From Planctomycetales bacterium (GTDB lineage: Bacteria; Planctomycetota; Phycisphaerae; SM23-33): 64,000 nt of DNA. The stretch lies in assembly GCA_030612725.1 (NCBI GenBank), contig JAUWNJ010000002.1:1-64000 (forward strand). Direction: 5' to 3'. Position numbers and translations under genes: made by a program. The first letter of the stretch is position 1. Each line of letters opens with the position of its first letter. The notes under the pieces are model-generated. The model was not told the origin of the DNA and made no database searches. It worked only from the letters and a program-made list of their open reading frames with translations. Shown piece after piece: positions 1 through 64,000 of the stretch.

Positions 1-765
1 AGGGGTCAGGAACCTTTTTTGGCGTCATGTTGCTTTCCTTTGTCTTTTCGCGGTCGCCCGCGAGTGCGAAGCGTCGCCTCCAAACCAAGCCGACGCGCTA
101 TCTTCGCAACCCAACCTTCCCCGCCGAACGGACGGGACCGCGTAACGCACGTCCGCAGGGCTGCCAATTCCTCTTTTGTCTCCGGTCGATTCACCAATTC
201 CAGCCAATCCGCCGGACAAGGAAGCGGACCCTCGGACAGCAGCGACTTCTGCTGGTCATCTCCCGATACCCGACGCCACAGGCTGCCCCATCGCCACTGC
301 TCGGCCCGTTCGACCAAGCCGGCGCGAAGCGCGTTGCGTTCCACGTACCGGCAGAGAGCCAGATAATGGGCGTCACCCTCCACCGGGAAACTCTTGAACC
401 GCCCCTGGTACACGTGTCCGCTGCCGGCTGTTCCGTGCAACGCATGCCATCGCTGCGTGTGCGTGACTGTCAGCCACCGCATGAACTCCGACAGGTCGCC
501 GTCGCTCCGTGGCCAGAGGACAAGGTGCCAATGATTCGGCATCAGACAGTACGAGATCGTCCGCATTGCCACGCGCGCGTGCGCTTCGGCCAACACTTGC
601 TCGAACAACTCATAATCTCCCCGATTATCGCATATCTGCATCCGGGCGTTTGCCCGGTTCAACACATGATAAATCATCCCACCGATAGATGCTCTGGGCC
701 ATCTTGGCATAACCAAATTCTACCAATCATAACACCAAAAGCAACAAAAAAGGTTCCTGACCCCT
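1..765 (-). mobile_element. Complete RAYT (IS200-like Y1 transposase) element
   Basis: The first 20 bases (AGGGGTCAGGAACCTTTTTT) recur as an exact reverse complement at 746-765, so the two arms bracket a single transposase gene. The transposase stop codon (6-8) lies inside the left arm. The termini therefore behave as element ends rather than as a chance terminator. Whether the element extends left of base 1 cannot be seen. Target duplications cannot be checked because the left flank is outside the window. Confidence 0.8.
6..710 (-). CDS. REP-associated tyrosine transposase (RAYT, Y1_Tnp family)
   Basis: The 234-residue product opens with the RAYT-type stretch MPRWPRASIGGMIYHVLNRA and carries the HUH motif MPNHWHLVLWP around residues 57-67. 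The expected helix follows (YVERNALRAGLV), with the catalytic Tyr in that region, then WRWGSLW. Members are single-strand DNA transposases that act on palindromic REP-like ends by a 5'-phosphotyrosine intermediate. The ATG at 710 is preferred over a TTG two codons upstream because it gives the conserved MPR start; no clear ribosome binding site is seen. The basic tail (GRPRKDKGK) is usual for the family. The gene is bracketed by 20-bp perfect inverted repeats, which supports an intact, possibly active element. Confidence 0.9.
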   Translation of the reverse strand: MPRWPRASIGGMIYHVLNRANARMQICDNRGDYELFEQVLAEAHARVAMRTISYCLMPNHWHLVLWPRSDGDLSEFMRWLTVTHTQRWHALHGTAGSGHVYQGRFKSFPVEGDAHYLALCRYVERNALRAGLVERAEQWRWGSLWRRVSGDDQQKSLLSEGPLPCPADWLELVNRPETKEELAALRTCVTRSRPFGGEGWVAKIARRLGLEATLRTRGRPRKDKGKQHDAKKGS

Positions 766-776
766 TTAATCCCCCT

Positions 777-950
777 TTAATTCCGCCTATGCCTGACGCC
801 GTTCTGACAGCGTTTCCACTGCCCCAAACGAGTGGTTTTAACCCTATCCAGCCCCTCCGCACCGACCATTTCGCGGTTCATTCTCGCGCCGTTCTGCCAC
901 CCATCAACATCCAGCGAGAGCCGGTCTGTCAGGGAGACTTCTCGATTCAT
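777..950 (-). CDS. Small hypothetical ORF between RAYT element and attC-like site
   Basis: A 57-codon reading frame starts with ATG at 950, behind a weak GTGAGG, and ends at TAA 777-779. The product (MNREVSLTDRLSLDVDGW...) has no recognised domain. It sits just downstream, in the minus direction, of the attC-like hairpin at 985-1036, where a second integron-type cassette would begin, so it could be a cassette ORF. It could equally be chance or a decayed fragment. Low confidence. Confidence 0.2.
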   Translation of the reverse strand: MNREVSLTDRLSLDVDGWQNGARMNREMVGAEGLDRVKTTRLGQWKRCQNGVRHRRN

Positions 951-984
951 GCCTCACAACCTGGCTGCGGTGTGCGAGCCCTAT

Positions 985-1036
985 CCTAACGTCAAGGTCA
1001 GCGGCGGTATGCCGTCCGTTAGACCTGCTCGTTAGG
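985..1036 (-). other. attC-like recombination site (integron cassette type)
   Basis: The outer arms CCTAACG (985-991) and CGTTAGG (1030-1036) are exact inverted repeats. Inside them lies a second pair, AGGTC (995-999) and GACCT (1022-1026), separated from the outer arms by 3 nt on each side, with a GC-rich terminal segment. This R-spacer-L ... L-spacer-R layout is that of a short attC. Read on the minus strand it follows the gene at 1057-2130, as an attC should. At 52 nt it is at the short end for attC. No integrase gene is in the window. Confidence 0.45.
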
Positions 1037-1056
1037 TGCCGAGGATCCACCAAACA

Positions 1057-2130
1057 TTACCACCCACGGGCCTTCGCCTGCACTCTCAGTGCCTTGAACG
1101 CGGGCTTGTCGGTTCCACCTTGATCGTGTGTCCGAAGCCCGAGTGTCCCAAGGTAGCCGATGAAGGCTCGGTCACTGATTCCGTAATATTTTGCATCGTG
1201 CTCCACGTCCTTCATCGGCAGGTCATGCAGCCAGACGAACATCACCATCCTAACTTGCTTGGCGTGAGCGTCCCACGCGGCGAACACCTGCTCTATGAAC
1301 TCCTTCTGGAGTTCCGGCGAGCTGCCGCAGTCCGCCCCGGACGGGTATCCCGCCTCGGTGATATGAATAGTCTTGCCGGGAAACGCATGGCACATACTGG
1401 CGAAATCGTTACATACTTCAGTCGGTGGACGGACCTTGTACTCCCTCGTCAACGGGTAGTACGACACCATGACCACGTCGGTTACGCGATTCAACTTGGC
1501 GACAAACTTCTCAGTTGCCCCGGCAAACGCACCGAATGTCAGGTTGGACCCGATTCTCACGCCAGATCGTTTGTCGAGGATGTGTTTGCGTGCGGCGATG
1601 AAAAACGTCGTGTACTGCGCCCACTTCTTGCTGTCGGTGCCGAGTGAAGCATCGACCTCGTTGCCAATCGACACATCCGCCAGTTCGACATCCGGGAGTT
1701 GACCGATCACCCACTCAGCAAATGCGTTAAAGCGGGCAATCACCCCGGGGTCGTCCAACGGCCTGTCGCGTAGGTCGGCCGGATAGCGGTTGTTGTTCGT
1801 GTCGAACGTAGCCAACCGCAAGCTGACCCGGACTTTGCTTGCCCCATAAAAAGCATTGGCCACTTTCGGCAATGGGGACTCAAACTTGCCGGGGGCCTTC
1901 TCCACATCATCCCATGCCAACGAGAGGCTGACGACTTGCATGCCGGCCGAACGAGCGATCCGGAAAGCAGCATCAAAATCCTTGTTGGCGGGCTCGGTAA
2001 TGGCAATGCCCAGCAACCGACCGTCCGCCTTGGTTGTCTCGGCGAGTGAACTGTTCGGGTTGACTTCTTCTTGGCAACTTACCTGGCATCCCAAGAACAT
2101 GACCATCAAAGTGATGATGAAGTAGCGCAT
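1057..2130 (-). CDS. Lipoprotein with TIM-barrel glycoside hydrolase-like domain
   Basis: The ATG at 2130 follows AGGAAGG and gives a lipoprotein signal (MRYFIITLMVMFLGCQVSC), so the 357-residue product should be lipid-anchored outside the inner membrane. The barrel-like sequence has SIGNEVD mid-protein and HITEAGYPSG near residue 270. These fit the acid/base Asn-Glu on strand 4 and the nucleophile Glu on strand 7 of clan GH-A hydrolases. Substrate and family cannot be named; GH53-like and related uncharacterised barrels are possible. A longer frame exists upstream of 2130 but lacks the signal peptide logic. The gene is flanked by an attC-like hairpin at its 3' side and a GTTAGGC core at its 5' side, with RAYT DNA beyond, so recent acquisition as a cassette is plausible. 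Confidence 0.7.
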   Translation of the reverse strand: MRYFIITLMVMFLGCQVSCQEEVNPNSSLAETTKADGRLLGIAITEPANKDFDAAFRIARSAGMQVVSLSLAWDDVEKAPGKFESPLPKVANAFYGASKVRVSLRLATFDTNNNRYPADLRDRPLDDPGVIARFNAFAEWVIGQLPDVELADVSIGNEVDASLGTDSKKWAQYTTFFIAARKHILDKRSGVRIGSNLTFGAFAGATEKFVAKLNRVTDVVMVSYYPLTREYKVRPPTEVCNDFASMCHAFPGKTIHITEAGYPSGADCGSSPELQKEFIEQVFAAWDAHAKQVRMVMFVWLHDLPMKDVEHDAKYYGISDRAFIGYLGTLGLRTHDQGGTDKPAFKALRVQAKARGW

Positions 2131-2143
2131 CACCCTTCCTCGC

Positions 2144-2150
2144 CGCCTAA
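2144..2150 (-). other. GTTAGGC core-site motif upstream of the cassette-like gene
   Basis: On the minus strand GTTAGGC matches the integron core-site consensus GTTRRRY exactly and lies 14 nt before the start codon of the 1057-2130 lipoprotein gene. That is where the 5' boundary of a cassette would fall. Upstream of it are GC-rich hairpins (for example CGCGCT/AGCGCG) but no matching second arm, so this is a half site. Confidence 0.35.
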
Positions 2151-2306
2151 CACCCCAAACACGCGCTGGGGAGCGCGACATAGCATGCCCGCCGCTATCA
2201 AGCCGCATAGATTGTACCCGTAAATCCTGAACAGTCAAGGGGGAAAAAAGAGGGGATCGCGTGCAGCGGGCATCGAAAAAGGCTGGCTCTTCTAATAGTA
2301 ATTAAT

Positions 2307-2404
2307 AGTAATTAAGCACTTAAGGGGACGGAGCACTTAATTATCCTTTCTTCTGGTTTTGCTCCTTGATTTTGGGGCCTGAAAATAGGGGACGCTCCTA
2401 TTTT
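2307..2404. repeat. RAYT-end-like hairpins in the gap 2131-2432
   Basis: The gap holds a TAGTAATTAA tandem word and GCACTTAA twice (2316-2323 and 2333-2340) around GGGGACGGA. It also holds an AAAATAGG/CCTATTTT hairpin (2382-2389 and 2397-2404) with GGACGCT in the loop. In composition and layout these resemble the terminal palindromes that RAYT transposases act on, but no transposase is adjacent. No gene is seen in the 300-nt gap. Confidence 0.5.
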
Positions 2405-2432
2405 TCCATGCTATATTTTCTCTGCGACGGTT

Positions 2433-3515
2433 CTATCCCGCTATCTTCATTTTCACGCCTTCGGTTTTCCACTTTTCCAGTAGTTTCTGGAGCGTGTCAA
2501 GCGTGCTCTGAAGTTGTTTTGTGGTATTGATGAGGTTTTCGTACAGGGCGGGGTCGTTGATGATTTTACCGGCAGTTCCGGTTCCTTTTTCTATCTTGAC
2601 GGCAGTGCGATGCAGCGAGGTCAGCACTTTCCCCAGGCGGTCGGCATCGACCGTCAGGTGGCCCATAAGATCGCCGAACCGTTTGGATGCTGATTTCGTA
2701 GCGCTGGATATATCCCCCGCCATTGAACCCAAGTCTTCCATTGCTTCGGTGGCTGCGGTTGCGGCGATATTGAAGTTTGCAAGAGCGGCCTTGAAATTCG
2801 CCTGGTTTTCCTTGTCGCCGAGGTTTTTATTTATGGCTTCCAGCGCGGCATCGAGTTTCGCCAGTATTGTGTGGAAATTCGGCGGCGCGGGCGGTTTCGG
2901 CGTGGCTGGTGCGCTGGTTGTTGTCGTAGCGGCCGGGGCTGTGGTTGTAGCCGGTGGGGGGGCGAAAAAGGCGTTCAGCGTTCCGGCAAGAGATTTAAAA
3001 CTTACCATTGCCTCGCGGATGTCACTAACCATACCTTCCGGAAGTATGCCGCTGTCTCCGCCTTTTTTGCGAGTGATGGCGATTGTTTCGACGTGGTCGC
3101 GTGGTATCCAGGCCAGTGGTCCCTTGGTAACCGGGTCGATCCGTTCCGAACCCGGAGGTCCGTCGTCGGGGCTTAACCTGAGCGATGCTCCGCTCGAAAA
3201 ACCTCCGTGGGAGATGTATGCGTTGATGTCGCCGGGAATGTCGATTTTCCGGTCGATGGTGGCGATCATGGTAACGCCTTCGCGCGCGTTACCTTGGGCG
3301 ATTTCTATCTCGGAGATACGCCCGATCCTGAGGCCGACCATCGTTACGTCCGATCCTACTCGCAGGCCTCCGGTGTTGTAGGAAGTGAACTTCACTTGGT
3401 ATCCGGGTCGCATAAAGGCCGGTAACTCCTGGAAGATGAGGATCATCCCGCCGAGGATGATTACCGCCACCAGGACCGTTACTCCGACAAGTACGTTACG
3501 TCTTTTTTCCGTCAT
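2433..3515 (-). CDS. mlaD: MlaD family (MCE domain) lipid-transport protein
   Basis: The product has one N-terminal membrane segment (about residues 8-28, VLVGVTVLVAVIILGGMILI). A single MCE domain follows, with the typical GLRVGSDVTMVGLRIGRISEIEI. After it come a Thr/Ala/Pro-rich linker (about residues 180-215) and a long helical tail. MlaD-type proteins form periplasmic hexamers that pass phospholipids between the inner-membrane ABC complex and the outer membrane. The start at 3515 overlaps the end of mlaF by 20 nt, showing an mlaF-mlaD operon. The Pro/Thr linker and C-terminal helices make it about twice the length of E. coli MlaD. No mlaE permease gene is adjacent. Confidence 0.88.
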   Translation of the reverse strand: MTEKRRNVLVGVTVLVAVIILGGMILIFQELPAFMRPGYQVKFTSYNTGGLRVGSDVTMVGLRIGRISEIEIAQGNAREGVTMIATIDRKIDIPGDINAYISHGGFSSGASLRLSPDDGPPGSERIDPVTKGPLAWIPRDHVETIAITRKKGGDSGILPEGMVSDIREAMVSFKSLAGTLNAFFAPPPATTTAPAATTTTSAPATPKPPAPPNFHTILAKLDAALEAINKNLGDKENQANFKAALANFNIAATAATEAMEDLGSMAGDISSATKSASKRFGDLMGHLTVDADRLGKVLTSLHRTAVKIEKGTGTAGKIINDPALYENLINTTKQLQSTLDTLQKLLEKWKTEGVKMKIAG

Positions 3516-4314
3516 GATCGCCTTGGCCTCCAGCGTGTCCGTTTCGCAATTCGTCGAGTTCTTCCGGTGTGGCCTGACCATCGACGAACCTGACCACCAC
3601 GTCGTCGGTTATTTCCCGCAGCCCTTCGGGCGTTGTATCGACCAGTATCCGGTTATTATAAAGCATCACAATACGGTCGGCCACTTTCCGGGCGGAATCC
3701 ATATCGTGCGTAACGACCAGAGTGGTCGTTCTCAACTCGTTCTGTAGTTTGAGGATTAACTCATTAATCAGGTCCGCGCGAATCGGGTCAAGTCCGGTCG
3801 TCGGTTCGTCGTAGAGGATGACCTCCGGGTTCAGCGCGATGGCGCGGGCCAGGGCGACGCGTTTTTTTTGTCCGCCGGAGAGTTCTTCGGGCATCCGCTG
3901 CTGCATTCCGTCAAGCCCGACCAGACTGAGAACTCGCCGGCAACGCTGCTGCAATTCGGCTTCCGACCGGATTCCGTGCTCGATCAGCGGGAAATGGATA
4001 TTCTCTGCCACCGTCATCGAGTCGAACAAAGCATTACTTTGGAAGAGGAACCCGATACGTCGGCGGATCGGCACAAGTTGCCGTTCGGAAAGATTGGTGA
4101 TGTTCCTTCCGTCGAAGAAGACCTTTCCTCTATCGGGGCGAAGCAGGGCGACTATATGCTTGAGCAAGACCGTCTTTCCGCATCCGCTCGGGCCGATGAC
4201 GACCGTGGTCTGACCTCGAATAATGTTCAGGTCGAGGTCTTCCAGGACCGTATGGGCGTTGAAGGACTTATGTATCCCTTCCAGACGGATAATTGAGTCG
4301 GATTGTTCGGTCAT
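3496..4314 (-). CDS. mlaF: MlaF-type ABC transporter ATP-binding protein
   Basis: The 272-residue ATPase has Walker A GPSGCGKT (41-48), the signature LSGGQKKR (about 145) and Walker B VILYDEPTTGLD. It also has the MlaF-like stretch LFQSNALFDSMTVAENI after the Q-loop. It powers phospholipid trafficking with MlaE and MlaD. Its last 20 nt overlap mlaD, so the two are co-translated. Upstream lies a 200-nt repeat region rather than the expected mlaE permease, so the permease must be elsewhere. Assignment to MlaF rather than a generic ABC ATPase rests on the MCE neighbour. Confidence 0.9.
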   Translation of the reverse strand: MTEQSDSIIRLEGIHKSFNAHTVLEDLDLNIIRGQTTVVIGPSGCGKTVLLKHIVALLRPDRGKVFFDGRNITNLSERQLVPIRRRIGFLFQSNALFDSMTVAENIHFPLIEHGIRSEAELQQRCRRVLSLVGLDGMQQRMPEELSGGQKKRVALARAIALNPEVILYDEPTTGLDPIRADLINELILKLQNELRTTTLVVTHDMDSARKVADRIVMLYNNRILVDTTPEGLREITDDVVVRFVDGQATPEELDELRNGHAGGQGDHDGKKT

Positions 4315-4341
4315 TGGTATCTCGTTTTAGAGCATACAACA

Positions 4342-4518
4342 AAAAGAAATTCACCGCAGTCCGTAGGACTCTTCGAGAGAACGCAGAGACCGCAGAGAAA
4401 AAAGATTTTTGTTTTTTTTATAACTTATTCATCTCTGCGTTCTCTGCGTTCTCTGCGGTAAATGTTGTTTCTTCTGTTTTTTCTAACATCCCTGCGTTCT
4501 CTGCGGTGAATTTCTTTT
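4342..4518. repeat. Long inverted repeat built of CTCTGCGTTCTCTGCGGT words
   Basis: An 18-bp arm at 4342-4359 (AAAAGAAATTCACCGCAG) recurs as an exact reverse complement at 4501-4518. Between them are further copies of CTCTGCG/CGCAGAG words in both orientations. The right arm overlaps the stop codon (4517-4519) of the GNAT gene. The element separates mlaF from the GNAT gene. Confidence 0.85.
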
Positions 4519-4969
4519 ATTCTATTTCCAGTATCATCGCTATTTCATCGCAGGCGTCGGCTTTGGGGCAATGCAGGCAATCGCGCCAGACCTTGGTCGG
4601 AAGGGTTTCCTTATCGACGATCTCGAAGCCGAATCGGGCAAAAAATTCCGGCTCGTACGTAAGCGTGAATATACGTTTCAGCCCCAGGGCTTTTCCTTCT
4701 GCGATGGCGTGTTCAACGAGTTTTCGCCCGATACCTTTTTTTTGCATATTCGGATCGACCGCCAGCGAGCGGATTTCGCCCAGTTCACCCCACGAGATGG
4801 CCATCGCGGCACAACCGAGAAGCCGGTCGTCCCGGTAGCAGACGTGGAAATCGCGCAGCGAGCCGTAGATACTTTCCAGGCTGCGATGGAGCATCCGTTC
4901 CTGCTCGGCATAGTAATTAACGAGGCCTCGGATTGCTTCGGCGTCCGATATTTTCGCGGGTCGAACCAT
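4517..4969 (-). CDS. GNAT family N-acetyltransferase, ArgA-like short form
   Basis: This 150-residue GNAT protein shows motif A around residues 70-90 (IRSLAVDPNMQKKGIGRKLVEHA, with the acetyl-CoA loop Q-K-K-G-I-G-R). The tail CLHCPKADACDEIAM has a Cys-x-x-Cys pair and a further Cys, as in the stand-alone ArgA-type N-acetylglutamate synthases of several bacterial phyla. The likely reaction is acetyl transfer from acetyl-CoA to glutamate for arginine synthesis, but no arg genes are nearby, so the substrate is inferred. The start at 4969 is the only in-frame ATG that keeps the N-terminal strand. The stop lies in the adjacent inverted repeat. Confidence 0.75.
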   Translation of the reverse strand: MVRPAKISDAEAIRGLVNYYAEQERMLHRSLESIYGSLRDFHVCYRDDRLLGCAAMAISWGELGEIRSLAVDPNMQKKGIGRKLVEHAIAEGKALGLKRIFTLTYEPEFFARFGFEIVDKETLPTKVWRDCLHCPKADACDEIAMILEIE

Positions 4970-5026
4970 GCGCGATATTCTATATTACCGACGGCGGTGC
5001 TGCTACAACAAAGACCAAAACGTCAT

Positions 5027-5117
5027 CAGGGATGCAGGGGATACAGGGGATAAGAAATAATGGATTAACAGTAGAAAAAACAACAGGTTTTTATCCCGTG
5101 CATCCCCTGCATCCCTG
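5027..5117. repeat. Inverted repeat of GGATGCAGGGGAT words
   Basis: The arm at 5027-5053 (CAGGGATGCAGGGGATACAGG...) pairs with 5091-5117 with two mismatches. It is followed on the plus strand by a T-run at 5121-5128. It lies between the divergent GNAT gene and csrA. Confidence 0.75.
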
Positions 5118-5271
5118 CTATTTTTTTTGAAGGTGTCATATCGGCGGGGAAAAATCGGGAAAAATTGATTGACGGATAATTGACCTTACGGGGGTATCTT
5201 TCCGATAGAGATTATAGAATGGGATGACTGGACCCGTGTAAAGGTCCGCTATCCCGGCGAAGGAGCGCCGT

Positions 5272-5523
5272 ATGCTTGTGCTATCCAGACAACGTGACCA
5301 GACCATCATGATTGGTGATGACGTCGAGATCACTATCGTGGACATTCGAGGCGAGAAGGTTCGTCTGGGTATAACTGCCCCTGCCCACATACCCGTACAC
5401 CGCAAGGAGATATACGATTCCATGCGCCGGGAAAAACAGGCTGCCGGTCAGGGCGAAGACGGGCACATGGTCGAATCTCTCGCAAATCGCAAAAAAGACC
5501 ACAAATCGGAAACGGGGCATTAG
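5272..5523 (+). CDS. csrA: Carbon storage regulator CsrA
   Basis: The first 55 residues are a clear CsrA fold: MLVLSRQRDQTIMIGDDVEI, then VRLGITAPAHIPVHRKEIYD, with the RNA-binding strand-1 residues and the GITAP loop intact. The homodimer binds GGA motifs in mRNA leaders and changes translation or stability. Length is 83 residues, with a charged extension past residue 60. The start follows AAGGAG (5260-5265). The last codons and the TAG stop fall inside a repeat of TTGGCATTTGGCATT words, which may have set the length of the extension. In many bacteria CsrA works with the flagellar protein FliW, which is not in this window. Confidence 0.95.
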   Translation: MLVLSRQRDQTIMIGDDVEITIVDIRGEKVRLGITAPAHIPVHRKEIYDSMRREKQAAGQGEDGHMVESLANRKKDHKSETGH

Positions 5524-5663
5524 GCACTTGGCATTTGGCATTGGTAGTAAGAGGGTAGTTGCACCTCTTTTCTTTAAATTTCGCGTTTTTTATCTCATCG
5601 TGGAATTAAACAGAAAAAATCTTCACAGACTCTGTGCCACCAATGCCTAATGCCTAATGCCTG
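5521..5663. repeat. Inverted repeat of TAGGCATTTGGCATT words between convergent genes
   Basis: Words at 5521-5544 (TAGGCACTTGGCATTTGGCA...) are answered by CCAATGCCTAATGCCTAATG... at 5640-5663. The element lies between the ends of csrA (+) and the HD-GYP gene (-), where a bidirectional terminator would be expected. The csrA stop codon is in the left arm. Confidence 0.7.
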
Positions 5664-5670
5664 ACGCCTT

Positions 5671-6645
5671 TTATACTTGCGTTAGCATCGCCTCCGGGAT
5701 TGGAGTTTCGGTAGTTTCGCTTTTTGTGGCTTGCTGGGCTTTTTGCAGATTCTTCATGTGCAGCACCTCTTCCAGGGCGGAGACGCATTTCTCGTCATAG
5801 CCGGCGGGGCTGCAACGTTGTAATTCATTCATTGCTTCGATTGGAGGCAGGGCGGAACGGTGTGGACGGTCGTGGGTCATGGCGTCGTAAGCATCGGCAA
5901 CTGCCAGTATTCTCGCCGATACCGGAATATCGTCGGATTTCAACTCGTGGGGGTATCCGGTACCGTTCATTCGTTCGTGATGGTAGCGGATTGTCGGTAG
6001 CATTTCGGCCATGAAGGTCAGAGGTTCCAGGATGCGGTAGGAAATCTCGGCGTGCATCTTGATCGTGCGAAACTCCTCGTTACCAAGGAGCGACGGTTTG
6101 TTGAGGATGTGCTCCGGTACGGATAAAAGACCAATGTCGTGTACCTGTCCCGACAGATCGAGCATTCGGCACTGATAATCGTCCAGCCCAAGTTTTTCGC
6201 CTATCTTCCTGGCGAGGCGCCCGATTCGCTTGCTCCTGCCACGGGTGTAAGGGTCGCGGTTTTCAACGGCGGAAACTATCCGTCGGAGAACCTTGAAATA
6301 GTGGTGTTCCGCCCGAAGGGCGGATTCATGCGTGTCGAGGTGTTTGCGATGGAGTTGTCTGACGCCCCGGCCAACCTGGAGCATAGCACCGGTCGATACC
6401 AACAGGACAATGGCCGCCAGGACAACAATTCCGCCATGGCTCTCCTGCAATACCATTGCATAGACGCCCAGCGCGATGGCGATGGCGGATATGCACATTG
6501 AGCGGGCAACTTCACCGGCGCCGCCAACAAATTTTATTCGTCCGAACAAGATACAAACACCCTCCGCCAGAAAAAATACTCCGTTCCCTATTGTAAGGTT
6601 ACGATTTCTTCGGCAAAGAAGCGGTGGAATATTCGTTTTTTCCAT
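5671..6645 (-). CDS. HD-GYP domain protein, probable cyclic-di-GMP phosphodiesterase
   Basis: The start at 6645 gives a 324-residue protein with two or more membrane segments in the first 85 residues, then an HD-GYP domain. Signature elements are HDIGLLSVPEHIL, MHAEISYRIL, RYHHERMNGTGYP and ADAYDAMTHDRPHR. The metal-binding HD and the HHE..GxGYP block are all intact, so it is probably an active c-di-GMP (or cGAMP) hydrolase in the cytoplasm, held to the membrane. No RNA-binding or receiver domain is fused. A longer frame runs upstream but would cross repeat DNA. It neighbours the GAF-SpoIIE gene on the same strand across a repeat, which suggests a shared signalling role. Confidence 0.85.
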   Translation of the reverse strand: MEKTNIPPLLCRRNRNLTIGNGVFFLAEGVCILFGRIKFVGGAGEVARSMCISAIAIALGVYAMVLQESHGGIVVLAAIVLLVSTGAMLQVGRGVRQLHRKHLDTHESALRAEHHYFKVLRRIVSAVENRDPYTRGRSKRIGRLARKIGEKLGLDDYQCRMLDLSGQVHDIGLLSVPEHILNKPSLLGNEEFRTIKMHAEISYRILEPLTFMAEMLPTIRYHHERMNGTGYPHELKSDDIPVSARILAVADAYDAMTHDRPHRSALPPIEAMNELQRCSPAGYDEKCVSALEEVLHMKNLQKAQQATKSETTETPIPEAMLTQV

Positions 6646-6699
6646 AAAAATGCTGAAATAAAAATAGGGATTAAAAACAGGGATCAGGGACTTGGGATT

Positions 6700-6772
6700 A
6701 GGGACTTGGCAAAAGAAAAAAAGTGAGACTCCGCTACGTTTCGCCCCGTTCTTCTTTTTTTGCCAAGTCCCT
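6700..6772. repeat. Inverted repeat AGGGACTTGGCA ... TGCCAAGTCCCT, copy 1
   Basis: Perfect 12-bp arms at 6700-6711 and 6761-6772 enclose GAGACTCCGCT(A/G)CGT(T/C)TCG... . Almost the same sequence recurs near 37313-37375. The right arm contains the stop codon (6771-6773) of the GAF-SpoIIE gene. Confidence 0.85.
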
Positions 6773-8030
6773 AGTCCATTTTCTTTACAATAATTGCGGT
6801 CAGGTCGTCGGCTTGGGGGACTGGGCCTGTGAACTCGAAGACGTTTCGGCGGAGGTTTTCGATGATTTCGTCGGCGGTCAGGTCGCGGCAGCGGCGGATG
6901 ATTTGACACATGCGCTCCGTCCCGAAAAGGTCTCCGTCAGCGTCGGCGGCCTCGAAGAAACCGTCGGTGGTGATGATCATCATGTCGCCGGGCGATAGCC
7001 GACGTTCGACCTGTTCGTCAAATTCGGTTCCCTCCATAATGCCCAGTGGTAGGGCGGTTGCGGGTAGTTCGTCGAATTTGTCGCTTTGGCGGTCGTAGAA
7101 AATAATCGGTCCCTGACCAGCCGATACGTAGCGGACGGTCCCGGCCTGGCTGTCAATCAATCCGAAGATACACGTTACGAATCGCGACTGGCTCAGATCG
7201 GCGGTCAGCAGGTCGTTGACCATCGCCATGACGGTTGGGGTGTCAAGTTCGGCTCCGCTCAGCGCACGCAGCATCGCACGGGCTTCGGCGATTACCAGGG
7301 CGGGACCTATCCCGTGCCCGGTCGCGTCGGCCAGCATGAATGTCCAACGCCCCTCGCCCAAATCGAGAAAATCGTATATATCTCCGCCGGTTTCGTCGGC
7401 GGGGCTTGACCATCCGGAAATATCAAAGCCCTTGGCCTGCGGGTTTTCCTTGGGCAAGAGGTCCTGCTGAATCTGGCGGGCTATTTGGAGGGCGTGTTCC
7501 ATCCTCTGTTTTTCAACGTAGTGCACCAGCAGCCTGGCCCGTTGAATCACAACTCCCGCCTGTGCGCCAAGCGTTTCGGCCAGGGTAATGTCGTGGTCGT
7601 CGAATGAGCCGGTGTGTTTGTTGAGAACTTCCAGGACGCCGACCAGGTCGCCGGAGTGGTCCAGTAGCGGAACTGCCAGGATGTTACGGGTCCGAAAGCC
7701 CGTTTGACGGTCCACGTCGCGATTGAATCGCTCATCGGCGTATGCGTCGGGTATGTTGAGGACATGCTTGCTTCGCACAACCGCCCCGGCGATACCGGCG
7801 CCCGCGCTGAAGCGGATTTCGCCGGATTGGGCGGCTATTTTGCTGAACAGTTCGTCGCTGTCGGCGTCATACAGGAACAGAGTTGCGCGTTCGGAATCGA
7901 GCAATTCCATTGAACGGTCGATAATTACGCCCAGGAGTTCGTCGAGATCGTTCGTAGCGACCATATCCCGGCTGATCTGGAGAACTTTCTCCAGGGCCAA
8001 AAGACGCTTATTGCTTTGGGGCGAGGACAC
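6771..8030 (-). CDS. GAF domain / SpoIIE-type PP2C protein phosphatase
   Basis: The 419-residue product starts with a GAF sensor domain (about residues 20-170; LFLYDADSDELFS, GAGIAGAVVRS). A short helical linker follows (HALQIARQIQQDLLP), then a SpoIIE/PPM phosphatase domain. Metal-binding aspartates are visible in DETGGDIYDF, LADATGHGIGPAL, TTDGFFEA and QADDLTAII. Such proteins dephosphorylate anti-anti-sigma factors or act as RsbU-like stress regulators. No partner STAS or kinase gene is nearby. The stop codon is inside the repeat at 6700-6772. The HD-GYP gene lies next on the same strand. Confidence 0.9.
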   Translation of the reverse strand: MSSPQSNKRLLALEKVLQISRDMVATNDLDELLGVIIDRSMELLDSERATLFLYDADSDELFSKIAAQSGEIRFSAGAGIAGAVVRSKHVLNIPDAYADERFNRDVDRQTGFRTRNILAVPLLDHSGDLVGVLEVLNKHTGSFDDHDITLAETLGAQAGVVIQRARLLVHYVEKQRMEHALQIARQIQQDLLPKENPQAKGFDISGWSSPADETGGDIYDFLDLGEGRWTFMLADATGHGIGPALVIAEARAMLRALSGAELDTPTVMAMVNDLLTADLSQSRFVTCIFGLIDSQAGTVRYVSAGQGPIIFYDRQSDKFDELPATALPLGIMEGTEFDEQVERRLSPGDMMIITTDGFFEAADADGDLFGTERMCQIIRRCRDLTADEIIENLRRNVFEFTGPVPQADDLTAIIVKKMD

Positions 8031-8074
8031 GCAAAATCTCCAACTGACTACCTTGAGAGTAGCCTGACATTGAA

Positions 8075-8148
8075 TGGGCGATACAGGACTTGAACCTGTG
8101 ACCTCGCGGGTGTGATCCGCGCGCTCTAGCCAACTGAGCTAATCGCCC
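8075..8148 (-). tRNA. tRNA-Val (CAC)
   Basis: The minus strand folds as a full cloverleaf. The acceptor is GGGCGAT/ATCGCCC, the D arm GCTC...GAGC, and the anticodon stem CGCGG/CCGCG with loop ATCACAC (anticodon CAC). The T arm is ACAGG TTCAAGT CCTGT and the discriminator is A at 8075. CCA is not encoded. The first 10 nt overlap the 3' end of tatA, whose stop codon TAG lies within the tRNA. Confidence 0.95.
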
Positions 8149-8372
8149 GTAATATCATTTTTGTCATCCGACTCCGATTTGGAAGCGGTATCGGTGACTT
8201 CATCTATTGTTTCGTCAACCTCGTCCTTTACTCCACGCAGGCCTTTTTTGAACTCCACCAGCGACTTGCCGAGGTTCCTGCCGACTTCCGGAAGCCGACG
8301 CCCGAACAGAAGCACCGCCACCAAACCTATCAGTAACCATTCAGGCCAACCTATGAATGCCAGTGTCGTCAT
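8139..8372 (-). CDS. tatA: Twin-arginine translocase TatA/E family subunit
   Basis: The 77-residue protein has the standard TatA plan: a short N-terminal transmembrane helix (PEWLLIGLVAVLLFG), the conserved FG-R-LPEVGRNLGKSLVEFKKG amphipathic helix and an acidic tail. It oligomerises with TatC to export folded proteins. The ATG at 8372 follows GGAG with an 8-nt gap. The coding sequence ends inside the tRNA-Val gene: its last codons ACG GGC GAT TAG are the first bases of the mature tRNA, so the two transcripts must be processed apart. No tatC is adjacent. Confidence 0.9.
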   Translation of the reverse strand: MTTLAFIGWPEWLLIGLVAVLLFGRRLPEVGRNLGKSLVEFKKGLRGVKDEVDETIDEVTDTASKSESDDKNDITGD

Positions 8373-8443
8373 AATTTCGCTCCAGGCAATTTCAAACCGT
8401 ATCTATTATAAGCCCCGCGTTGTAACTGTCAAAGAAGCAAACG

Positions 8444-9592
8444 CTACGATAAACCGCCCAGTGCTCGTAAGGTTGATAAAAAATCTTCCGGCAGCGGGGC
8501 TTCGAGGTGCATTGTCTTGAGCGTTCGCGGATGTTGAAACTCAATCATAACGGCGTGCAAGGCCTGGCGTGTGATTATTGGGCCATAGGCGGCGTCGGCT
8601 TTGCCGTCCAGTTGGCTTTGATAAATCGGTCCGCCGCCGTAGGTTTTGTCTCCGACGATGGGGTGTCCCGTGTAACTCATATGGACTCGTAACTGGTGCG
8701 TTCTTCCGGTTTTGGGGTACAACTCCAGATAGGTGAATCCCCCGGCGATTACGCCGGCGTTGGTGAGGCGTTGAAGAACGCGGTATCGCGTAACTGCCGA
8801 TTTGACCCGCGGCGGCAGTTGCTCGCCCGTGTTTTGATAGACGGCATATCTTTCGCGGTGGTGCAGATGCGGGCCTATAGGCGCGTCGATAACGTCCTCG
8901 TCCAGATCGATCTGTCCATGAACAATGGCTCGATAGGCCTTCTGTATTCTCCGCAATTCAAACTGTCTTCCAAGCCGCCAGAGCGCCAGTTTTGTCTTGG
9001 CCAGGAGAATTATACCGGTGGTGTCGCGGTCGAGGCGGTGGACTATTCCGGGTCGGCATTGGTCGTCGTCGTGCTCGGGCAGGTCAGCCAGACGGGGGGA
9101 GTTGTCACCTTGTTGCTGAAGAAGATAATACGCCAGTGCGTTCAGCAGTGTTCCGGAGTGATTACCCCGGGCGGGATGAACGATAATACCAGGCTGTTTG
9201 TTGACGGCGATTATGTCGTCGTCTTCATAGATGATATCGAGCGGGATGGGTTCGGGTTCGATGACGAGTTCTTCCGGTTCTGGAAGGAGCATCTCGATAA
9301 CGTCGCCGGTCCGGATGGTGTAGGAAGGTTTGACAATCCGTTGATTGACGGTAACGGCGCCTTCGCGGATGTACTGTTGGAGCGCGGTGCGAGACATTTC
9401 ACCGAGGCGTCCTGCGAGGTATTTATCGAGCCGACGGTCAGGCAGCGCTCTGCGGATGTCAATTCGTAGTCGGCGCAGGCCGTCCTGGTTTGGTTCGTCC
9501 GGCGTCTCGACCACCTGCATCCCTGTGCCGGGGGCGTTTATGTGCGTCTTGTCGGGCATTAGTTCTTCGATGATTGCAATGCCGAACGGCAA
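8444..9592 (-). CDS. RluD-family rRNA pseudouridine synthase
   Basis: The 382-residue product has an N-terminal S4 RNA-binding domain (about residues 52-110, LDKYLAGRLGEMSRTALQQYIREGAV). The catalytic domain carries HRLDRDTTG (185-193) with the catalytic Asp at about 188, then RTHQLRVHM near residue 315. These are the hallmarks of RluA/RluC/RluD enzymes, which isomerise uridines of 23S rRNA. The exact target cannot be read from sequence, though the S4 domain favours the RluC/RluD branch. About 40 residues precede the S4 domain, and a later ATG at 9559 is an alternative start. The gene is followed on the same strand by tatA. Confidence 0.9.
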   Translation of the reverse strand: MPFGIAIIEELMPDKTHINAPGTGMQVVETPDEPNQDGLRRLRIDIRRALPDRRLDKYLAGRLGEMSRTALQQYIREGAVTVNQRIVKPSYTIRTGDVIEMLLPEPEELVIEPEPIPLDIIYEDDDIIAVNKQPGIIVHPARGNHSGTLLNALAYYLLQQQGDNSPRLADLPEHDDDQCRPGIVHRLDRDTTGIILLAKTKLALWRLGRQFELRRIQKAYRAIVHGQIDLDEDVIDAPIGPHLHHRERYAVYQNTGEQLPPRVKSAVTRYRVLQRLTNAGVIAGGFTYLELYPKTGRTHQLRVHMSYTGHPIVGDKTYGGGPIYQSQLDGKADAAYGPIITRQALHAVMIEFQHPRTLKTMHLEAPLPEDFLSTLRALGGLS

Positions 9593-9648
9593 GCCGACAC
9601 CGAAGCCGACTTGCCGTTTGACGAATGAATCTATCGTGTTTTACCGCG

Positions 9649-10278
9649 TTATTGTTTTGCCAGTTCCAGGACTTTATCGACGGCGCTGGCTGCATCCGGT
9701 GCGTATCCGTCCGCCCCTATTTCGTCGGCGTAACTTTGGGTAACGGGTGCGCCGCCGACAAGTGTTTTGACGTCCAAGCCGGATTCTTTGATGGCCTTTA
9801 TTATTTCGGGCATCTGCGGCATTGTCGTGGTCAGAAGCGCGCTCATTGCGACGAACTTAGCGCCGCTTTCCTTGACGGCGGCGACGAATTTTTCAGGGGA
9901 CACGTCGATTCCTGCATCGATGACCTCAAGCCCGCCGCCCTGGAGCATCATACCGACGAGGTTCTTACCGATGTCGTGAAGGTCGCCTTTGACCGTCCCT
10001 ATAACGACAACGGCGAGTGGTTCGACACCGCTGGCTTTGAGGTGTGGTTCGAGTACGCCCAGCCCGCCGTGCATCGCACGAGCGGCGATGAGAACTTCCG
10101 GAACATACACTTCGTTGTTCTTGAAGCGTACGCCGATGACGTTCATACCGCCAATCAGGCCGTTCGTGAGGATATCGGCCGGGCTTACGCCGTCGTCGAT
10201 CGCCTTTTGTGTCAATTCCACTACGGTGTTACGGTCGCCCTTGATCAGGGCATCTGCAATTGATTGCAAGTCTGACAT
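9649..10278 (-). CDS. Corrinoid (B12)-binding methyltransferase protein, MtbC/MttC type
   Basis: This 209-residue protein has the two domains of methyltransferase corrinoid proteins. An N-terminal helical cap (residues 1-85) is followed by a Rossmann B12-binding domain with D99-L-H101-D-I-G104 supplying the lower-ligand His. GGAPVT and an acidic helix come near the C terminus. In methanogens and acetogens such proteins carry a methyl group between a substrate-specific methyltransferase and a second one that uses H4folate or CoM. No methyltransferase is adjacent, but a URO-D family protein, a family that includes such partners, is at 28000-29058. The start at 10278 follows GGAGATGAG. Confidence 0.92.
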   Translation of the reverse strand: MSDLQSIADALIKGDRNTVVELTQKAIDDGVSPADILTNGLIGGMNVIGVRFKNNEVYVPEVLIAARAMHGGLGVLEPHLKASGVEPLAVVVIGTVKGDLHDIGKNLVGMMLQGGGLEVIDAGIDVSPEKFVAAVKESGAKFVAMSALLTTTMPQMPEIIKAIKESGLDVKTLVGGAPVTQSYADEIGADGYAPDAASAVDKVLELAKQ

Positions 10279-10365
10279 ATGCTCTCATCTCCTAATGCTT
10301 GGTTAACATTTTTCAGAAAAGTAGTTCTAAAACGTACCGGCCAAATTGTCCGGGGGAAACTTTAT

Positions 10366-11073
10366 CTATTTTTTCGCGTCAGTCAAGGCCGGTTTTGACG
10401 CCGGCTGGGTGTCCGCCGGTTTCGTTGCCGGTACAGTAGTCGGTAAAGTTGTGGCGAACCTGAAGGGTTCTTTCCATATCTTCAGATTATTCAATCTTCG
10501 TTGTGCCTCGATCCATGCAGGAAAGGTATCATCCAGCGAACGTTTCACCAGTTCATACTCGGATTTTGCCGTCGTCCAGTCTGCGGCGTTTTCAGCCAGT
10601 ATCCCCAATCCGAGATGGGCCTTGGCGACGAAAATTTTCCAGCCGGAATGTTTCTCGATAACCAGGTTGTAATATGTTTTGGCTTTTTCGCGATACTCTC
10701 CCGCTTGTTTTCCTTCGGGGTTCCGCAAATCTGTCATGTATTGCCTTGCGTAGAAATCTGCTACGAACACGGACGCTGATGCCGCGATGAGCGGATCCCT
10801 GGCGCTTTGGGCCAGATCGACCATTGCCTCCAGCGATGACGCCTGTTTGTCCGGCTCGTAGATGCTCTGCTTCAGCGTTTCAAACATTGCAGCCTGTTCG
10901 AGCAGTTCCGCGGCGCTTCTGCTTCGATAGTGCCAGACGATCAGAAGCACAATCAGCGCTGCGACGACAACGCCCGTAATCCAGTTGCCGTAACGGTTGA
11001 AAAAAGTCTTCATCTGCCCCAGTTCGTGGGCGAGAACGTTTTCCTGTAATTCATGCCTTCGTTGAGCCTTCAT
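10366..11073 (-). CDS. YfgM-like single-pass membrane protein with TPR-type helices
   Basis: The 235-residue product has a cytoplasmic N terminus and one membrane helix (about residues 33-48, GVVVAALIVLLIVWHY). A periplasmic helical region then resembles the tetratricopeptide part of YfgM/BepA-type proteins (ALAENAADWTTAKSEYELV). It ends in a Thr/Pro/Ala-rich tail. YfgM-like proteins bind the Sec translocon and chaperones, but that role is only an inference here. Its ATG overlaps the TGA of the upstream lipoprotein gene (ATGA), so the pair is translationally coupled. Confidence 0.6.
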   Translation of the reverse strand: MKAQRRHELQENVLAHELGQMKTFFNRYGNWITGVVVAALIVLLIVWHYRSRSAAELLEQAAMFETLKQSIYEPDKQASSLEAMVDLAQSARDPLIAASASVFVADFYARQYMTDLRNPEGKQAGEYREKAKTYYNLVIEKHSGWKIFVAKAHLGLGILAENAADWTTAKSEYELVKRSLDDTFPAWIEAQRRLNNLKIWKEPFRFATTLPTTVPATKPADTQPASKPALTDAKK

Positions 11074-11576
11074 TTTGTAGTGGATCTACCTCCAGTCTTT
11101 TCTTCCGGTATGACGATTCTGCCTGTTGTCCAAAGTTGCACCTTGATGTAGGTAGGATGAAACAGGCTGCCTTTGCCGATGATAATCTGGCAGCGTTCGG
11201 TTTCTCTCTCGAAGTCCAGTCTCAAGTCGCCTTGTGCGAAAATATCCGTAACGAACATCCATCGGTTGGTGGGCATTTGTCGCTTGTAGAACCTGGCGAC
11301 GACCCATTTGTCGGCGCTGCCTTTATAAAGATGGTCCACGTACCGAGCGCCGGCGGCTGTGAAGTTCCGACTTCGGTTCTCATCCAGTTTGAATCCTATC
11401 GGAATTGGCATGTCGTGGATCGGCGGTCTTGCCTTGGCGATCAGTTCGATCGGTGGGGCGACCTCGCGGTATCCGCCGGAGGTTGTTTCCAGTTTTTCCG
11501 ATTCGCCGCAACCAGCCGACAACAAAACCAACCATGTCGCCAATGTTAATCCTGTCAGTCTTAATGTGGTCATCAT
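11070..11576 (-). CDS. Hypothetical lipoprotein
   Basis: The start is set at the ATG at 11576 because GAGGAG lies 6 nt before it. This gives a 168-residue protein with a lipoprotein signal (TWLVLLSAGC). The mature part has no recognised domain. It has a GYRE / PIPIGFKLDENRSRNF stretch and an alternating strand pattern ending in a basic tail, reminiscent of small planctomycete surface lipoproteins of unknown role. It is coupled through ATGA to the YfgM-like gene, suggesting a joint envelope function. Confidence 0.6.
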   Translation of the reverse strand: MMTTLRLTGLTLATWLVLLSAGCGESEKLETTSGGYREVAPPIELIAKARPPIHDMPIPIGFKLDENRSRNFTAAGARYVDHLYKGSADKWVVARFYKRQMPTNRWMFVTDIFAQGDLRLDFERETERCQIIIGKGSLFHPTYIKVQLWTTGRIVIPEEKTGGRSTTK

Positions 11577-11741
11577 AATGATCTCCTCATTAACCAGTGG
11601 CATAGATTGACGATTTTAACGGGATTGTCAAGAAAATGCTCTGATTATTAATATTTATCGGCGTAAAGCGTTCTTTATGATGAGACGGCGGTATTGTTGC
11701 ATTATTCGAGTCGGTGCGGCATGAAAAGAAGAAGAAACAGC

Positions 11742-11855
11742 AAAGATAGCGGGATTTCAGGGATTACTGGATTTCATGGATTTGAATTTTGCTAAAAGAA
11801 AATAGAAGAAACAAAATTCTTATAATCCAGCAATCCCTGAAATCCCGCTATCTTT
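11742..11855. repeat. Inverted repeat of GCGGGATTTCAGGGATT words in gap 11577-11932
   Basis: The arm AAAGATAGCGGGATTTCAGG... at 11742-11773 pairs with 11824-11855 with one mismatch. The rest of this 350-nt gap is A/T-rich with a T/C-rich tract at 11856-11880 leading into recQ. The same words recur at 18421-18590. No gene is seen in the gap. Confidence 0.8.
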
Positions 11856-11932
11856 CTTTTTCTTTTTCTTCTTCTCTCATCAAGATTATAATCCTGCGAT
11901 CTTTCTTCGCAGACCAACCAAGGCTGGTATTT

Positions 11933-14119
11933 ATGACTTTGACGCAGAAACCGGACAAAACCGAGGACCTTATCGGTCCGCTCGACGAGGTCTTCGGGTT
12001 TCACGCTTTCAGGCCCAACCAGGAAGAAATCATCCGCGCGATCCTGACCCGACGCGACGCCTTTGCCGTGATGCCCACCGGAGGCGGAAAATCCCTGTGC
12101 TATCAACTACCGGCCCGTTTGCTGCCCGGAACCTGCATCGTCATCAGCCCGCTCATTTCACTGATGAAGGACCAGGTCGATGCGATCAGGGACAACGGGA
12201 TTCGGGCAGAGTATTTTAACAGTTCATTGAACGGTTTGCAGCGATCGGAGGTGCTTCGAAGGTTTTCGGGCGGCGAGTTGGAACTTCTTTACGTAGCCCC
12301 CGAACGATTTGCAATGGACAGTTTCCTGGCGATCCTGAAGGCTGTTCCCGTTTGCTTTTTCGCCATTGACGAGGCGCACTGTATTTCCGAGTGGGGGCAC
12401 GATTTCAGGCCTGATTATCTCTCGCTCTCGCTGATAGTGGAACATTTCCCCGATGTCCCGGTGGCGGCGTTCACAGCCACCGCGACGAAACGGGTGCAAC
12501 GGGATATTATCGACAGGCTCGCCCTGCGGAATCCCCATACTGTGCGGGCGTCATTCGACCGGCCTAACCTGTTCTATGAGGTTGTGCCGAAGGACGACGT
12601 GGACCGGCAGATACTGTCGTTTCTCCACAACCGTCGCGATGAATCCGGTATCATTTATCGCACCACCCGTGCGGACGTCGAAGGCACTGCCGCGTATCTC
12701 GCCTCACAGGGCGTCAAGGTACGTCCCTATCACGCCGGCCTGGACAGCGAAACGCGGAAGAAAAACCAGGACGCCTTCAACCGCGACGAAATTAATGTCA
12801 TCGTAGCCACCATCGCTTTCGGTATGGGTATAGACAAGTCGAACGTCCGCTTCGTCGTCCACGGCGACCTGCCCAAGAACATAGAGGGTTATTATCAGGA
12901 AACAGGCCGGGCGGGGCGCGACGGCGAACCGGCGCACTGTCTTCTCTTCTTCGGGCGGGGCGACACCGCCACGATTCGCTACTTTATCAACCAGATGGAG
13001 GATGAAGCCCAGCGTTCCATCGCTTCAGGCAAACTTGGTGAAATGGTCCGGTATGCCACTGCCAATGTATGCCGACGACGACAACTTCTTGACTATTTCG
13101 GCGAAACGCTCGATGCCGATAATTGCGGCACATGCGATGTCTGTACGAGTAACACCGAACAGGCCGATGCCACCACCGAAGCGCAGATTATCATGTCGGC
13201 CATTCTTCGCACGGGACAGCGTTTCGGCGCTGCCCACGTCGTGGACGTTGTAACCGGCGCTAATACGAAGAAAATTCGAGACTTGAGGCACAATGAAATA
13301 AAAACCTACGGAGCCGGGAAGGACAAAGACAAACGGTTCTGGCGCGGGATTATCGACGACCTTCTCGCGCAGAAATTCCTCATCCAGACGGAGGGGCAAT
13401 ATCCCGTTCTGCAGGTTACGCTGCGCGGACGCGAAGTGCTCTTCGGCAGGGAAGAGTTTTATATTATCAGGCGACCCGAAACCCAAGGCCACGGGCGATC
13501 GGCAGTTACAGACGATTATAACCGGGAACTCTTTGAACAGTTGCGGTCGGTCAGGACACGACTCGCCGAGGAGCAGAACGTGCCGCCGTTCGTTATCTTC
13601 TCGGACAGGACGCTGCACGAACTGGCCTGTTATTTTCCCGTTACGCCGGACGAAATGCGTTGCATTACCGGCGTGGGAGATATGAAACTTCAACGCTACA
13701 ACGAGGATTTCCTTCCGCCGATTCGCGCCTTTGTAGAATCAAACCCGCAAGTCAAAAGCAATGCGGCGCCTCCGCCTCCGCCACGCGCGACCAGGCAGAC
13801 CAAATCATCGGCGGGGACGACTTACAACACCACCTGGCAGATGCTGAAGGAGGGTTTGGACCGTTCGCAGATTGCCGAGAGGCGTGGGCTGACGATGGGG
13901 ACTGTTTCGACGCATATCGAGCGATTAATCCTGGACGGCAGGGACGTCGAACTGGACCGGCAAGTCGAACCGGCCAAGCGTCTGGAAATTGAACGCTTAT
14001 TCAAACATCTCGGAACCGACAGCCTGCGGGAAATTGTGGAGGCCTCCGACGGAACGGTCGAATATGGAGAGGCGAGAATCGTCAGGGCTGCGATGCAAAC
14101 CAACAGCGACCGGAAGTAA
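11933..14119 (+). CDS. recQ: ATP-dependent DNA helicase RecQ
   Basis: The 728-residue helicase has Walker A PTGGGKS, the DEAH-box IDEAHCISEWGHDFRP, motif VI (QETGRAGRDGEP) and the RecQ zinc site (CRRRQLLDYFGE ... CGTCDVC). A winged-helix RQC domain and an HRDC-like segment (residues 520-600) follow. A C-terminal helix-turn-helix (TWQMLKEGLDRSQIAERRGLTMGTVSTH) is typical of bacterial RecQ proteins with an HTH_40 tail. It unwinds 3'-tailed duplex DNA in recombination and fork repair. The ATG at 11933 is chosen because residues upstream come from repeat DNA. The C-terminal linker is rich in Pro and Ala. It stands alone between a repeat and tRNA-Ser. Confidence 0.95.
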   Translation: MTLTQKPDKTEDLIGPLDEVFGFHAFRPNQEEIIRAILTRRDAFAVMPTGGGKSLCYQLPARLLPGTCIVISPLISLMKDQVDAIRDNGIRAEYFNSSLNGLQRSEVLRRFSGGELELLYVAPERFAMDSFLAILKAVPVCFFAIDEAHCISEWGHDFRPDYLSLSLIVEHFPDVPVAAFTATATKRVQRDIIDRLALRNPHTVRASFDRPNLFYEVVPKDDVDRQILSFLHNRRDESGIIYRTTRADVEGTAAYLASQGVKVRPYHAGLDSETRKKNQDAFNRDEINVIVATIAFGMGIDKSNVRFVVHGDLPKNIEGYYQETGRAGRDGEPAHCLLFFGRGDTATIRYFINQMEDEAQRSIASGKLGEMVRYATANVCRRRQLLDYFGETLDADNCGTCDVCTSNTEQADATTEAQIIMSAILRTGQRFGAAHVVDVVTGANTKKIRDLRHNEIKTYGAGKDKDKRFWRGIIDDLLAQKFLIQTEGQYPVLQVTLRGREVLFGREEFYIIRRPETQGHGRSAVTDDYNRELFEQLRSVRTRLAEEQNVPPFVIFSDRTLHELACYFPVTPDEMRCITGVGDMKLQRYNEDFLPPIRAFVESNPQVKSNAAPPPPPRATRQTKSSAGTTYNTTWQMLKEGLDRSQIAERRGLTMGTVSTHIERLILDGRDVELDRQVEPAKRLEIERLFKHLGTDSLREIVEASDGTVEYGEARIVRAAMQTNSDRK

Positions 14120-14145
14120 AAATCCACCTTTCCGCAATCGAATAA

Positions 14146-14230
<85 letters not shown>

Positions 14231-14398
14231 GAGAATAAAGCGTCCACCTATTTATACCAACCAATTCCAACAACGCAACGTTTTACCTTCCGAACATAGC
14301 GATGTTTTACCTTGACAAGACCGGGGCGTTACCGATACTCTCCCCCGGCTGGGATTTGAGCATTTTCGTAAAAACCTTTTCATCAATGAGAACTTTGA

Positions 14399-15427
<1,029 letters not shown>

Positions 15428-15439
15428 AGATTTTATAAC

Positions 15440-15486
15440 GGAAAGAAGAAGCCCAGGGATTTGAATCCCTGGGCTTTTTCTTTCCG
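15440..15486 (+). terminator. Terminator hairpin after gap; palindrome copy 1
   Basis: A perfect 12-bp stem (AGCCCAGGGATT/AATCCCTGGGCT, 15450-15475) with a 2-nt centre is extended by partly paired purine/pyrimidine flanks and followed by TTTTTC. It fits an intrinsic terminator. The same core palindrome recurs at 15869-15890 and 16161-16182. Confidence 0.85.
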
Positions 15487-15524
15487 TATCCCGGATGTTT
15501 TTTTGTGTTCGAGGAGTTCTCATC

Positions 15525-16148
15525 ATGCTCCCGTGGAATAATTGGTTTCACTGTATGGGTTCGACGTACGGCACGTGGGTTCGGGGGGATCAGCGGGGGT
15601 GGCGGGCGCGGCATCATCGTGAACATGTGGATGGTGACTACAAAAATCCTTCACCGCCGGGCAAGTACGATGAGATATTCGCCCATTCCAAAGACTTAAT
15701 GAATCGCGACGAAGTGCTGCTTAACCGGGATCAGCGTGTAATCGCGTGCCTGGAAATGGGCAAGACGTTCCTGTATCACAAAATCGAATTGATTGATCTG
15801 TCCGTCGGCGCGGCGCATTTTCACCTCCTTGCGAGATTCACACCATTGAATGTGGATTTATACAAAAACCCAGGGATTCGAATCCCTGGGCTTAGAGACA
15901 TAACAAAGCTTAATCGATACGAACTGCTCAAGCGCATCGCGCGTCATTACATCGGTATAGCGAAGAAGAACAGTTCTCGCTTGTTGAGTGATGCGGGTCT
16001 GGTTGTTCCGGGTGGTGTCTGGGCGGTTCGCGGAAAGATAAAAGCGATTCGCGATCGTGAGCACCAACTCAACGTGGTTCAGTATATTCGAGATCATGCG
16101 AAAGAAGGCGCTGCGCTCTGGTCGCTTCTGAACAAACAGGCGCAGTAG
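15525..16148 (+). CDS. Y1/IS200-like transposase-related protein carrying an internal palindrome
   Basis: The ATG at 15525 follows GAGGAG and gives 207 residues (MLPWNNWFHCMGSTYGTWV...). AHFHLLARF near residue 107 is a probable HUH-type motif. The segment GGVWAVRGKIKAIRDREHQLNVVQYIRDHAKEGAALW matches the C-terminal half of transposase-like proteins common in Planctomycetota. A perfect palindrome lies in frame at 15869-15890 and encodes NPGIRIPG, in a stretch that from memory is shorter in relatives, so it looks like an insertion. Copies of the same palindrome flank the gene at 15450-15475 and 16161-16182. The protein may therefore be a RAYT acting on these palindromes. Whether it remains functional with the insert is unknown. 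Confidence 0.7.
   Translation: MLPWNNWFHCMGSTYGTWVRGDQRGWRARHHREHVDGDYKNPSPPGKYDEIFAHSKDLMNRDEVLLNRDQRVIACLEMGKTFLYHKIELIDLSVGAAHFHLLARFTPLNVDLYKNPGIRIPGLRDITKLNRYELLKRIARHYIGIAKKNSSRLLSDAGLVVPGGVWAVRGKIKAIRDREHQLNVVQYIRDHAKEGAALWSLLNKQAQ
15869..15890. repeat. Palindrome copy 2, inside the transposase-like gene
   Basis: CCCAGGGATT and AATCCCTGGG meet around a CG centre, forming a fully self-complementary 22-mer within the coding sequence and in frame. It differs from copies 1 and 3 only at the centre. Confidence 0.9.
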
Positions 16149-16160
16149 CGTGGACCTAAG

Positions 16161-16182
16161 CCCAGGGATTTGAATCCCTGGG
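16161..16182. repeat. Palindrome copy 3, downstream of the transposase-like gene
   Basis: It has the same 10-bp arms CCCAGGGATT/AATCCCTGGG around TG, followed by TTTC. It sits 12 nt after the transposase-like stop codon and could also act as its terminator. Confidence 0.9.
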
Positions 16183-16278
16183 TTTCTTTTCAATGCTTGA
16201 AATCAACAGCACATTTGCTGATAGTATGCTCAATAAACCACAGTGTGATTTTGCGAAAACCTTACAAGGATTACAAGA

Positions 16279-17535
16279 ATGACAACCAAGACAATTGCGG
16301 ATATTGACGTTTCCGGTAAAAAGGTGCTGATGCGGGTGGATTTTAATGTCCCGCTGGACAATGGCAAGGTTACGAACGATAAGCGGATCGTCGCCGCCCT
16401 TCCCAGCATTAAGCATGTTCTCGACGGTGGTGGGGCGCTGATTTTGATGAGCCACCTGGGCCGGCCTAAGGGCGAAGGCTTCCAGGCGGAGTTCTCGCTC
16501 AAACCCGTTGCCGATCGCCTGGCTGAACTGCTGGATAGACCCGTAACGCTAGGCCCGCCGGAGGTCGTCGGGGCCGGAACGGAAGAACTCGTCGCGGCAA
16601 TTAAGCCGGGAAATGTCGTCCTGCTGGAGAACGTCCGCTTCCATCCCGGCGAGACCATGCTCGACAAGGCCAGGAAAAATCCCGACGGTCAACTCGCGTT
16701 CGATCAGAGAGAGACGCTTTACGGGTTCGTCCAGGAACTGGGACGATTGGGAGAGGTTTATGTCAACGACGCCTTCGGCACCTGCCATCGCAAGCACGCC
16801 AGCATGTACGGAGCGGCCAAGATTATTAAGGCCAAAGGCGGACCGGCGGTAGCGGGCTTCCTCGTCGAAAAAGAAATCAAATATCTTCACGACGCTATTT
16901 CCGACCCAGCCAAGCCTTTCGTTGTTATTCTCGGCGGGGCGAAGGTCTCCGATAAAATCAAACTCATCTCCACACTGCTTGAAAAAGTTGACCGGATAAT
17001 CATCGGCGGAGCAATGGCCTACACGCTGCTCAAAAGCCAGGGCATCGGCGTCGGTAAAAGCCTCGTTGAGGAAAACCAGGTCGGGTCGATGAAGAACCTG
17101 CTGGCACGGGCGGGTGACAAGATTGTCCTGCCGGAGGACAATATCGTTACGGACGATTTCGACACCGGCAAGCCCCAAACGACCGACGGGCTTGGTATGG
17201 CCGATGATATGCAGGGCATGGACATCGGTTCGGAGACGATTAAAAAATTCAGCGAGATAATCGCCGGTGCGAAAACTATCGTATGGAACGGTCCGATGGG
17301 CGTGTTCGAGAAGCCCGACTACGCAGCCGGGACAAAGGCAATCGCCGAAGCCGTCGCCAAGGCTACAGACGCCGGAGCGGTCAGCGTCATTGGTGGCGGT
17401 GATTCAGCCACTGCCGTTGACCAGATGGGTCTGGCCGAGAAGATGACTCACGTCTCCACCGGCGGCGGGGCGTCGCTGACGTTCCTCGAAGGCAAATCCA
17501 TGCCGGCATTGGAAGTACTGGACCAGAAAGAATAG
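16279..17535 (+). CDS. pgk: Phosphoglycerate kinase
   Basis: The 418-residue kinase has the 3-phosphoglycerate-binding MRVDFNVPLD (residues 18-27), SHLGRPKG, LLENVRFHPGE and VNDAFGTCHRKHAS. It also has the nucleotide-binding VILGGAKVSDK and the hinge/ATP loop VIGGGDSATAV near residue 375. It makes ATP and 3-phosphoglycerate from 1,3-bisphosphoglycerate. The length is slightly above the usual 390-400 because of loops such as KARKNPDGQLAFDQRETLYG. It follows gap on the same strand, but a transposase-like gene and terminators lie between, so it probably has its own promoter. Confidence 0.97.
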   Translation: MTTKTIADIDVSGKKVLMRVDFNVPLDNGKVTNDKRIVAALPSIKHVLDGGGALILMSHLGRPKGEGFQAEFSLKPVADRLAELLDRPVTLGPPEVVGAGTEELVAAIKPGNVVLLENVRFHPGETMLDKARKNPDGQLAFDQRETLYGFVQELGRLGEVYVNDAFGTCHRKHASMYGAAKIIKAKGGPAVAGFLVEKEIKYLHDAISDPAKPFVVILGGAKVSDKIKLISTLLEKVDRIIIGGAMAYTLLKSQGIGVGKSLVEENQVGSMKNLLARAGDKIVLPEDNIVTDDFDTGKPQTTDGLGMADDMQGMDIGSETIKKFSEIIAGAKTIVWNGPMGVFEKPDYAAGTKAIAEAVAKATDAGAVSVIGGGDSATAVDQMGLAEKMTHVSTGGGASLTFLEGKSMPALEVLDQKE

Positions 17536-17558
17536 GCCGCAGAGTCGCAGGCGGCTTA

Positions 17559-18371
17559 TTATTTCCCCAATTCGCGTGAGCGTTGGGCCGCTTTTCCGAA
17601 GGCGGCGACGAGGGCGTCTCGGACGCCGGCGGAATCCATTGATTCGACGGCGGCTTGGGTCGTCCCGCCGGGGCTTGTAACTCTCGCCCGCAGGACTTCG
17701 GGTGGCTCGCCGGTGCGGGTCAGGAGTTCACCGGCTCCGCGGCAGGTTTGGATCGCCAGGTTTGTAGCCAGGTCGCGGTCGAGTCCCTCTTCTACGCCGG
17801 CGGCGATCATTGCTTCGATAAGGTAGAAGAAATATGCCGGCCCGGACCCGCTGACGGCGACAACCGCGTCGATTAGTTCTTCGGCGACGCGGACCGTTTT
17901 TCCGCAGGCAGCAAAGAGTTTTTCCGTCCATACCAGGTCCGCTTCGGTTGCGCCAGGCCCGGCGGCTACGGCGCTTACGCCCGCGCCGACCAGCATGGGC
18001 GTGTTGGGCATGACGCGAACGATTCTGCCCTTCTCGCCGAGCCTTTCGAAGATAAATTGTGCGCGGATACCGGCTGCGATACTGACGATTGTGGTATCGG
18101 GATTGATGGCTTCGGCGACGCCTTCGAGAACCTCGCCCATTATTTGCGGCTTGACTGCGAGGATGATTCGCGGGCATTGAGCGGGGATGCTGTTATCGGT
18201 TTCTGTGGTGATGCCCAATTCGCGCGTAAAATGCTGCCGACGGGAAAACTGCGGGTCGGAAACGACCACGGAATTATGGTCGATCAGATTGGCTGAAATA
18301 ACCCCTCGCATCAAGGCTTCAGCCATGTTGCCCGCACCGATTACACCGAGTTGGTAAGCAGAATGCGACAA
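17559..18371 (-). CDS. proC: Pyrroline-5-carboxylate reductase
   Basis: The 270-residue product has the dinucleotide-binding GVIGAGNMAEALMRG (about 9-23), VKPQ, RVMPNTPMLVGAG and the proline-enzyme block AVSGSGPAYFFYLIEAM. It ends in TSPGGTTQAAVESMD. It reduces 1-pyrroline-5-carboxylate to proline with NADPH. The start appears to be TTG at 18371, because the Rossmann glycine loop begins only ten residues in and no ATG precedes it in frame; AAGGAA lies about 13 nt upstream. It converges with pgk at a 23-nt gap. Confidence 0.95.
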   Translation of the reverse strand: MSHSAYQLGVIGAGNMAEALMRGVISANLIDHNSVVVSDPQFSRRQHFTRELGITTETDNSIPAQCPRIILAVKPQIMGEVLEGVAEAINPDTTIVSIAAGIRAQFIFERLGEKGRIVRVMPNTPMLVGAGVSAVAAGPGATEADLVWTEKLFAACGKTVRVAEELIDAVVAVSGSGPAYFFYLIEAMIAAGVEEGLDRDLATNLAIQTCRGAGELLTRTGEPPEVLRARVTSPGGTTQAAVESMDSAGVRDALVAAFGKAAQRSRELGK

Positions 18372-18420
18372 TGTTTGAGTGAATTCCTTTATATGGATAA
18401 GGTCTTGCCGGTCCGGGAAC

Positions 18421-18590
18421 AGAATAGCGGGATTTCAGGGATTACGGGATTATAGGGATTAGTTTTAATTTTCAAATCTCATGATTTGTAAAGAGGTTGA
18501 TCCGTCATCCAATTTTTCATGCTTCTTCTGTTTCTTTCAGTAAAAATAAAATCTCTGTAATCCGGTAATCCCCATAATCCTGCTATTCTG
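18421..18590. repeat. Inverted repeat of AGCGGGATTTCAGGGATTACGGGATT words
   Basis: Words at 18421-18459 are answered in reverse complement at 18558-18590 with a few mismatches. The vocabulary is the same as in 11742-11855. It lies between proC and the small-protein pair. Confidence 0.75.
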
Positions 18591-18605
18591 TTTCTTGAAA
18601 TCCCT

Positions 18606-18800
18606 TCACTCGTCGAGGATTTCCAGTAGTCGTTCGGTCAGTTCCAAGTGGCGGGATTTATCTCGCGTGAGTCTGCGGAGTTGTTCCCGTCGGGGCGGTT
18701 CGGCCTCCGTCGAGGCGAGTTGGTCGTACTCATCGGCAACGGCTGATACGGTCTGGAGCATTTCGTTGAAGTGTTCTCGAAGGATCACTCGTTCAGGCAT
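18606..18800 (-). CDS. Small hypothetical helical protein
   Basis: This 64-residue, highly charged, all-helical protein (MPERVILREHFNEMLQTVSA...) has no recognised domain. Its ATG overlaps the end of the 79-residue gene upstream by 8 nt, so the two are a coupled pair, and codon use looks normal. The pair follows the CcdA-like gene on the same strand after a 160-nt gap and may belong to that operon. Function unknown. Confidence 0.5.
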   Translation of the reverse strand: MPERVILREHFNEMLQTVSAVADEYDQLASTEAEPPRREQLRRLTRDKSRHLELTERLLEILDE

Positions 18801-19032
18801 GGTAAGTCTCCTGGGAAGGCCCTTCCGCGAGAGCGTGAATGGCTGCGACGTGAGAGAGACCGTCGTGCTTCATCGCATCGAGAATGGCGTGTATCTCGGC
18901 TCGTTGTTCCTCGTCGAGACATTCGATGTGCCGGAGTTCATCGGCAGCAGCCTCTACGCACACGAGGAGCGAGGCTTCGAGTTCCGCCACCTTTTTCAAT
19001 TGGCCAAGATCCTGACCGCATACGGACGACAT
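18793..19032 (-). CDS. Small hypothetical helical protein
   Basis: This 79-residue helical protein (MSSVCGQDLGQLKKVAELEA...) has a CVEAAADELRHIECLDEEQRA stretch containing a His and acidic residues spaced as in ferritin-like helices. No family is recognised. It overlaps the next gene by 8 nt. The 19033-19194 gap upstream contains no gene. Its position next to a redox/metalloid operon is suggestive only. Confidence 0.5.
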   Translation of the reverse strand: MSSVCGQDLGQLKKVAELEASLLVCVEAAADELRHIECLDEEQRAEIHAILDAMKHDGLSHVAAIHALAEGPSQETYHA

Positions 19033-19194
19033 GCTACAACTCCCTTATCAACTAACTCTATTCTCGCACACCAAGTGAAAATACGCAAGGTAGAAACCGC
19101 CGATTTTGCGCGATTTTTATTGCAGCATTTCGGTGATTGTGTCGGGGTTGAGAACCTTCGATGGTGTTGGTGGGGGCTGGGCAATTGTCTTTTA

Positions 19195-19893
19195 TTACCG
19201 GGCTGTGTAGATGAGGTAAATGCCTCCCAACAGAACGAGAACGCCGCAGATTTTCTTGATGATTATGGTCCCTTTGGATTTCTCGTTCCAGTTCAGATAC
19301 CGCTGGACCAGTTCTGTGCTTGTGCCGGCCAGGACGATGACCGAGCAGTGTCCGATACCATAGACTGCCAGCAGCAGGATGCCGTAGGCGATATTGGTAG
19401 CCGCGAGTTTGAAGGTAACGCCCAGCATCGGGGCCATGTACGCGAAAGTGCAAGGCCCCAGGGCGATTCCGAAAACCAGTCCGAGAATTAATGCGGCCAG
19501 CATTCCCTTGCGTTTCATGCCGATTTTGCCCGGTCCGGACCAGGGCATGGGAATAACGTTCAGAAGATGCAGGCCAACGATGAAAAAGATAACCGCGACG
19601 ATGTAGTTACCGTACTTGCCAACATCACCCATCATTCGTCCTGCCGCCGCAGTGATCCCGCCGATAGCACCGATGGTTATCAGGATGCCCGACGAAAACA
19701 GCGTTGAGATGAGAAATGCCCGTTTGGTTGAGATTCTGCCCTGCTCGTCTATAAAGCCGACGATTAACGGGATGCTGGCCAGATGGCATGGGCTTAGCAG
19801 GATGCTCATGATGCCCCAGAGGAAGGCCGCCCCTAAAGCAACTGCCGGGGTTCCTTCGACGGCGCTGGTCAACGTCGTGAAAAGATATTCCAT
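19195..19893 (-). CDS. CcdA/DsbD-type thiol-disulfide transmembrane protein
   Basis: This 232-residue, six-helix membrane protein carries the two conserved membrane cysteines of CcdA in ILLSPCHLASIPLIVGF (helix 1) and FGIALGPCTFAYMAPMLG (helix 4). CcdA moves electrons from cytoplasmic thioredoxin to extracytoplasmic Trx-fold partners. The likely partner is the double-Trx protein encoded immediately upstream with a 2-nt gap. The family also contains permeases from organoarsenical operons (ArsG type), which the arsR/ArsP context makes a real alternative. Electron transfer and efflux cannot be told apart from sequence. Confidence 0.85.
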   Translation of the reverse strand: MEYLFTTLTSAVEGTPAVALGAAFLWGIMSILLSPCHLASIPLIVGFIDEQGRISTKRAFLISTLFSSGILITIGAIGGITAAAGRMMGDVGKYGNYIVAVIFFIVGLHLLNVIPMPWSGPGKIGMKRKGMLAALILGLVFGIALGPCTFAYMAPMLGVTFKLAATNIAYGILLLAVYGIGHCSVIVLAGTSTELVQRYLNWNEKSKGTIIIKKICGVLVLLGGIYLIYTAR

Positions 19894-19895
19894 GA

Positions 19896-21374
19896 CTACT
19901 TGACTCCCATCGCCGCCAGTTTCTTTTCGATCTCGTCCCGGCCGAAGAAACCTGTGTGGCGAAACACTTCCTTGCCGTTCTTGTCGAAAAACACAAGCAG
20001 CGGAATGCTCTGAACGCCGTACCGTGCGGCGAGAATCTGCTCTTCGCGGACGTGAACGAACACGACATTGAGTTTGCCCTGGTACTTCTTTTTGACGGCG
20101 TTGCGTATAGGCTCCATCATGTCGCAGGGACGGCAGCCTTTGGCTCCGAAGTTGACAAATGACGGCTTTCCGCTATCGCGGACCTTATCGACCGGATTAT
20201 TTCTGGCCGATGCCGCTTGTACCTTTATCCAGGAAGCAGAGAGCTCGATGGGAATTCTCCGCCCAATGGTCTTGACGTGTCCGTCTGCAAATTTCTGCTT
20301 CTTTTCTCCGAGAAGGTACTGCTCAATCTGCGGCTTGACCTGGTCCATCGCTGCATTGCCGACAAGGTCTTTATTCTTGTCGTAGAACTCCTTTATTTCG
20401 CGGTCGGTTACTTTGATCTTTGGGGTCAGGATCTCGAAATATTCCCCGATAATGTCCTGTTCACTCTTGCCCGATATGTTCTTTCCAGCCTTTTCCAGTT
20501 CGCGTTTTGCTTCCGAGAGCAGCAGTTTTCCGGTGGCCGTTTGTTCCAGGAGAAAGAAGGTGTTCTTTTTCAGTTGTTCCCGGACATTGGCGGGGGCCTT
20601 GGCAATCTCTTTGTCGAGGTCTGCCTGACTGATAACCAACTTTCCGGCGCGCAGAACAGTGCTACCCTGGGGTATATTCACAAGTTTGGCATGAGTCAGC
20701 CCGCCGGACGCCAGTCTGGGATATATCCCTAAAATCGTGGCGACGGGTTTGGTCGTTGGTGCTGTGGTTGTTGTTGGTGCTGTGGTTGCCGTTGGCGCTG
20801 TGGTTGTCGCTGGTGCTGTGGTTGCCTTGCCGACGGATAAATCGACACCCAGTTCCTTCCACTTGGCAAGAATATCCTCCCTGGACATGAAGCCCTCGTG
20901 CCGCCAGAGTTCCTTGCCGGAAGCGTCGTAGAATATCTGCGTAGGGATTAAACGAACCTTGTATTTCCCGGTGAGACCGGGGTCTTTCCCCACGTCAAAG
21001 ACGTCCACCTGAAGTCTGCCGGCATATTCTTTCTTCAGGTTATCGAGTATAGGCGCCATCAACTTGCAGGGGATGCACTTGTCCGACCCCAGGTCCACCA
21101 GGCGGGGTATGCCGGTTGCGCCGGCTTTGTCCGTCGGTGTGGAATCATCCCGTTTCAATGCGATCACGACGCCTACCGCAGCCAGAAGTACGACAACGAT
21201 GCTAATTTTTCCGATTTTGTTCATGGTTGAAACACCTTTCTGTTTCCAGATTCGTCCTGCCCAACGGAGACAGCACCAAAGACCAACGAGAAAAACCAGG
21301 GCAACCAGCGGATTTACGCCGCCATCACCACCGCCGCCGCCACTGCACGGACACAAACCGATGAACGCGATCAT
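19896..21374 (-). CDS. Membrane-anchored Trx - SurA_N-like - Trx fusion protein
   Basis: The 492-residue reading frame begins with ATGA overlap to the gene upstream. Residues 1-50 hold a Cys/Gly-rich start and a membrane helix. Residue 51 (MNKIGKISIVVVLLAAVG) starts a second membrane or signal segment, and this ATG at 21224 is an alternative start. Thioredoxin domain 1 has CIPC near 99. A Thr/Ala/Pro linker follows (about 180-210). Residues 240-370 resemble the SurA/PrsA chaperone N domain (LVISQADLDKEI, KVTDREIKEFYDKN). Thioredoxin domain 2 has CRPC near 408. All four active-site cysteines are present. It should act outside the membrane, reducing or refolding proteins with electrons from the adjacent CcdA-like protein. 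Confidence 0.8.
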   Translation of the reverse strand: MIAFIGLCPCSGGGGGDGGVNPLVALVFLVGLWCCLRWAGRIWKQKGVSTMNKIGKISIVVVLLAAVGVVIALKRDDSTPTDKAGATGIPRLVDLGSDKCIPCKLMAPILDNLKKEYAGRLQVDVFDVGKDPGLTGKYKVRLIPTQIFYDASGKELWRHEGFMSREDILAKWKELGVDLSVGKATTAPATTTAPTATTAPTTTTAPTTKPVATILGIYPRLASGGLTHAKLVNIPQGSTVLRAGKLVISQADLDKEIAKAPANVREQLKKNTFFLLEQTATGKLLLSEAKRELEKAGKNISGKSEQDIIGEYFEILTPKIKVTDREIKEFYDKNKDLVGNAAMDQVKPQIEQYLLGEKKQKFADGHVKTIGRRIPIELSASWIKVQAASARNNPVDKVRDSGKPSFVNFGAKGCRPCDMMEPIRNAVKKKYQGKLNVVFVHVREEQILAARYGVQSIPLLVFFDKNGKEVFRHTGFFGRDEIEKKLAAMGVK

Positions 21375-21604
21375 CCGAGCATGTCCCTGATGTCTTCCGG
21401 TTCGGGAACCTTGCCGACGGCTTTGACTTCGCCGTCCACGACCAGGGCCGGGGTCAGCATTACGCCGAATTTCATAATCTCGTTGATGTCGGTGATCTTT
21501 TCGATTTCATATTCGACGCCCAGCGCCTTGGCGGCGGCTTCGGTGTTTTGAGCCAGTTTTTTGCACTTCGGGCATCCTGTTCCGAGAATCTGTAATTTTT
21601 TCAT
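21371..21604 (-). CDS. Small thioredoxin-like protein, MTH895/redox-active disulfide type
   Basis: The 77-residue product MKKLQILGTGCPKCKKLAQ has a GCPKC active site at residues 10-14, a cis-Pro region (LTPALVVDG) and the short fold of the TM0996/MTH895 glutaredoxin-like group. Such proteins often sit in arsenic or permease operons. It has ATGA overlaps with genes on both sides (21601-21604 and 21371-21374), so it is translated as part of one chain of coupled genes. It is probably cytoplasmic and passes electrons toward the CcdA-like protein. Confidence 0.88.
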   Translation of the reverse strand: MKKLQILGTGCPKCKKLAQNTEAAAKALGVEYEIEKITDINEIMKFGVMLTPALVVDGEVKAVGKVPEPEDIRDMLG

Positions 21605-21975
21605 GTCAACGCCTCTCTTACCTTTTCTAGCACCTTTTCAACCTGTTCATCCGTGGCGCGGGCGCCTTTGACCTTCTCAATGCCCAGGTCGGCAACTTTC
21701 ACCTGCACGTAGTTTGTTACGCCGCAGTTGTCGAAAATCTTTTTGGCGCAATCCATCGGGCAGCCGTCGATAACGACGTTCAGGTCGGCGTCCCTGGCTG
21801 CTTGAATCATGCCATTTGTGCCCGCGCCAAGCCCAGCCAGGCAGAACATTATGCCTTCCCCGGCGAACATCATCTCGCGGGCGGCCTTATCGGCGACCTC
21901 GGCCACATTGGCCCCGCCGCTGCAGGCGTAAAACAAAACCGTTGGTTTTAAATCTCCACAACAGCAATCAGACAT
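21601..21975 (-). CDS. DGC-domain putative zinc-binding protein
   Basis: The 124-residue protein begins MSDCCCGDLKPTVLFYACSGGANVAEVADKA and contains VIDGCPMDCAKKIFDNCGV, the DGC motif that names this family. Four or more cysteines could bind zinc or another thiophilic metal. The start at 21975 is chosen because AAGGAAAAGAA lies just upstream; an earlier ATG at 21990 would place the Shine-Dalgarno inside the gene. The family is often found with arsR, permease and thioredoxin-like genes, as here. Biochemical role unknown; a metal(loid) carrier is plausible. Confidence 0.85.
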   Translation of the reverse strand: MSDCCCGDLKPTVLFYACSGGANVAEVADKAAREMMFAGEGIMFCLAGLGAGTNGMIQAARDADLNVVIDGCPMDCAKKIFDNCGVTNYVQVKVADLGIEKVKGARATDEQVEKVLEKVREALT

Positions 21976-22020
21976 TTCTTTTCCTTTCATAAAAAATACG
22001 AACCACTGTTGGACACAGAA

Positions 22021-23208
22021 TCATCCCGGAAACATTGCTCCGAAAATTATGCCGGAGATGGTGGCCATAACTACCACCAGCGAGACAAAAACCAATGTTT
22101 TACGTGTCCCCATAATGCTTCTAATAACAAGCATATTCGGCAGCGACAGTGCCGGTCCTGCCAGTAGCAGCGCAAGGGCAGGTCCTTTGCCCATTCCGGC
22201 TCGAATAAGACCTTCGAGGATGGGAACCTCCGTCAGTGTTGCGAAGTACATGAACGCGCCGGCCACCGATGCGAATAAGTTCGCCCGCATCGAGTTTCCC
22301 CCGACGGCCGATGCCACCCATTGCGACGGAATGACGCCCTCCCGGCCCGGGCTGCCAAGCAGGAAACCCGCAATCAGAACGCCGAAAAAAAGCAACGGCA
22401 GGATCTGCTTGGCGAAACCCCACGTCGAACCGGTCCATTCGCCCAGTTCGCCGCGTTTGAACCATGCAGCCAACATCGCAATCAGTGCCACGCCGAACGC
22501 ACCGGCTATGAAAAAGCGAAACCCGTGAATCGTCGCGTACAGGCCTGCGCCGGCAGCGTCTTCGGGTTTGCCCAGGTTGGCAAAGACCAGCACTGCGACC
22601 ATTGCGGCGAAGAAGGCTGCGTTTTTCCACAAAGGTCGGCTGACTTCCGGTGCGGGCATTTCCGCCTGATCGTTCGCCTTTTGCAGTTCTTCCTTGCGGA
22701 ATATCAGGTGCATCAGCAGGCCCAGAACGATGCTGAAAACAATGGCTCCGACGGCGCGGGCGATACCTATTTCCAGACCAAGCACACGGGCAGTCAGAAT
22801 GATTGCCAGAACGTTGATGGCCGGACCTGAGTATAGAAACGCCGTCGCCGGTCCCAGCCCCGCGCCCATCCGGTAAATGCCCGCAAAGAGCGGCAGCACC
22901 GTGCAGGAACAGACAGCCAGGATGCTTCCCGAAACGCTTGCCACACCGTAGGCCAGCACCTTGTTGGCTTTTGCGCCGAGGTATTTCATTACCGATGCCT
23001 GGCTGACGAATACAGCCATCGCCCCGGCGATAAAAAAGGCCGGCACAAGACAGAGTAGGACGTGCTCGCGTGCGTACCATTTGAGAAGTCGCAGCGATTC
23101 GGTTATGGCGTTGCCGAACCGAACGTTGCCGACGGGCAGGAAGAAACACCCCGCAAACACCGCGACAATCACCGCGAATTTTCCAAATTCTGCTTTTCGA
23201 TTGGTCAT
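22021..23208 (-). CDS. ArsP/SO_0444-type permease
   Basis: The 395-residue membrane protein has about ten helices in two repeated halves. The conserved SILAVCSCTVLPLFAGIYRMGAGLGPATAFLYSGPAINV is in the first half, and ATLTEVPILEGLIRAGMGKGPALALLLAGPALSLPNM in the second. The CSC motif is typical of the DUF318/ArsP family, which includes exporters of trivalent organoarsenicals. The start at 23208 overlaps the arsR stop (ATGA). With ArsR upstream, a DGC protein, thioredoxins and a CcdA-like protein downstream, it is the core of a metalloid or organoarsenical efflux operon. The true substrate is not shown by sequence. Confidence 0.88.
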   Translation of the reverse strand: MTNRKAEFGKFAVIVAVFAGCFFLPVGNVRFGNAITESLRLLKWYAREHVLLCLVPAFFIAGAMAVFVSQASVMKYLGAKANKVLAYGVASVSGSILAVCSCTVLPLFAGIYRMGAGLGPATAFLYSGPAINVLAIILTARVLGLEIGIARAVGAIVFSIVLGLLMHLIFRKEELQKANDQAEMPAPEVSRPLWKNAAFFAAMVAVLVFANLGKPEDAAGAGLYATIHGFRFFIAGAFGVALIAMLAAWFKRGELGEWTGSTWGFAKQILPLLFFGVLIAGFLLGSPGREGVIPSQWVASAVGGNSMRANLFASVAGAFMYFATLTEVPILEGLIRAGMGKGPALALLLAGPALSLPNMLVIRSIMGTRKTLVFVSLVVVMATISGIIFGAMFPG

Positions 23209-23531
23209 AGGTTCTTCAGGATTACCTTGTTCTCGTGCGCCTGCTCGCGGAGGACGTTTGTAACGCACTCCAGAAAGTTCAGCACACAGGGCGTCTTGAG
23301 GCTGTAGAGCATTCTCAGCCCGTCCTTGCGATGCTCGACGATCCCGGCCCGCAGCAGCACCGCCAGGTGTCGAGAAACGTTCGACCGCTCAGCGGCTACA
23401 TGCTCTGCAATATCGCAGACGCACTGCTCGCCGTCCTTGAGGAACTCAATTATTGCCAGACGAATCGGATGCCCGGCTGCGGTGAGAACAGCGGCTTTGC
23501 GCTCGTACAGGTTTCTGGTTGCAGCATTCAT
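23205..23531 (-). CDS. arsR: ArsR/SmtB family metalloregulator
   Basis: This 108-residue winged-helix repressor has GEQCVCDIAEHVAAERSNVSRHLAVLLRAGIV. The Cys-x-Cys at the start of the third helix matches the alpha-3 As(III)/Sb(III) sensing site of ArsR (ELCVCD type). A further Cys pair lies near the C terminus (PCVLNFLECV). It should repress its own operon until thiophilic metalloid binds. The gene leads the operon through an ATGA overlap with the permease. A candidate operator palindrome lies about 35 nt upstream (23565-23578). Confidence 0.92.
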   Translation of the reverse strand: MNAATRNLYERKAAVLTAAGHPIRLAIIEFLKDGEQCVCDIAEHVAAERSNVSRHLAVLLRAGIVEHRKDGLRMLYSLKTPCVLNFLECVTNVLREQAHENKVILKNL

Positions 23532-23564
23532 ATTTACTTACTCCATATTCGTTACTGTGTGTCC

Positions 23565-23578
23565 CTATGCTCACATAG
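23565..23578 (-). promoter_or_regulatory. Candidate ArsR operator/promoter
   Basis: The CTATG-4 nt-CATAG palindrome, with extra ACTATG copies just upstream on the minus strand, lies in A/T-rich DNA. TTGAAA (about 23597-23602) and TAT-rich -10-like sequence overlap it. The position upstream of arsR fits autorepression. The site sits between divergent arsR and secA. Confidence 0.4.
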
Positions 23579-23711
23579 TAACATAGTATAATTTTATTTC
23601 AAGTGAATTTTTTTATTTTTTGCATATCTGTTTTTTTGAGGCAGCGACGGCATTGCTTGACGTCGTCGGATACAAGATGCGATACTGTACGGAATAGAAG
23701 ATTCTCTTTGG

Positions 23712-26700
23712 ATGAAATTGGCGCTGATGTTTTCTGCGATAGGCAAGACATTCGTGAAGTTGCTTGGCGGTTCCCGGAACGAGCGGATGGTCCGCGCGCG
23801 GATGGACGTTGTTCGCGAGCGGATTAACGTGGCAGGGCGGAGGTTTGAAGATGAGTATTATGCTCTCGTTCGCCAGGCGGCAGAGGCGATGGGCGACGAG
23901 GTCGCCCCGGACGAACTTATCCAAATGGCCCGGTCGCTTCAAGTCGTTCCGATATCGGCGAAGGAGTGGCTTTGCGGAAAGAGCGACGATTTCCGCCGTC
24001 GGTTGACCAACGGTGAATCTCCTGAAGACATTCTACCCGAAGCCTTCTCGGCTGTTCGCATGGCGTCCTGGTTGGCGAGGAATCACCGGCAGTTTGACGT
24101 GCAACTGGCGGCGGGGCTGGTTCTCCACGAAGGAATGATTGCCGAAGAAGCCACCGGTGAAGGCAAAACCATCGCGTGTTACCCCGCCATTTACATGTCG
24201 TCCCTTGCCGGAAAGAAAGTCCACGTCGTAACCGTCAACGATTACCTCGTCCAGCGTGACTGCGACTTCGCGGCTCCGATTTTCGAGATGCTTGGTATGC
24301 GAGTCGGTGCGATTCAACAGCCGATGGACAGCGCCGAGCGTCAGAAGCAGTACGCCTGCAACGTAACCTACGGAACCAACAGCGAGTTCGGATTCGACTA
24401 CCTCCGCGACAATATGAAAATGTCGGTGGCTGAACAGGCCCAGGGTGTCCGCGATTACGCCATCGTCGATGAGGTGGACAATATCCTGATCGACGAGGCG
24501 AGGACGCCGCTGATTATTTCGGGACCCGCTTACGGCGACGTTGGGCGATACAGTAAGGCCGACGGCGTAATCAGAGAAATAATCAAACGCCACCGTTCTT
24601 ACAAGCAGGCCAATCATCGCGTCGAAAACCTCAAAAGGTCCGTCATGGCCCTTGAGGGCGAGCATTCCAAAGCCGACGGTGAGAAGAAAAAATCGGCCTC
24701 CGGAAAACTGGAAAAGTCTCGCGTCGAACTCAACGGGGTGGAGAATGAAATCGCCGGCCTGACGAAATATTACGAGGTCGAACTGGACAAGAAATCAGCC
24801 CACCTGACCCATGAAGGCGTCAGCGCCGCACAGGAAGTGGCGGGGGTGGGTAGTTTCTACGTCGGGGCCAATATGGAATGGCCTCACCTGCTGGACCAGT
24901 CGCTTCGCGCCCATGTCGTCTATGAGCGCGATAAGGATTACGTCGTCCAGACCGGCGATGTCATCATCGTCGATGAGTTCACCGGACGACTCATGGAGGG
25001 GCGGCAGTGGTCGGACGGGCTTCACCAGGCCGTTGAGGCTAAGGAACGTGTCCCCGTCAAGGAGGAAAACCAGACACTCGCGACCATCACGCTCCAGAAC
25101 TTCTTCAAACTCTACGGAAAACTCGCCGGTATGACGGGTACGGCCATGACGGAGGCGGAAGAGTTTATGAAGATTTATAAACTCGACGTGATCTGCGTAC
25201 CTACGCACCGCCCCGTCAACCGCATGGATTATAACGACCTTATTTACGGGACGGTCGAAGAGAAATACACCTCGCTGGTCGAGGAGATTAACACCTATTC
25301 CAAGGCGGGGCGCCCCATACTGGTAGGCACGACGAGTATCGAGAAGTCCGATTATCTCAGCGAGATACTGACTCGCTCTTACGGTATCAATCACGAGGTT
25401 CTCAACGCCCGCCCCGAAAACGCCGCACGCGAAGCCGACATCGTCATGCTCGCGGGGATGCAAAGCCCCCTGAAACGCGGATCGAAAGAGATGGTCGGAA
25501 ACGTAACAATCGCGACGAATATGGCCGGTCGCGGTACGGACATCAAACTCGGGCCCGGCGTGGTGCTCGATACGTGTAAAGTTCCCTCGGATGAGAAATT
25601 GGCTGAACTGGGCGTCGAGCCGCAGGGGTTGTTCCCGCCCGGTTCGAATAAGTGCTGCATCCATTGCGACGAGTACGACGCTGCCACGAAGTGCGCACAC
25701 TGTTTCAAACCGAAGATCGATCCGTCTTTCCCCCGGCGGGGCAGGAGCGAGTGTCAGGCCAAAGTTCCCTGCGGCCTGCACATTGTCGCGACCGAACGCC
25801 ACGAGGCCCGGCGGATCGACAACCAGTTGCGAGGACGATCGGGGCGACAGGGCGATCCCGGTTCCAGCCGATTCTTCCTGTCGTTGCGCGACGATTTGAT
25901 GGCGATCTTCGCCGGCGAATGGACGCTCAAAGTCCTGGGCTGGCTGGGATTGCAGGAAGGCCAAGCCATTGAGGACAAGCGCATCAGCAAAGGCGTAGCA
26001 CGCGCACAGAAAAAGGTCGAACAGCGCAACTTCGACATCAGAAAAAACCTGCTGGAATATGACGAGGTGATGGACCATCAGCGGCGGTATTTCTACTCGC
26101 GCCGCCAGCAGATACTCGCCGGTGAGGACATTGAGAGCATCATCCGCGAAATGATCGACGAGACAATCGGTGACGCGGTGGCCGATTACCTCTCCGGCGA
26201 TTACCCGCAGCGGTGTATGGCTGAATGGGTACGACATAACCTGGAACTGAACCTCAGACCCGACCAGATTCGCGGCAAGACCGTTGAGGATTTCCCCGCA
26301 CTCGAAGCCGATCTCCGCAACAGGGCGGCAGAGGAAGCGACCAACGTCATAAACGTAACCATCGGAGAATACGCCGACGAGGAACTGGACCCGAGGGAAT
26401 GGGACTTGAAGGGGCTTTCTTCCTGGGCGATGAGCCGATTCAAGGTCAATCTTCCACAGAACCAACTTCGACGGATGGACCCCGCCGAAATGGAGAAGTC
26501 CCTCGCCGAAGCCGCCGCCGCTCACATAGAGTCGATTGACCTGACGGAAATTCAGCAATTCCTGACGGACGGTTTTGCGGTTCAGGCATTGGCCGAATCG
26601 ACGCGAAGCAAGTTCGGCCTGGAAATACCGCCGGCCGAGTTGTCGGAAAACGATCTGCGGGAGGCAGAGCAAGAAATCACCCACACCGTCAAAGGCGCGT

Positions 26701-27533
26701 ATCTCCGACGCGAAATTGAGTACCCCTGCCGATATGCCATAGATATAACGGTCGGACAGTCAGGCCCCGATAACGTCTATGCCCTCGGCGCTCTTTGCGA
26801 CTGGGCAAATCGAAAATTCGAGGCTGGGTGGGATCCCGATAAACTCTCTGATAAGTCCGTTGACCAGTTGTTCGGCGACCTTGTCGCCTTGGCTGAGGGT
26901 TTCTTCACGGGTGAGAGGCTTTCCGAGACGGTCAAAGGGTTTCTTTCCGGTTTGAACGGGACGGACAACGTTCCTGAAATAGTCGAATGGTGTCAAAAAC
27001 GCTTCGACACGGACATTTCCGACGAGGACCTCACCGGCGATATCGAATCGACTCTGACTCAGGCTGGAAGAGCGTTTCTGCGACGCGAACTGACTGAACT
27101 GGAACGCTTCGTCCTGCTGCAAATATACGATACTTCCTGGAAAGACCACCTCCTTGCGATGGATCATCTCCGCAGCGGCGTCGGGCTTCGAAGTTATGCA
27201 GAGCAGGACCCGAGAATCGTCTATAAGCGCGAGGGATTCCGCCTGTTCAGCGAGATGCTTTCGTCCGTGCGGAACAGGGTTACGGACATCGTTTTCAAGG
27301 CACAACTCGGCGCTGAAGCCGAGATGGAAAGCGTCTATCAAGTCTCGCAACTGGTGCATGACCAACTCAGCGGCTATGATGATCTTGCACGCGATATGGC
27401 CGATCAGCAGGCAGCGGCGGAGGCGCAGAAGATTCAAACCATCGTCCGTAACCAGCCTAAGGTCGGGCGAAACGACCCCTGCCCATGCGGCAGCGGGAAA
27501 AAATACAAAAAATGCTGCGGGAGAAACCAGTAA
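23712..27533 (+). CDS. secA: Protein translocase ATPase SecA, enlarged planctomycete form
   Basis: At 1273 residues this SecA is about 370 longer than E. coli SecA (901). Core motifs are intact: GEGKT (about residue 148-152), [48 protein letters not shown]-type ([14 protein letters not shown]) and [12 protein letters not shown]. Extras are a coiled, Lys-rich insert around 295-350, a cysteine cluster NKCCIHC...CAHC around 648-668, and a region from about 830 to 1130. That last region looks like several degenerate repeats of the helical-scaffold module. A C-terminal SEC-C zinc motif [13 protein letters not shown] follows. It drives protein export through SecYEG. Its TAA overlaps the next ATG by one base. 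Confidence 0.96.
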
Positions 27534-27784
27534 TGGCACATGACCCAATCGAAGACAGGTTCACCAAACGCAAGGACAAGAAAAAACTCGACGACCTGTC
27601 CAGAAAGCAACGGAGTACCGAGGACATCGAAGCCGAGGATGAAATCCTCGCCAGGGCGAAGACTGAACGGGAAAAAGACCCGGACAAATACCAACTGAAA
27701 TCGACAGATCGGCCCGGTCGAAACGACCCCTGCCCATGCGGCAGCGGTAAAAAATACAAAAAATGCTGCGGGGCGAAAAAGTAA
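27533..27784 (+). CDS. Small SEC-C motif protein, partial duplicate of the SecA tail
   Basis: The ATG at 27533 shares a base with the secA stop (TAATG). The product has 83 residues: a charged helical part ([20 protein letters not shown]...) and the SEC-C motif [13 protein letters not shown]. The motif DNA (27719-27772) is nearly identical to the secA copy (27468-27521), showing a recent tandem duplication or ongoing gene conversion. SEC-C motifs bind zinc and, in SecA, SecB or ribosomes. The small protein may compete with or assist SecA at these sites (inference). Confidence 0.8.
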
Positions 27785-27985
27785 CAGAAAGGGCGTAGGG
27801 CATAGGTCGTAGGGAAAAAAAGAGAATGTTGAACAGGGAATTTCGAATTACGAAGTAACAGAAGGAAAAGAACCTCTCCTTCAGAGACATTTTGTTTCCT
27901 TTACTTCGAAATTCAACATTCCGTATTCATTATTCGACATTCTCTTTTTTTCCCTACGCCCTACGCCCTATACCCTACGCCCCAT
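27785..27985. repeat. Long inverted repeat of GGGCGTAGGG words
   Basis: GGGCGTAGGGCATAGGTCGTAGGG starting at 27790 is answered by CCCTACGCCCTACGCCCTATACCC ending near 27985. Inner words (GAATGTTGAA, TTCGAA) also appear in both orientations. It lies between the SEC-C gene and the URO-D family gene, both on the plus strand. Confidence 0.75.
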
Positions 27986-27999
27986 GAGGAGTTGCGACA

Positions 28000-29058
28000 A
28001 TGCTGAGTGCACGTGAAAATTACATCCGTAACGCCACCTTCCAGGGCCCGGAGTACATCCCGGCGGGGGTGCATATTTCCCCTGCCAGTCTGATCGAAGG
28101 CGGGCCGGCGATAGAAGAAGTAATGGCCCGTCATCCGGTGCTCTTTCCCGACTTCGAGGCGGGGAAAATTGATTTCGAGCATTACGAGTTTCTGCCTGAA
28201 CAAACAATCGGTGATGTGGTCGATCCGTGGGGCTGTAAGTGGCAATGCTCGGTCAACGGCATCATCGGCATCGTTGTCGAGCATTTCCTGTCCGACTGGT
28301 CCGCCCTGGAAAATCTCACCCCGCCGCCGGTCCTTCCGCAGAACGCACAGAGGATTACCTCCGACTGGGAGGCAGAACGGGAGCGGATCGAACGCGAACG
28401 GCGCGAGGGAAAACTCACCTGGGGCGAAATCTATCACGGGTTCTTCTTCATGCGCCTGCAGGACTTGCGAGGCTTTGGAAATCTGATGTGCGACCTCGTC
28501 GAGGAGCCGCCGGAACTCTGGCGGCTGATAGAGATTGTAAAGAAACACGCAGCCGCCCTGGTCGAGCACTATTTGCAACTGGGCGTGGACATGATGGGCT
28601 TCGGCGAAGACCTCGGCACGCAGACGTCGTCGTTTATTTCGCCGGAGATGTTCGCGAAGTTCGTTACGCCGGTTTATAAGGAACTGATGGCGCCGGTTAA
28701 GGAGGCGGGCAAACTCGTCTATCTCCACAGCGACGGATACATCATGGACCTGATGGACGATTTCGAAGCCGCCGGCGTGGACATCATCAATCCGCAGGAT
28801 TTGGTCAACGGCATCGACGCCTTGGCCAAGGAGGTAAAGGGGCGATTTTGTATCTCGCTGGACGTTGACCGCCAGACGGTAGTTCCGTTCGGTACGCCCG
28901 GTGATATTCATGCCCTTATCGAGGAAGAGGTCCGCAAACTGGGCGACCCTGCCGGAGGGCTGCAACTCGTCGTGGGTATTTATCCGCCGACCCCGCCGGA
29001 GAACGTCGATGCCCTCTGCGAGGCAATCGAAAAATTCCGCACGTTCTGGTGGGATTGA
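28000..29058 (+). CDS. Uroporphyrinogen decarboxylase (URO-D) family protein
   Basis: The 352-residue product has the URO-D barrel pattern with AGVHIS near the N terminus, GFGEDLGTQTSSFISPEMFAKFV, YLHSDGYIMDLMDDF and an INPQDLVNGIDALA stretch. It lacks the RQAGRY signature of true HemE. This points to the branch that includes corrinoid-dependent methyltransferases (MtaA/CmuA/MttB-associated type) rather than haem synthesis. A corrinoid protein is encoded at 9649-10278. Substrate unknown. The 42-bp gap to the peptidase gene downstream suggests co-transcription. Confidence 0.85.
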   Translation: MLSARENYIRNATFQGPEYIPAGVHISPASLIEGGPAIEEVMARHPVLFPDFEAGKIDFEHYEFLPEQTIGDVVDPWGCKWQCSVNGIIGIVVEHFLSDWSALENLTPPPVLPQNAQRITSDWEAERERIERERREGKLTWGEIYHGFFFMRLQDLRGFGNLMCDLVEEPPELWRLIEIVKKHAAALVEHYLQLGVDMMGFGEDLGTQTSSFISPEMFAKFVTPVYKELMAPVKEAGKLVYLHSDGYIMDLMDDFEAAGVDIINPQDLVNGIDALAKEVKGRFCISLDVDRQTVVPFGTPGDIHALIEEEVRKLGDPAGGLQLVVGIYPPTPPENVDALCEAIEKFRTFWWD

Positions 29059-29098
29059 GCAAAAACCCTCCGTCGCCATTATTTACATGAAAGAGAGT

Positions 29099-31021
29099 AT
29101 GAACAAACCGAAAGTATCATCGTATGGTTCGTGGGCTTCGCCGATTAAGGCGGCGGATATAGCGGCGGGGAGCATCCGGCTCGGCGACGTGCAGATTGAG
29201 GGCGAATTTGTCTATTGGCTCGAACTTCGCCCAGCCGAGGGCGGAAGATGCGTAATCGTCCGGCGGGGGCCTGACGGCTCGACGACTGACATGAATCCGC
29301 CGTCGTTCAATGCGCGGACGCGCGTCCACGAATATGGCGGTGGGGCCTACATACCCTGCGAACAGGATGTGATTTTTGCCAATTTCGCCGACCAGAGGCT
29401 CTATCGCACAAATGGTGAAGACCAGCCGAAGCCAATTACGCCCGAAGGCGACGTGCGCTATGCGGATTTCATCCACGACGAGCAGCGTAAAAGGCTTATC
29501 GCCGTGCAGGAAGACCACAGCGGCAGCGGCGAGCCGATTAACGCAATCGCAGCAATCTACGACGACGGAGAGGTTGAGGTACTGGTGTCCGGCAACGATT
29601 TCTACGCCAATCCGAGTATCAGTACCGACGGAAAACAACTGGCATGGCTGACGTGGAACCATCCGAATATGCCGTGGGACACTACCGAACTTTGGGCGGC
29701 GTCGTTCGAGGAGGACGGGACCGTCGGTGAGGCGGCGCTTGTCGCGGGCGGTCCGGGCGAGTCTATCGTCCAGCCGGAGTTTTCCCCTGACGGCCAACTA
29801 TACTTTGCCTCCGACCGCACCGATTGGTGGAACCTTTATCGTCTGCGCGATGGAAAAATCGAACAAATCACGAATCTTGATGCGGAATTTTCCATTCCGT
29901 TATGGGTATTTGGTCGCCCGACCTATGGTTTCACCGGAGCGAAAAAGATTATCTGCACATACGTCCAGGACGGAATATGGCGCCTTGCGAAAATCGAAAC
30001 GGATACGGGAAAGTTGGAAACAATCGAGACACCTTATAATACGATTTCGTCTTTGCGCATCTCGAATGGAACAGTAGCGTTCATCGGCGGGTCTTCCGAC
30101 AAGGCATCGGCGGTGGTTTTGCTGGACCTGGAAACGGGACAGATAGAGGAGTTGCAGCGTGGGAGCGATTTGGAATTTGACGCCGGGTACATTTCGACGG
30201 TTGAGGCGGTCGAGTTTCCAACCGCAGGCGGACTGACGGCACACGGACTTCTTTACCCGCCAAGGAACAAGGTTTATGTCGCTCCGTCCGACGAAAAACC
30301 TCCGTTGGTGGTGATGGTTCACGGTGGGCCGACATCGGCTGCTCCGGCGTCGCTGAAGTTATCGATTCAGTATTACACCAGCAGGGGAATTGCGGTGCTC
30401 GACGTAAATTACGGCGGTAGTACAGGTTACGGAAGGGCATATCGCGAGCGATTGAACGGGCAGTGGGGCGTTGTAGATGTGGATGATTGCTGCAACGGCG
30501 CGAAATACCTCGCCGAGCGAGGCCTGGTCGATGCTGCCCGTATGGCAATCACCGGTGGAAGCGCGGGCGGATACACGACGCTGTCAGCATTGGCTTTCCG
30601 CGACACCTTCGCCGCCGGGGCAAGCCACTACGGAATCAGCGACTGCGAAGCCATGACAAAAGAAACGCACAAATTCGAGTCGCGTTATCTCGACGGCCTT
30701 ATCGGCCCGTATCCGCAGCAACGCGATTTGTACATTGAGCGGTCGGCCATTCATCATCTTGAGGGATTCGATTGTCCGGTGATATTTTTCCAAGGTGATG
30801 AGGACAAGATCGTCCCGCCGAACCAGGCGCAGATGATGGTCGATGCCCTGCGGGCCAAGGGCGTGCCCGTTGCTTACGTGGAATTCGCCGGCGAGCAGCA
30901 CGGCTTCCGCCAAGCCAAAAACATCACCCGCGCTCTGGAGGCAGAGTTATATTTCTTCTCGCGCATCTTCGGCTTCGATTTGGCAGAGACCATCGAACCG
31001 GTCGAGATTGAGAATCTGTAG
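29099..31021 (+). CDS. S9 family prolyl oligopeptidase-type serine peptidase
   Basis: The 640-residue product has an N-terminal seven-bladed propeller (about residues 40-370, with LYFASDRTDWWNLY-type blades). A C-terminal alpha/beta hydrolase domain follows. The nucleophile Ser is in GGSAGGYTT, Asp in QGDEDKIVPP and His in GEQHGF. It probably cleaves short peptides or acyl-amino acids (acylaminoacyl peptidase-like). No signal peptide is seen. The ATG at 29099 is preferred since AAAGAGAG precedes it; ATG at 29087 is possible. It sits 42 nt after the URO-D family gene. Confidence 0.93.
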   Translation: MNKPKVSSYGSWASPIKAADIAAGSIRLGDVQIEGEFVYWLELRPAEGGRCVIVRRGPDGSTTDMNPPSFNARTRVHEYGGGAYIPCEQDVIFANFADQRLYRTNGEDQPKPITPEGDVRYADFIHDEQRKRLIAVQEDHSGSGEPINAIAAIYDDGEVEVLVSGNDFYANPSISTDGKQLAWLTWNHPNMPWDTTELWAASFEEDGTVGEAALVAGGPGESIVQPEFSPDGQLYFASDRTDWWNLYRLRDGKIEQITNLDAEFSIPLWVFGRPTYGFTGAKKIICTYVQDGIWRLAKIETDTGKLETIETPYNTISSLRISNGTVAFIGGSSDKASAVVLLDLETGQIEELQRGSDLEFDAGYISTVEAVEFPTAGGLTAHGLLYPPRNKVYVAPSDEKPPLVVMVHGGPTSAAPASLKLSIQYYTSRGIAVLDVNYGGSTGYGRAYRERLNGQWGVVDVDDCCNGAKYLAERGLVDAARMAITGGSAGGYTTLSALAFRDTFAAGASHYGISDCEAMTKETHKFESRYLDGLIGPYPQQRDLYIERSAIHHLEGFDCPVIFFQGDEDKIVPPNQAQMMVDALRAKGVPVAYVEFAGEQHGFRQAKNITRALEAELYFFSRIFGFDLAETIEPVEIENL

Positions 31022-31027
31022 TAGTAA

Positions 31028-31097
31028 GATGGGCTGAAGGCCCACCTTCAATCTTCCGCAGATAATAAGGTGGGCCTACGCTCCGCTTTGGCCCATC
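31028..31097. terminator. Inverted repeat GATGGGC...GCCCATC between convergent genes
   Basis: GATGGGCTGAAGGCCCACCTT (two parts: GATGGGC and AAGGCCCACCTT) at 31028-31048 is matched by AAGGTGGGCCT and GGCCCATC within 31067-31097. The nested stem lies between the ends of the S9 gene (+) and the HAD gene (-) and probably terminates both. Confidence 0.7.
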
Positions 31098-31101
31098 CTG
31101 C

Positions 31102-31752
31102 TCAAATCAGTTCCAGCAGGTCGGTGGGGTGGTTGATAAGTGTTTTTGCGCCGTTGGCTGATAGTTCGTCGGCGGGGCGGAAGCCCCAGGTCGCGCCGAC
31201 GGGGTACATACCGGCGGCCTTGGCCGTTTTCATGTCGGTGTTCGTGTCGCCGAGGTAGAGGAATTCGCCGGGGGCTATGCCAATCGTTTCGGCGACTTTC
31301 AATGCCCCGGCTGGGTCGGGTTTGGGGGCGAAACCGTCGGCGACGCCCTGCACCATATTGAATCGCCAGTTCGACAGGAGGTTTGCGACGCACAGTTTCG
31401 TGGAATCGTCGGGTTTATTTGACAGGACCGCCATCGCCAAACCGCGAGCGGTTAAGCCGTTGAGCATTTCGGCGACGCCGTCGTATGGGCGGGTTTTGAC
31501 GTTCCAGCGGTTGGCGTATTCTTCGCGCAGGAGTTCGACGCAGCGGGCGACGGTCGGTTCGTCCCGCCGATCTTCCGGCAGCACCCGGCGAGCGAAGGTA
31601 TCAACGCCGTCGCCGACAAAGAACCGATATTTGCCTACTCTATGGCCTGGGAAGCCCAACTGCTCCAAGGCAGCGTTCATCGAATCGGCAAGGTCGTCAA
31701 TCGTATCCAGTAGCGTCCCGTCAAGGTCGAATAATACGGCTTGGTAGTTCAT
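31102..31752 (-). CDS. HAD family hydrolase, phosphoglycolate phosphatase-like
   Basis: This 216-residue HAD protein has motif I LFDLDGTLLDTIDDL, motif II LSNKPDD, motif III Lys in APKPDPAGAL and motif IV YLGDTNTDMKTAKAAG, with a helical cap between. This is the Gph/PGPase type, which often removes phosphate from 2-phosphoglycolate or pyrophosphate. The start at 31752 gives MNYQAVLFDLDGT and follows GAGATA. It is downstream of rho on the same strand but behind a terminator. Confidence 0.88.
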   Translation of the reverse strand: MNYQAVLFDLDGTLLDTIDDLADSMNAALEQLGFPGHRVGKYRFFVGDGVDTFARRVLPEDRRDEPTVARCVELLREEYANRWNVKTRPYDGVAEMLNGLTARGLAMAVLSNKPDDSTKLCVANLLSNWRFNMVQGVADGFAPKPDPAGALKVAETIGIAPGEFLYLGDTNTDMKTAKAAGMYPVGATWGFRPADELSANGAKTLINHPTDLLELI

Positions 31753-31768
31753 GGTATCTCTTTCATAC

Positions 31769-31800
31769 AAAAGCCCACGCATCGCAGTGCATGGGCTTTT
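31769..31800 (-). terminator. Intrinsic terminator downstream of rho
   Basis: AAAAGCCCA and TGGGCTTTT pair around GCA/TGC inner bases, giving a stem with an A-run on one side and a T-run on the other. On the minus strand it follows rho (ends 31832) and precedes the HAD gene. Confidence 0.8.
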
Positions 31801-31831
31801 GGAAAAATCCCCAACTCGCAATCCTCAATCG

Positions 31832-33283
31832 TCAGTCAATCTTCATTGACATTAGGAACTCGGCGTTTGTGCTGAATTTTTGTAGGCGGTTTATCAGCAG
31901 TTCCATTGCCTCGACGGGGTTCATGTCAGCCAAGACTTTGCGGAGGCGATAGACGAGTTTGAGTTCCTGCGGGTCCAGGAGGAGTTCTTCCTTTCTGGTT
32001 CCGGAGCGGGAGATGTCGATTGCAGGCCAGATGCGGCGGTCCACCAGCTTGCGGTCGAGGTGCAGTTCGCTGTTTCCGGTTCCCTTGAACTCCTCGAAAA
32101 TCACCTCGTCCATCCGCGAGCCGGTATCGATCAGGGCAGTTCCGATGACCGTCAGCGATCCGCCTTCCTCGATTTTCCGGGCGGCTCCGAAGAATCGTTT
32201 GGGTTTTTGCAGCGCGTTTGCGTCCACGCCGCCGGTGAGAATCTTCCCCGAATGCGGTATTTCGGTGTTGTACGCTCTGGCCAGGCGTGTAATCGAGTCC
32301 AGCAGGATCACGACGTCTTTCCCGAATTCGACCATTCGCCGCGCCTTTTCGCCGACCATTTCGGCTATCTGCAAGTGTCGGGAAGCGGGTTCGTCGAAGG
32401 TCGATGAGACCACCTCGGCAGTTGTGGCCCGTTCCATCTCGGTAACTTCTTCAGGCCTTTCGTCTATCAGCAGGATAATCACATAGACGTCCGGGTGATT
32501 GGTTGTGATGGCGTTTGCGATTTTCTGGAGGAGGATTGTTTTTCCCGTTCTCGGCGGGGCGACGATTAGCATCCGCTGGCCGAAGCCTATCGGCGTAACG
32601 AGATTGACCACTCGCATGTTAATCTCATCGGGGGTCGTCTCAAGGAAAAAGCGTTTTTCCGGGTGATAGGGTGTAAGGTCTTCAAAGTTGACCTTTTCAG
32701 CCAGCCTGTCGGGGGCTTCGTAGTTGACGGCTTCGACTCGCAGAAGGGCGAAGTATCGCTCCGACTCTTTCGGCGGGCGGATTTGACCGGCCACTATGTT
32801 ACCCTGCTTAATCCCGAATCGTCTGATCTGGCTCGGCGAGACGTAGATGTCATCGGGGCTTGGAAGGTAGTTGTAATCGGTGCTGCGGAGGAAACCGAAC
32901 CCGTCGGGCAGGATTTCCAGTACGCCTTCGCCGTACATCAGGCCGTTCTTCTGGATCCGCTTCCGGAGTATGCTAAAGACAATATCCTGCTTCTTCAGCC
33001 CGGTGTAGTCGGTAAGCCCTTCGGTCTTGGCGATTTCGTGCAGTTCTGTTACCGTCATTTTCTGAAGGTCGGTGATGTGCAAATTACCGCTCTTGACCTT
33101 TTCGTACTTGGCGTGCAGTTCTTCGTCGAGCGTTTCTTCGACCTCTTCGACCTCTTCGACCTCTTCTGCCTGTTCTATCTGCTCGACCTGCTCTTCGACG
33201 GGGTCATTCTTGACCTCATCCTTTTTTGCTTTGGTTGTTTTTTTCTTTGCCGGTGTCTTTTTGGGTTCTTTTGCCTTTGCCAT
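31832..33283 (-). CDS. rho: Transcription termination factor Rho
   Basis: The 483-residue product has an N-terminal Lys- and Glu-rich insert (residues 1-60; [11 protein letters not shown], then [11 protein letters not shown]). A Rho N domain follows ([17 protein letters not shown]), then the RNA-binding [29 protein letters not shown] and the ATPase core. The core has Walker A GPPRTGKT-like ([12 protein letters not shown]), [13 protein letters not shown] and the Q/R loops ([30 protein letters not shown]). It is a hexameric RNA translocase that ends transcription. The start at 33283 follows GAGGAA. The charged insert is a common variable part of Rho in high-GC and PVC bacteria. Confidence 0.97.
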
Positions 33284-33317
33284 GACTTCTATTCCTCGTG
33301 AAAAAAGAAAATGCCGT

Positions 33318-33935
33318 TCATTTCCCATGGATTATCTGCTGAAAAACCAAGTGGGTTTGTTCGCATAAGGATGATTCGCTGATGCTGTTACTGATGATAT
33401 AGTCGGCTTTACCGGCCTTGATGTCCAGAGATTTTTGTAAATTTTCTCGTCTTTTCCACGTGGCGTTATCCCAGCCTCTCGTTTGCCTGACTCGCCTGAC
33501 CCGAATGTCTTCCGGCGCTGATACAAAAATAAAGACGTTGCACAGTTCGTACCAGTCGGTTTCCAGCAACAGTGCGGCATCGACCACGATTGCCGGGGTG
33601 TCAGGATCGGCCTGCATCGCGTCGATTTGCTCGACCATTTGCCGGCGGATGCGAGGGTGCATAATAGCGTTCAGTGCCTCGGTTTCCCGACGGGATGCGA
33701 ATGCCGGTTCAGCCAGGGCTTTGCGGTCGATATTCCCGTCTTCATCAAAGATGCCTTTTCCCCATCGCTCGGCCAGTTCGGCCATAACCTGCGGGTCTTT
33801 GAGCAGTTCGTGTCCGATGGCATCGGCGTCGATGCGCCCGCATCCAAGCGAGGCCAATTCGGCTGCGACGGTCGATTTACCCGACCCGATGCCGCCAAGC
33901 AGTCCGATTACGGGTTTGTCTGCTGATATGGTCAT
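33318..33935 (-). CDS. coaE: Dephospho-CoA kinase
   Basis: The 205-residue P-loop kinase has [21 protein letters not shown] (Walker A at about 14-22), [10 protein letters not shown], and the ALLLET and RRVRQTRG segments of CoaE. It phosphorylates the 3'-hydroxyl of dephospho-CoA in the last step of coenzyme A synthesis. It is 35 nt upstream of the rho start on the same strand, so the two are probably one transcript. Methylaspartate ammonia-lyase precedes it 12 nt away. Confidence 0.95.
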
Positions 33936-33947
33936 GTGCAGTTCATC

Positions 33948-35198
33948 TTAAGCGTTGCTGGTTCTTGTAGCCAGAACGGCGAGGAGGCGAACCTCTTCGT
34001 TCCGAACGATACTGACAGCCTCATCGACGCCCATTCCGGGTCTGGCGAGGATTTGATCGGCTCCGAGTGCGACTGCCAGATGTACCGCATTCCGCGCGCT
34101 CAAGTCGGTTTCATTGCAACTGCCCCCAAGGTACGCACCGACACTGTGCTTTTTACATTCGAGTATCGCCTCGGCGCTACGGGTTATGCTGCCCAGGTCA
34201 GGCATCTTTATCTGGATCATATCAACGGCTTCTGCCTGCGCGAAAAGACCGACATCTTCAATGGTGTTGCACCATTCATCGGCAATCAGGATGACGCCGC
34301 TGTCGGGGCCGAGCGATTTGCGAAGAGACGCCAGTGTGTCAATCTGCGACTGTTGCGTGTCCATCTCGACCGGAGATTCGATCTGAAGCGTCAGCGGCGA
34401 AACGACCCCAGCCAATTGACGAAGGTAATCAGCCATTCGTGCCACGTCGTGATTAAAAGCCCTTCCGATAGTACCGTAACAATCGAAATGTATCGCCGGT
34501 CGATAGTCTTCTTCGACGTCATGCTCCTCCAGCCGGGCGATAATCCATTTGGCGTAGTCCGCCAATTTCTCCCCGTTTGGTCCGAAATCGTTGTCGATAT
34601 TTTTAATCAGGCCGTGGGGAAAAGCGTCAACCCGACGATAGATGGCCTTATCCACAGCGGCGTAACGGTCTTGTCCGCTCTGGATCCCGACGCGGATTGG
34701 AGAATCGGATATTTGCACGCCGTATGCTTCGGCGATGACCTCCGCCTTTGTGCGAGCCTTCGCCGTTGCCGCTCCTTCCAGCAGCGATTGACTGATTGCA
34801 TAGCGCAAGGCTGGGTGAAGTTTCTGTTCCTCCTGGCTGATTTTCTCGACCTCGCGGGACAGGTCGGCAAATTGCGTAACATCCTTGCCGACGAGAAACG
34901 ACTCGATTAATTCACGGTTCGGTTCAGCGTGCTTATCGAAGCGAAAGATCGGGTCCCTGCCTGCCGATCCGGCGTAGGTAACGCTGACTCCGTCTCCATA
35001 GGCAACCAGCCCGTTTTCGAGGTGGAGGATGACACAGACGCCTTTGCCGACCTCTCGCACATCCTTAAAACCCGGCGTTTGGGGCTTGCCCCGCACCAGG
35101 TAATGGTCTGCCTGTACATCACCGAAGATAAAGGCCGCTTTGTCGTCGCAGTACCATCCGCCGGTAATCGGTACGAGTTGCACCTTTTCGATTTTCAT
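33948..35198 (-). CDS. Methylaspartate ammonia-lyase
   Basis: The 416-residue length matches the approximately 413 of clostridial methylaspartate ammonia-lyase. Family features are visible: an enolase-type N domain (GDVQADHYLVRGKPQTPGF), DSGVILIADEWCNTIEDV, MIQIKMPDLGSI with the catalytic Lys, and YLGGSCNETDLSA. The enzyme interconverts 3-methylaspartate and mesaconate plus ammonia, a step of glutamate fermentation after B12-dependent glutamate mutase. No glutamate mutase or mesaconase gene is in the window. The start at 35198 gives MKIEKVQLVPITGGWYCDD. The adjacent amidohydrolase gene is 44 nt upstream. Confidence 0.92.
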   Translation of the reverse strand: MKIEKVQLVPITGGWYCDDKAAFIFGDVQADHYLVRGKPQTPGFKDVREVGKGVCVILHLENGLVAYGDGVSVTYAGSAGRDPIFRFDKHAEPNRELIESFLVGKDVTQFADLSREVEKISQEEQKLHPALRYAISQSLLEGAATAKARTKAEVIAEAYGVQISDSPIRVGIQSGQDRYAAVDKAIYRRVDAFPHGLIKNIDNDFGPNGEKLADYAKWIIARLEEHDVEEDYRPAIHFDCYGTIGRAFNHDVARMADYLRQLAGVVSPLTLQIESPVEMDTQQSQIDTLASLRKSLGPDSGVILIADEWCNTIEDVGLFAQAEAVDMIQIKMPDLGSITRSAEAILECKKHSVGAYLGGSCNETDLSARNAVHLAVALGADQILARPGMGVDEAVSIVRNEEVRLLAVLATRTSNA

Positions 35199-35242
35199 AT
35201 ACGTCGGCCTTTCTAATATCGCGTCCACGCCCACCCAGATTG

Positions 35243-36151
35243 CTACGATTCTATCCGAAATAACCGTTCGGCGTTTTTGTGATATATGTTCTCGGTCGCC
35301 TCGTCAGACAGGTCTATTGTCTGTAGAAACTTTTGCAGATCATCATTATAGCAGTCCCGCCCGAAGAGAATCCGCTGGTGATACTTCAGCAGGAATTGCC
35401 TGCTGATGTCGGTGTCGCGCTGAAGGGCGTTCACGCAGGAAGTGGCTGATAAGTCCGCATACAGTTGCGGATAGTCGTCCATTATCCGAAACAGTTTTCC
35501 GCCTTCGATTACAGGCCCTTCGGGGTATATTCCTCCGGTCGTGTCGGCGTCGGCGCTGATTTCCCGCCAGAATCCGGGGCCATGTCCGACGAATATCGTG
35601 TCCGGGCAGGCCTGCATAGCCCGTTCAAGATTCTCGACCGTTCCGCCGTACCATTCTCTGCAATACTCGGCCTTGCCCGTTTCGACGTTTGGCATGTACG
35701 GAACGTCGATGTGCAGTATCACCGGAAGGTGGTGTTTGCCGGATACTCGGAACAGTTCGATACATCGCGGGTCGTCCAGCAGCAGGCGGCACTTCCATTC
35801 GCCGAAGGCGCGGATGTCGTACATCCCGACGGCTGCTTCAAGCCACCCGGCGGCGTTCGGCTCAAGAGGGTGCGGGGCGTAACCCAGTACGAAACGGTCG
35901 GGATACCGCCTCGCTGCCCGAACGGCGTCAGCCAGCGGCAGGCCTGGATGATTGCCCCTGCCCGAGGCGGTATGGATCGGATTGAGGGCTTCGTCGTAGC
36001 CCGCATCGCCTTCAGACGGGTGGATGCACCAGGTCAGAAGCACCGCCTTGTCGATGTTGTGTTCGTCGAGGTTTGCGACAAGGCCGGCGTCGTCCTTGCC
36101 GTGCCAGAATACGTGCTGATGCGAGTCGATTATCCGTGTTGGCGATGACAT
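35243..36151 (-). CDS. Amidohydrolase (amidohydrolase_2) family protein
   Basis: The 302-residue TIM-barrel protein starts RIIDSHQHVFWHG with the metal-binding His-x-His. It continues with VILHIDVPY, FVGHGPGFW and LLFGRDCY, which supply the remaining His and Asp ligands. This is the PF04909 type, which hydrolyses or decarboxylates small cyclic or aromatic acids and lactones. Substrate unknown. It precedes methylaspartate ammonia-lyase on the same strand and may belong to the same catabolic unit. Confidence 0.82.
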   Translation of the reverse strand: MSSPTRIIDSHQHVFWHGKDDAGLVANLDEHNIDKAVLLTWCIHPSEGDAGYDEALNPIHTASGRGNHPGLPLADAVRAARRYPDRFVLGYAPHPLEPNAAGWLEAAVGMYDIRAFGEWKCRLLLDDPRCIELFRVSGKHHLPVILHIDVPYMPNVETGKAEYCREWYGGTVENLERAMQACPDTIFVGHGPGFWREISADADTTGGIYPEGPVIEGGKLFRIMDDYPQLYADLSATSCVNALQRDTDISRQFLLKYHQRILFGRDCYNDDLQKFLQTIDLSDEATENIYHKNAERLFRIES

Positions 36152-36325
36152 TCAGGTTATCTCCATATTTCTTTGGGTATGGTGTGGTATGGTATATTCT
36201 GGTCAGCGGATTGCAAGTCTATACAACTTCTTCGCCGACGCCCGACATAACCTTGGCGAAGGTGGATATTCCGGTTGTTTTTTTCCTCTTCACGGTATTC
36301 CGGTATTCCGGTTATACTGTTCGCC

Positions 36326-37306
36326 ATGCCTGCGAATCTTACACCTGAATATGAAAAGGCCGACCGGCGTTACCGCCAGGCCGGTACTGACGCTGAGAAA
36401 CTGGACGCTCTGCAAGAGATGCTCCGCGCTATTCCCAAGCACAAGGGAACAGATCACATGCAGGGCGATCTCAAACGCCGCATCAGCCAAATACGCAAAG
36501 ACGTCGCCCAAAAAGGTTCGACCAGGGGTTTCGACCAGTTCCACATCCCCAAAAGCGGCGCCGGGCAGGTAGTTCTGATCGGCATGCCCAATACAGGAAA
36601 GAGCCAACTTGTTGCGACATCGACCAACGCCCCTGTAAAAGTGGCGGAGTATCCTTACGCAACAGCCCTGCCTGCGCCCGGCATGTGGCCTTACGAGGAC
36701 GTGCAAATCCAACTGGTCGATACCCCGCCGATAACGCCCGAACACGTCCCGCCGGGATTGATGGGTACGATTAACTACGCCGATATAATCGCCCTGGTAA
36801 TCGACGTTTCATCCGAACCGCTGGGGCAGATTGACGAGACCTTTTCCGTGCTTACCGAACGCAAACTGGAACTGACCTCTCTGCCCCGCAATCAACTTGA
36901 CCCGGAAAATCATCACCAGCGAAGCGCAATTCTCGTTGTCAACAAGTTAGACCTGGTCTCACCCGGAGACATTGAGGCGCTGCGCGAACTATACACCGGA
37001 CCGTTGGAAATAATGCCCGTCAGCGCCACAACCGGCGAAGGGCTTGATGCCCTTGGTAGCCGTCTGTGGGAAATGCTGTCGGTTATCCGTGTGTACACGA
37101 AGGAGCCGGGAAAACCGATCGATAAAGCCAAACCCTATACGCTCGACATCGGGGCAACCATCGCCGACCTGGCTGCGGACATCCACCGCGACCTGTCGGA
37201 GAAAATGAAATTCGCACGCATCTGGGGCGAAGGTCGATTCGACGGGCAACGCGCACAACAAAGCGAACCGCTCCACGACAAAGACGTCGTTGAAATACAT
37301 CAATAG
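36326..37306 (+). CDS. TGS-domain GTPase of the Obg/DRG class
   Basis: This 326-residue GTPase has G1 GMPNTGKSQLVA, G3 DTPP and G4 NKLD, with a G5-like PVSATTGEGL. A C-terminal TGS domain follows (about 255-326; VIRVYTKEPGKPID ... DIHRDLSEKMKFARIWG). Layout and TGS motif are those of DRG-type GTPases, which are better known in archaea and eukaryotes and occur in Planctomycetota. They associate with ribosomes or RNA. The start at 36326 gives MPANLTPEYEKADRRYRQ; the first 85 residues form a helical domain. A repeat follows immediately after the stop. Confidence 0.88.
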   Translation: MPANLTPEYEKADRRYRQAGTDAEKLDALQEMLRAIPKHKGTDHMQGDLKRRISQIRKDVAQKGSTRGFDQFHIPKSGAGQVVLIGMPNTGKSQLVATSTNAPVKVAEYPYATALPAPGMWPYEDVQIQLVDTPPITPEHVPPGLMGTINYADIIALVIDVSSEPLGQIDETFSVLTERKLELTSLPRNQLDPENHHQRSAILVVNKLDLVSPGDIEALRELYTGPLEIMPVSATTGEGLDALGSRLWEMLSVIRVYTKEPGKPIDKAKPYTLDIGATIADLAADIHRDLSEKMKFARIWGEGRFDGQRAQQSEPLHDKDVVEIHQ

Positions 37307-37309
37307 AGG

Positions 37310-37476
37310 GACTAGGGATTAGGGACTTGGCAAAAGAAAAAAATGAGACTCCGCTGCGTCTCGTCCCGCACTTTTTTTCACTGGTACTCCGTAACACCTG
37401 ATTTTCCAGGTGGGTGGCACGGTCAAGTCGAAGACTTGGCCATGCCACCCTGAAATCATCCTGTTACGGAGTACTG
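37310..37476. repeat. Two intergenic inverted repeats: AGGGACTTGGCA copy 2 and a nested GTACTCCGTAACA element
   Basis: From 37310 the words AGGGACTAGGGATTAGGGACTT and GAGACTCCGCTGCGTCTCG repeat the element at 6700-6772, but the right arm is replaced. The second element begins at about 37382 (GTACTCCGTAACA) and its outer arm returns at about 37461-37474 (TGTTACGGAGTACT). Inside lies GGTGGCACGGTCAAGTC against GACTTGGCCATGCCACC with two mismatches. It sits between the GTPase (+) and M56 (-) genes. Confidence 0.75.
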
Positions 37477-37507
37477 GTCCCTACGCCCTTTCTTACGCGT
37501 TGCCGTT

Positions 37508-39631
37508 CTAATCTTCCTCGCGATCGCGGCCTTCTTCACGTTCGCCGCGTCCCCGCTCAAACCGCTTGAGTTTCCGCTTTGCTTGTTCCAACTGGCGCTG
37601 AAGGTGGCGGATTTGTTCGCGGAGTTCCTCAACGTCGCCTTTGCGCTCCCCGCGATCACGTCCTTCTCGGTCTTTTTCCCGGCCTCTTTCCCCGCGCTCA
37701 CGCATATCACCGCGTCCTTCCGCGCGTTCGCGAGTTCGCCTGTCTCGGCGGGATTTCGCGGCTGCGCGTAGTTTTTTCAACTCAGCCTGCGCGTCATGAA
37801 GCCTTTCACGGATTTCCTTAAAGCGTTTCTCTGCCTTTTCGACAGCCCTCTCATCGGCGCGACCTTCTTTGTGCAAACGTATCAGCCTTTTCAGATTTTT
37901 CTCAGCCTTTTCAAGATTCTCTTCAAGATCCGCGACTTTACTCTCAGCCTGTTTCAGTCTTTTTCCAATCGCGTGGTCTTCGCGCCTGGGCTTGGCTTCG
38001 GGTCTATCTGACCTGCGGAGTTGCCCCGTCTCGGCATTGATTATGAATCGCTGTTTGCCCGATGTAATCACTACAAATGGCCCGTCGTAGCGGATGCCCG
38101 GTTTCGGGTCTTTTCCTTTCGGCGCCTTGCCGAGACGTAATCGCCAGATTAGCCGGCGACGGCGGTCCCTGGTTCGCCCCTCGGCGACGATCCACCCGTC
38201 CTCGACACCCGCCGTGCAGATGATTCTTTTCGGGCGTTCGTCATCGGCCCTACGACGTTCCCCGTCGCGCCTCTGACGCTCGACTTCACGCCCACGGTCT
38301 TTAGTGCGGCGGGCGCGTTCGCGATCACGTTCAGGTTCTCTGCGGTCATCAGTCTTCACGTCTGAATCAGTCCTCACGGCCGGCGGATCGTCGGCGCAGG
38401 CATCAGTCTTGACGTCCGAATCGGTCCTCACGGCCGGTCGATCATCGGTGCGGACGTCTTCTTCGGCGCGGGCGGTTCCGACAAGCGGCGTGGCGACGAC
38501 CGCCAGTGCGATAACAAAGCCGCTCAAAATTGTCGCCCATCGCGCTGAAAAAGTGCTTCGGGGGTTGTGTGAATCTTTGTCGTTCATCATCATCTCAATT
38601 CTCCTTCTCAAATGGCAGGCCATAGGGCTGATGGCTGCAGGTATCGGTTCATGGTTTGTTTCGGCGAACCGGGCCAGTATTTTGGCCAGGTCCGTCGGCC
38701 TGACGCCGCTTTCGGTAGCGCAGTCGTCGGCTGTCAGTTCACTCTCAATCCTTGCCCGACGGCGCAGCCACCACGCCAGGGGACACCACCATGCAATCGC
38801 GGTTACAATCTGACCGATGAGGTTCCACAACGGGTCCCGACTGACGAGGTGTCCCAATTCGTGGGACAAGGCTCCGCGCAGTGCCGGACCGATTGCCTTA
38901 TCCGACAGAGCCGGCAGAACAATCGCCGGGCGAATCACACCCGCAGCGACCGGCTGGGACAGACCGGGCGCAATGAATACGGAGAAAGGCCTGTTCAGTC
39001 CGACACGCTTAGCCAGTCGTTGCGTCAGCGACACCCACGCCGGCGGCGCAGTCATCCACGTTCGCCGCCACGTCGCCAGCCGAAACAGTTGCAATACCGC
39101 CACGAATATAAAAACGCCGCTGAATAAGGCGACCCCCGCCGCGACAACCGACCGCCAATCCACCGGCGACAGGTCGGACAAGTCGGAGCGATGCGCCGAC
39201 GGCGGCGCGGAAATCGGTGTTTTTGCCTCCGAGGTCGGCTTGTTGGTCTCTGTGTAAATAATATCAGTTTGGGTTGGCCCCGACGGGGCGGCAGGATCCT
39301 TTGCAAATGATGCTCTTTCGCCCTTTCGGGGTTGTGTTATAAGGGGCGTTCCCACCGGGGGCTTATGCCCTCGGCTGACATCTTTAGGCCCATCGGGACT
39401 GGTCCGACGTATATTAGAAATACGGGATCGAAGGATCAGGCCGGACGACGGGGCACGGTGGTGTATGACGATTGCCCCCGCCAGGATTATCGGCACGCCG
39501 ATTAAACCCGCCCGACAGACGTTTCGACGAATCACAGCGGGGCATCGCCCAAGCAAGAGCACCGCTGCGGTGCTCGCGCCCATCCAGATAGTAACGGCCC
39601 AGACGATATTCAGCAGAAGTTCAGGGTTCAT
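37508..39631 (-). CDS. M56 (BlaR1-type) membrane metallopeptidase with long charged tail
   Basis: The 707-residue product has N-terminal membrane helices and a domain with the zinc-protease motif GALSHELGHLVSRDPLW near residue 250. E(S)ELTADDCA is the third-ligand region, and another membrane helix lies near 375. After residue 395 the protein changes character. It has a duplicated PAVRTDSDVKTD segment, an Arg/Asp/Glu-rich run, a small domain (WRLRLGKAPKGKDPK...GKQRFIINAETGQL), then a coiled coil (about 560-700) of Arg/Glu-rich repeats. M56 proteins sense an outside signal and cleave a BlaI-type repressor, here encoded just upstream with an ATGA overlap. There is no penicillin-binding sensor domain, so the signal is unknown. 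Confidence 0.85.
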   Translation of the reverse strand: MNPELLLNIVWAVTIWMGASTAAVLLLGRCPAVIRRNVCRAGLIGVPIILAGAIVIHHRAPSSGLILRSRISNIRRTSPDGPKDVSRGHKPPVGTPLITQPRKGERASFAKDPAAPSGPTQTDIIYTETNKPTSEAKTPISAPPSAHRSDLSDLSPVDWRSVVAAGVALFSGVFIFVAVLQLFRLATWRRTWMTAPPAWVSLTQRLAKRVGLNRPFSVFIAPGLSQPVAAGVIRPAIVLPALSDKAIGPALRGALSHELGHLVSRDPLWNLIGQIVTAIAWWCPLAWWLRRRARIESELTADDCATESGVRPTDLAKILARFAETNHEPIPAAISPMACHLRRRIEMMMNDKDSHNPRSTFSARWATILSGFVIALAVVATPLVGTARAEEDVRTDDRPAVRTDSDVKTDACADDPPAVRTDSDVKTDDRREPERDRERARRTKDRGREVERQRRDGERRRADDERPKRIICTAGVEDGWIVAEGRTRDRRRRLIWRLRLGKAPKGKDPKPGIRYDGPFVVITSGKQRFIINAETGQLRRSDRPEAKPRREDHAIGKRLKQAESKVADLEENLEKAEKNLKRLIRLHKEGRADERAVEKAEKRFKEIRERLHDAQAELKKLRAAAKSRRDRRTRERAEGRGDMRERGERGREKDREGRDRGERKGDVEELREQIRHLQRQLEQAKRKLKRFERGRGEREEGRDREED

Positions 39632-40020
39632 CGCTTTTTACCCTCGGACTTGCGAATAAGGCGGCGAATGTTCTGCAACTCGGCCTGGTTGATGCGATCT
39701 GCCCCCAGCAGGTGACAAAGCAGTTTATCCTGTCGCCCACCAAACAGATCGCCCACCAACTTGTTCACACTGGCGTCGGTGTACTGCCGGCGGGTAACGG
39801 CGGGGCGGTATCGAAAGGCCTTGCCGACCATATCGTGGCTGAGCATACCGCGCCGCTCCAATGCACGCATCGTTGTCAGCACAGTGGTGTATGCGATCTC
39901 ACGCCCAGCCGATATCACACGGTGAACCTCGGCTACCGTCGCCTGACCCAACTGCCAGACAACCTCCATCACCTGAAGTTGCAAATCACCGAGCGGATCG
40001 ACCATGAGAGACTCCTTCAT
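39628..40020 (-). CDS. BlaI/MecI/CopY family repressor
   Basis: This 130-residue winged-helix protein (LGDLQLQVMEVVWQLGQATVAEVHRVISAGREIAYTTVLTTMRALERRGML) is a clear BlaI-type DNA-binding domain followed by a dimerisation helix. Its stop overlaps the ATG of the M56 gene (ATGA), the standard signalling pair in which the peptidase inactivates the repressor. A candidate operator TACGTATGTA (40034-40043) with CTAC/GTAG flanks lies 14 nt upstream of the start and is typical in size and place for autorepression. Codon use is normal. Confidence 0.9.
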   Translation of the reverse strand: MKESLMVDPLGDLQLQVMEVVWQLGQATVAEVHRVISAGREIAYTTVLTTMRALERRGMLSHDMVGKAFRYRPAVTRRQYTDASVNKLVGDLFGGRQDKLLCHLLGADRINQAELQNIRRLIRKSEGKKR

Positions 40021-40223
40021 GTCTATTACAGCCTACGTATGTATGGTATAGTAGTTCGTGGCCGGTTGTCAAGGCCCGGGGTGAAATTTTTTTCTCTGTC
40101 GCCGAGCGGCGCTTGCAGAATTAGAATACACTTGTGTTTTGGTGGACTGTGGGTATCCTGCTCTCGTTGTGCAGCAGATAGATATAGTTCAAGTTAGTCT
40201 TATAGAAGGAAGGAACGTGTAAG

Positions 40224-40598
40224 ATGCCAGCATTACCGGAAATCGTATCGAAGGCATGGGATGATCGTAATGGCCCTGTAGTTTTGACTACTGTCGACGC
40301 CGACGGAGCGCCCAACACAATTTATGCCTCCTGCGTTACAAAATTCAGCGAGGACAAACTGGTCGTCGCCGACAATTTTTTCAGCAAGACCCGCGCGAAC
40401 ATCCAGGCCGGCGGCGGGGGGGCGCTGCTGTTCATCACCAACGAAGGCAAGGCCTATCAGGTCAAAGGCGCTATCGACTACCTCACCGACGGCGAGATTT
40501 TCGACGACATGAAATCCTGGAACGGCGACCGCCCCGGCGTGGCAGCAGCCGTCGTGAACGTCGAAGAAGTCTTCGCCGGCGCAGAAAAACTGCTGTAA
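40224..40598 (+). CDS. Pyridoxamine 5'-phosphate oxidase-like FMN-binding protein
   Basis: The 124-residue split-barrel protein (LPEIVSKAWDDRNGPVVLTTVDADGAPNTIYASCVTKF...VVADNFFSKTRANI) matches small PNPOx-like flavoproteins. These bind FMN or F420 and act in redox or stress roles, not in vitamin B6 synthesis itself. AAGGAAGGAA lies before the start. It diverges from the BlaI gene over a 200-nt gap and is followed by a repeat. Substrate unknown. Confidence 0.82.
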   Translation: MPALPEIVSKAWDDRNGPVVLTTVDADGAPNTIYASCVTKFSEDKLVVADNFFSKTRANIQAGGGGALLFITNEGKAYQVKGAIDYLTDGEIFDDMKSWNGDRPGVAAAVVNVEEVFAGAEKLL

Positions 40599-40611
40599 TG
40601 TCGTAGTACTC

Positions 40612-40731
40612 TACGAGCCGCGACTGTAAGGGAGCGGTCAAAAAAGACTCGCCTTACGAGCCGCGACTGTAAGGGAACGGTCAAAAAAGACTTTCGCATT
40701 GGTCCGACCGCTCCCTCATGGTCGCGGCTCG
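40612..40731. repeat. Tandem plus inverted repeat of CGAGCCGCGACTGTAAGGGA
   Basis: Two direct copies of ACGAGCCGCGACTGTAAGGGA followed by (G/A)CGGTCAAAAAAGACT (about 40612-40649 and 40656-40692) are answered by one inverted copy, GACCGCTCCC ... GGTCGCGGCTCGT (40705-40731). It lies between the flavoprotein and PadR genes and could form a strong hairpin. Confidence 0.85.
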
Positions 40732-40841
40732 TTTATCTCACGTCATCGCATTAATTAATTGCCGGTGGCATTATGCCTGCGGAAACTCCCCGACGTAAAA
40801 AAATATTGTTTCAACTTGAATACCTCGACAGCCGATGTATA

Positions 40842-40866
40842 TTATACCTAGAGACACGAGGTATAA
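40842..40866 (+). promoter_or_regulatory. Candidate PadR operator overlapping promoter
   Basis: TTATACCT (40842-40849) and AGGTATAA (40859-40866) form a perfect 8-bp inverted repeat with a 9-nt spacer. A TTGAAT / TATATT promoter-like pair (16-nt spacing) precedes and abuts it, and padR starts 32 nt downstream. This is the expected arrangement for an autorepressed PadR operon. Confidence 0.55.
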
Positions 40867-40897
40867 GGCGCATCGCAATAATCAGGAGAGCAGGGAT

Positions 40898-41245
40898 ATG
40901 GATTTTTCGAAAGACCTTATTCGCGGCAGTATCGTTCCGATCGTCCTGGCGCTGTTGAAGGATAGGCCGATGTATGGCTACGAGATGGTTAAGGTCGTCA
41001 ACGCCCGGACCGGAGGCCGGTTGGAGTGGAAGGAAGGAACGCTTTATCCGACGCTGCACCGTCTCCAGGCCGGCGGTTTTATTTCGGCCAGGTGGGCCGA
41101 CGCGCCGGCCGATGAAGCCCCCGGTCGAAAACGGAAATATTACTCGATTGCCAGGAAAGGCCGGACGGAACTGGCCCGTCGCAGGGAAGAGTGGCGCCAG
41201 TTCGACCTGGCGGTCAATGCGATTATGCTCGGGGGTGCGACATGA
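40898..41245 (+). CDS. PadR family transcriptional regulator
   Basis: The 115-residue winged-helix protein (MDFSKDLIRGSIVPIVLALLKDRPMYGYEMVKVVNARTGGRLEWKEGTLYPTLHRLQAGGFI) is a standard PadR-N domain with a short C-terminal dimer helix. The ATG at 40898 follows CAGGAGAGCAGGGA. Its stop overlaps the start of the next gene (ATGA). PadR proteins paired with a permease-prefix membrane protein are frequent in Planctomycetota and Acidobacteriota. It probably represses its own two-gene operon through the palindrome at 40842-40866. Confidence 0.92.
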   Translation: MDFSKDLIRGSIVPIVLALLKDRPMYGYEMVKVVNARTGGRLEWKEGTLYPTLHRLQAGGFISARWADAPADEAPGRKRKYYSIARKGRTELARRREEWRQFDLAVNAIMLGGAT

Positions 41246-43431
41246 AAACCTGGGACAAGTTGGTCGATCTGCTTACCGACCGGCTGCGGGTGGACCCGGA
41301 ACTGCGGCTGGACGTGGCAGAGGAACTGCGGGCGCACCTTGAGGACTCGGCAGCCGAGTTTCGCCAGGCCGGTCAGAGCGACGAAGAAGCCGTCGCCAGC
41401 GCAGCAAAGGCGCTCGGCGACCCGCAGCAACTGGCAGATGAACTCTGGCAGGCCAACCGCCGGCGGATCCGCATTCGAGGCGTCCTACGCTGGGGTTCCC
41501 GCGTTGCACTCGTGCCCGGGGCCATTCTGGTAATCCTGATCCTAATGATGGGACTTGTTGAGATCTTCATGCCTGTGAACAAAGAAGGATATATTTCCGC
41601 TTCGTGGTTGGAAGGTTTGTCCGAGGAGCAGCGTTTCGTGCTGGAAAGCGGTTCTCCATTAATGTTGGGTACGGAGGCAATTGAGGCGGCAAAATCCATC
41701 ACAGACCGCTGGCCGAACAATCCTGTCTACTATGGGAACTATGTGGCACAAATGTACACCTGGGGGGAGATTAGTTTCGATGAGCAGCCAAACGTGGATC
41801 GGCTCAAGAAAATTCTTGCGGTCCTGGACAAGGGCGAGCGGATCGATCCGGACAACGCCTTCTACAACTTTACAAAGGCGGCCTGGCTGGTCCTCGCCTC
41901 CAGCGACGTCAGTAAGGACACAACTCGCACATACGATATGGTCAATCAAGAAGGCAAGCTCCATCAGATCAGTTGCTGGAAGATTGAGATTCACGATCTG
42001 GATCTTTTCAAACGCGCCCTGGCGGAGTTCAAGGTAGGACTTGGCAAGGGGGAGTTCACCACGCGTGCCGCGGATATGATAGAACTGCGTGGTAGACTGC
42101 TGCCTGAACCCCGAGGGCTTCAGGATTACATGCGTCAACAAACTCTGGCCGTGGTGGTTGCGATACCTCCATTGGGGGGTTACAAAAAGCTGGCCCGTTC
42201 TGTCTTGGCTCATGCTATTGATCTTGCCGTGGCGGGTCAGCACGAAGAATCTGTTGATCTTGTCGATGGCGTGGAACTAATGGCTGCCAAGCTAGGCTCA
42301 AGAGCGAGGGATATAGTGGATCTGCTGTTAGCTCATAGTATTCGTTTAGAAGGCTTGGGGCACGCGCAGTGTGTCTACAAAGAAATGGGATTGTTGGACC
42401 AGGCCCAATTTGCTCAAGAGGTTTACAGCCAAGCGGTCACACAAATACGCAAAGTTATCAGCAGTAGGGCACTTATTGATGAAAATCAATTGCGTCATGC
42501 CGGCGTCTTCGATCATTTTGTTGGCCTCATAACAAGATTCCCCCCCGGATACACCGTCGATTTTGAGCCGAGGCGGACGGCAGAGCAGTTCGTCGCCGCA
42601 GAGATAGGACTTTTACTGTCGCTTTGCTTGCTTGTCCTCCTGGCCCTGTTGTTAGGTGGGCTTGCGCTGGTGAGTCTGATAATCCAAAGGCCCGGGAACA
42701 AACCCATATTGCTGTTTGTCGGATGGAGCGGAATAGGGAAGATATGCCTTCTGGCGATTGTTGTGCCGGTGGCGGTTTACGCCCTCTACGCCTATGTCCT
42801 GACGGCATCCGACAGGGTGTATGGCCTGAACTACACTGCCGGCAAGACGCTCCTGGAATTTGTGGTTACATTGGGCGCGATATGCGTATTGCTTCTGGGT
42901 CTGGGTTATTCTGCGGTCCGCCGCCGGGCTGAGGAAATCGGTTTGGTTGTCCCACCGGCGCTCCGCTTGCGGGATCGCCGCTGGATCGCATGCGTCGGCG
43001 CTCTAATCGCCCTCGCTGTGGTTGTCTATCTTGTCGGCTGGTGGGCTGGACCGTTTAAGCCCAAAGGCCCACGCCTCCGGCAATTCGACTCAATACACGG
43101 CGCGTTTCTGGCTATTGCGGTTGTAGCATTTCTTCTGTTTTGGGGCTTGCGGGAGTTTGCAGGTCTGTATTGGCGGAAGTGTGATCATTTCCGCCGAACG
43201 CTGTATCGGTCTCTTGTACCGATTATCGCCGCAGCCGTGATCGTCGTCGGTATCTTTTGCGGATGGGCGCTGGCGCGCGGCGAAAGTTCGGCGGCGAAGC
43301 GCATCACCGGCTCATCCGCAATGGATTTTTGCAACGAACTGGAACGCTCCGACTTCCGCCTCTTCCGCGAAAACTTTATCGCCCAGCACACGGAGATGAT
43401 GAACAGACAGGAACTTGGGACCAGGGACTAG
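41242..43431 (+). CDS. PadR-linked membrane protein with permease-prefix domain
   Basis: The 729-residue protein begins with a HAAS/permease-prefix-like helical domain (residues 1-75; VDPELRLDVAEELRAHLEDSAAEFRQAGQSDEEAVASAAKALGDPQQLADEL). One membrane helix follows near 95-115. A long helical, TPR-like soluble part (about 130-450) comes next, then five or six membrane helices (about 470-690). It lacks the FtsX-type permease domain usual after this prefix. The last residues QELGTRD and stop come from an intergenic-type repeat (AACTTGGGACCAGGGACTAG). Coupled to padR by ATGA. Transport or signalling role unknown. Confidence 0.7.
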   Translation: MKTWDKLVDLLTDRLRVDPELRLDVAEELRAHLEDSAAEFRQAGQSDEEAVASAAKALGDPQQLADELWQANRRRIRIRGVLRWGSRVALVPGAILVILILMMGLVEIFMPVNKEGYISASWLEGLSEEQRFVLESGSPLMLGTEAIEAAKSITDRWPNNPVYYGNYVAQMYTWGEISFDEQPNVDRLKKILAVLDKGERIDPDNAFYNFTKAAWLVLASSDVSKDTTRTYDMVNQEGKLHQISCWKIEIHDLDLFKRALAEFKVGLGKGEFTTRAADMIELRGRLLPEPRGLQDYMRQQTLAVVVAIPPLGGYKKLARSVLAHAIDLAVAGQHEESVDLVDGVELMAAKLGSRARDIVDLLLAHSIRLEGLGHAQCVYKEMGLLDQAQFAQEVYSQAVTQIRKVISSRALIDENQLRHAGVFDHFVGLITRFPPGYTVDFEPRRTAEQFVAAEIGLLLSLCLLVLLALLLGGLALVSLIIQRPGNKPILLFVGWSGIGKICLLAIVVPVAVYALYAYVLTASDRVYGLNYTAGKTLLEFVVTLGAICVLLLGLGYSAVRRRAEEIGLVVPPALRLRDRRWIACVGALIALAVVVYLVGWWAGPFKPKGPRLRQFDSIHGAFLAIAVVAFLLFWGLREFAGLYWRKCDHFRRTLYRSLVPIIAAAVIVVGIFCGWALARGESSAAKRITGSSAMDFCNELERSDFRLFRENFIAQHTEMMNRQELGTRD

Positions 43432-43482
43432 AAGTTGCGAGGATATTTCGCAACATCTTCCCAAATCCCTATAATACCCCCT

Positions 43483-44295
43483 ATGAACGAATCAGCATTA
43501 CGCGCGTTGCTGGAATCCGTCCGGGCAGGGGATACGAACCTCGATGATGCCGTCGCCAAACTCCGACGCCTGCCGTTTGAGGACATTGGCTTTGCGACGG
43601 TGGATCATCATCGGGCTATCCGCTGTGGCTTTCCTGAAGTAATCTACTGTCCCGGCAAGACGCCCGAACAGGTTGCGGAAATTTTCTCCCGTCTCGCTGC
43701 CAAGGGCGGGAACGTATTGGCCAGCCGGGCGTCGCGCGAGGTTTATGAGGCGGTGGCTGCGAAGTTTCCCGCTTCCGAGTATCACGACCTCGCCCGCACA
43801 ATCACGCTCCGACAAGGCGAGCAGAAAGAACCCGTCGGACACATTGCTATCGTCGCTGCCGGGACTTCCGACCTTCCGGTGGCCGAAGAAGCCCGCGTTA
43901 CCGCCGAGATAGTGGGCGGCCGCGTTACGACGCATTACGACGTCGGCGTCGCCGGTCTGCATCGCCTGTTGGCGGCGGTGGATGAATTGCAGAAGGCGAA
44001 TGTCCTCGTCGTCGTCGCCGGTATGGAAGGGGCATTGCCGAGCGTGGTCGGCGGGCTGGTGGGCGTGCCGGTAGTGGCCGTTCCGACGTCGGTCGGATAC
44101 GGAGCGAGTTTCGGGGGTGTGGCTGCACTGCTGGGAATGCTCAACTCCTGCGCTTCGAACGTCAGTGTCGTCAATATAGACAACGGTTTCGCCGGCGGTT
44201 ATATCGCGGCGATGATTAACAGACAAACAGATAGGGACTTGGGACTTGGAAAAACAAAAGAGAATTACGGCAGTTCCGGAATTTCCAGAGCGTAA
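43483..44295 (+). CDS. larB: Nickel pincer cofactor biosynthesis protein LarB
   Basis: The 270-residue product has the LarB/PurE-like domain with FATVDHHRAIRCGFPEVIYCPGKTPEQV, the TSDLPVAEEA motif, and the VAGMEGALPSVVGGLVGVPVVAVPTSVGYGASFGG block. LarB carboxylates nicotinic acid adenine dinucleotide in nickel-pincer cofactor synthesis for lactate racemase-type enzymes. LarC and LarE are not in the window. LarB normally ends near AAMINR; here about 25 extra residues (QTDRDLGLGKTK...) are encoded by a GGGACTTGGGACTTGG repeat, and the gene overlaps nnrD by 50 nt. Confidence 0.93.
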   Translation: MNESALRALLESVRAGDTNLDDAVAKLRRLPFEDIGFATVDHHRAIRCGFPEVIYCPGKTPEQVAEIFSRLAAKGGNVLASRASREVYEAVAAKFPASEYHDLARTITLRQGEQKEPVGHIAIVAAGTSDLPVAEEARVTAEIVGGRVTTHYDVGVAGLHRLLAAVDELQKANVLVVVAGMEGALPSVVGGLVGVPVVAVPTSVGYGASFGGVAALLGMLNSCASNVSVVNIDNGFAGGYIAAMINRQTDRDLGLGKTKENYGSSGISRA

Positions 44296-45130
44296 GGTAG
44301 ATGCTCATAAGGGTGATTTCGGGCGCGTGCTGGTGGTCGGCGGGTCGCGCGGGATGATCGGCGCGCCGGCGCTGGCAAGCCATGCCGCACTTCGCGGTGG
44401 GGCGGGTCTGGTAACTGTGGCTGTACCGGAGACGGTGCAACTTATCGTCGCGTCGCTTTGCCCGTGCGCGACTTCGATTCCGCTGAAGTCTAACAAGAAC
44501 GGCGACCTTGCGCCGCAGGCATCCGGGCAAATGCTCGCTGCAGCAGATGCTGCCGATGTGCTGGTAGTCGGGCCTGGGATGGGTACATCAACCGGAGCCG
44601 TCCAACTCGTCCGCGCCGCCCTTGGTCAGGACAAACCCATTGTCCTCGATGCCGACGGGCTTAATAATCTTGCCCGTATCGACGGTTGGGCGGGTTTGCG
44701 CCGCTGCGCCCTGGTTCTGACGCCGCATCCGGGTGAGTTCGCCAAATTGACAGGTAAATCCATCGAGCAGATACAGTCGGATCGTGAGGCATCAGCAATG
44801 GCCGAGACGGCCATGCTACGTAACACGGGCGTCTCGCCCGTGATTGTCCTGAAGGGCGCAGGAACGGTTGTTACCGACGGCGAGCGCATCTACATTAACG
44901 ACACGGGCAATCCCGGTATGGCCACAGGCGGGAGCGGCGACGTGCTGACCGGATTAATCGCAGCCTTAATCGGGCAGGGGCTGGATACCTTTGAGGCCTC
45001 ATGTCTCGGCGTTCACACCCATGGCCTGGCGGGCGACCTGGCGGCGGAAGAACTGGGACAAATATCTCTTATCGCGTCCGACCTGATAGACTTTCTTCCA
45101 GAGGCGATACAAAAGACAACGTCAATATGA
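44246..45130 (+). CDS. nnrD: ADP/ATP-dependent NAD(P)H-hydrate dehydratase
   Basis: The 294-residue ribokinase-fold protein has KGDFGRVLVVGGSRGMIGAPALASHAALRGGAGLVTVA, VVGPGMG, LDADGLNNLA, LTPHPGEFAKL and the catalytic NPGMATGGSGDVLTG. It repairs hydrated NAD(P)H using ADP or ATP. The NnrE epimerase domain usually fused in YjeF is missing. The start is TTG at 44246, inside a GGGACTTGG repeat and inside larB; no better start is seen. An 8-bp perfect palindrome (44824-44842) encodes part of NTGVSPV and looks like an in-frame insertion. Its stop overlaps btuFC by ATGA. Confidence 0.9.
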   Translation: MEKQKRITAVPEFPERKVDAHKGDFGRVLVVGGSRGMIGAPALASHAALRGGAGLVTVAVPETVQLIVASLCPCATSIPLKSNKNGDLAPQASGQMLAAADAADVLVVGPGMGTSTGAVQLVRAALGQDKPIVLDADGLNNLARIDGWAGLRRCALVLTPHPGEFAKLTGKSIEQIQSDREASAMAETAMLRNTGVSPVIVLKGAGTVVTDGERIYINDTGNPGMATGGSGDVLTGLIAALIGQGLDTFEASCLGVHTHGLAGDLAAEELGQISLIASDLIDFLPEAIQKTTSI

Positions 45131-46845
45131 AACGATCTGTTATCTTTATCCTGACGGCGATTTGCCTGCTTGCGGGTGCTTCTGTGGGAGCGCCGCCTCG
45201 GATTGTCAGTTTCTCGCCGGCATTGACGGAGATCGTTTTCGATATGGGGCTTGGCGAGTATGTCGTCGGCGTAACGCGGCTTTGCCGGCTGCCCGAAGGC
45301 GTGGACAGACCTCGCCTCGGCGACGCCTTCACCATCAACACCGAGATGATTCTTTCGGTCAGGCCTGACGTTATCCTCACGCAGAGCGGCGCTGAAAAGT
45401 TCAAGGGTATTTGTGATATTAACCCGGCAGTGCGGGTCGAGTCGTTCCAGTTGGAGACGCTTGATGATATTTCGGCTGCGATTGAGCGTATCGGCGAGAT
45501 TGTCGGTCGGTCAGACCTGGCAAAGAAGCGTAATACCGACTTTACCGCGAAACTCGAATCCATTCGTCGTCGTGTATCGGGGCAGACTAAGCCTCGCGTG
45601 CTGTTCGTTATGGGTACGGACAGGCCGACCGTTGCAGGGGGCGATAATTTCATCGCCGACCTTATCGACGTTACCGGTGGCGTGAACGCCGGAACCGACA
45701 TTCCCGGAAAGACACACTGGCGACGAACGCACATTGACGCAATCGCCAAGGCTGCACCTGACGTGATTATCTGCCAGGTTTTCGACAAAGGCCAAGCCGA
45801 CAGTGCCCGGAAATACTGGCTTGGTTGGAAGGATCTTCCCGCCGCCGAGTCAGGGCGTGTTTATGTTGTTACCGATCCTCACTGGTCGATTCCCTCGATG
45901 CGTCTGGCGGATTTGGCGTCTGACCTTTCATATATCATTCATCAGAAACCCGTTTCCGCATCGTTTCCGACGGTGTCGTTATGGATGGCATGGCTGTATC
46001 GCTTGTTGGCGGCGGCGATAGTCGGAGCGGCGTTGGCCGTCGGCGGGGCTGCGCTTCAGGGACTCCTGCGGAATCCGCTGGCTGAACCGTACATCCTTGG
46101 CATCTCCAGCGGGGCGGGCGTTGGCGTGCTGCTCGGTATGGCCATAAGCGCCTGGTACGCCGTACCGTCCTGGGCGTCGGCGACTGTGCTGGCGTTTGCC
46201 GGGGCGATGATTACCTGCGCTGTTGTCTATTCCATCGCCCAGCGTCGAGGCCGGCTCGACCCGTACTCGCTCATCCTTTCGGGCGTAATCGTCAATACCT
46301 TCAATGCCGCGATAATGCTGACGATTTACCTTTACGTCGATCCGCACCGCATTGCCGACTTCGCGCACTGGTCGATGGGCCGACTCCCCGACTCGATTGA
46401 CACGCTCTCGCTGGCGGTCTGCGGCGCGTGCGTGCTGGCCGGTTGGATCGTGCTGGTTATCCACGCTTCAGCCTTCAACGTGCTGGGACTCGGCGAAACT
46501 GTGGCGTCGTCGAGCGGCGTTGCGGTGGGCAGGTTGCGGATTGTAACGTTCCTGTGCGTCGGGCTTATGACGGCAGCGGCGGTTTCACTGGCAGGGCCTA
46601 TCGGATTTCTAGGCCTGATCGTTCCGCACCTCTGCCGGATGATTCTAGGCCCGGAGCATCGGCGACTTTTGCTCGTCAGCGGACTGGCGGGCGCGGTTTT
46701 TCTCGTCGCCGCTGAAATTCTCTGCCGGCACGCCGGGCCATGGATCGGCGTCAGCCTGATCCCCGTCGGAATTATCACCGCCCTCGCCGGTGGTCCTTTC
46801 TTCATCTTCCTTCTGAGGCGGCGGTTTCGGGAGGCTTCGGTATGA
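45127..46845 (+). CDS. Fused cobalamin-binding protein (BtuF) and ABC permease (BtuC)
   Basis: This single 572-residue chain combines two normally separate proteins. Residues 1-22 are a signal peptide (MKRSVIFILTAICLLAGASV). Residues 23 to about 275 are a BtuF/FhuD-type binding domain (RIVSFSPALTEIVFDMGLGEYVVGVT ... HWSIPSMRLADLA). From about 287 to the end it is a FecCD/BtuC permease (ALQGLLRNPLAEPYILGISSGAGVG ... LAGPIGFLGLIVPHLCRMI ... IPVGIITALAGGPFF). The permease lacks the usual first membrane helix, joining directly before helix 2, which keeps the binding domain outside. The gene has ATGA overlaps with nnrD and btuD, so the importer is one translational unit. Cobalamin is inferred from family likeness and the downstream riboswitch; iron-chelate transport is the alternative. 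Confidence 0.9.
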   Translation: MKRSVIFILTAICLLAGASVGAPPRIVSFSPALTEIVFDMGLGEYVVGVTRLCRLPEGVDRPRLGDAFTINTEMILSVRPDVILTQSGAEKFKGICDINPAVRVESFQLETLDDISAAIERIGEIVGRSDLAKKRNTDFTAKLESIRRRVSGQTKPRVLFVMGTDRPTVAGGDNFIADLIDVTGGVNAGTDIPGKTHWRRTHIDAIAKAAPDVIICQVFDKGQADSARKYWLGWKDLPAAESGRVYVVTDPHWSIPSMRLADLASDLSYIIHQKPVSASFPTVSLWMAWLYRLLAAAIVGAALAVGGAALQGLLRNPLAEPYILGISSGAGVGVLLGMAISAWYAVPSWASATVLAFAGAMITCAVVYSIAQRRGRLDPYSLILSGVIVNTFNAAIMLTIYLYVDPHRIADFAHWSMGRLPDSIDTLSLAVCGACVLAGWIVLVIHASAFNVLGLGETVASSSGVAVGRLRIVTFLCVGLMTAAAVSLAGPIGFLGLIVPHLCRMILGPEHRRLLLVSGLAGAVFLVAAEILCRHAGPWIGVSLIPVGIITALAGGPFFIFLLRRRFREASV

Positions 46846-47627
46846 GTGAACGTTCGCATATTCTCGCTGCCGGCGACATCGCCTTCGCATATAGTCCCGA
46901 TGAGAAGGTTCTCAACGACGTGGATTTCGCAGCCGATGCCGGCAGACTTATCTGCATCCTTGGCCCCAACGGTTCAGGCAAGACGACGCTGCTGCGATGC
47001 CTGCTGGGACAGTTGAAGGTTGATTCGGGAAGCGTCCTGCTGGATTCGTCGCCACTGAAAAGTTACTCGCCCCGCCGATTGGCGAGGATGATGGCCTATG
47101 TGCCGCAGTTTCCGACGTCGGCCTTTGCCTTTGTTGTTCGGGAGATTGTTCTTCTTGGCCGATACGCCCACACGGGCGTGATGGGTCTTGCCGGCGAGGA
47201 AGATCACGCCGTTGCCGATGAGGCGATGAAAATGACCGAGACGCTCGCTTTCGCCCGAAGGACGCTGGCGGAACTGTCCGGCGGAGAGGCCCAGCGGGTG
47301 ATGATCGCACGAGCCTTGGCCCAGCAGCCGAAAGTCCTCCTGCTCGATGAGCCGACAAGCCACCTCGATGTGAAGAATCAACTGGCGATTTATCGTATGA
47401 TGGTTCGCCTGGCACACGATTGGCCTATGGCCGTCGTCTGCGTCGGGCACGATATTAACCTGGCGGGGCGTTTCGCCGACGAAATTGTCCTGATGCGCAA
47501 CGGGCGCGTAATCGCCCAAGGCCGGCCCGGCGAGGTCATCCGCACAGACTTGCTGAAAGATACATACGACGTGGAAGTGGAACTAATCGACACCGGCGGA
47601 AACGTGCCAATGGTAGTAGCACATTAG
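46842..47627 (+). CDS. btuD: BtuD/FecE-type ABC transporter ATP-binding protein
   Basis: This 261-residue ATPase has Walker A GPNGSGKTTLLR (41-), VPQFPTSAFAFVVREIVLLGR after the Q-loop, signature LSGGEAQRVMIARALAQQPKVLLLDEPTSHLD and the switch His in VGHDINLA. This is the vitamin B12/ferric siderophore importer subfamily. It starts with an ATGA overlap to the fused btuFC gene and should energise that importer. It is followed after 20 nt by ribF. Confidence 0.93.
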   Translation: MSERSHILAAGDIAFAYSPDEKVLNDVDFAADAGRLICILGPNGSGKTTLLRCLLGQLKVDSGSVLLDSSPLKSYSPRRLARMMAYVPQFPTSAFAFVVREIVLLGRYAHTGVMGLAGEEDHAVADEAMKMTETLAFARRTLAELSGGEAQRVMIARALAQQPKVLLLDEPTSHLDVKNQLAIYRMMVRLAHDWPMAVVCVGHDINLAGRFADEIVLMRNGRVIAQGRPGEVIRTDLLKDTYDVEVELIDTGGNVPMVVAH

Positions 47628-47646
47628 AATTGCGGATTGCTATCAA

Positions 47647-48582
47647 ATGATTATACAAGATTTGGAAAACGTTCCCGATTCGCTGCGAGGCTGTGTGCTG
47701 ACTGTCGGCAACTTCGACGGCGTTCACCTGGGGCATCAGCGGATACTGACCGTTGCGGGCAGCCTGGCTGCGGCGGAGGATGCGAAATTCTGCGTTCTCA
47801 CGTTCGACCCTCCGCCGGCGGTGGTGCTCGCGCCGGATAAAGCGCCGGATTACATCATGCCTGCCGAGGAGAAACATCGTCTCCTGGCTGAACACGGAGC
47901 CGAGGTGATCGTCGTCGTCAAACCAACCCGCCAATTCCTCGCGGGATCAGCCCGGCAGTTTGTCAGCGACGTGCTGGTGGGGCGTTTGGCCCCGAAACAT
48001 ATTGTCGAGGGTCCGAACTTCTTCTTCGGGCATGACCGTAGCGGGAACATCGAGACACTGCAAAAACTGGCAGGGCAATTCAACTTCGATGTATCCGTCG
48101 TTGAACCGTTGGAGATAACACCGCCAGGCGGGGAGGCTGGGCGTATTTCCAGTTCGCTCATCCGCAGCCTCATTCGCTCCGGCGACGTGGAGTCCGCAGG
48201 CCTGTGCCTGGGGCGGCATTTTACGCTTTTCGGAACCGTGGTTGCCGGACGCGGACACGGGCGACTGCTGGAATTTCCCACCGCCAACATCGACCCGGAT
48301 GGTCTGATAATCCCCGGCGAGGGCGTCTATGCCGCATTGGCTGCGGTTGACGGCGTGGGATATCCATCGGCAGTGTCGGTCGGAACCAAACCGACATTTG
48401 AAACACCATCGTCAGAAATAGTCGAAGTTCATCTCCTGGATGCCGAAGGCGATTTCTATGGCAAAGATATTTCAGTTACCTTCCTGGGCCGGATTCGGGA
48501 TCAGCGGAAATTTCCGGATACCGATGCCCTGAAAACACAAATTGCAAAGGATGTTCAGCGTGTGCGAAAAATGTGCAAGTGA
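47647..48582 (+). CDS. ribF: Bifunctional riboflavin kinase / FAD synthetase
   Basis: The 311-residue enzyme has the FAD synthetase nucleotidyl-transferase domain (VLTVGNFDGVHLGHQRIL, with the HLGH motif, and ISSSLIRSLIRSGDV). The C-terminal riboflavin kinase domain has GTVVAGRGHGRLLEFPTANI, IPGEGVYAALA and SVGTKPTF. It makes FMN and FAD from riboflavin and ATP. It is downstream of btuD and overlaps the next gene by 32 nt. The gap before it contains a GAATTGCGGATTGC word of the type found in the intergenic repeats. Confidence 0.95.
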   Translation: MIIQDLENVPDSLRGCVLTVGNFDGVHLGHQRILTVAGSLAAAEDAKFCVLTFDPPPAVVLAPDKAPDYIMPAEEKHRLLAEHGAEVIVVVKPTRQFLAGSARQFVSDVLVGRLAPKHIVEGPNFFFGHDRSGNIETLQKLAGQFNFDVSVVEPLEITPPGGEAGRISSSLIRSLIRSGDVESAGLCLGRHFTLFGTVVAGRGHGRLLEFPTANIDPDGLIIPGEGVYAALAAVDGVGYPSAVSVGTKPTFETPSSEIVEVHLLDAEGDFYGKDISVTFLGRIRDQRKFPDTDALKTQIAKDVQRVRKMCK

Positions 48583-49549
48583 TAATTTCCAGACTATCGT
48601 GGAGCGACTTGGCTCTGCCGGTTCGTTTCTTGTGTTGACTCACGCCCGGCCGGACGGCGACGGACTTGGAACAATGGCCGCCCTGACCGCCGCCGGGCGC
48701 GCCGCGGGGAAAACCGTCCGCATGCTCCTGCCGGGAAATGTGCCGGCCCGATACGAATTCCTGTTCACCGACGAGAAACCCGCCGGGACCGACGAGTTCG
48801 CCAAACTTGCCGACGAATCCGACCTTATTGTCATCGTCGATACTTGTGCCTTCGCGCAACTGGACGGGCTTGCCGACGGTCTGCGCGCCCGACGCGATAA
48901 AATCATCGTTATCGACCACCACGCCACTGCCGACGATATAGGTTCGGTGCAGTGGATAGATTCCTCTGCCGCAGCCGCCGGCGTAATGGCCTATGAGATT
49001 ATCGAGGCGCTGGGATGGTCCGTCGATGCCCCCACAGCCGAGGCTCTGTTCTCAGCCGTTGCGTCCGATACCGGGTGGTTTCGCTTTTCCAACACCGATC
49101 CGCGTGCGATGAAATCGGCTGGGAAGTTGATCGAACGCGGCGCAAGACCCGATGCGATTTACAACAGGATTTACCAGTCGGACCGCCCCGAACGTCTCCG
49201 GCTGCTTCAGCGGACGCTGGCTGGGATGGAACTTTTCTGTCAGGACCGCCTGGCAGTGATGACTATACGCAAATTAGATTTTGATACTACCGGCGCTCGG
49301 GCCGATGAGACCGAGAACTTCGTCAATGAGTCGCTGCGAATCGGGACCGTCGAGGTTGCCCTGCTATTGGTCGAGCAGGACGATTGCGTGCGAGTGAGCC
49401 TCCGAAGTCGAAGCCGAATCGACGTATCGGCCATAGCCGCCCGTTTCGGCGGCGGCGGACACGCACGAGCAGCAGGTCTGCGAACGAACGAAAATATCAA
49501 CACCGCAAAACAACAACTCATCGACGCCTGTACGGAGAAACTGAACTGA
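48551..49549 (+). CDS. DHH/DHHA1 phosphoesterase, NrnA-like
   Basis: The 332-residue protein has the DHH family motifs THARPDGDGLGTMAAL, IVIVDTCAFAQLDGL, IDHHATAD and SDTGWFRFSNTD. The C-terminal DHHA1 substrate domain ends RFGGGGHARAAG. NrnA-type enzymes degrade very short oligoribonucleotides and dephosphorylate pAp; some relatives cleave c-di-AMP. The ATG at 48551 lies inside ribF; a TTG at 48542 is a possible alternative. This is often followed by translation genes such as truB or rbfA, but here the operon ends at a repeat. Confidence 0.9.
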   Translation: MFSVCEKCASDNFQTIVERLGSAGSFLVLTHARPDGDGLGTMAALTAAGRAAGKTVRMLLPGNVPARYEFLFTDEKPAGTDEFAKLADESDLIVIVDTCAFAQLDGLADGLRARRDKIIVIDHHATADDIGSVQWIDSSAAAAGVMAYEIIEALGWSVDAPTAEALFSAVASDTGWFRFSNTDPRAMKSAGKLIERGARPDAIYNRIYQSDRPERLRLLQRTLAGMELFCQDRLAVMTIRKLDFDTTGARADETENFVNESLRIGTVEVALLLVEQDDCVRVSLRSRSRIDVSAIAARFGGGGHARAAGLRTNENINTAKQQLIDACTEKLN

Positions 49550-49635
49550 ACCACAAAGGGCACAAAGAACACAAAGAAAGTAAAAAGAGGTTTTTAATTC
49601 TCTTACTCTTTGTGTTCTTTGTGCCCTTTGTGGTT
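49549..49635. repeat. Inverted repeat of CACAAAGGGCACAAAGAACACAAAG
   Basis: The 28-nt arm starting AACCACAAAGGG (49549) pairs with its reverse complement ending at 49635 (CCCTTTGTGGTT), with a 30-nt loop. It follows directly on the DHH gene stop and precedes the riboswitch promoter by 30 nt. It probably ends transcription of the larB-nnrD-btu operon. Confidence 0.85.
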
Positions 49636-49664
49636 TAATTTTTTCCTTTTTGCCGATTTGGCGC

Positions 49665-49692
49665 TTGACAAATTAGAATGTCGGTGTATAAT
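49665..49692 (+). promoter_or_regulatory. Sigma-70-type promoter of the cobalamin riboswitch operon
   Basis: TTGACA (49665-49670) and TATAAT (49687-49692) are both perfect consensus with 16-nt spacing, starting transcription near 49699, just before the riboswitch fold. This is the strongest promoter seen in the window. Confidence 0.85.
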
Positions 49693-49702
49693 CCCTCCCT
49701 GT

Positions 49703-49880
49703 TGTAGGTTGCCTCGGCGGAAGTCGGGGCAAAAAGGGAAGGCCGTGAGAATCGGCCGCGGACGCGCCGCTGTAACCGGTGACGACCGCCGCAACAAGCC
49801 ACTGTCTCGATGCGTTATCGGGGCGGGAAGGCGCGGCGGGAGGATGACCCGGAAGCCAGAAAACCTGCCTGCAACCAACC
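49703..49880 (+). promoter_or_regulatory. Cobalamin (B12) riboswitch
   Basis: The conserved aptamer blocks appear in order: an AGGTTGC paired region, AAAAAGGGAAGGC...GTGAGAATC, GCGGACGCGCCGCTGTAA, AAGCCACTG, GGGCGGGAAGGCGC, then the GATGACCCGGAAGCCAGA block and AACCTGCC closing with GCAACC. Together these are the B12-box and the core of the adenosylcobalamin riboswitch family. It is followed by an intrinsic terminator at 49934-49968, so B12 binding probably stops transcription before the PEP-CTERM genes. Confidence 0.95.
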
Positions 49881-49933
49881 TGGTTTGACCTCCGCGAGTC
49901 AATCGGTGGCCGGGACTGGCAGAAGCACCTTTG

Positions 49934-49968
49934 CCCCGGAACCTTGACTTGCAAGGACCGGGGTTTTT
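49934..49968 (+). terminator. Riboswitch expression-platform terminator
   Basis: CCCCGG-AA-CCTTG pairs with CAAGG-A-CCGGGG around ACTTG, followed by TTTTT. This is a near-perfect intrinsic terminator 54 nt after the aptamer, which suits ligand-controlled termination. Confidence 0.85.
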
Positions 49969-50268
49969 GCTTGGGTCGCTCGCGTGTTTGGTGGCTGTTG
50001 GAGTTGCTCTGCTCGCCGTGCGAAAAACCCTCCGCATTTCCCCCATTCAGGTTGCCGGCTGATGTCGCCTTGCGCCCGGGCTTCTCGGCCAATTGTAGTG
50101 GGCTTAGCGAGGCTTTTTCGCGAGGAGGCTGTCATGATTCCAGTGCCATTGGAGTGAGAGTCTGTATGTATGGAGTTGTTTGGATTGGTCGGGGCTGTGT
50201 AGGTCCCGGCTGGTACACGAGGAACCCGGCAACAAAGTAGTTGCCGTACTTCAGGAAGGAAACAAAAG
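49969..50268 (+). other. 300-nt leader between riboswitch terminator and first PEP-CTERM gene
   Basis: No domain-bearing gene is seen. A tiny frame of 7 codons at 50134-50157 has a good GAGGAGG site (50122-50128). A 24-codon frame starts at 50166. GCGAGG/CGCGAGG and CGAAAAACCC words could form extra hairpins. AGGAAGGAA (about 50252) precedes the first real gene. The leader is unusually long for the end of a riboswitch unit, so a small peptide or second control element is possible but not shown. Confidence 0.4.
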
Positions 50269-51063
50269 ATGAAAAAGGTATTTGCATTGACAATTGTTAT
50301 GTTTATGGCCGGTAGCGCATGGGCTGGTACCATCGCCACCTTTGACGATCTTTTGCTGGCTTCGGAAAGTTACTGGAACGGTAGTGACGAATCGGGCGGT
50401 TTCACCAGCGGTGATAACTGGTTCACCAACGCCTACAACACTTCATGGCAATCCTGGGACGGTTTCGCCTATTCCAACAAGACCGATACGTCGAGCACCG
50501 GGATGGCGGGGCAATATACAGCCTATAGCGGAAACGGCGCTGGCGGCGGTGTTAACGGCTCGGCCAATTATTCCATTGGTTACATCGGGTACGTTACGCC
50601 ACCCCAGACCTACTTTGGTATCGTTTCAGGTAATTACGCCCAAATTGCGCAAGGAGCGTATTTTACCAACAACGCTTACGCGTATGATTCGATGATGAAT
50701 GGCGATGCGTTCGCCAAGAAGTTCGGCGGCGCCAGCGGCGACGATCCCGACTGGTTCCTGCTAACGATTCACGGACTCGATGCCAACTACGATCGTACCG
50801 GCGATTCCGTCGAGTTCTACCTGGCCGATTATCGTTTCGCCGACAATAACCAGGACTACATCGTTGCCGACTGGACCTGGGTCGATGCGACGTCGCTGGG
50901 TACGGTTTACGGTCTGGAGTTCACGTTGAGCAGTTCTGATGTGGGTGCGTGGGGAATGAACACGCCGGCATACTTTGCGATGGACAATCTGGTCCCCGAA
51001 CCGGCGACGATGTGCCTGCTGGTACTGGGTGGCCTGGCGATGTTGAAGCGTAATCGCAAATAA
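50269..51063 (+). CDS. PEP-CTERM surface protein, DUF4465-like
   Basis: The 264-residue secreted protein has a signal peptide (MKKVFALTIVMFMAGSAWAG). The body carries ATFDDLLLASESYWNGSDESGGFTSGDNWFTN, YFTNNAYAYDSMMNGDAFAKKFGG, SVEFYLADYRF and VYGLEFTLSSSD, which closely fits DUF4465. It ends in a PEP-CTERM sorting signal (VPEPATMCLLVLGGLAML-KRNRK). From memory, DUF4465-type proteins occur in Bacteroidetes B12-uptake loci, some of them B12-binding surface lipoproteins; a profile search would confirm this. Here the gene sits behind a cobalamin riboswitch and next to a Btu-like importer. The inferred role is capture of corrinoids outside the cell, with anchoring by exosortase rather than lipid. 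Confidence 0.8.
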   Translation: MKKVFALTIVMFMAGSAWAGTIATFDDLLLASESYWNGSDESGGFTSGDNWFTNAYNTSWQSWDGFAYSNKTDTSSTGMAGQYTAYSGNGAGGGVNGSANYSIGYIGYVTPPQTYFGIVSGNYAQIAQGAYFTNNAYAYDSMMNGDAFAKKFGGASGDDPDWFLLTIHGLDANYDRTGDSVEFYLADYRFADNNQDYIVADWTWVDATSLGTVYGLEFTLSSSDVGAWGMNTPAYFAMDNLVPEPATMCLLVLGGLAMLKRNRK

Positions 51064-51177
51064 GGAATTTGCTGAAGTTATAAAAAAGGCGCGCCGCGAA
51101 GAGGCCGGACGAACCGGACTTTCCCCGCGACGCAACCAAACCAGCAGTAACTTACTTTACAGAAAGGAAGTGTGCAA

Positions 51178-51945
51178 ATGTTTATCAACAAAATCGCAGT
51201 ATTTACCGTTATTTTAACCGCCGCCTCGTTCGCTTTTGGCGGGCCTTATGCACCAAAGGCAGGGCAGAGCGGCTCAACTGCCATACACATGGACGATGCA
51301 GCCTTCATTGCCTGGGCGACGGGTTACACAAACCTTACCTACGGCGGCAACGTTGATGATACGTGGAAAACGCCTGAAAAGGCCCTCGGAAAGGCGGTCG
51401 GCACGTCATTCGACATCGTCTGCCTCGGCAGAGGCGGCGAGATTACGATGACTTTCGATAAGGCCATTGCCAACGGCCCCGGCTGGGACTTCGCAGTGTT
51501 TGAGAACAGTTTCAGCGATACGTTCCTTGAATTGGCCTACATGGAAGTCTCCAGCGACGGCGTCAACTTTTTCCGCTTCGATAATGATTCACTGACAGCG
51601 GGACCTGTTGGGGGATTCGGGAATATCGACCCAACCGACATTACAGGTCTGGCGGGCAAATACAGACAGGGTTACGGCACGCCGTTCGACCTGGAAGAGT
51701 TGAAGGGCGTCTCGGCCTTGCTGGACGTAAATAAAGTTACTCACGTCAGGATCGTCGATATCATCGGCGACGGCACCTGCCTGGACACGTCCGGGGACGT
51801 GATTTATGACCCGTATCCGACGAGCGGTTCGGCTGGTTTTGACCTGGACGCCGTCGGCGTGATTAACCAGGTTCCCGAGCCGGCGACGATGGTGTTGCTG
51901 GCGCTCGGCGGAATCGGCATGGCGCTTCATCGTCGCAGGAGATAA
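51178..51945 (+). CDS. PEP-CTERM surface protein, possible B12-locus cell-surface protein
   Basis: The start at 51178 follows AGGAAG and gives 255 residues with a signal peptide ([21 protein letters not shown]). The beta-rich body has [59 protein letters not shown] and a glycine-rich end [14 protein letters not shown]. The C terminus is a PEP-CTERM signal ([24 protein letters not shown]). The body resembles secreted jelly-roll-like proteins found beside DUF4465 proteins, from memory. It lies 114 nt after the first PEP-CTERM gene and should share its riboswitch control. Ligand unknown. Confidence 0.75.
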
Positions 51946-52016
51946 TACAGCGGGGCGGGGCGGGGCGGGGCATGAGCAGCGGCTCGTTCCCGCCCCTGCC
52001 ACCGGATGAAAAACCC

Positions 52017-52772
52017 ATGAAAACGCGGGCGTTTACATTGGTGGAGTTGCTGGTAGTGGTGGCAATCATCGCACTGCTGGTGTCGATCCTTCTGCCGTCG
52101 CTGAGTCTGGCGAAGGAACTGACGCGAAAGGTTACCTGCAAGACCAACATCCGCCTGCTTCAGTTGGGCAACGAGTTTTATCAGGCGGAAAACAACGGAT
52201 GGTACGTTCCAGGAGCAGCCGATTTCGTGGCAAACGAGAACCGTTGGTTCGGCAGCAGGTCCGGAAGCACCGGTCCGTTCGTTGCCGATGACGGCCCGCT
52301 GGCGCCGTATCTGCCGGGCAGCGCCGTCCGCTGCTGCCCGTCTTTCAAGGAATACCTGACCAGTTTTGAAGCCGGCTGCGGCGGCTATGGGTATAACAAC
52401 AACTTCGTCGGCCAGTATCGCAAAGCGCCTGACTATTCCATGAAGACCGACTTGACGGGCAACCGCGCCGAGGCGTTCGCCTCCACCTCGGAGACAGTGG
52501 CGTTTACCGATGCCGCCTTCGTGGACGGGGGCTTAATCGAATACAGTTTCTGTGAATCGCCCCGTTGGCCTGACTGGGACGCCAAGCCGCGACCCAGTAT
52601 TCACTTCCGTCACGTTGGCGCCGTCAACGTCGTCTGGCTCGATACGCATGTTACCGAAGAGACAATGGCCTTTTCCGGAAACGCCGCCTCGGATTATTAC
52701 GAAGGCGTCCCCGCCGATTTCGGTGTCGGCTGGTTCGGGCCCGATTCAAACGAACTGTTCGATTTGGAATAA
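52017..52772 (+). CDS. Type II secretion/pilin-like pseudopilin (H-X9-D type)
   Basis: This 251-residue protein begins with a prepilin peptidase motif and hydrophobic helix (MKTRAFTLVELLVVVAIIALLVSILLPSL), the type IV pilin/pseudopilin hallmark. The C-terminal half has HFRHVGAVNVVWLDTH, a version of the planctomycete H-X9-DG segment. Cys pairs (CCPSF, EAGCGGYGY) lie between. Such proteins are numerous in Planctomycetota and are thought to form extracellular fibres. It is 71 nt downstream of the second PEP-CTERM gene on the same strand, so it may be under B12 control. Confidence 0.82.
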   Translation: MKTRAFTLVELLVVVAIIALLVSILLPSLSLAKELTRKVTCKTNIRLLQLGNEFYQAENNGWYVPGAADFVANENRWFGSRSGSTGPFVADDGPLAPYLPGSAVRCCPSFKEYLTSFEAGCGGYGYNNNFVGQYRKAPDYSMKTDLTGNRAEAFASTSETVAFTDAAFVDGGLIEYSFCESPRWPDWDAKPRPSIHFRHVGAVNVVWLDTHVTEETMAFSGNAASDYYEGVPADFGVGWFGPDSNELFDLE

Positions 52773-52876
52773 TTGGTAGCCGGTAGCCAGTAGTCAATCG
52801 TCAGTAGCCGGTCAAAAAAAGCCTGCTGCTCCGTTTCTTTCCCGGATACTGACTACCGACTACGGGCTACTAACAC
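52773..52876. repeat. Inverted repeat of GGTAGCCGGTAGCCAGTAGTC words
   Basis: AATTGGTAGCCGGTAGCCAGTAGTC and TCAGTAGCC are answered by GACTACCGACTACGGGCTACTAAC ending at about 52874. It lies between the pseudopilin (+) and the 615-residue gene (-), whose stop is in the right arm, and may act as a bidirectional terminator. Confidence 0.7.
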
Positions 52877-54707
52877 TCATCGGTGCGGGGAAGGCCTTGT
52901 TGAAGTTGATTCTCTCGGTTTGGCATTGTTGGCGTAGTCGCTCGGCGATGAGGGGGTAAATCTCCTGCTGCATCGTCGGCGAGAGTGCATTGTAGAGTTT
53001 TGCCTTGGTAATGAGGGGGATTATCAGCCCGACGGCACGAGGCTGGAGGAGCATTCTTATCAGGAAGTCCCGCTCGATTTTTCTGAACGATTGTGGTTTG
53101 AACCGCGCCTTACCGGCGACGTCCTTGTAATACGCCCGATGGACCCGCCTGGCGAGCGCCCTGCCACGGCGGTAACCGTCATGGTTTCCCCCAGCCAATG
53201 CGCGATATGCCCTGCGGAGAGCACCGCCAATAAGGGCGTTGCTCATCTCGGTTGACGGGACGCCGGCTTGACGCCTCTTCTCGCGGACAAAAGCGTGAAG
53301 GTCAAGTTTATAAATAGCACCTTTGGCCTTCAGCGTGTTCTTGATTTCGCTGTAGTAATACTCCGCCCTTTTTTCATGCCCGCCGAAATACATCTGCTGA
53401 ATTGCGTTGGAGAGGTAAGTCATGTGTCCGTTGAGGAGCACGTTCTTGTTCGAATTGATGTCGCCGGGTTCACCGGATGGTTTCCTGACGAGTATTTTTC
53501 CGCCCTTGAGATATTCACGGTGTACCGCCTCGACGAAACGCCAGTCAGGCAGGAAATCGACGTACGGTTCTTCCGGGTTGTCTTGGTTATAGGTGCAATA
53601 AACCTGCCCGGTCCGCGTCAGCGACTTCAACCCGCCCAGAAAGGTTCGGTCGGTGTTAAGGGCGTTTATACCGGCCAGACCCTTGCCCTCTGCCTTGTGC
53701 AGCCCCAGCGTCGCCCAGTAAATGGCGTGTGAGTTGACGTTCCGCCAGTCCATGGGTCCGTAACGCTCCATCAGTTCGAGCATCCAGTTCGGATCCATGC
53801 GATATTTTTCGACGAGGACTTTTCGCCGGACGAACGCCAGAACTTTCGCACGCGCGTCGGATAATTCCACGGATCGCATAAGGCCGGCGATTGGTTTGTC
53901 TTTTTCGCTGGGTTCATTGGCCAACCATTCCGGCGGCGAAACCGACGAGTCGCCGCTGTAACGGTTGTAGTAATTCAGAAATGCCCCATCGGGTTTCACG
54001 TCGAAGCCGGCGAGGCGTTTGACGAAATCGGCTGACGATGCGTCTTTTTCGAGGTTGGCGAGGGTTTTGGGGGCATCGGCAATCAGGCGAAATGCTTCGA
54101 TAGCGGCGTCCGGCGTATCTGAAAAGGGCGGCGCGCCGAGAACGTGGTTCATCTCACCGGCCCAGCGACGCTTATAGACCATGTGCATATCGTCGGTGTA
54201 CTGCCCCATCTTGGAGAAGTATATCCACGCCAGTTCCTTGTAGAGCAAGAGGTTATCCGGATTGTAATACAGCCCCCTGTCCCGCAGCAGGCGGATTCCG
54301 TTGGATACCCACATCCAGCGTTCGTCCGGCGTGTGGGTGGCTACGGAGATATTCCAGGCCATATCCCATGCGTGGAACGACCATACGCCGGGAAAGTGAG
54401 GCGATAAGTCGCAGATAAGGTCCCGCAACTGCTGTGCGTCGAAGAATTTTCCATCTTCCTTGAGTTGTTGGGATCGCAGCCAGAGATACGTCAGCATCGG
54501 CGCTCTCAGTCCGCCCGGAGCGACCTGCAACAACACGGTTCGCGGATTCTTGGCGATGCTTTCGTCGGAAGTAACGGTCAGAAGTTTCAGCCTGACACGC
54601 TGGGATTCGATAGACCCACTTAACATGGCTGCACCGGTCAGGGCAACCCCAGCCACTATCAGCATCACAAGTTGTATAAGACGTTCTCGTAACATAATAA
54701 AAGACAA
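52860..54707 (-). CDS. Membrane-anchored hypothetical protein of the SPFH/ABC cluster
   Basis: The 615-residue protein has an N-terminal membrane helix (about residues 12-30, IQLVMLIVAGVALTGAAMLSG) and a large extracytoplasmic helical body. The body contains LRSQQLKEDGKFFDAQQLRDLICDLSPHFPGVWSFHAWDMAWNISV and similar TPR-like stretches. A basic region (RRGRALARRVHRAYYKDV) lies near residue 520. No domain is recognised; TPR-like proteins of this kind occur in planctomycetes. It is the last gene of the minus-strand SPFH/ABC operon, after a repeat-containing 60-nt gap. The start could be 54707 or 54695. Function unknown. Confidence 0.65.
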   Translation of the reverse strand: MSFIMLRERLIQLVMLIVAGVALTGAAMLSGSIESQRVRLKLLTVTSDESIAKNPRTVLLQVAPGGLRAPMLTYLWLRSQQLKEDGKFFDAQQLRDLICDLSPHFPGVWSFHAWDMAWNISVATHTPDERWMWVSNGIRLLRDRGLYYNPDNLLLYKELAWIYFSKMGQYTDDMHMVYKRRWAGEMNHVLGAPPFSDTPDAAIEAFRLIADAPKTLANLEKDASSADFVKRLAGFDVKPDGAFLNYYNRYSGDSSVSPPEWLANEPSEKDKPIAGLMRSVELSDARAKVLAFVRRKVLVEKYRMDPNWMLELMERYGPMDWRNVNSHAIYWATLGLHKAEGKGLAGINALNTDRTFLGGLKSLTRTGQVYCTYNQDNPEEPYVDFLPDWRFVEAVHREYLKGGKILVRKPSGEPGDINSNKNVLLNGHMTYLSNAIQQMYFGGHEKRAEYYYSEIKNTLKAKGAIYKLDLHAFVREKRRQAGVPSTEMSNALIGGALRRAYRALAGGNHDGYRRGRALARRVHRAYYKDVAGKARFKPQSFRKIERDFLIRMLLQPRAVGLIIPLITKAKLYNALSPTMQQEIYPLIAERLRQQCQTERINFNKAFPAPMSVSSP

Positions 54708-54767
54708 GGACCAGGGATTAGGGACTTGGGACTAGAAAAGAAGAAATCCGCAATCCGCAATCCGCAA

Positions 54768-56297
54768 TTAATTTATTCCTGCCAGTTCTCTTCGTCTGAA
54801 TATAAGCCATCCGATAACCAGGGTTAATAGTGTTCGCAGACCTATACCTGCCTGTATTTCCAGACCCATCGTTTGCCAAAATCGACCCGAATCGGTTCCG
54901 GGTTGTTTGAATGTTACCAGGTACTCCCTTAGCAATGTTTTCGGGGCGATATACTCGCCATCGACCAGCGAATCGGACGCCGATGTTCTCGATAATGTCG
55001 GAACGGCTACGAATATACCTTTGACGAGGTAGTGACTGAAGTATTCGAATGTGGACGGTTCGGTTTTTTTCGGCAGGCGCGTCGCGTCCTGGATAAAACC
55101 GCTCGCCATTCCGGTTGTGAAAATCATCATTACCGCCAGGCACGTAATCGGGAACGACAAGAACACGCCGAACAACACCGAGACCGCCGCAAGGAACATC
55201 AGCCGGAGCAGTATCAACAGACCCGCGCGAACAAGGTTGCTCTCGAAACTACCGACGCGCTGGAGAACGACAACGTCTCCCGGCTGGATTTTCACGATAG
55301 TCCCCGGCTGGAGATTGATGTAGAAGACTGTCAGTCGCCCTTCTTTGCTGACCAGCCGTGGATCGAGCATAAAGGACGAGGTCATTTTCGCCGAGTCGCT
55401 TCGATATTGAGGCGGGCCTGTGGGTCCGTCAGGATTGACTATCTGCCATGCGCCGGCGAGGGTTGTCTTGCTTGACTTGAAAGGGTTGAGTTTATATCGG
55501 ATCTGTAGCAGCGATTCATCGGCAGAGGCGGGTTTCAGACCGGTGAAGGTTAATCCGATTGCTTTTCCGGTTTGGGCCTGTCTGGCCTCTTCGGTAATTT
55601 GTTCGCGCAGAACGAGCTCGATTTCTCTAAATGCTTTCTGACGCATTTTGGGGTGGTCGAATACTTTTTCGGCTTTGGCTTCGTCGGGAACCATTTTTTT
55701 AATGTAGTCCCGAATGAGGTTGTCTTTTCCTTTTTCTTCGATGAGTTGTTTTATTTTTTGCTGAAGCGTCTTTTCGATGTTCGGCGGTTCCGGCAGGTAA
55801 GTTTCGCGTGCGGCGAAAATTTCGTTTTCCACACCAAGGCGATCGGGGTCCATTTTTTTTCGCTGCATCAGACTCGATACTGATTTGCGTTCGATTCGCG
55901 TCGGTTGCTTGCGAATATGCTGCGAGAGCAGGTAAATAGAGCCCAATGCCATTACCAGCAACAATCCCATCATGCCAACCACGCCGCACCATCGCCCAAG
56001 CACGTACTGCCATCGGGCGAGGGGTTTGCTCACGACGGTGAAGACGTACTTGTGGCGGATGTCGGCGGTGATGATGCCGGTTGTCAGGAAAATCGTTATC
56101 AGGCACAGAAGCAGTTGCGTCAGTGAGATGCTGTAGGACAGGAATGTCTGGATTCTGCCTTTGAGCGTACCGTCGCCGGTCATCTTGAATCCGATACCGA
56201 GTACGCAAACTACCAGGAGCACGCAGAAGACCACCATTATCCTGGTGCGCAGGCACTGGATGAAGGTTTGACGAGTAACTGCCCAAATGTTACGCAT
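54768..56297 (-). CDS. ABC-2 type transporter permease with large extracytoplasmic domain
   Basis: The 509-residue protein starts MRNIWAVTRQTFIQCLRTRIMVVFCVLLVV. It has ABC-2 permease helices at the N-terminal end (residues 20-125) and C-terminal end (365-505). Between them (about 135-360) is a soluble domain with long charged helices. TGIITADIRHKYVFTVVSKPLARWQYVLGRW is the characteristic ABC-2 segment near the second helix pair. It follows the ATPase gene by 3 nt and should form an exporter with it. Its substrate is unknown. Confidence 0.82.
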   Translation of the reverse strand: MRNIWAVTRQTFIQCLRTRIMVVFCVLLVVCVLGIGFKMTGDGTLKGRIQTFLSYSISLTQLLLCLITIFLTTGIITADIRHKYVFTVVSKPLARWQYVLGRWCGVVGMMGLLLVMALGSIYLLSQHIRKQPTRIERKSVSSLMQRKKMDPDRLGVENEIFAARETYLPEPPNIEKTLQQKIKQLIEEKGKDNLIRDYIKKMVPDEAKAEKVFDHPKMRQKAFREIELVLREQITEEARQAQTGKAIGLTFTGLKPASADESLLQIRYKLNPFKSSKTTLAGAWQIVNPDGPTGPPQYRSDSAKMTSSFMLDPRLVSKEGRLTVFYINLQPGTIVKIQPGDVVVLQRVGSFESNLVRAGLLILLRLMFLAAVSVLFGVFLSFPITCLAVMMIFTTGMASGFIQDATRLPKKTEPSTFEYFSHYLVKGIFVAVPTLSRTSASDSLVDGEYIAPKTLLREYLVTFKQPGTDSGRFWQTMGLEIQAGIGLRTLLTLVIGWLIFRRRELAGIN

Positions 56298-56300
56298 AAG

Positions 56301-57506
56301 TCAGCGGTCCTCCGAGCCGTCACCATGGGTTAGTTCGTCGATTACGCTGCGATCAACCGCCTCGTCGGTTCGTCGCTCAATTTTTGGCGTTGGCCGAGTT
56401 GCTTCCGATTGGGGCAGCGGCGATTTCGCTTCTTCGGCCTCGCTCATCAGCTCGGCGATAACGCCGCTGTCGGGTTTTGGTTGGCTTGGCAGCGGCGATG
56501 GTGGAGGCTTATCCGTTACCGGCGTTACCGTTTCCGGGCCGGCGAGGAGTTCTTCGATTACCTTCCGTCCGGTTTCTTCCGGTGAAGCGCGGAGGAATTG
56601 GGCCACTTCCCCCGTCTTAACAGAATCAGCCGTCCGATAACGGGTCTGGGCCTGGCGAACGATTCGCAGGAACAGGGCCTCGAGTTTGTCTTTCGGGCTT
56701 TCGATGGAAATGACCTGTGTATCGGACTTAGCCAGAACGCGGCGGACCGCGTCACGGGTGGCGTCGTCGAGCCGCTCCGTAACAATTTGCGTCAGGCTTG
56801 CCTGGCTGAGAAGGTCTTCCAGCGTTCCTTCCGTGCGGAGTTGTCCGGCGAAGAGTATCCCGACGCGGTCGCAGACGTCCTCGGTATCAGCCAGAAGATG
56901 CGAGGAGAGGATGAGGGTCTTTCCTCTCCGGCTCAATTCCGTGATGAGGTCTTTGAACTGCCTGGCGGCCAGCGGGTCCATACCACTGGTCGGTTCGTCG
57001 AGAATGAGCAGGTCCGGGTCGTTTATCAGCGCCTGGGCCATTCCGATTCGCCGCTGCATCCCCTTGGAATATTCACCGATCCGACGATAGGCGGAACCCG
57101 TCAGCCCGACCATATCCAGAAGCATTCCGATCCGCCGTTTTCGTTCCTTGCGCGGTTGCCCGAAAAGCCGACCGTAGTAGTCCAGCGTCTCGTTGGCGTC
57201 GAGGAAGGGGTACAGATACGATTCTTCGGGAAGGAATCCGATCCGGGCCTTGGTTCGCACGTCGGACGGGCTTGCCCCGAAAACCGTTACCCGTCCGCGT
57301 GTGGGATAGAGCAGCCCCAGTATCATCTTGAGCGTAGTCGATTTTCCCGACCCGTTCGGGCCTAGCAAACCATAGACCTCGCCGGAGCGGATGTTCAGGT
57401 CGAGGCTTTGCACAGCCGTGACTTTCTCGCGCAACCAGAAGTCGCGGAACACCTTAGTAAGCCCGGTAGTGCGGACGACGTCGTCGTTATTTTTATCTGC
57501 TGACAT
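56301..57506 (-). CDS. ABC-2 transporter ATP-binding protein
   Basis: The 401-residue ATPase has Walker A GLLGPNGSGKSTTLKMIL (about 48-65), FLPEESYLYPFLDANETLDYYGRLFG, signature YSKGMQRRIGMAQALINDPDLLILDEPTSGMD and the switch His in LSSHLLAD. It is the CcmA/DrrA class, which pairs with ABC-2 permeases. Past residue 300 is a Pro/Ser-rich extension with acidic helices that is not typical of the family. It lies between an SPFH gene and the permease, 3-10 nt from each, so all are co-transcribed. Confidence 0.93.
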   Translation of the reverse strand: MSADKNNDDVVRTTGLTKVFRDFWLREKVTAVQSLDLNIRSGEVYGLLGPNGSGKSTTLKMILGLLYPTRGRVTVFGASPSDVRTKARIGFLPEESYLYPFLDANETLDYYGRLFGQPRKERKRRIGMLLDMVGLTGSAYRRIGEYSKGMQRRIGMAQALINDPDLLILDEPTSGMDPLAARQFKDLITELSRRGKTLILSSHLLADTEDVCDRVGILFAGQLRTEGTLEDLLSQASLTQIVTERLDDATRDAVRRVLAKSDTQVISIESPKDKLEALFLRIVRQAQTRYRTADSVKTGEVAQFLRASPEETGRKVIEELLAGPETVTPVTDKPPPSPLPSQPKPDSGVIAELMSEAEEAKSPLPQSEATRPTPKIERRTDEAVDRSVIDELTHGDGSEDR

Positions 57507-57515
57507 GGCGATTGC

Positions 57516-58877
57516 TCATCGCGGGCGTCTCTTGCCCGGTTTGTTTTCCCTTTGCTGCCCCTGTTGCATTTTCAGTCGTTCATTATCCCTTCGTCTTGCA
57601 GCCTGGGGATCCATTCCGAGCCTCCAGACAAACTTCTCTCCCGGCGTGAGATAGAACTTCAGCATTGTTTTGGAAGTGAGTATTTCTTCTTTTGCGTCCG
57701 CCCATTTTCGAGAGATCATCAATTTCGGTGAGGCATTGAATTTAGGAAGCAATTCTTCAAATGTTTTCGCCCTGGACTTTATGCGGAGGCGTATGCTGAC
57801 ATTGTATCTTCTGGCGTCCTCGATAATTCTAGAGGCTTGGCCTTTGGCCTTGTCGGAGACCAGCAGGTTGATTTCTTTGAGCAGTTTATCGGCTTTTGCC
57901 TGTTCGCCGTTTTCGCGTGCCTTGGCGTACTGTTTCAGTAGCGGGGTCTTTTTGCTTCGTGTTCGCCCTGTGGGGTCTTCGACGAGGTCTTTCCAGATGT
58001 CGCCGACGGCTCCGCTGAGGATTGCAATTGCCTCACCCTCGGCACTATGTATCAGCGTGTCTTTTTCCTGTCGTGCCGTGTTGACGGCTGCGAAGGCCGC
58101 CCTGGCTGCGAGCGGCGGGATGGGTGGCACGGTCTTCACGTAAGAAAGCCAGATTCCGCTTTCCATCGCGTCAAGACGTTGTTGACCGATTTTCCTAATG
58201 GCTTCGCCGAACTCGTCCTCGTTCTTTTTATCGTCGCCCTTGTCGTCGCCGACCTTTCCTGCCTTGAGTATCAAATCCACCGTCAGCGTTGATGCGACGC
58301 GGATCGCGGCGTTGCAGACTGCCGATCGGACAATCTCGTTTGGGTCGATGACGCCCGAAACGTAGTCGATAACAGACTCGGAATCGAGTTTGTTGTTCTT
58401 GTATCCGATTCTGTAGTAGCAGGTGAATTTCACATGGACCAGTGCGCGGTCGCCCGTGAGCAGCGCGCCGTCCCATCCCGGACGAATTCCCTCTTTTGGC
58501 GCCTTACGTTCGTTGATCGGTATCAGGGCTTCTCTGGCCGTCGCGTATGGCCAGAAATCCTTGATTTCCAGTTGTTGTTCTCCCGTCGGGATTTTTTCGA
58601 CCCGACCGACGGGTTCCGGAAGGGACCATGCCAACCCTTTCCCGAGAACGCGGGATATTCCTTCACCCTGGATTTTCCCGAAAAGCAGTCTTATCCCACA
58701 CTCGCCGGACTCGATTTCGGACAGCCCCGTCAGCAGAAATAACCCAACCACGAGGACCATAAAGATCGACAGCAGGCGGAAACTCAGCCTGAGCGCGTCG
58801 GCCAGAGATTTTCCGGCAAGATCCGTCGGTCCACCGGCGGCGGGGTCCGAAACATTCTGTTTTTTTTCTTCTTCCAT
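57516..58877 (-). CDS. SPFH/Band 7 domain protein, HflK/HflC-like (third of three)
   Basis: The 453-residue protein has an N-terminal membrane helix (about 32-50, LLSIFMVLVVGLFLLTG) and an SPFH domain (IESGECGIRLLFGKIQ ... WSLPEPVGRVEKIPTGEQQLEI). A long helical region follows. A C-terminal part rich in Lys/Arg ends in GQQRENKPGKRRPR. SPFH proteins form ring-like cages over membrane complexes, and E. coli HflKC encloses FtsH. This one is the most divergent of three consecutive SPFH genes. It has a KAGKVGDDKGDDKKNEDEF charged insert. Confidence 0.82.
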   Translation of the reverse strand: MEEEKKQNVSDPAAGGPTDLAGKSLADALRLSFRLLSIFMVLVVGLFLLTGLSEIESGECGIRLLFGKIQGEGISRVLGKGLAWSLPEPVGRVEKIPTGEQQLEIKDFWPYATAREALIPINERKAPKEGIRPGWDGALLTGDRALVHVKFTCYYRIGYKNNKLDSESVIDYVSGVIDPNEIVRSAVCNAAIRVASTLTVDLILKAGKVGDDKGDDKKNEDEFGEAIRKIGQQRLDAMESGIWLSYVKTVPPIPPLAARAAFAAVNTARQEKDTLIHSAEGEAIAILSGAVGDIWKDLVEDPTGRTRSKKTPLLKQYAKARENGEQAKADKLLKEINLLVSDKAKGQASRIIEDARRYNVSIRLRIKSRAKTFEELLPKFNASPKLMISRKWADAKEEILTSKTMLKFYLTPGEKFVWRLGMDPQAARRRDNERLKMQQGQQRENKPGKRRPR

Positions 58878-58887
58878 GTCTGCGTTC

Positions 58888-59829
58888 TCACCACGCTTTT
58901 TTAGAGTCGTTCTTTTTTACCGGGATGTCCGGCACGCCGTCCTTGAAGTACCCGATGCATCGGAGCATACTCGCGTCGAGGACGATTTCCGAATTCTGCC
59001 TCAGCGTCTCGACCATGAATTTCATTTCACGCAGGAACATCGCGAACTCCTCATTTTCCCTGAACTTTTTATAGTATTCCGCCGCTGCCTTATCGCCTTC
59101 AGCTTTGATGGCTTCCGCCTTGTTACTGGTGAACGCGAGTATTTGATCTCTGGCGGTTTGTGCGCGTTCGCGGATCGTATCGGCGACGGCTTTTCCGCTC
59201 GCCCTGTATGCGTCCGCCTGCGTCTTGCGTTCCGCCTGCATATTTTTGATCACTTCTTTTGTAACCTCTGGAGGCAGGCCCAGGGATTTAATGCCGACCG
59301 TAACAATCTCAACACCATAGTCGGTCATCGCGCTTTGACTGATCTTGTCGAGTATCTCCTTTTCGATGACGGCCATTTGCATCTTGCTGGAGTCGGTATT
59401 GATTAAGTGCGCCAGCGGGTGGCGGGATATAACATTACCCTTGGCGTTCAGGAGGCGCGTGCGGAGCCGTTCCTCACAGTCTTTTTCCTTTGTCCTGCCC
59501 TTGAATGTGTCTATGAAAACGTTGGCGTCCTTGATCCTCCACACGCAGAAGACAGATGCGAGAATATTCTGCTTGTCGTTGGTGAACATTTCATTGTAAG
59601 TGTCTTCGAAGACGAATTTCCGGGCGTCGTAGCGCACCAGTCGCTGCACGGGCCAAGGCCATTTCCAGTGCAGCCCGGCGTTGTCTTTACCGTAAATGGC
59701 GTCGCCGGCATCGCCGAAGGTCGTAACGATAGTCGTCTGCCTGTAACTGACAGTGTAAGCGACGGTGTAAAACAACATCAGCACCACAACAACCGTCAGA
59801 AGAAAAACGATCCAACCATGTTTTCGCAT
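58888..59829 (-). CDS. SPFH/Band 7 domain protein, HflC-like (second of three)
   Basis: The 313-residue length and layout match HflC: a membrane helix right after the start (WIVFLLTVVVVLMLFYTVAYTV) and an SPFH domain with TTFGDAGDAIYGKDNAGLHWKWPWPVQRLVRYDARKFVFEDTYNEMFTNDKQNILASVFCVWRI. The helical segment has DYGVEIVTVGIKSLGLPPEVTKEVIKNMQAER and an Ala/Glu-rich coiled coil. The ATG at 59829 is chosen because GAGGAG lies 7 nt upstream; an ATG at 59835 is too close to it. The gene sits 10 nt before the third SPFH gene and 115 nt after the first. Confidence 0.88.
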   Translation of the reverse strand: MRKHGWIVFLLTVVVVLMLFYTVAYTVSYRQTTIVTTFGDAGDAIYGKDNAGLHWKWPWPVQRLVRYDARKFVFEDTYNEMFTNDKQNILASVFCVWRIKDANVFIDTFKGRTKEKDCEERLRTRLLNAKGNVISRHPLAHLINTDSSKMQMAVIEKEILDKISQSAMTDYGVEIVTVGIKSLGLPPEVTKEVIKNMQAERKTQADAYRASGKAVADTIRERAQTARDQILAFTSNKAEAIKAEGDKAAAEYYKKFRENEEFAMFLREMKFMVETLRQNSEIVLDASMLRCIGYFKDGVPDIPVKKNDSKKAW

Positions 59830-59841
59830 AATCATACTCCT

Positions 59842-59940
59842 CGTGTTTTGGTAATTCGTAATTGGTAAATGGTAATTGGTCAAAAAATACCTGATACCCA
59901 ATCACCAGTTACAAATTACGAATTACTAATTACCAATCTT
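59842..59940. repeat. Inverted repeat of GTAATTCGTAATTGGTAAATGG words
   Basis: TTGGTAATTCGTAATTGGTAAA starting near 59844 is answered by TTACAAATTACGAATTACTAAT and TTACCAATC ending near 59938. It lies between the first and second SPFH genes, within the operon, and leaves the reading direction intact. Confidence 0.75.
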
Positions 59941-59943
59941 TTA

Positions 59944-62229
59944 TTATTTTCCCAATGGTATATCGCTCATGTCCTGCTGCTGTTTTTCCATGTTCAGCCA
60001 TATTTCAACTTTGTCCCGGTCCACGCTAAGTATGTACTTGCGTTGGTTTTCTATTCCTTCGGCGATGGCGTCGAGGTGTTTGTCGAACCTGTAGAGGCGA
60101 GGCGCCGCCTTGAGACAGCTCAATTGAGCGTCGAAGGTTTCGGCGCGGGCGCGTTCGGCAAATTCTTTTCTCCATCTGTCGGATTGGGCTTTGGCGATAA
60201 TTACAGCGGCCTGACCTTCAACATCCCCGAAAAGATCCGCGACTTCCTTGTTGGCTTCGACAATCCTCTCGTTCAGAAAGACTTCCAGGTCCGCAGGTCT
60301 GGACCGAATGTTCGCGAGGATTTTCAGAAACGCTTCCTGTCGCTCCAGCAATTTCTGCGCCACGGTTTTTTTACCGGGCGTAATCCTGCCTAGTTTCCGC
60401 TCCAGTTTTATTTGATCTTTCAGACCATTGGCGTTTTCGGTCGCCTTGCGGATGGTTTCTTTGACGGTATTGCCAAGGTGGTCGCCGTTACGACGACACT
60501 TTTTCAAATCTATTAATGTTTGGCTGAAGGTAATTGCCTGCGAAAGTATCAGCGCCTGTTCAGCCTGTCCTGCGACGAATGCGAGCATCTGGTTGGCGTC
60601 GGCTTCCGCCTCATAGCGCATGCGGTCCTGCTCGCGTTCAGCGGCGATAACGTCCTGGAAAGCGCCAGCTGCTTCTTTGGGCGGATGGCTTCCGAGAATC
60701 TCCACCCGTATGATCTTCACGCCGAGACCAAGCCCGTCTTTTGACGAAACGGCCTTTTCGATATTCTTGTGCAGGTCCTCTACCGCTTTTTCCCGTCCGA
60801 AACTCAATATCCCCTGCGGGCGGGATTGCCCCTGTTCATTGTCGGGGAGTTTTTCCAGGAGCGTAGCAGAGGCTGCATATTTAATCATCTCACGATAAGC
60901 GACCGCTTTGAGCAGTTTCGGCGCGTCGGTGAAGTTATATCCAAACTTCTTGGCGTCCTCGATCTGGTAGTACACGCCCACGGTAAATTTAATCAGGTCA
61001 ACGGGGGGAACTTCTTCCTTTCCCGTTTTATCGGTCTTGCTTTTCCTCGGTTTCTTGGCCACCAGCGTGTTCAGTTCGGTCCATTGGCTGTGTTCTTCCG
61101 TCCAGAGGTAGATCCTCTTTCCCTGGACGAGTTTCTCCTCACGTTTCACACCGACACCGACTGTAATCTGGTGAATAGCGCCGGTATTGAACTTTCGGGA
61201 TATGTCGATAGGCCAGGGACAGACGAGATACGGATAAGGGCGAGGTTTCAGCGCTTGTTGTGGCCGGCCCCAGTGCAGAACGACGTATTGATGACCTTCA
61301 TCGACGATTATAAGTGAACTCATCAACCAGACGACAACCGCTCCGGTCAGCAACAGCGGAACGAGCGAACGCTGAAGCAGTCGATAAAACCACGTACCGG
61401 AGACCTCGAATCCAAACTGGTAATTCAAGGCTTCGGCGATTGAGTGCCCGATGCTTTCGGGGCTGGCGACAAGGTTCAGGAGCCTGCTGTCGTAGCTGTA
61501 TCGGTCCTCAGCGTCGGGTAATCGCGGGCGGTAAAGGTCCAGGACGAAGTTCAGCACCAGTTCAACACCGATGATAATCGTGAAAACGGACAGGATATAC
61601 GCGACCACCACGCTCAATACGGGCCATTTGTAGTATTCCCCAGCCAATGCCGCCGTCAGGAGGGCCATGACCAGCGAGTTTGTGAACAGGTACGACCCCG
61701 GCGCTCGAAGCATTCGCCATGAAACCGCCCCTGCCATACCGACAGCGTATCGACTGAACAGGAACGCCACGAACGCTCCACCGACAGCGAAGAATATCGC
61801 CGCCGGTTTCGTGGAGGTCGGCATGTCGATATCGACGCCGCTAATGTACCGCAGCAGATATATTCCGACCATGGCATGACATCCGGCCAACAGCAGCGTA
61901 AATGACGGCGTAAGGTATCGCCGCATCCACTTCAGGCGATTGGCGGCTGGATGAATTTCACCCTCCTCGTCGCGGAAGATGCTTTCTACCTGTCCCGGAC
62001 GTGCTGCGAGTTGCTGGAGTTCGTCGGCTTCACGCCGCGCGAGCCATTGGCAATAGAACATCAGCAGCGTTACCACCCACAGCGGTAACGGGAGGATTAC
62101 CAGCCAAAGCACCGCTTTCGCTGCCGGCGATCCGGTCGCTTGCAACAATAGCGCCGCCAGCGCCACCAGCGCCGTCTGCACCACCAACCCGAAAATTGCT
62201 ACTCTCTGCCCACGCTTACTTGCCTGCAT
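59944..62229 (-). CDS. Large SPFH/Band 7 protein with N-terminal membrane domain (first of three)
   Basis: The 761-residue protein joins a multi-helix membrane domain to an SPFH part. Helices lie at about 10-30, 38-58, 110-130, 142-160, 180-200 and 205-240. A further helix (about 287-310) leads into the SPFH domain (SSLIIVDEGHQYVVLHWGRPQQAL ... YLVCPWPIDISRKFN). A coiled-coil tail of Ala/Glu/Lys-rich helices follows (about 510-730). Usual HflK is about 420 residues, so nearly 290 residues of membrane domain are extra. It leads the operon with two more SPFH proteins and an ABC-2 transporter. A cage over the transporter or a quality-control complex is inferred. Confidence 0.8.
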   Translation of the reverse strand: MQASKRGQRVAIFGLVVQTALVALAALLLQATGSPAAKAVLWLVILPLPLWVVTLLMFYCQWLARREADELQQLAARPGQVESIFRDEEGEIHPAANRLKWMRRYLTPSFTLLLAGCHAMVGIYLLRYISGVDIDMPTSTKPAAIFFAVGGAFVAFLFSRYAVGMAGAVSWRMLRAPGSYLFTNSLVMALLTAALAGEYYKWPVLSVVVAYILSVFTIIIGVELVLNFVLDLYRPRLPDAEDRYSYDSRLLNLVASPESIGHSIAEALNYQFGFEVSGTWFYRLLQRSLVPLLLTGAVVVWLMSSLIIVDEGHQYVVLHWGRPQQALKPRPYPYLVCPWPIDISRKFNTGAIHQITVGVGVKREEKLVQGKRIYLWTEEHSQWTELNTLVAKKPRKSKTDKTGKEEVPPVDLIKFTVGVYYQIEDAKKFGYNFTDAPKLLKAVAYREMIKYAASATLLEKLPDNEQGQSRPQGILSFGREKAVEDLHKNIEKAVSSKDGLGLGVKIIRVEILGSHPPKEAAGAFQDVIAAEREQDRMRYEAEADANQMLAFVAGQAEQALILSQAITFSQTLIDLKKCRRNGDHLGNTVKETIRKATENANGLKDQIKLERKLGRITPGKKTVAQKLLERQEAFLKILANIRSRPADLEVFLNERIVEANKEVADLFGDVEGQAAVIIAKAQSDRWRKEFAERARAETFDAQLSCLKAAPRLYRFDKHLDAIAEGIENQRKYILSVDRDKVEIWLNMEKQQQDMSDIPLGK

Positions 62230-62245
62230 GAACTTCTCCTATTAA

Positions 62246-62282
62246 AATTATGGATTGTGGATTGCGGACTGCGGATTGTGTA
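62246..62282. repeat. Tandem GGATTGCGGACTGCGGATTGT words in the divergent promoter region
   Basis: TTATGGATTGTGGATTGCGGACTGCGGATTGTGTATT is a run of GGATTG(T/C) words. The reverse complement words (ATCCGCAATCCGCAATCC) are at 54743-54769. The rest of the 220-nt gap 62230-62449 between divergent SPFH and ABC-2 permease genes holds no gene; no clear promoter was identified. Confidence 0.6.
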
Positions 62283-62449
62283 TTAACATACTGCCATTGC
62301 GCCAGGATACGCCGTAATTGAAACGATTTATTGGAAACGAATGAACCTTTTGGGTAACGGCCTCGTACTGTAGATTGTATCTGCCCGCCGGTCGGGCGAG
62401 GATTACCGGCTACCAAACCGCTACCGAATAGAAGCAACCCGCAATCAAA

Positions 62450-63826
62450 ATGACACGACTGCTTGCAATATCTCGAAACACGTTCATCGAAGCCATTCGC
62501 CAACCGGTGTATGGCGTGCTGGTTCTCGTAACCTTTATGGTGCTCGTGCTGGACCTCTCGCTTTCGACTTACACGATGGGAACGGGAATCGCCGACTACC
62601 AGAAAACCGATCAGCAGATGATGGTCAACCTCGGCCTTTCGACGCTGCTGGTTTCGGGGCTGCTTCTCGCTGCCTTCAGCGCTTCGGGCGTCCTCAGCCG
62701 GGAAATCGAAGACAAAACCATCCTGACCGTTGTTTCCAAACCCGTTTCCAGACCGACGGTCGTACTCGGAAAGTTTATCGGTGTGGCTACGGCGATTGTA
62801 ACTGCGTATTACCTCTGTTCGCTGGTATTTCTGATGACTGTTCGCCACAAGGTGATGCCGGCCGCTTCCGATCCTTATGACTTCCCCGTTATCGTTATGG
62901 GGTGTTCGGCATTCGTCCTGACGATTGCCGCCGCGTTGTTCTGCAATTATTTCTTTGGTTGGAACTTCGCATCGTCGGCTGTGGGGTTCGGAGTAATCCT
63001 TCTTTCGCTGGCGATGGGAACCATTGCCTTTATCGGAAAGGGATGGCGGATAGTTCCCTTCGGTCAGGACATATCGCCCGATATTCTGGTGGCGATGCTG
63101 CTGATGCTCTTTGCCGTTCTGGTTTTCGTAGCGTTGGCTGTGGCTTCCAGCACGCGGCTGGGACAGGTTATGACGCTGCTGGTGTGCTTCGGGTTCTTTT
63201 TTCTCGGTTCGACGAGTCATTACTTTTTCGGACGATTCGCTGCCGAGAGTTCCGCGGCGAAGGCGACGTACCTGTTGTTTCCGAACCTGACGTTCTTTTA
63301 CGTTATGGACGCCCTTGTAGCCGGTAAGCCTGTCCCCATCGGTTACGTTGGGTTGTCGGCCGTTTACGCCGCATGCAACGTCGTCGCCATTCTGGCAATC
63401 GGTATGGTTTTGTTCCAGCGGCGTGAGTTGACCGGTCAGGCCGGTTCGTCGGCTTCTGCCGCTCCGCTCTCGGTGTCGCTTCTGGCGTGGACCGGAAGGG
63501 GTGGGGCAATTGCTGTTGGAATGTTCGCATTTTCCATGCCCGGCGGGTTCGGTTCGATAACAGCGGTTATCACAGCCGTCGGACTTATCGCAACGGCAAT
63601 CGCCGGATGGGTGGTCTCCGGATGGTTTGGTCGGGGCGTGAAGTGGACATATTATTTTGCGCTCGTCTGTGCAGGTCTGGCTGTGGTACTGGTCGCAGCG
63701 GGGGGGTTCCGCTCGTCGGACAATATCTTCACACCGGCGCTGGCGGGCGTTGTCGCCGCCGGCATCGTGGCGATTATCCTGTTGCTTCCCAGAACCAGAC
63801 ATCATTTCAGTATCTTCCACAAGTAG
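62450..63826 (+). CDS. ABC-2 type membrane transporter permease
   Basis: The 458-residue integral membrane protein starts MTRLLAISRNTFIEAIRQPVYGVLVLVTFMVL, a typical ABC-2/NosY-like permease N terminus. SASGVLSREIEDKTILTVVSKPVSRPTVVLGKF corresponds to the ABC-2 motif (compare the VVSKPLARW segment of the permease at 54768-56297). About ten to twelve helices are visible. It diverges from the SPFH operon. No ATPase gene follows, so it may share the ATPase of that operon or use one elsewhere. Confidence 0.85.
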   Translation: MTRLLAISRNTFIEAIRQPVYGVLVLVTFMVLVLDLSLSTYTMGTGIADYQKTDQQMMVNLGLSTLLVSGLLLAAFSASGVLSREIEDKTILTVVSKPVSRPTVVLGKFIGVATAIVTAYYLCSLVFLMTVRHKVMPAASDPYDFPVIVMGCSAFVLTIAAALFCNYFFGWNFASSAVGFGVILLSLAMGTIAFIGKGWRIVPFGQDISPDILVAMLLMLFAVLVFVALAVASSTRLGQVMTLLVCFGFFFLGSTSHYFFGRFAAESSAAKATYLLFPNLTFFYVMDALVAGKPVPIGYVGLSAVYAACNVVAILAIGMVLFQRRELTGQAGSSASAAPLSVSLLAWTGRGGAIAVGMFAFSMPGGFGSITAVITAVGLIATAIAGWVVSGWFGRGVKWTYYFALVCAGLAVVLVAAGGFRSSDNIFTPALAGVVAAGIVAIILLLPRTRHHFSIFHK

Positions 63827-63857
63827 TTCGTCGCCGTACCGGCGACGGCTAAACCAA

Positions 63858-64000
63858 CTACTGACATAACGTTACCGGAACCGCCTCTACTCTTGGGGCG
63901 GGTTGTTCGGTTTCCGCCGGTTTGTGCAATTCTTCGCCGAAGCGTACCAGGCGGGCGCTGTTGAAGATGACCGCGCAGGCTGCGATGAAGTGGAATACCG
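63858..64000 (-). CDS. 3' end of a probable heavy-metal P-type ATPase (partial)
   Basis: The minus frame ends with TAG at 63858-63860 and is open to the window edge. It encodes VFHFIAACAVIFNSARLVRFGEELHKPAETE... VTLCQ. The helix followed by (L/F)NSARLVRF is like the last membrane helix and tail of CPx-type metal ATPases (usually HN-x3-x4-NSLRLL). Only about 46 residues are visible, so the assignment is tentative. The tail contains a terminal Cys and several Pro. The gene extends beyond base 64000. Confidence 0.4.
   Translation of the reverse strand, partial: VFHFIAACAVIFNSARLVRFGEELHKPAETEQPAPRVEAVPVTLCQ

Follow-up and report, generated by a model that had tools for sequence, protein, structure and literature searches.

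Why should a transposase-like gene hold, in frame, the very palindrome that stands before and after it? This question is raised by the junction between gap and pgk in the stretch of 64,000 nucleotides that we analysed (hereafter the window). The left neighbour of the transposase-like gene is gap (glyceraldehyde-3-phosphate dehydrogenase, positions 14411..15427, forward strand), an open reading frame with homologues in 33 of the 37 relatives' genomes, and the right one is pgk (phosphoglycerate kinase, an open reading frame at 16279..17535, forward strand). The core CCCAGGGATTYGAATCCCTGGG occurs there three times without any change (15452-15473, 15869-15890 and 16161-16182; 0 expected in 100 shuffles), as the original prediction had it: once before, once inside and once after the gene. 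With the outer bases included, the repeats extend over 15449-15476 (P1), 15866-15893 (P2) and 16158-16185 (P3). P1 is a REP-like palindrome that makes up a terminator-like hairpin 3' of gap, with a U-rich 3' side, and the RNA of positions 15440-15486 folds with −38.4 kcal/mol (z −9.9). P2 lies in frame within the open reading frame 15525-16148 and codes for residues N115 to G122 (NPGIRIPG), which confirms the reading first made from the letters. P3 is placed directly 3' of the stop codon.

The window palindrome is a stem variant of a REP family that is dispersed throughout the genus in low copy number, not in hundreds. When up to 2 mismatches were allowed, the exact core was found 4 times in the window genome (3.16 Mb), the sole near copy beyond the window's three being located at C10:71860. 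The genus-wide family, CCCAG(GG/CC)ATTNNAAT(CC/GG)CTGGG, has 11 copies in the same genome, and 8, 9 and 23 copies in the other three species of the genus, with 0 control hits throughout. In a further genome, G105, the broad palindrome pattern was present 105 times (compare with 6 in controls). The doubt attached to the original prediction, namely that the genome might hold few other copies of the palindrome, was therefore justified for the exact palindrome, which is rare, but not for its REP family. An origin of the palindrome from a tRNA T-arm was rejected: the core is T-arm-like, but it is evenly symmetric and part of a dispersed REP family. The window genome also contains a second REP type, a REP-like palindrome AAGCCCACGCATCGCAGTGCATGGGCTT located at positions 31771-31798 of the window, as well as a second Y1 transposase gene with a YVMNQ ending (L264, G000:C9:101500-103127; L265, G001:C261), which is surrounded by its own palindromes, for example ATCCCCCCGCAATGCGGGGGGCT.

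The gene between P1 and P3 (15525..16148, forward strand) codes for a protein of 207 amino acids that we describe as a RAYT-like HUH-Y1 transposase on the basis of its homologues, fold and dN/dS; its start is most likely the ATG at 15525, because the homologues begin with M-x-AWN-x-WYH. Sequence searches of Pfam, NCBIfam and PDB with the window protein gave nothing significant, and Y1_Tnp was weakly matched by 3 of 18 homologues. The HUH motif H98-F99-H100 (15816..15824, forward strand) has both histidines invariant in 86 homologues; the catalytic Tyr187 of the YIxxH motif (16083..16085, forward strand) is likewise invariant in all 86, and 85 of them have the histidine at +4. An AlphaFold model made with the 86 homologues (mean pLDDT 91.6) resembles IS608 TnpA (Z 11.8 over 104 residues, 2.3 A) and the REP-associated transposase 4er8 (Z 10.5 over 129 residues). 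With a HUH motif and a single catalytic tyrosine in a TnpA fold, the window protein belongs to the TnpA-Y1 HUH superfamily, and the RAYT-like identity that had been proposed for it is supported by the predicted fold together with the catalytic residues. A single full copy of the gene was found in the window genome.

We then considered what P2 means for the protein. The inner palindrome codes for part of a loop (about residues 111-130, pLDDT 62-73) located between the HUH strand (98-104) and the helix 131-156. When aligned with homologues that have a short linker and no palindrome, the window protein shows an extra segment, as had been anticipated. No homologue was seen with NPGIRIPG in the absence of the palindrome, a case that would have spoken against the original prediction; indeed, the peptide changes along with the palindrome. 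Over the first 115 codons the dN/dS between the window and G003 is 0.097, meaning that the protein has been under purifying selection for most of the separate history of the two. Judging from the model and from conservation, the extra loop residues probably leave the fold undisturbed, P2 being translated and tolerated. Among the fates first imagined for the protein, which were to be switched off, tagged or left to tolerate the insert, this low dN/dS in the 5' half, the intact catalytic residues and the position in a loop argue for tolerance. The inner hairpins do not look like intrinsic terminators of the gene, since they are not followed by a T-run on the sense strand (mean of 3.2 T in 12 nt).

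The transposase family is found mainly in Planctomycetota. A homologue was detected in 61 of the 397 genomes of the class (E 1e-8); in a draw from the phylum, a single genome outside the class matched at E 1e-20, and a scan of genome contigs gave further homologues outside the class, for example in Gemmataceae. Two genes from records titled Candidatus Nealsonbacteria (L146) and Leptolyngbya sp. PLA1 (L180) group with planctomycete genes on the tree and possibly come from mis-binned contigs. We scored 114 loci for palindromes near the gene: upstream, 89 have one within 200 nt; downstream, 64 have one within 130 nt; and in 47 the upstream and downstream palindromes match. Genes of this family are thus usually flanked by REP-like palindromes, which supports that part of the original prediction. 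The palindrome may be a substrate of the window protein, and the protein may itself have placed the inner copy. A GTAG-tagged REP was rejected, as the GT[AG]G foot is rarer than expected (5 of 396 feet, 1.3% compared with 3.9%), and its absence weighs against the reading that we prefer below; the CnGA foot accounts for 12.1% of feet (7.9% expected). Seven genes with YVxxQ-type endings form a separate group on the tree.

The resemblance between inner copy and flanks was scored across the family. In 16 distinct genes, the inner palindrome matches the flanks of its own gene (mean 0.93, compare with 0.46 to the flanks of other genes; permutation p=5e-5). These genes are spread over several parts of a tree that was built with the linker columns partly included, implying at least 7 changes, and their inner copies are in two codon phases. 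One supported clade (99/93) has an inner palindrome at one site in 8 of its 8 genes, mostly read KPT-xxx-RGL, and several of them have similar residues after it, e.g. RTSAxDDP. Across seven 27-mers of this clade, 4 stem pairs are variable, 12 cells are changed on both sides and 94.5% of the positions are paired, a value that 0 of 500 shuffles reached, in a count that covers seven short sequences and against a control that ignores their relatedness. Most family members are without an inner copy, as is L280, a relative of the eight-gene clade. In this clade the inner site therefore looks old and losable, with a sequence that seems to have been replaced in step with the neighbouring REPs; between clades, separate origins of the inner palindromes are likely. 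L116 and L178 have one palindrome type inside the gene and downstream of it, and another type upstream. Another homologue, L195 (JADLFV010000068.1), holds two palindromes of different types within the gene; their order repeats that of the two palindromes upstream, as though a pair of REPs had been copied in.

Comparison of the gap-pgk junction within the genus gave a second line of evidence. In the window, the gene is complete and all three palindromes are there. In G003 the junction consists of P1, the HUH half of the gene and one palindrome, flanked on its left as P2 is and on its right as P3 is, whereas G002 has no gene and a single palindrome, standing at the place of P1; pgk is directly 3' of the palindrome in both. 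The sequence to the right of P3 is the one that follows the single junction palindrome in G003, and also, with differences, in G002. The breakpoints between these states lie at the palindromes. Nucleotide identity at two loci places G000 and G001 nearest to each other, with G002 next and G003 farthest away. Since the element is present in G000 and G003, this species order, drawn from the two loci, points to a clean loss of the element in G002, although it may instead have been inserted independently. The gap gene was not found in G001, whose genome is incomplete. A second half gene, L202, ends shortly past the inner palindrome, and no Tyr half was detected within its locus.

An in-frame REP is also found in the genus in a gene for an FtsX-like permease (L219 in G003, L220 in G002, L221 in G000 and L222 in G001). 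In the same codon region of this gene, G002 and G003 have the window-type palindrome while G000 and G001 have another REP-like palindrome, of which G000 carries a near copy at C5:71246. This change of REP type supports renewal outside the transposase gene too.

Taken together, these results favour a REP seated in a permissive loop, where it is tolerated, renewed by exchange with the neighbouring REPs and able to act as a deletion point, a reading to which we give a probability of roughly 0.7. P1, P2 and P3 would be copies of the low-copy REP family of the genus, with a RAYT-like HUH-Y1 transposase gene between them, and P2 would occupy a loop at the protein surface, after the HUH strand and before the helix that follows, without disturbing the fold. 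The intragenic site would persist while its sequence is swapped for the REP type beside the gene; the pattern itself is observed, and REP-to-REP exchange or gene conversion may account for it. As P2 and P3 have almost the same sequence, recombination of one with the other would remove the Tyr half and leave a HUH half ending at one palindrome. The half gene of G003 is such a product, and its origin by P2xP3 deletion is what we infer. Recombination between P1 and P3 would likewise leave the clean empty site of G002, if the species order is correct.

Several other explanations were weighed against this one. That the in-frame palindrome is a chance or ordinary coding repeat can practically be dismissed, given the shuffles, the 16 genes with matched copies and the peptide that changes along with the palindrome. 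It is quite unlikely that the inner palindromes were inserted one by one, and recently, at a shared hot spot and do not represent one old, renewed site: the two codon phases, the scatter of the matching genes over the tree and the match of inner types to local REPs speak for it, but all genes of the eight-gene clade have an inner copy, most of them with a shared reading and similar residues after it. Very improbable is the idea that transposase genes swap, as a cassette, the 3' half that lies between P2 and P3. It was suggested by free trees of the N-half and C-half that conflict in places, and by L116 and L178, whose shared inner and downstream types are not accompanied by upstream types shared with their N-half sisters; however, AU tests did not reject agreement of the two halves for the key pairs (p 0.44 and 0.36), and the C-half of L178 is more identical to that of L067 (60%) than to that of L116 (54%), so that C-half exchange was not retained.

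A further alternative is a functional inner REP. Selection might keep P2 as a control element, with the transposase binding or nicking the inner hairpin of its own gene, as ssDNA or mRNA, or with the palindrome-bounded deletion serving as a self-limiting switch. The constant presence and paired stem of the inner copy in the deep clade, its agreement with the flanking type and the half genes that end at P2 speak for such an element. We nevertheless consider it unlikely, for the inner copy is missing from most of the family and from L280, a relative of the clade, a REP is likewise placed in frame and altered in type in the unrelated FtsX-like gene, and the lack of a sense T-run means that the hairpin is not a terminator inside the gene. 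We regard as doubtful the related proposal that the gene has in its inner REP a conserved functional element, kept in step with the current REP type of the enzyme, and that the element limits itself since the enzyme or P2/P3 recombination removes the catalytic Tyr half. In this family the type of the inner copy tracks that of the flanking REPs across deep divergence, and half genes end at it. REP turnover can therefore be counted here at a single fixed position, and the question whether the transposase itself drives REP exchange, relevant to the spread of REPs, becomes open to experiment.

The literature already records REPs placed in frame between HUH and Tyr. Subclass 2.4 of tnpA-REP has such insertions, in general located between HuH and Y, and some genes of subclass 2.8 have them too (Quentin et al. 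2018, PMC6006769); those of subclass 2.4 fall in a variable or peripheral surface region, keep the frame and probably have little effect (PMC6006769). What is new here is a lineage without the GTAG foot and with a Y-x3-H motif, the matched turnover and the deletion series. The window family resembles tnpA-REP (RAYT) subclass 2.4, or RAYT group 4, in its HUH-Y1 protein, its REP-flanked gene and the in-frame REP between HuH and Y. Subclass 2.4 is characterised by the motifs NH[IFV]H and YIxNNP and by GT[AG]G-footed REPs, and occurs in Cyanobacteria, Bacteroidetes and various phyla (PMC6006769), whereas our family has YIxxH instead of YIxNNP, is without the GT[AG]G foot and is found mainly in Planctomycetota. 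Of the REPtron features, the REP-flanked gene and the genome-dispersed REP family are present and the GT[AG]G foot is absent. Members of TnpA-Y1 class 3 occur in Planctomycetes and have a YV..EQ-type motif, a CnGA foot and a gene surrounded by atypical hairpins (PMC6006769). This class shares with the window family the phylum and the hairpins but not the tyrosine motif, and by its Y motif the window family cannot be placed in any subclass published so far (Quentin et al. 2018, PMC6006769). TnpA proteins of the IS200/IS605 group (IS608, ISDra2) have the same Y1 HUH fold; the window gene differs from them in having no recognised tnpB or IS ends and one full copy in the genome. Finally, REPs are known inside many genes, as short palindromes that are open in frame (Di Nocera et al. 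2013, PMC3733652), and Rickettsia palindromic elements are likewise short palindromes in coding genes. The present case is akin to both, but here the host gene is itself a REP-type transposase, and the type of the inner copy follows that of its flanks.
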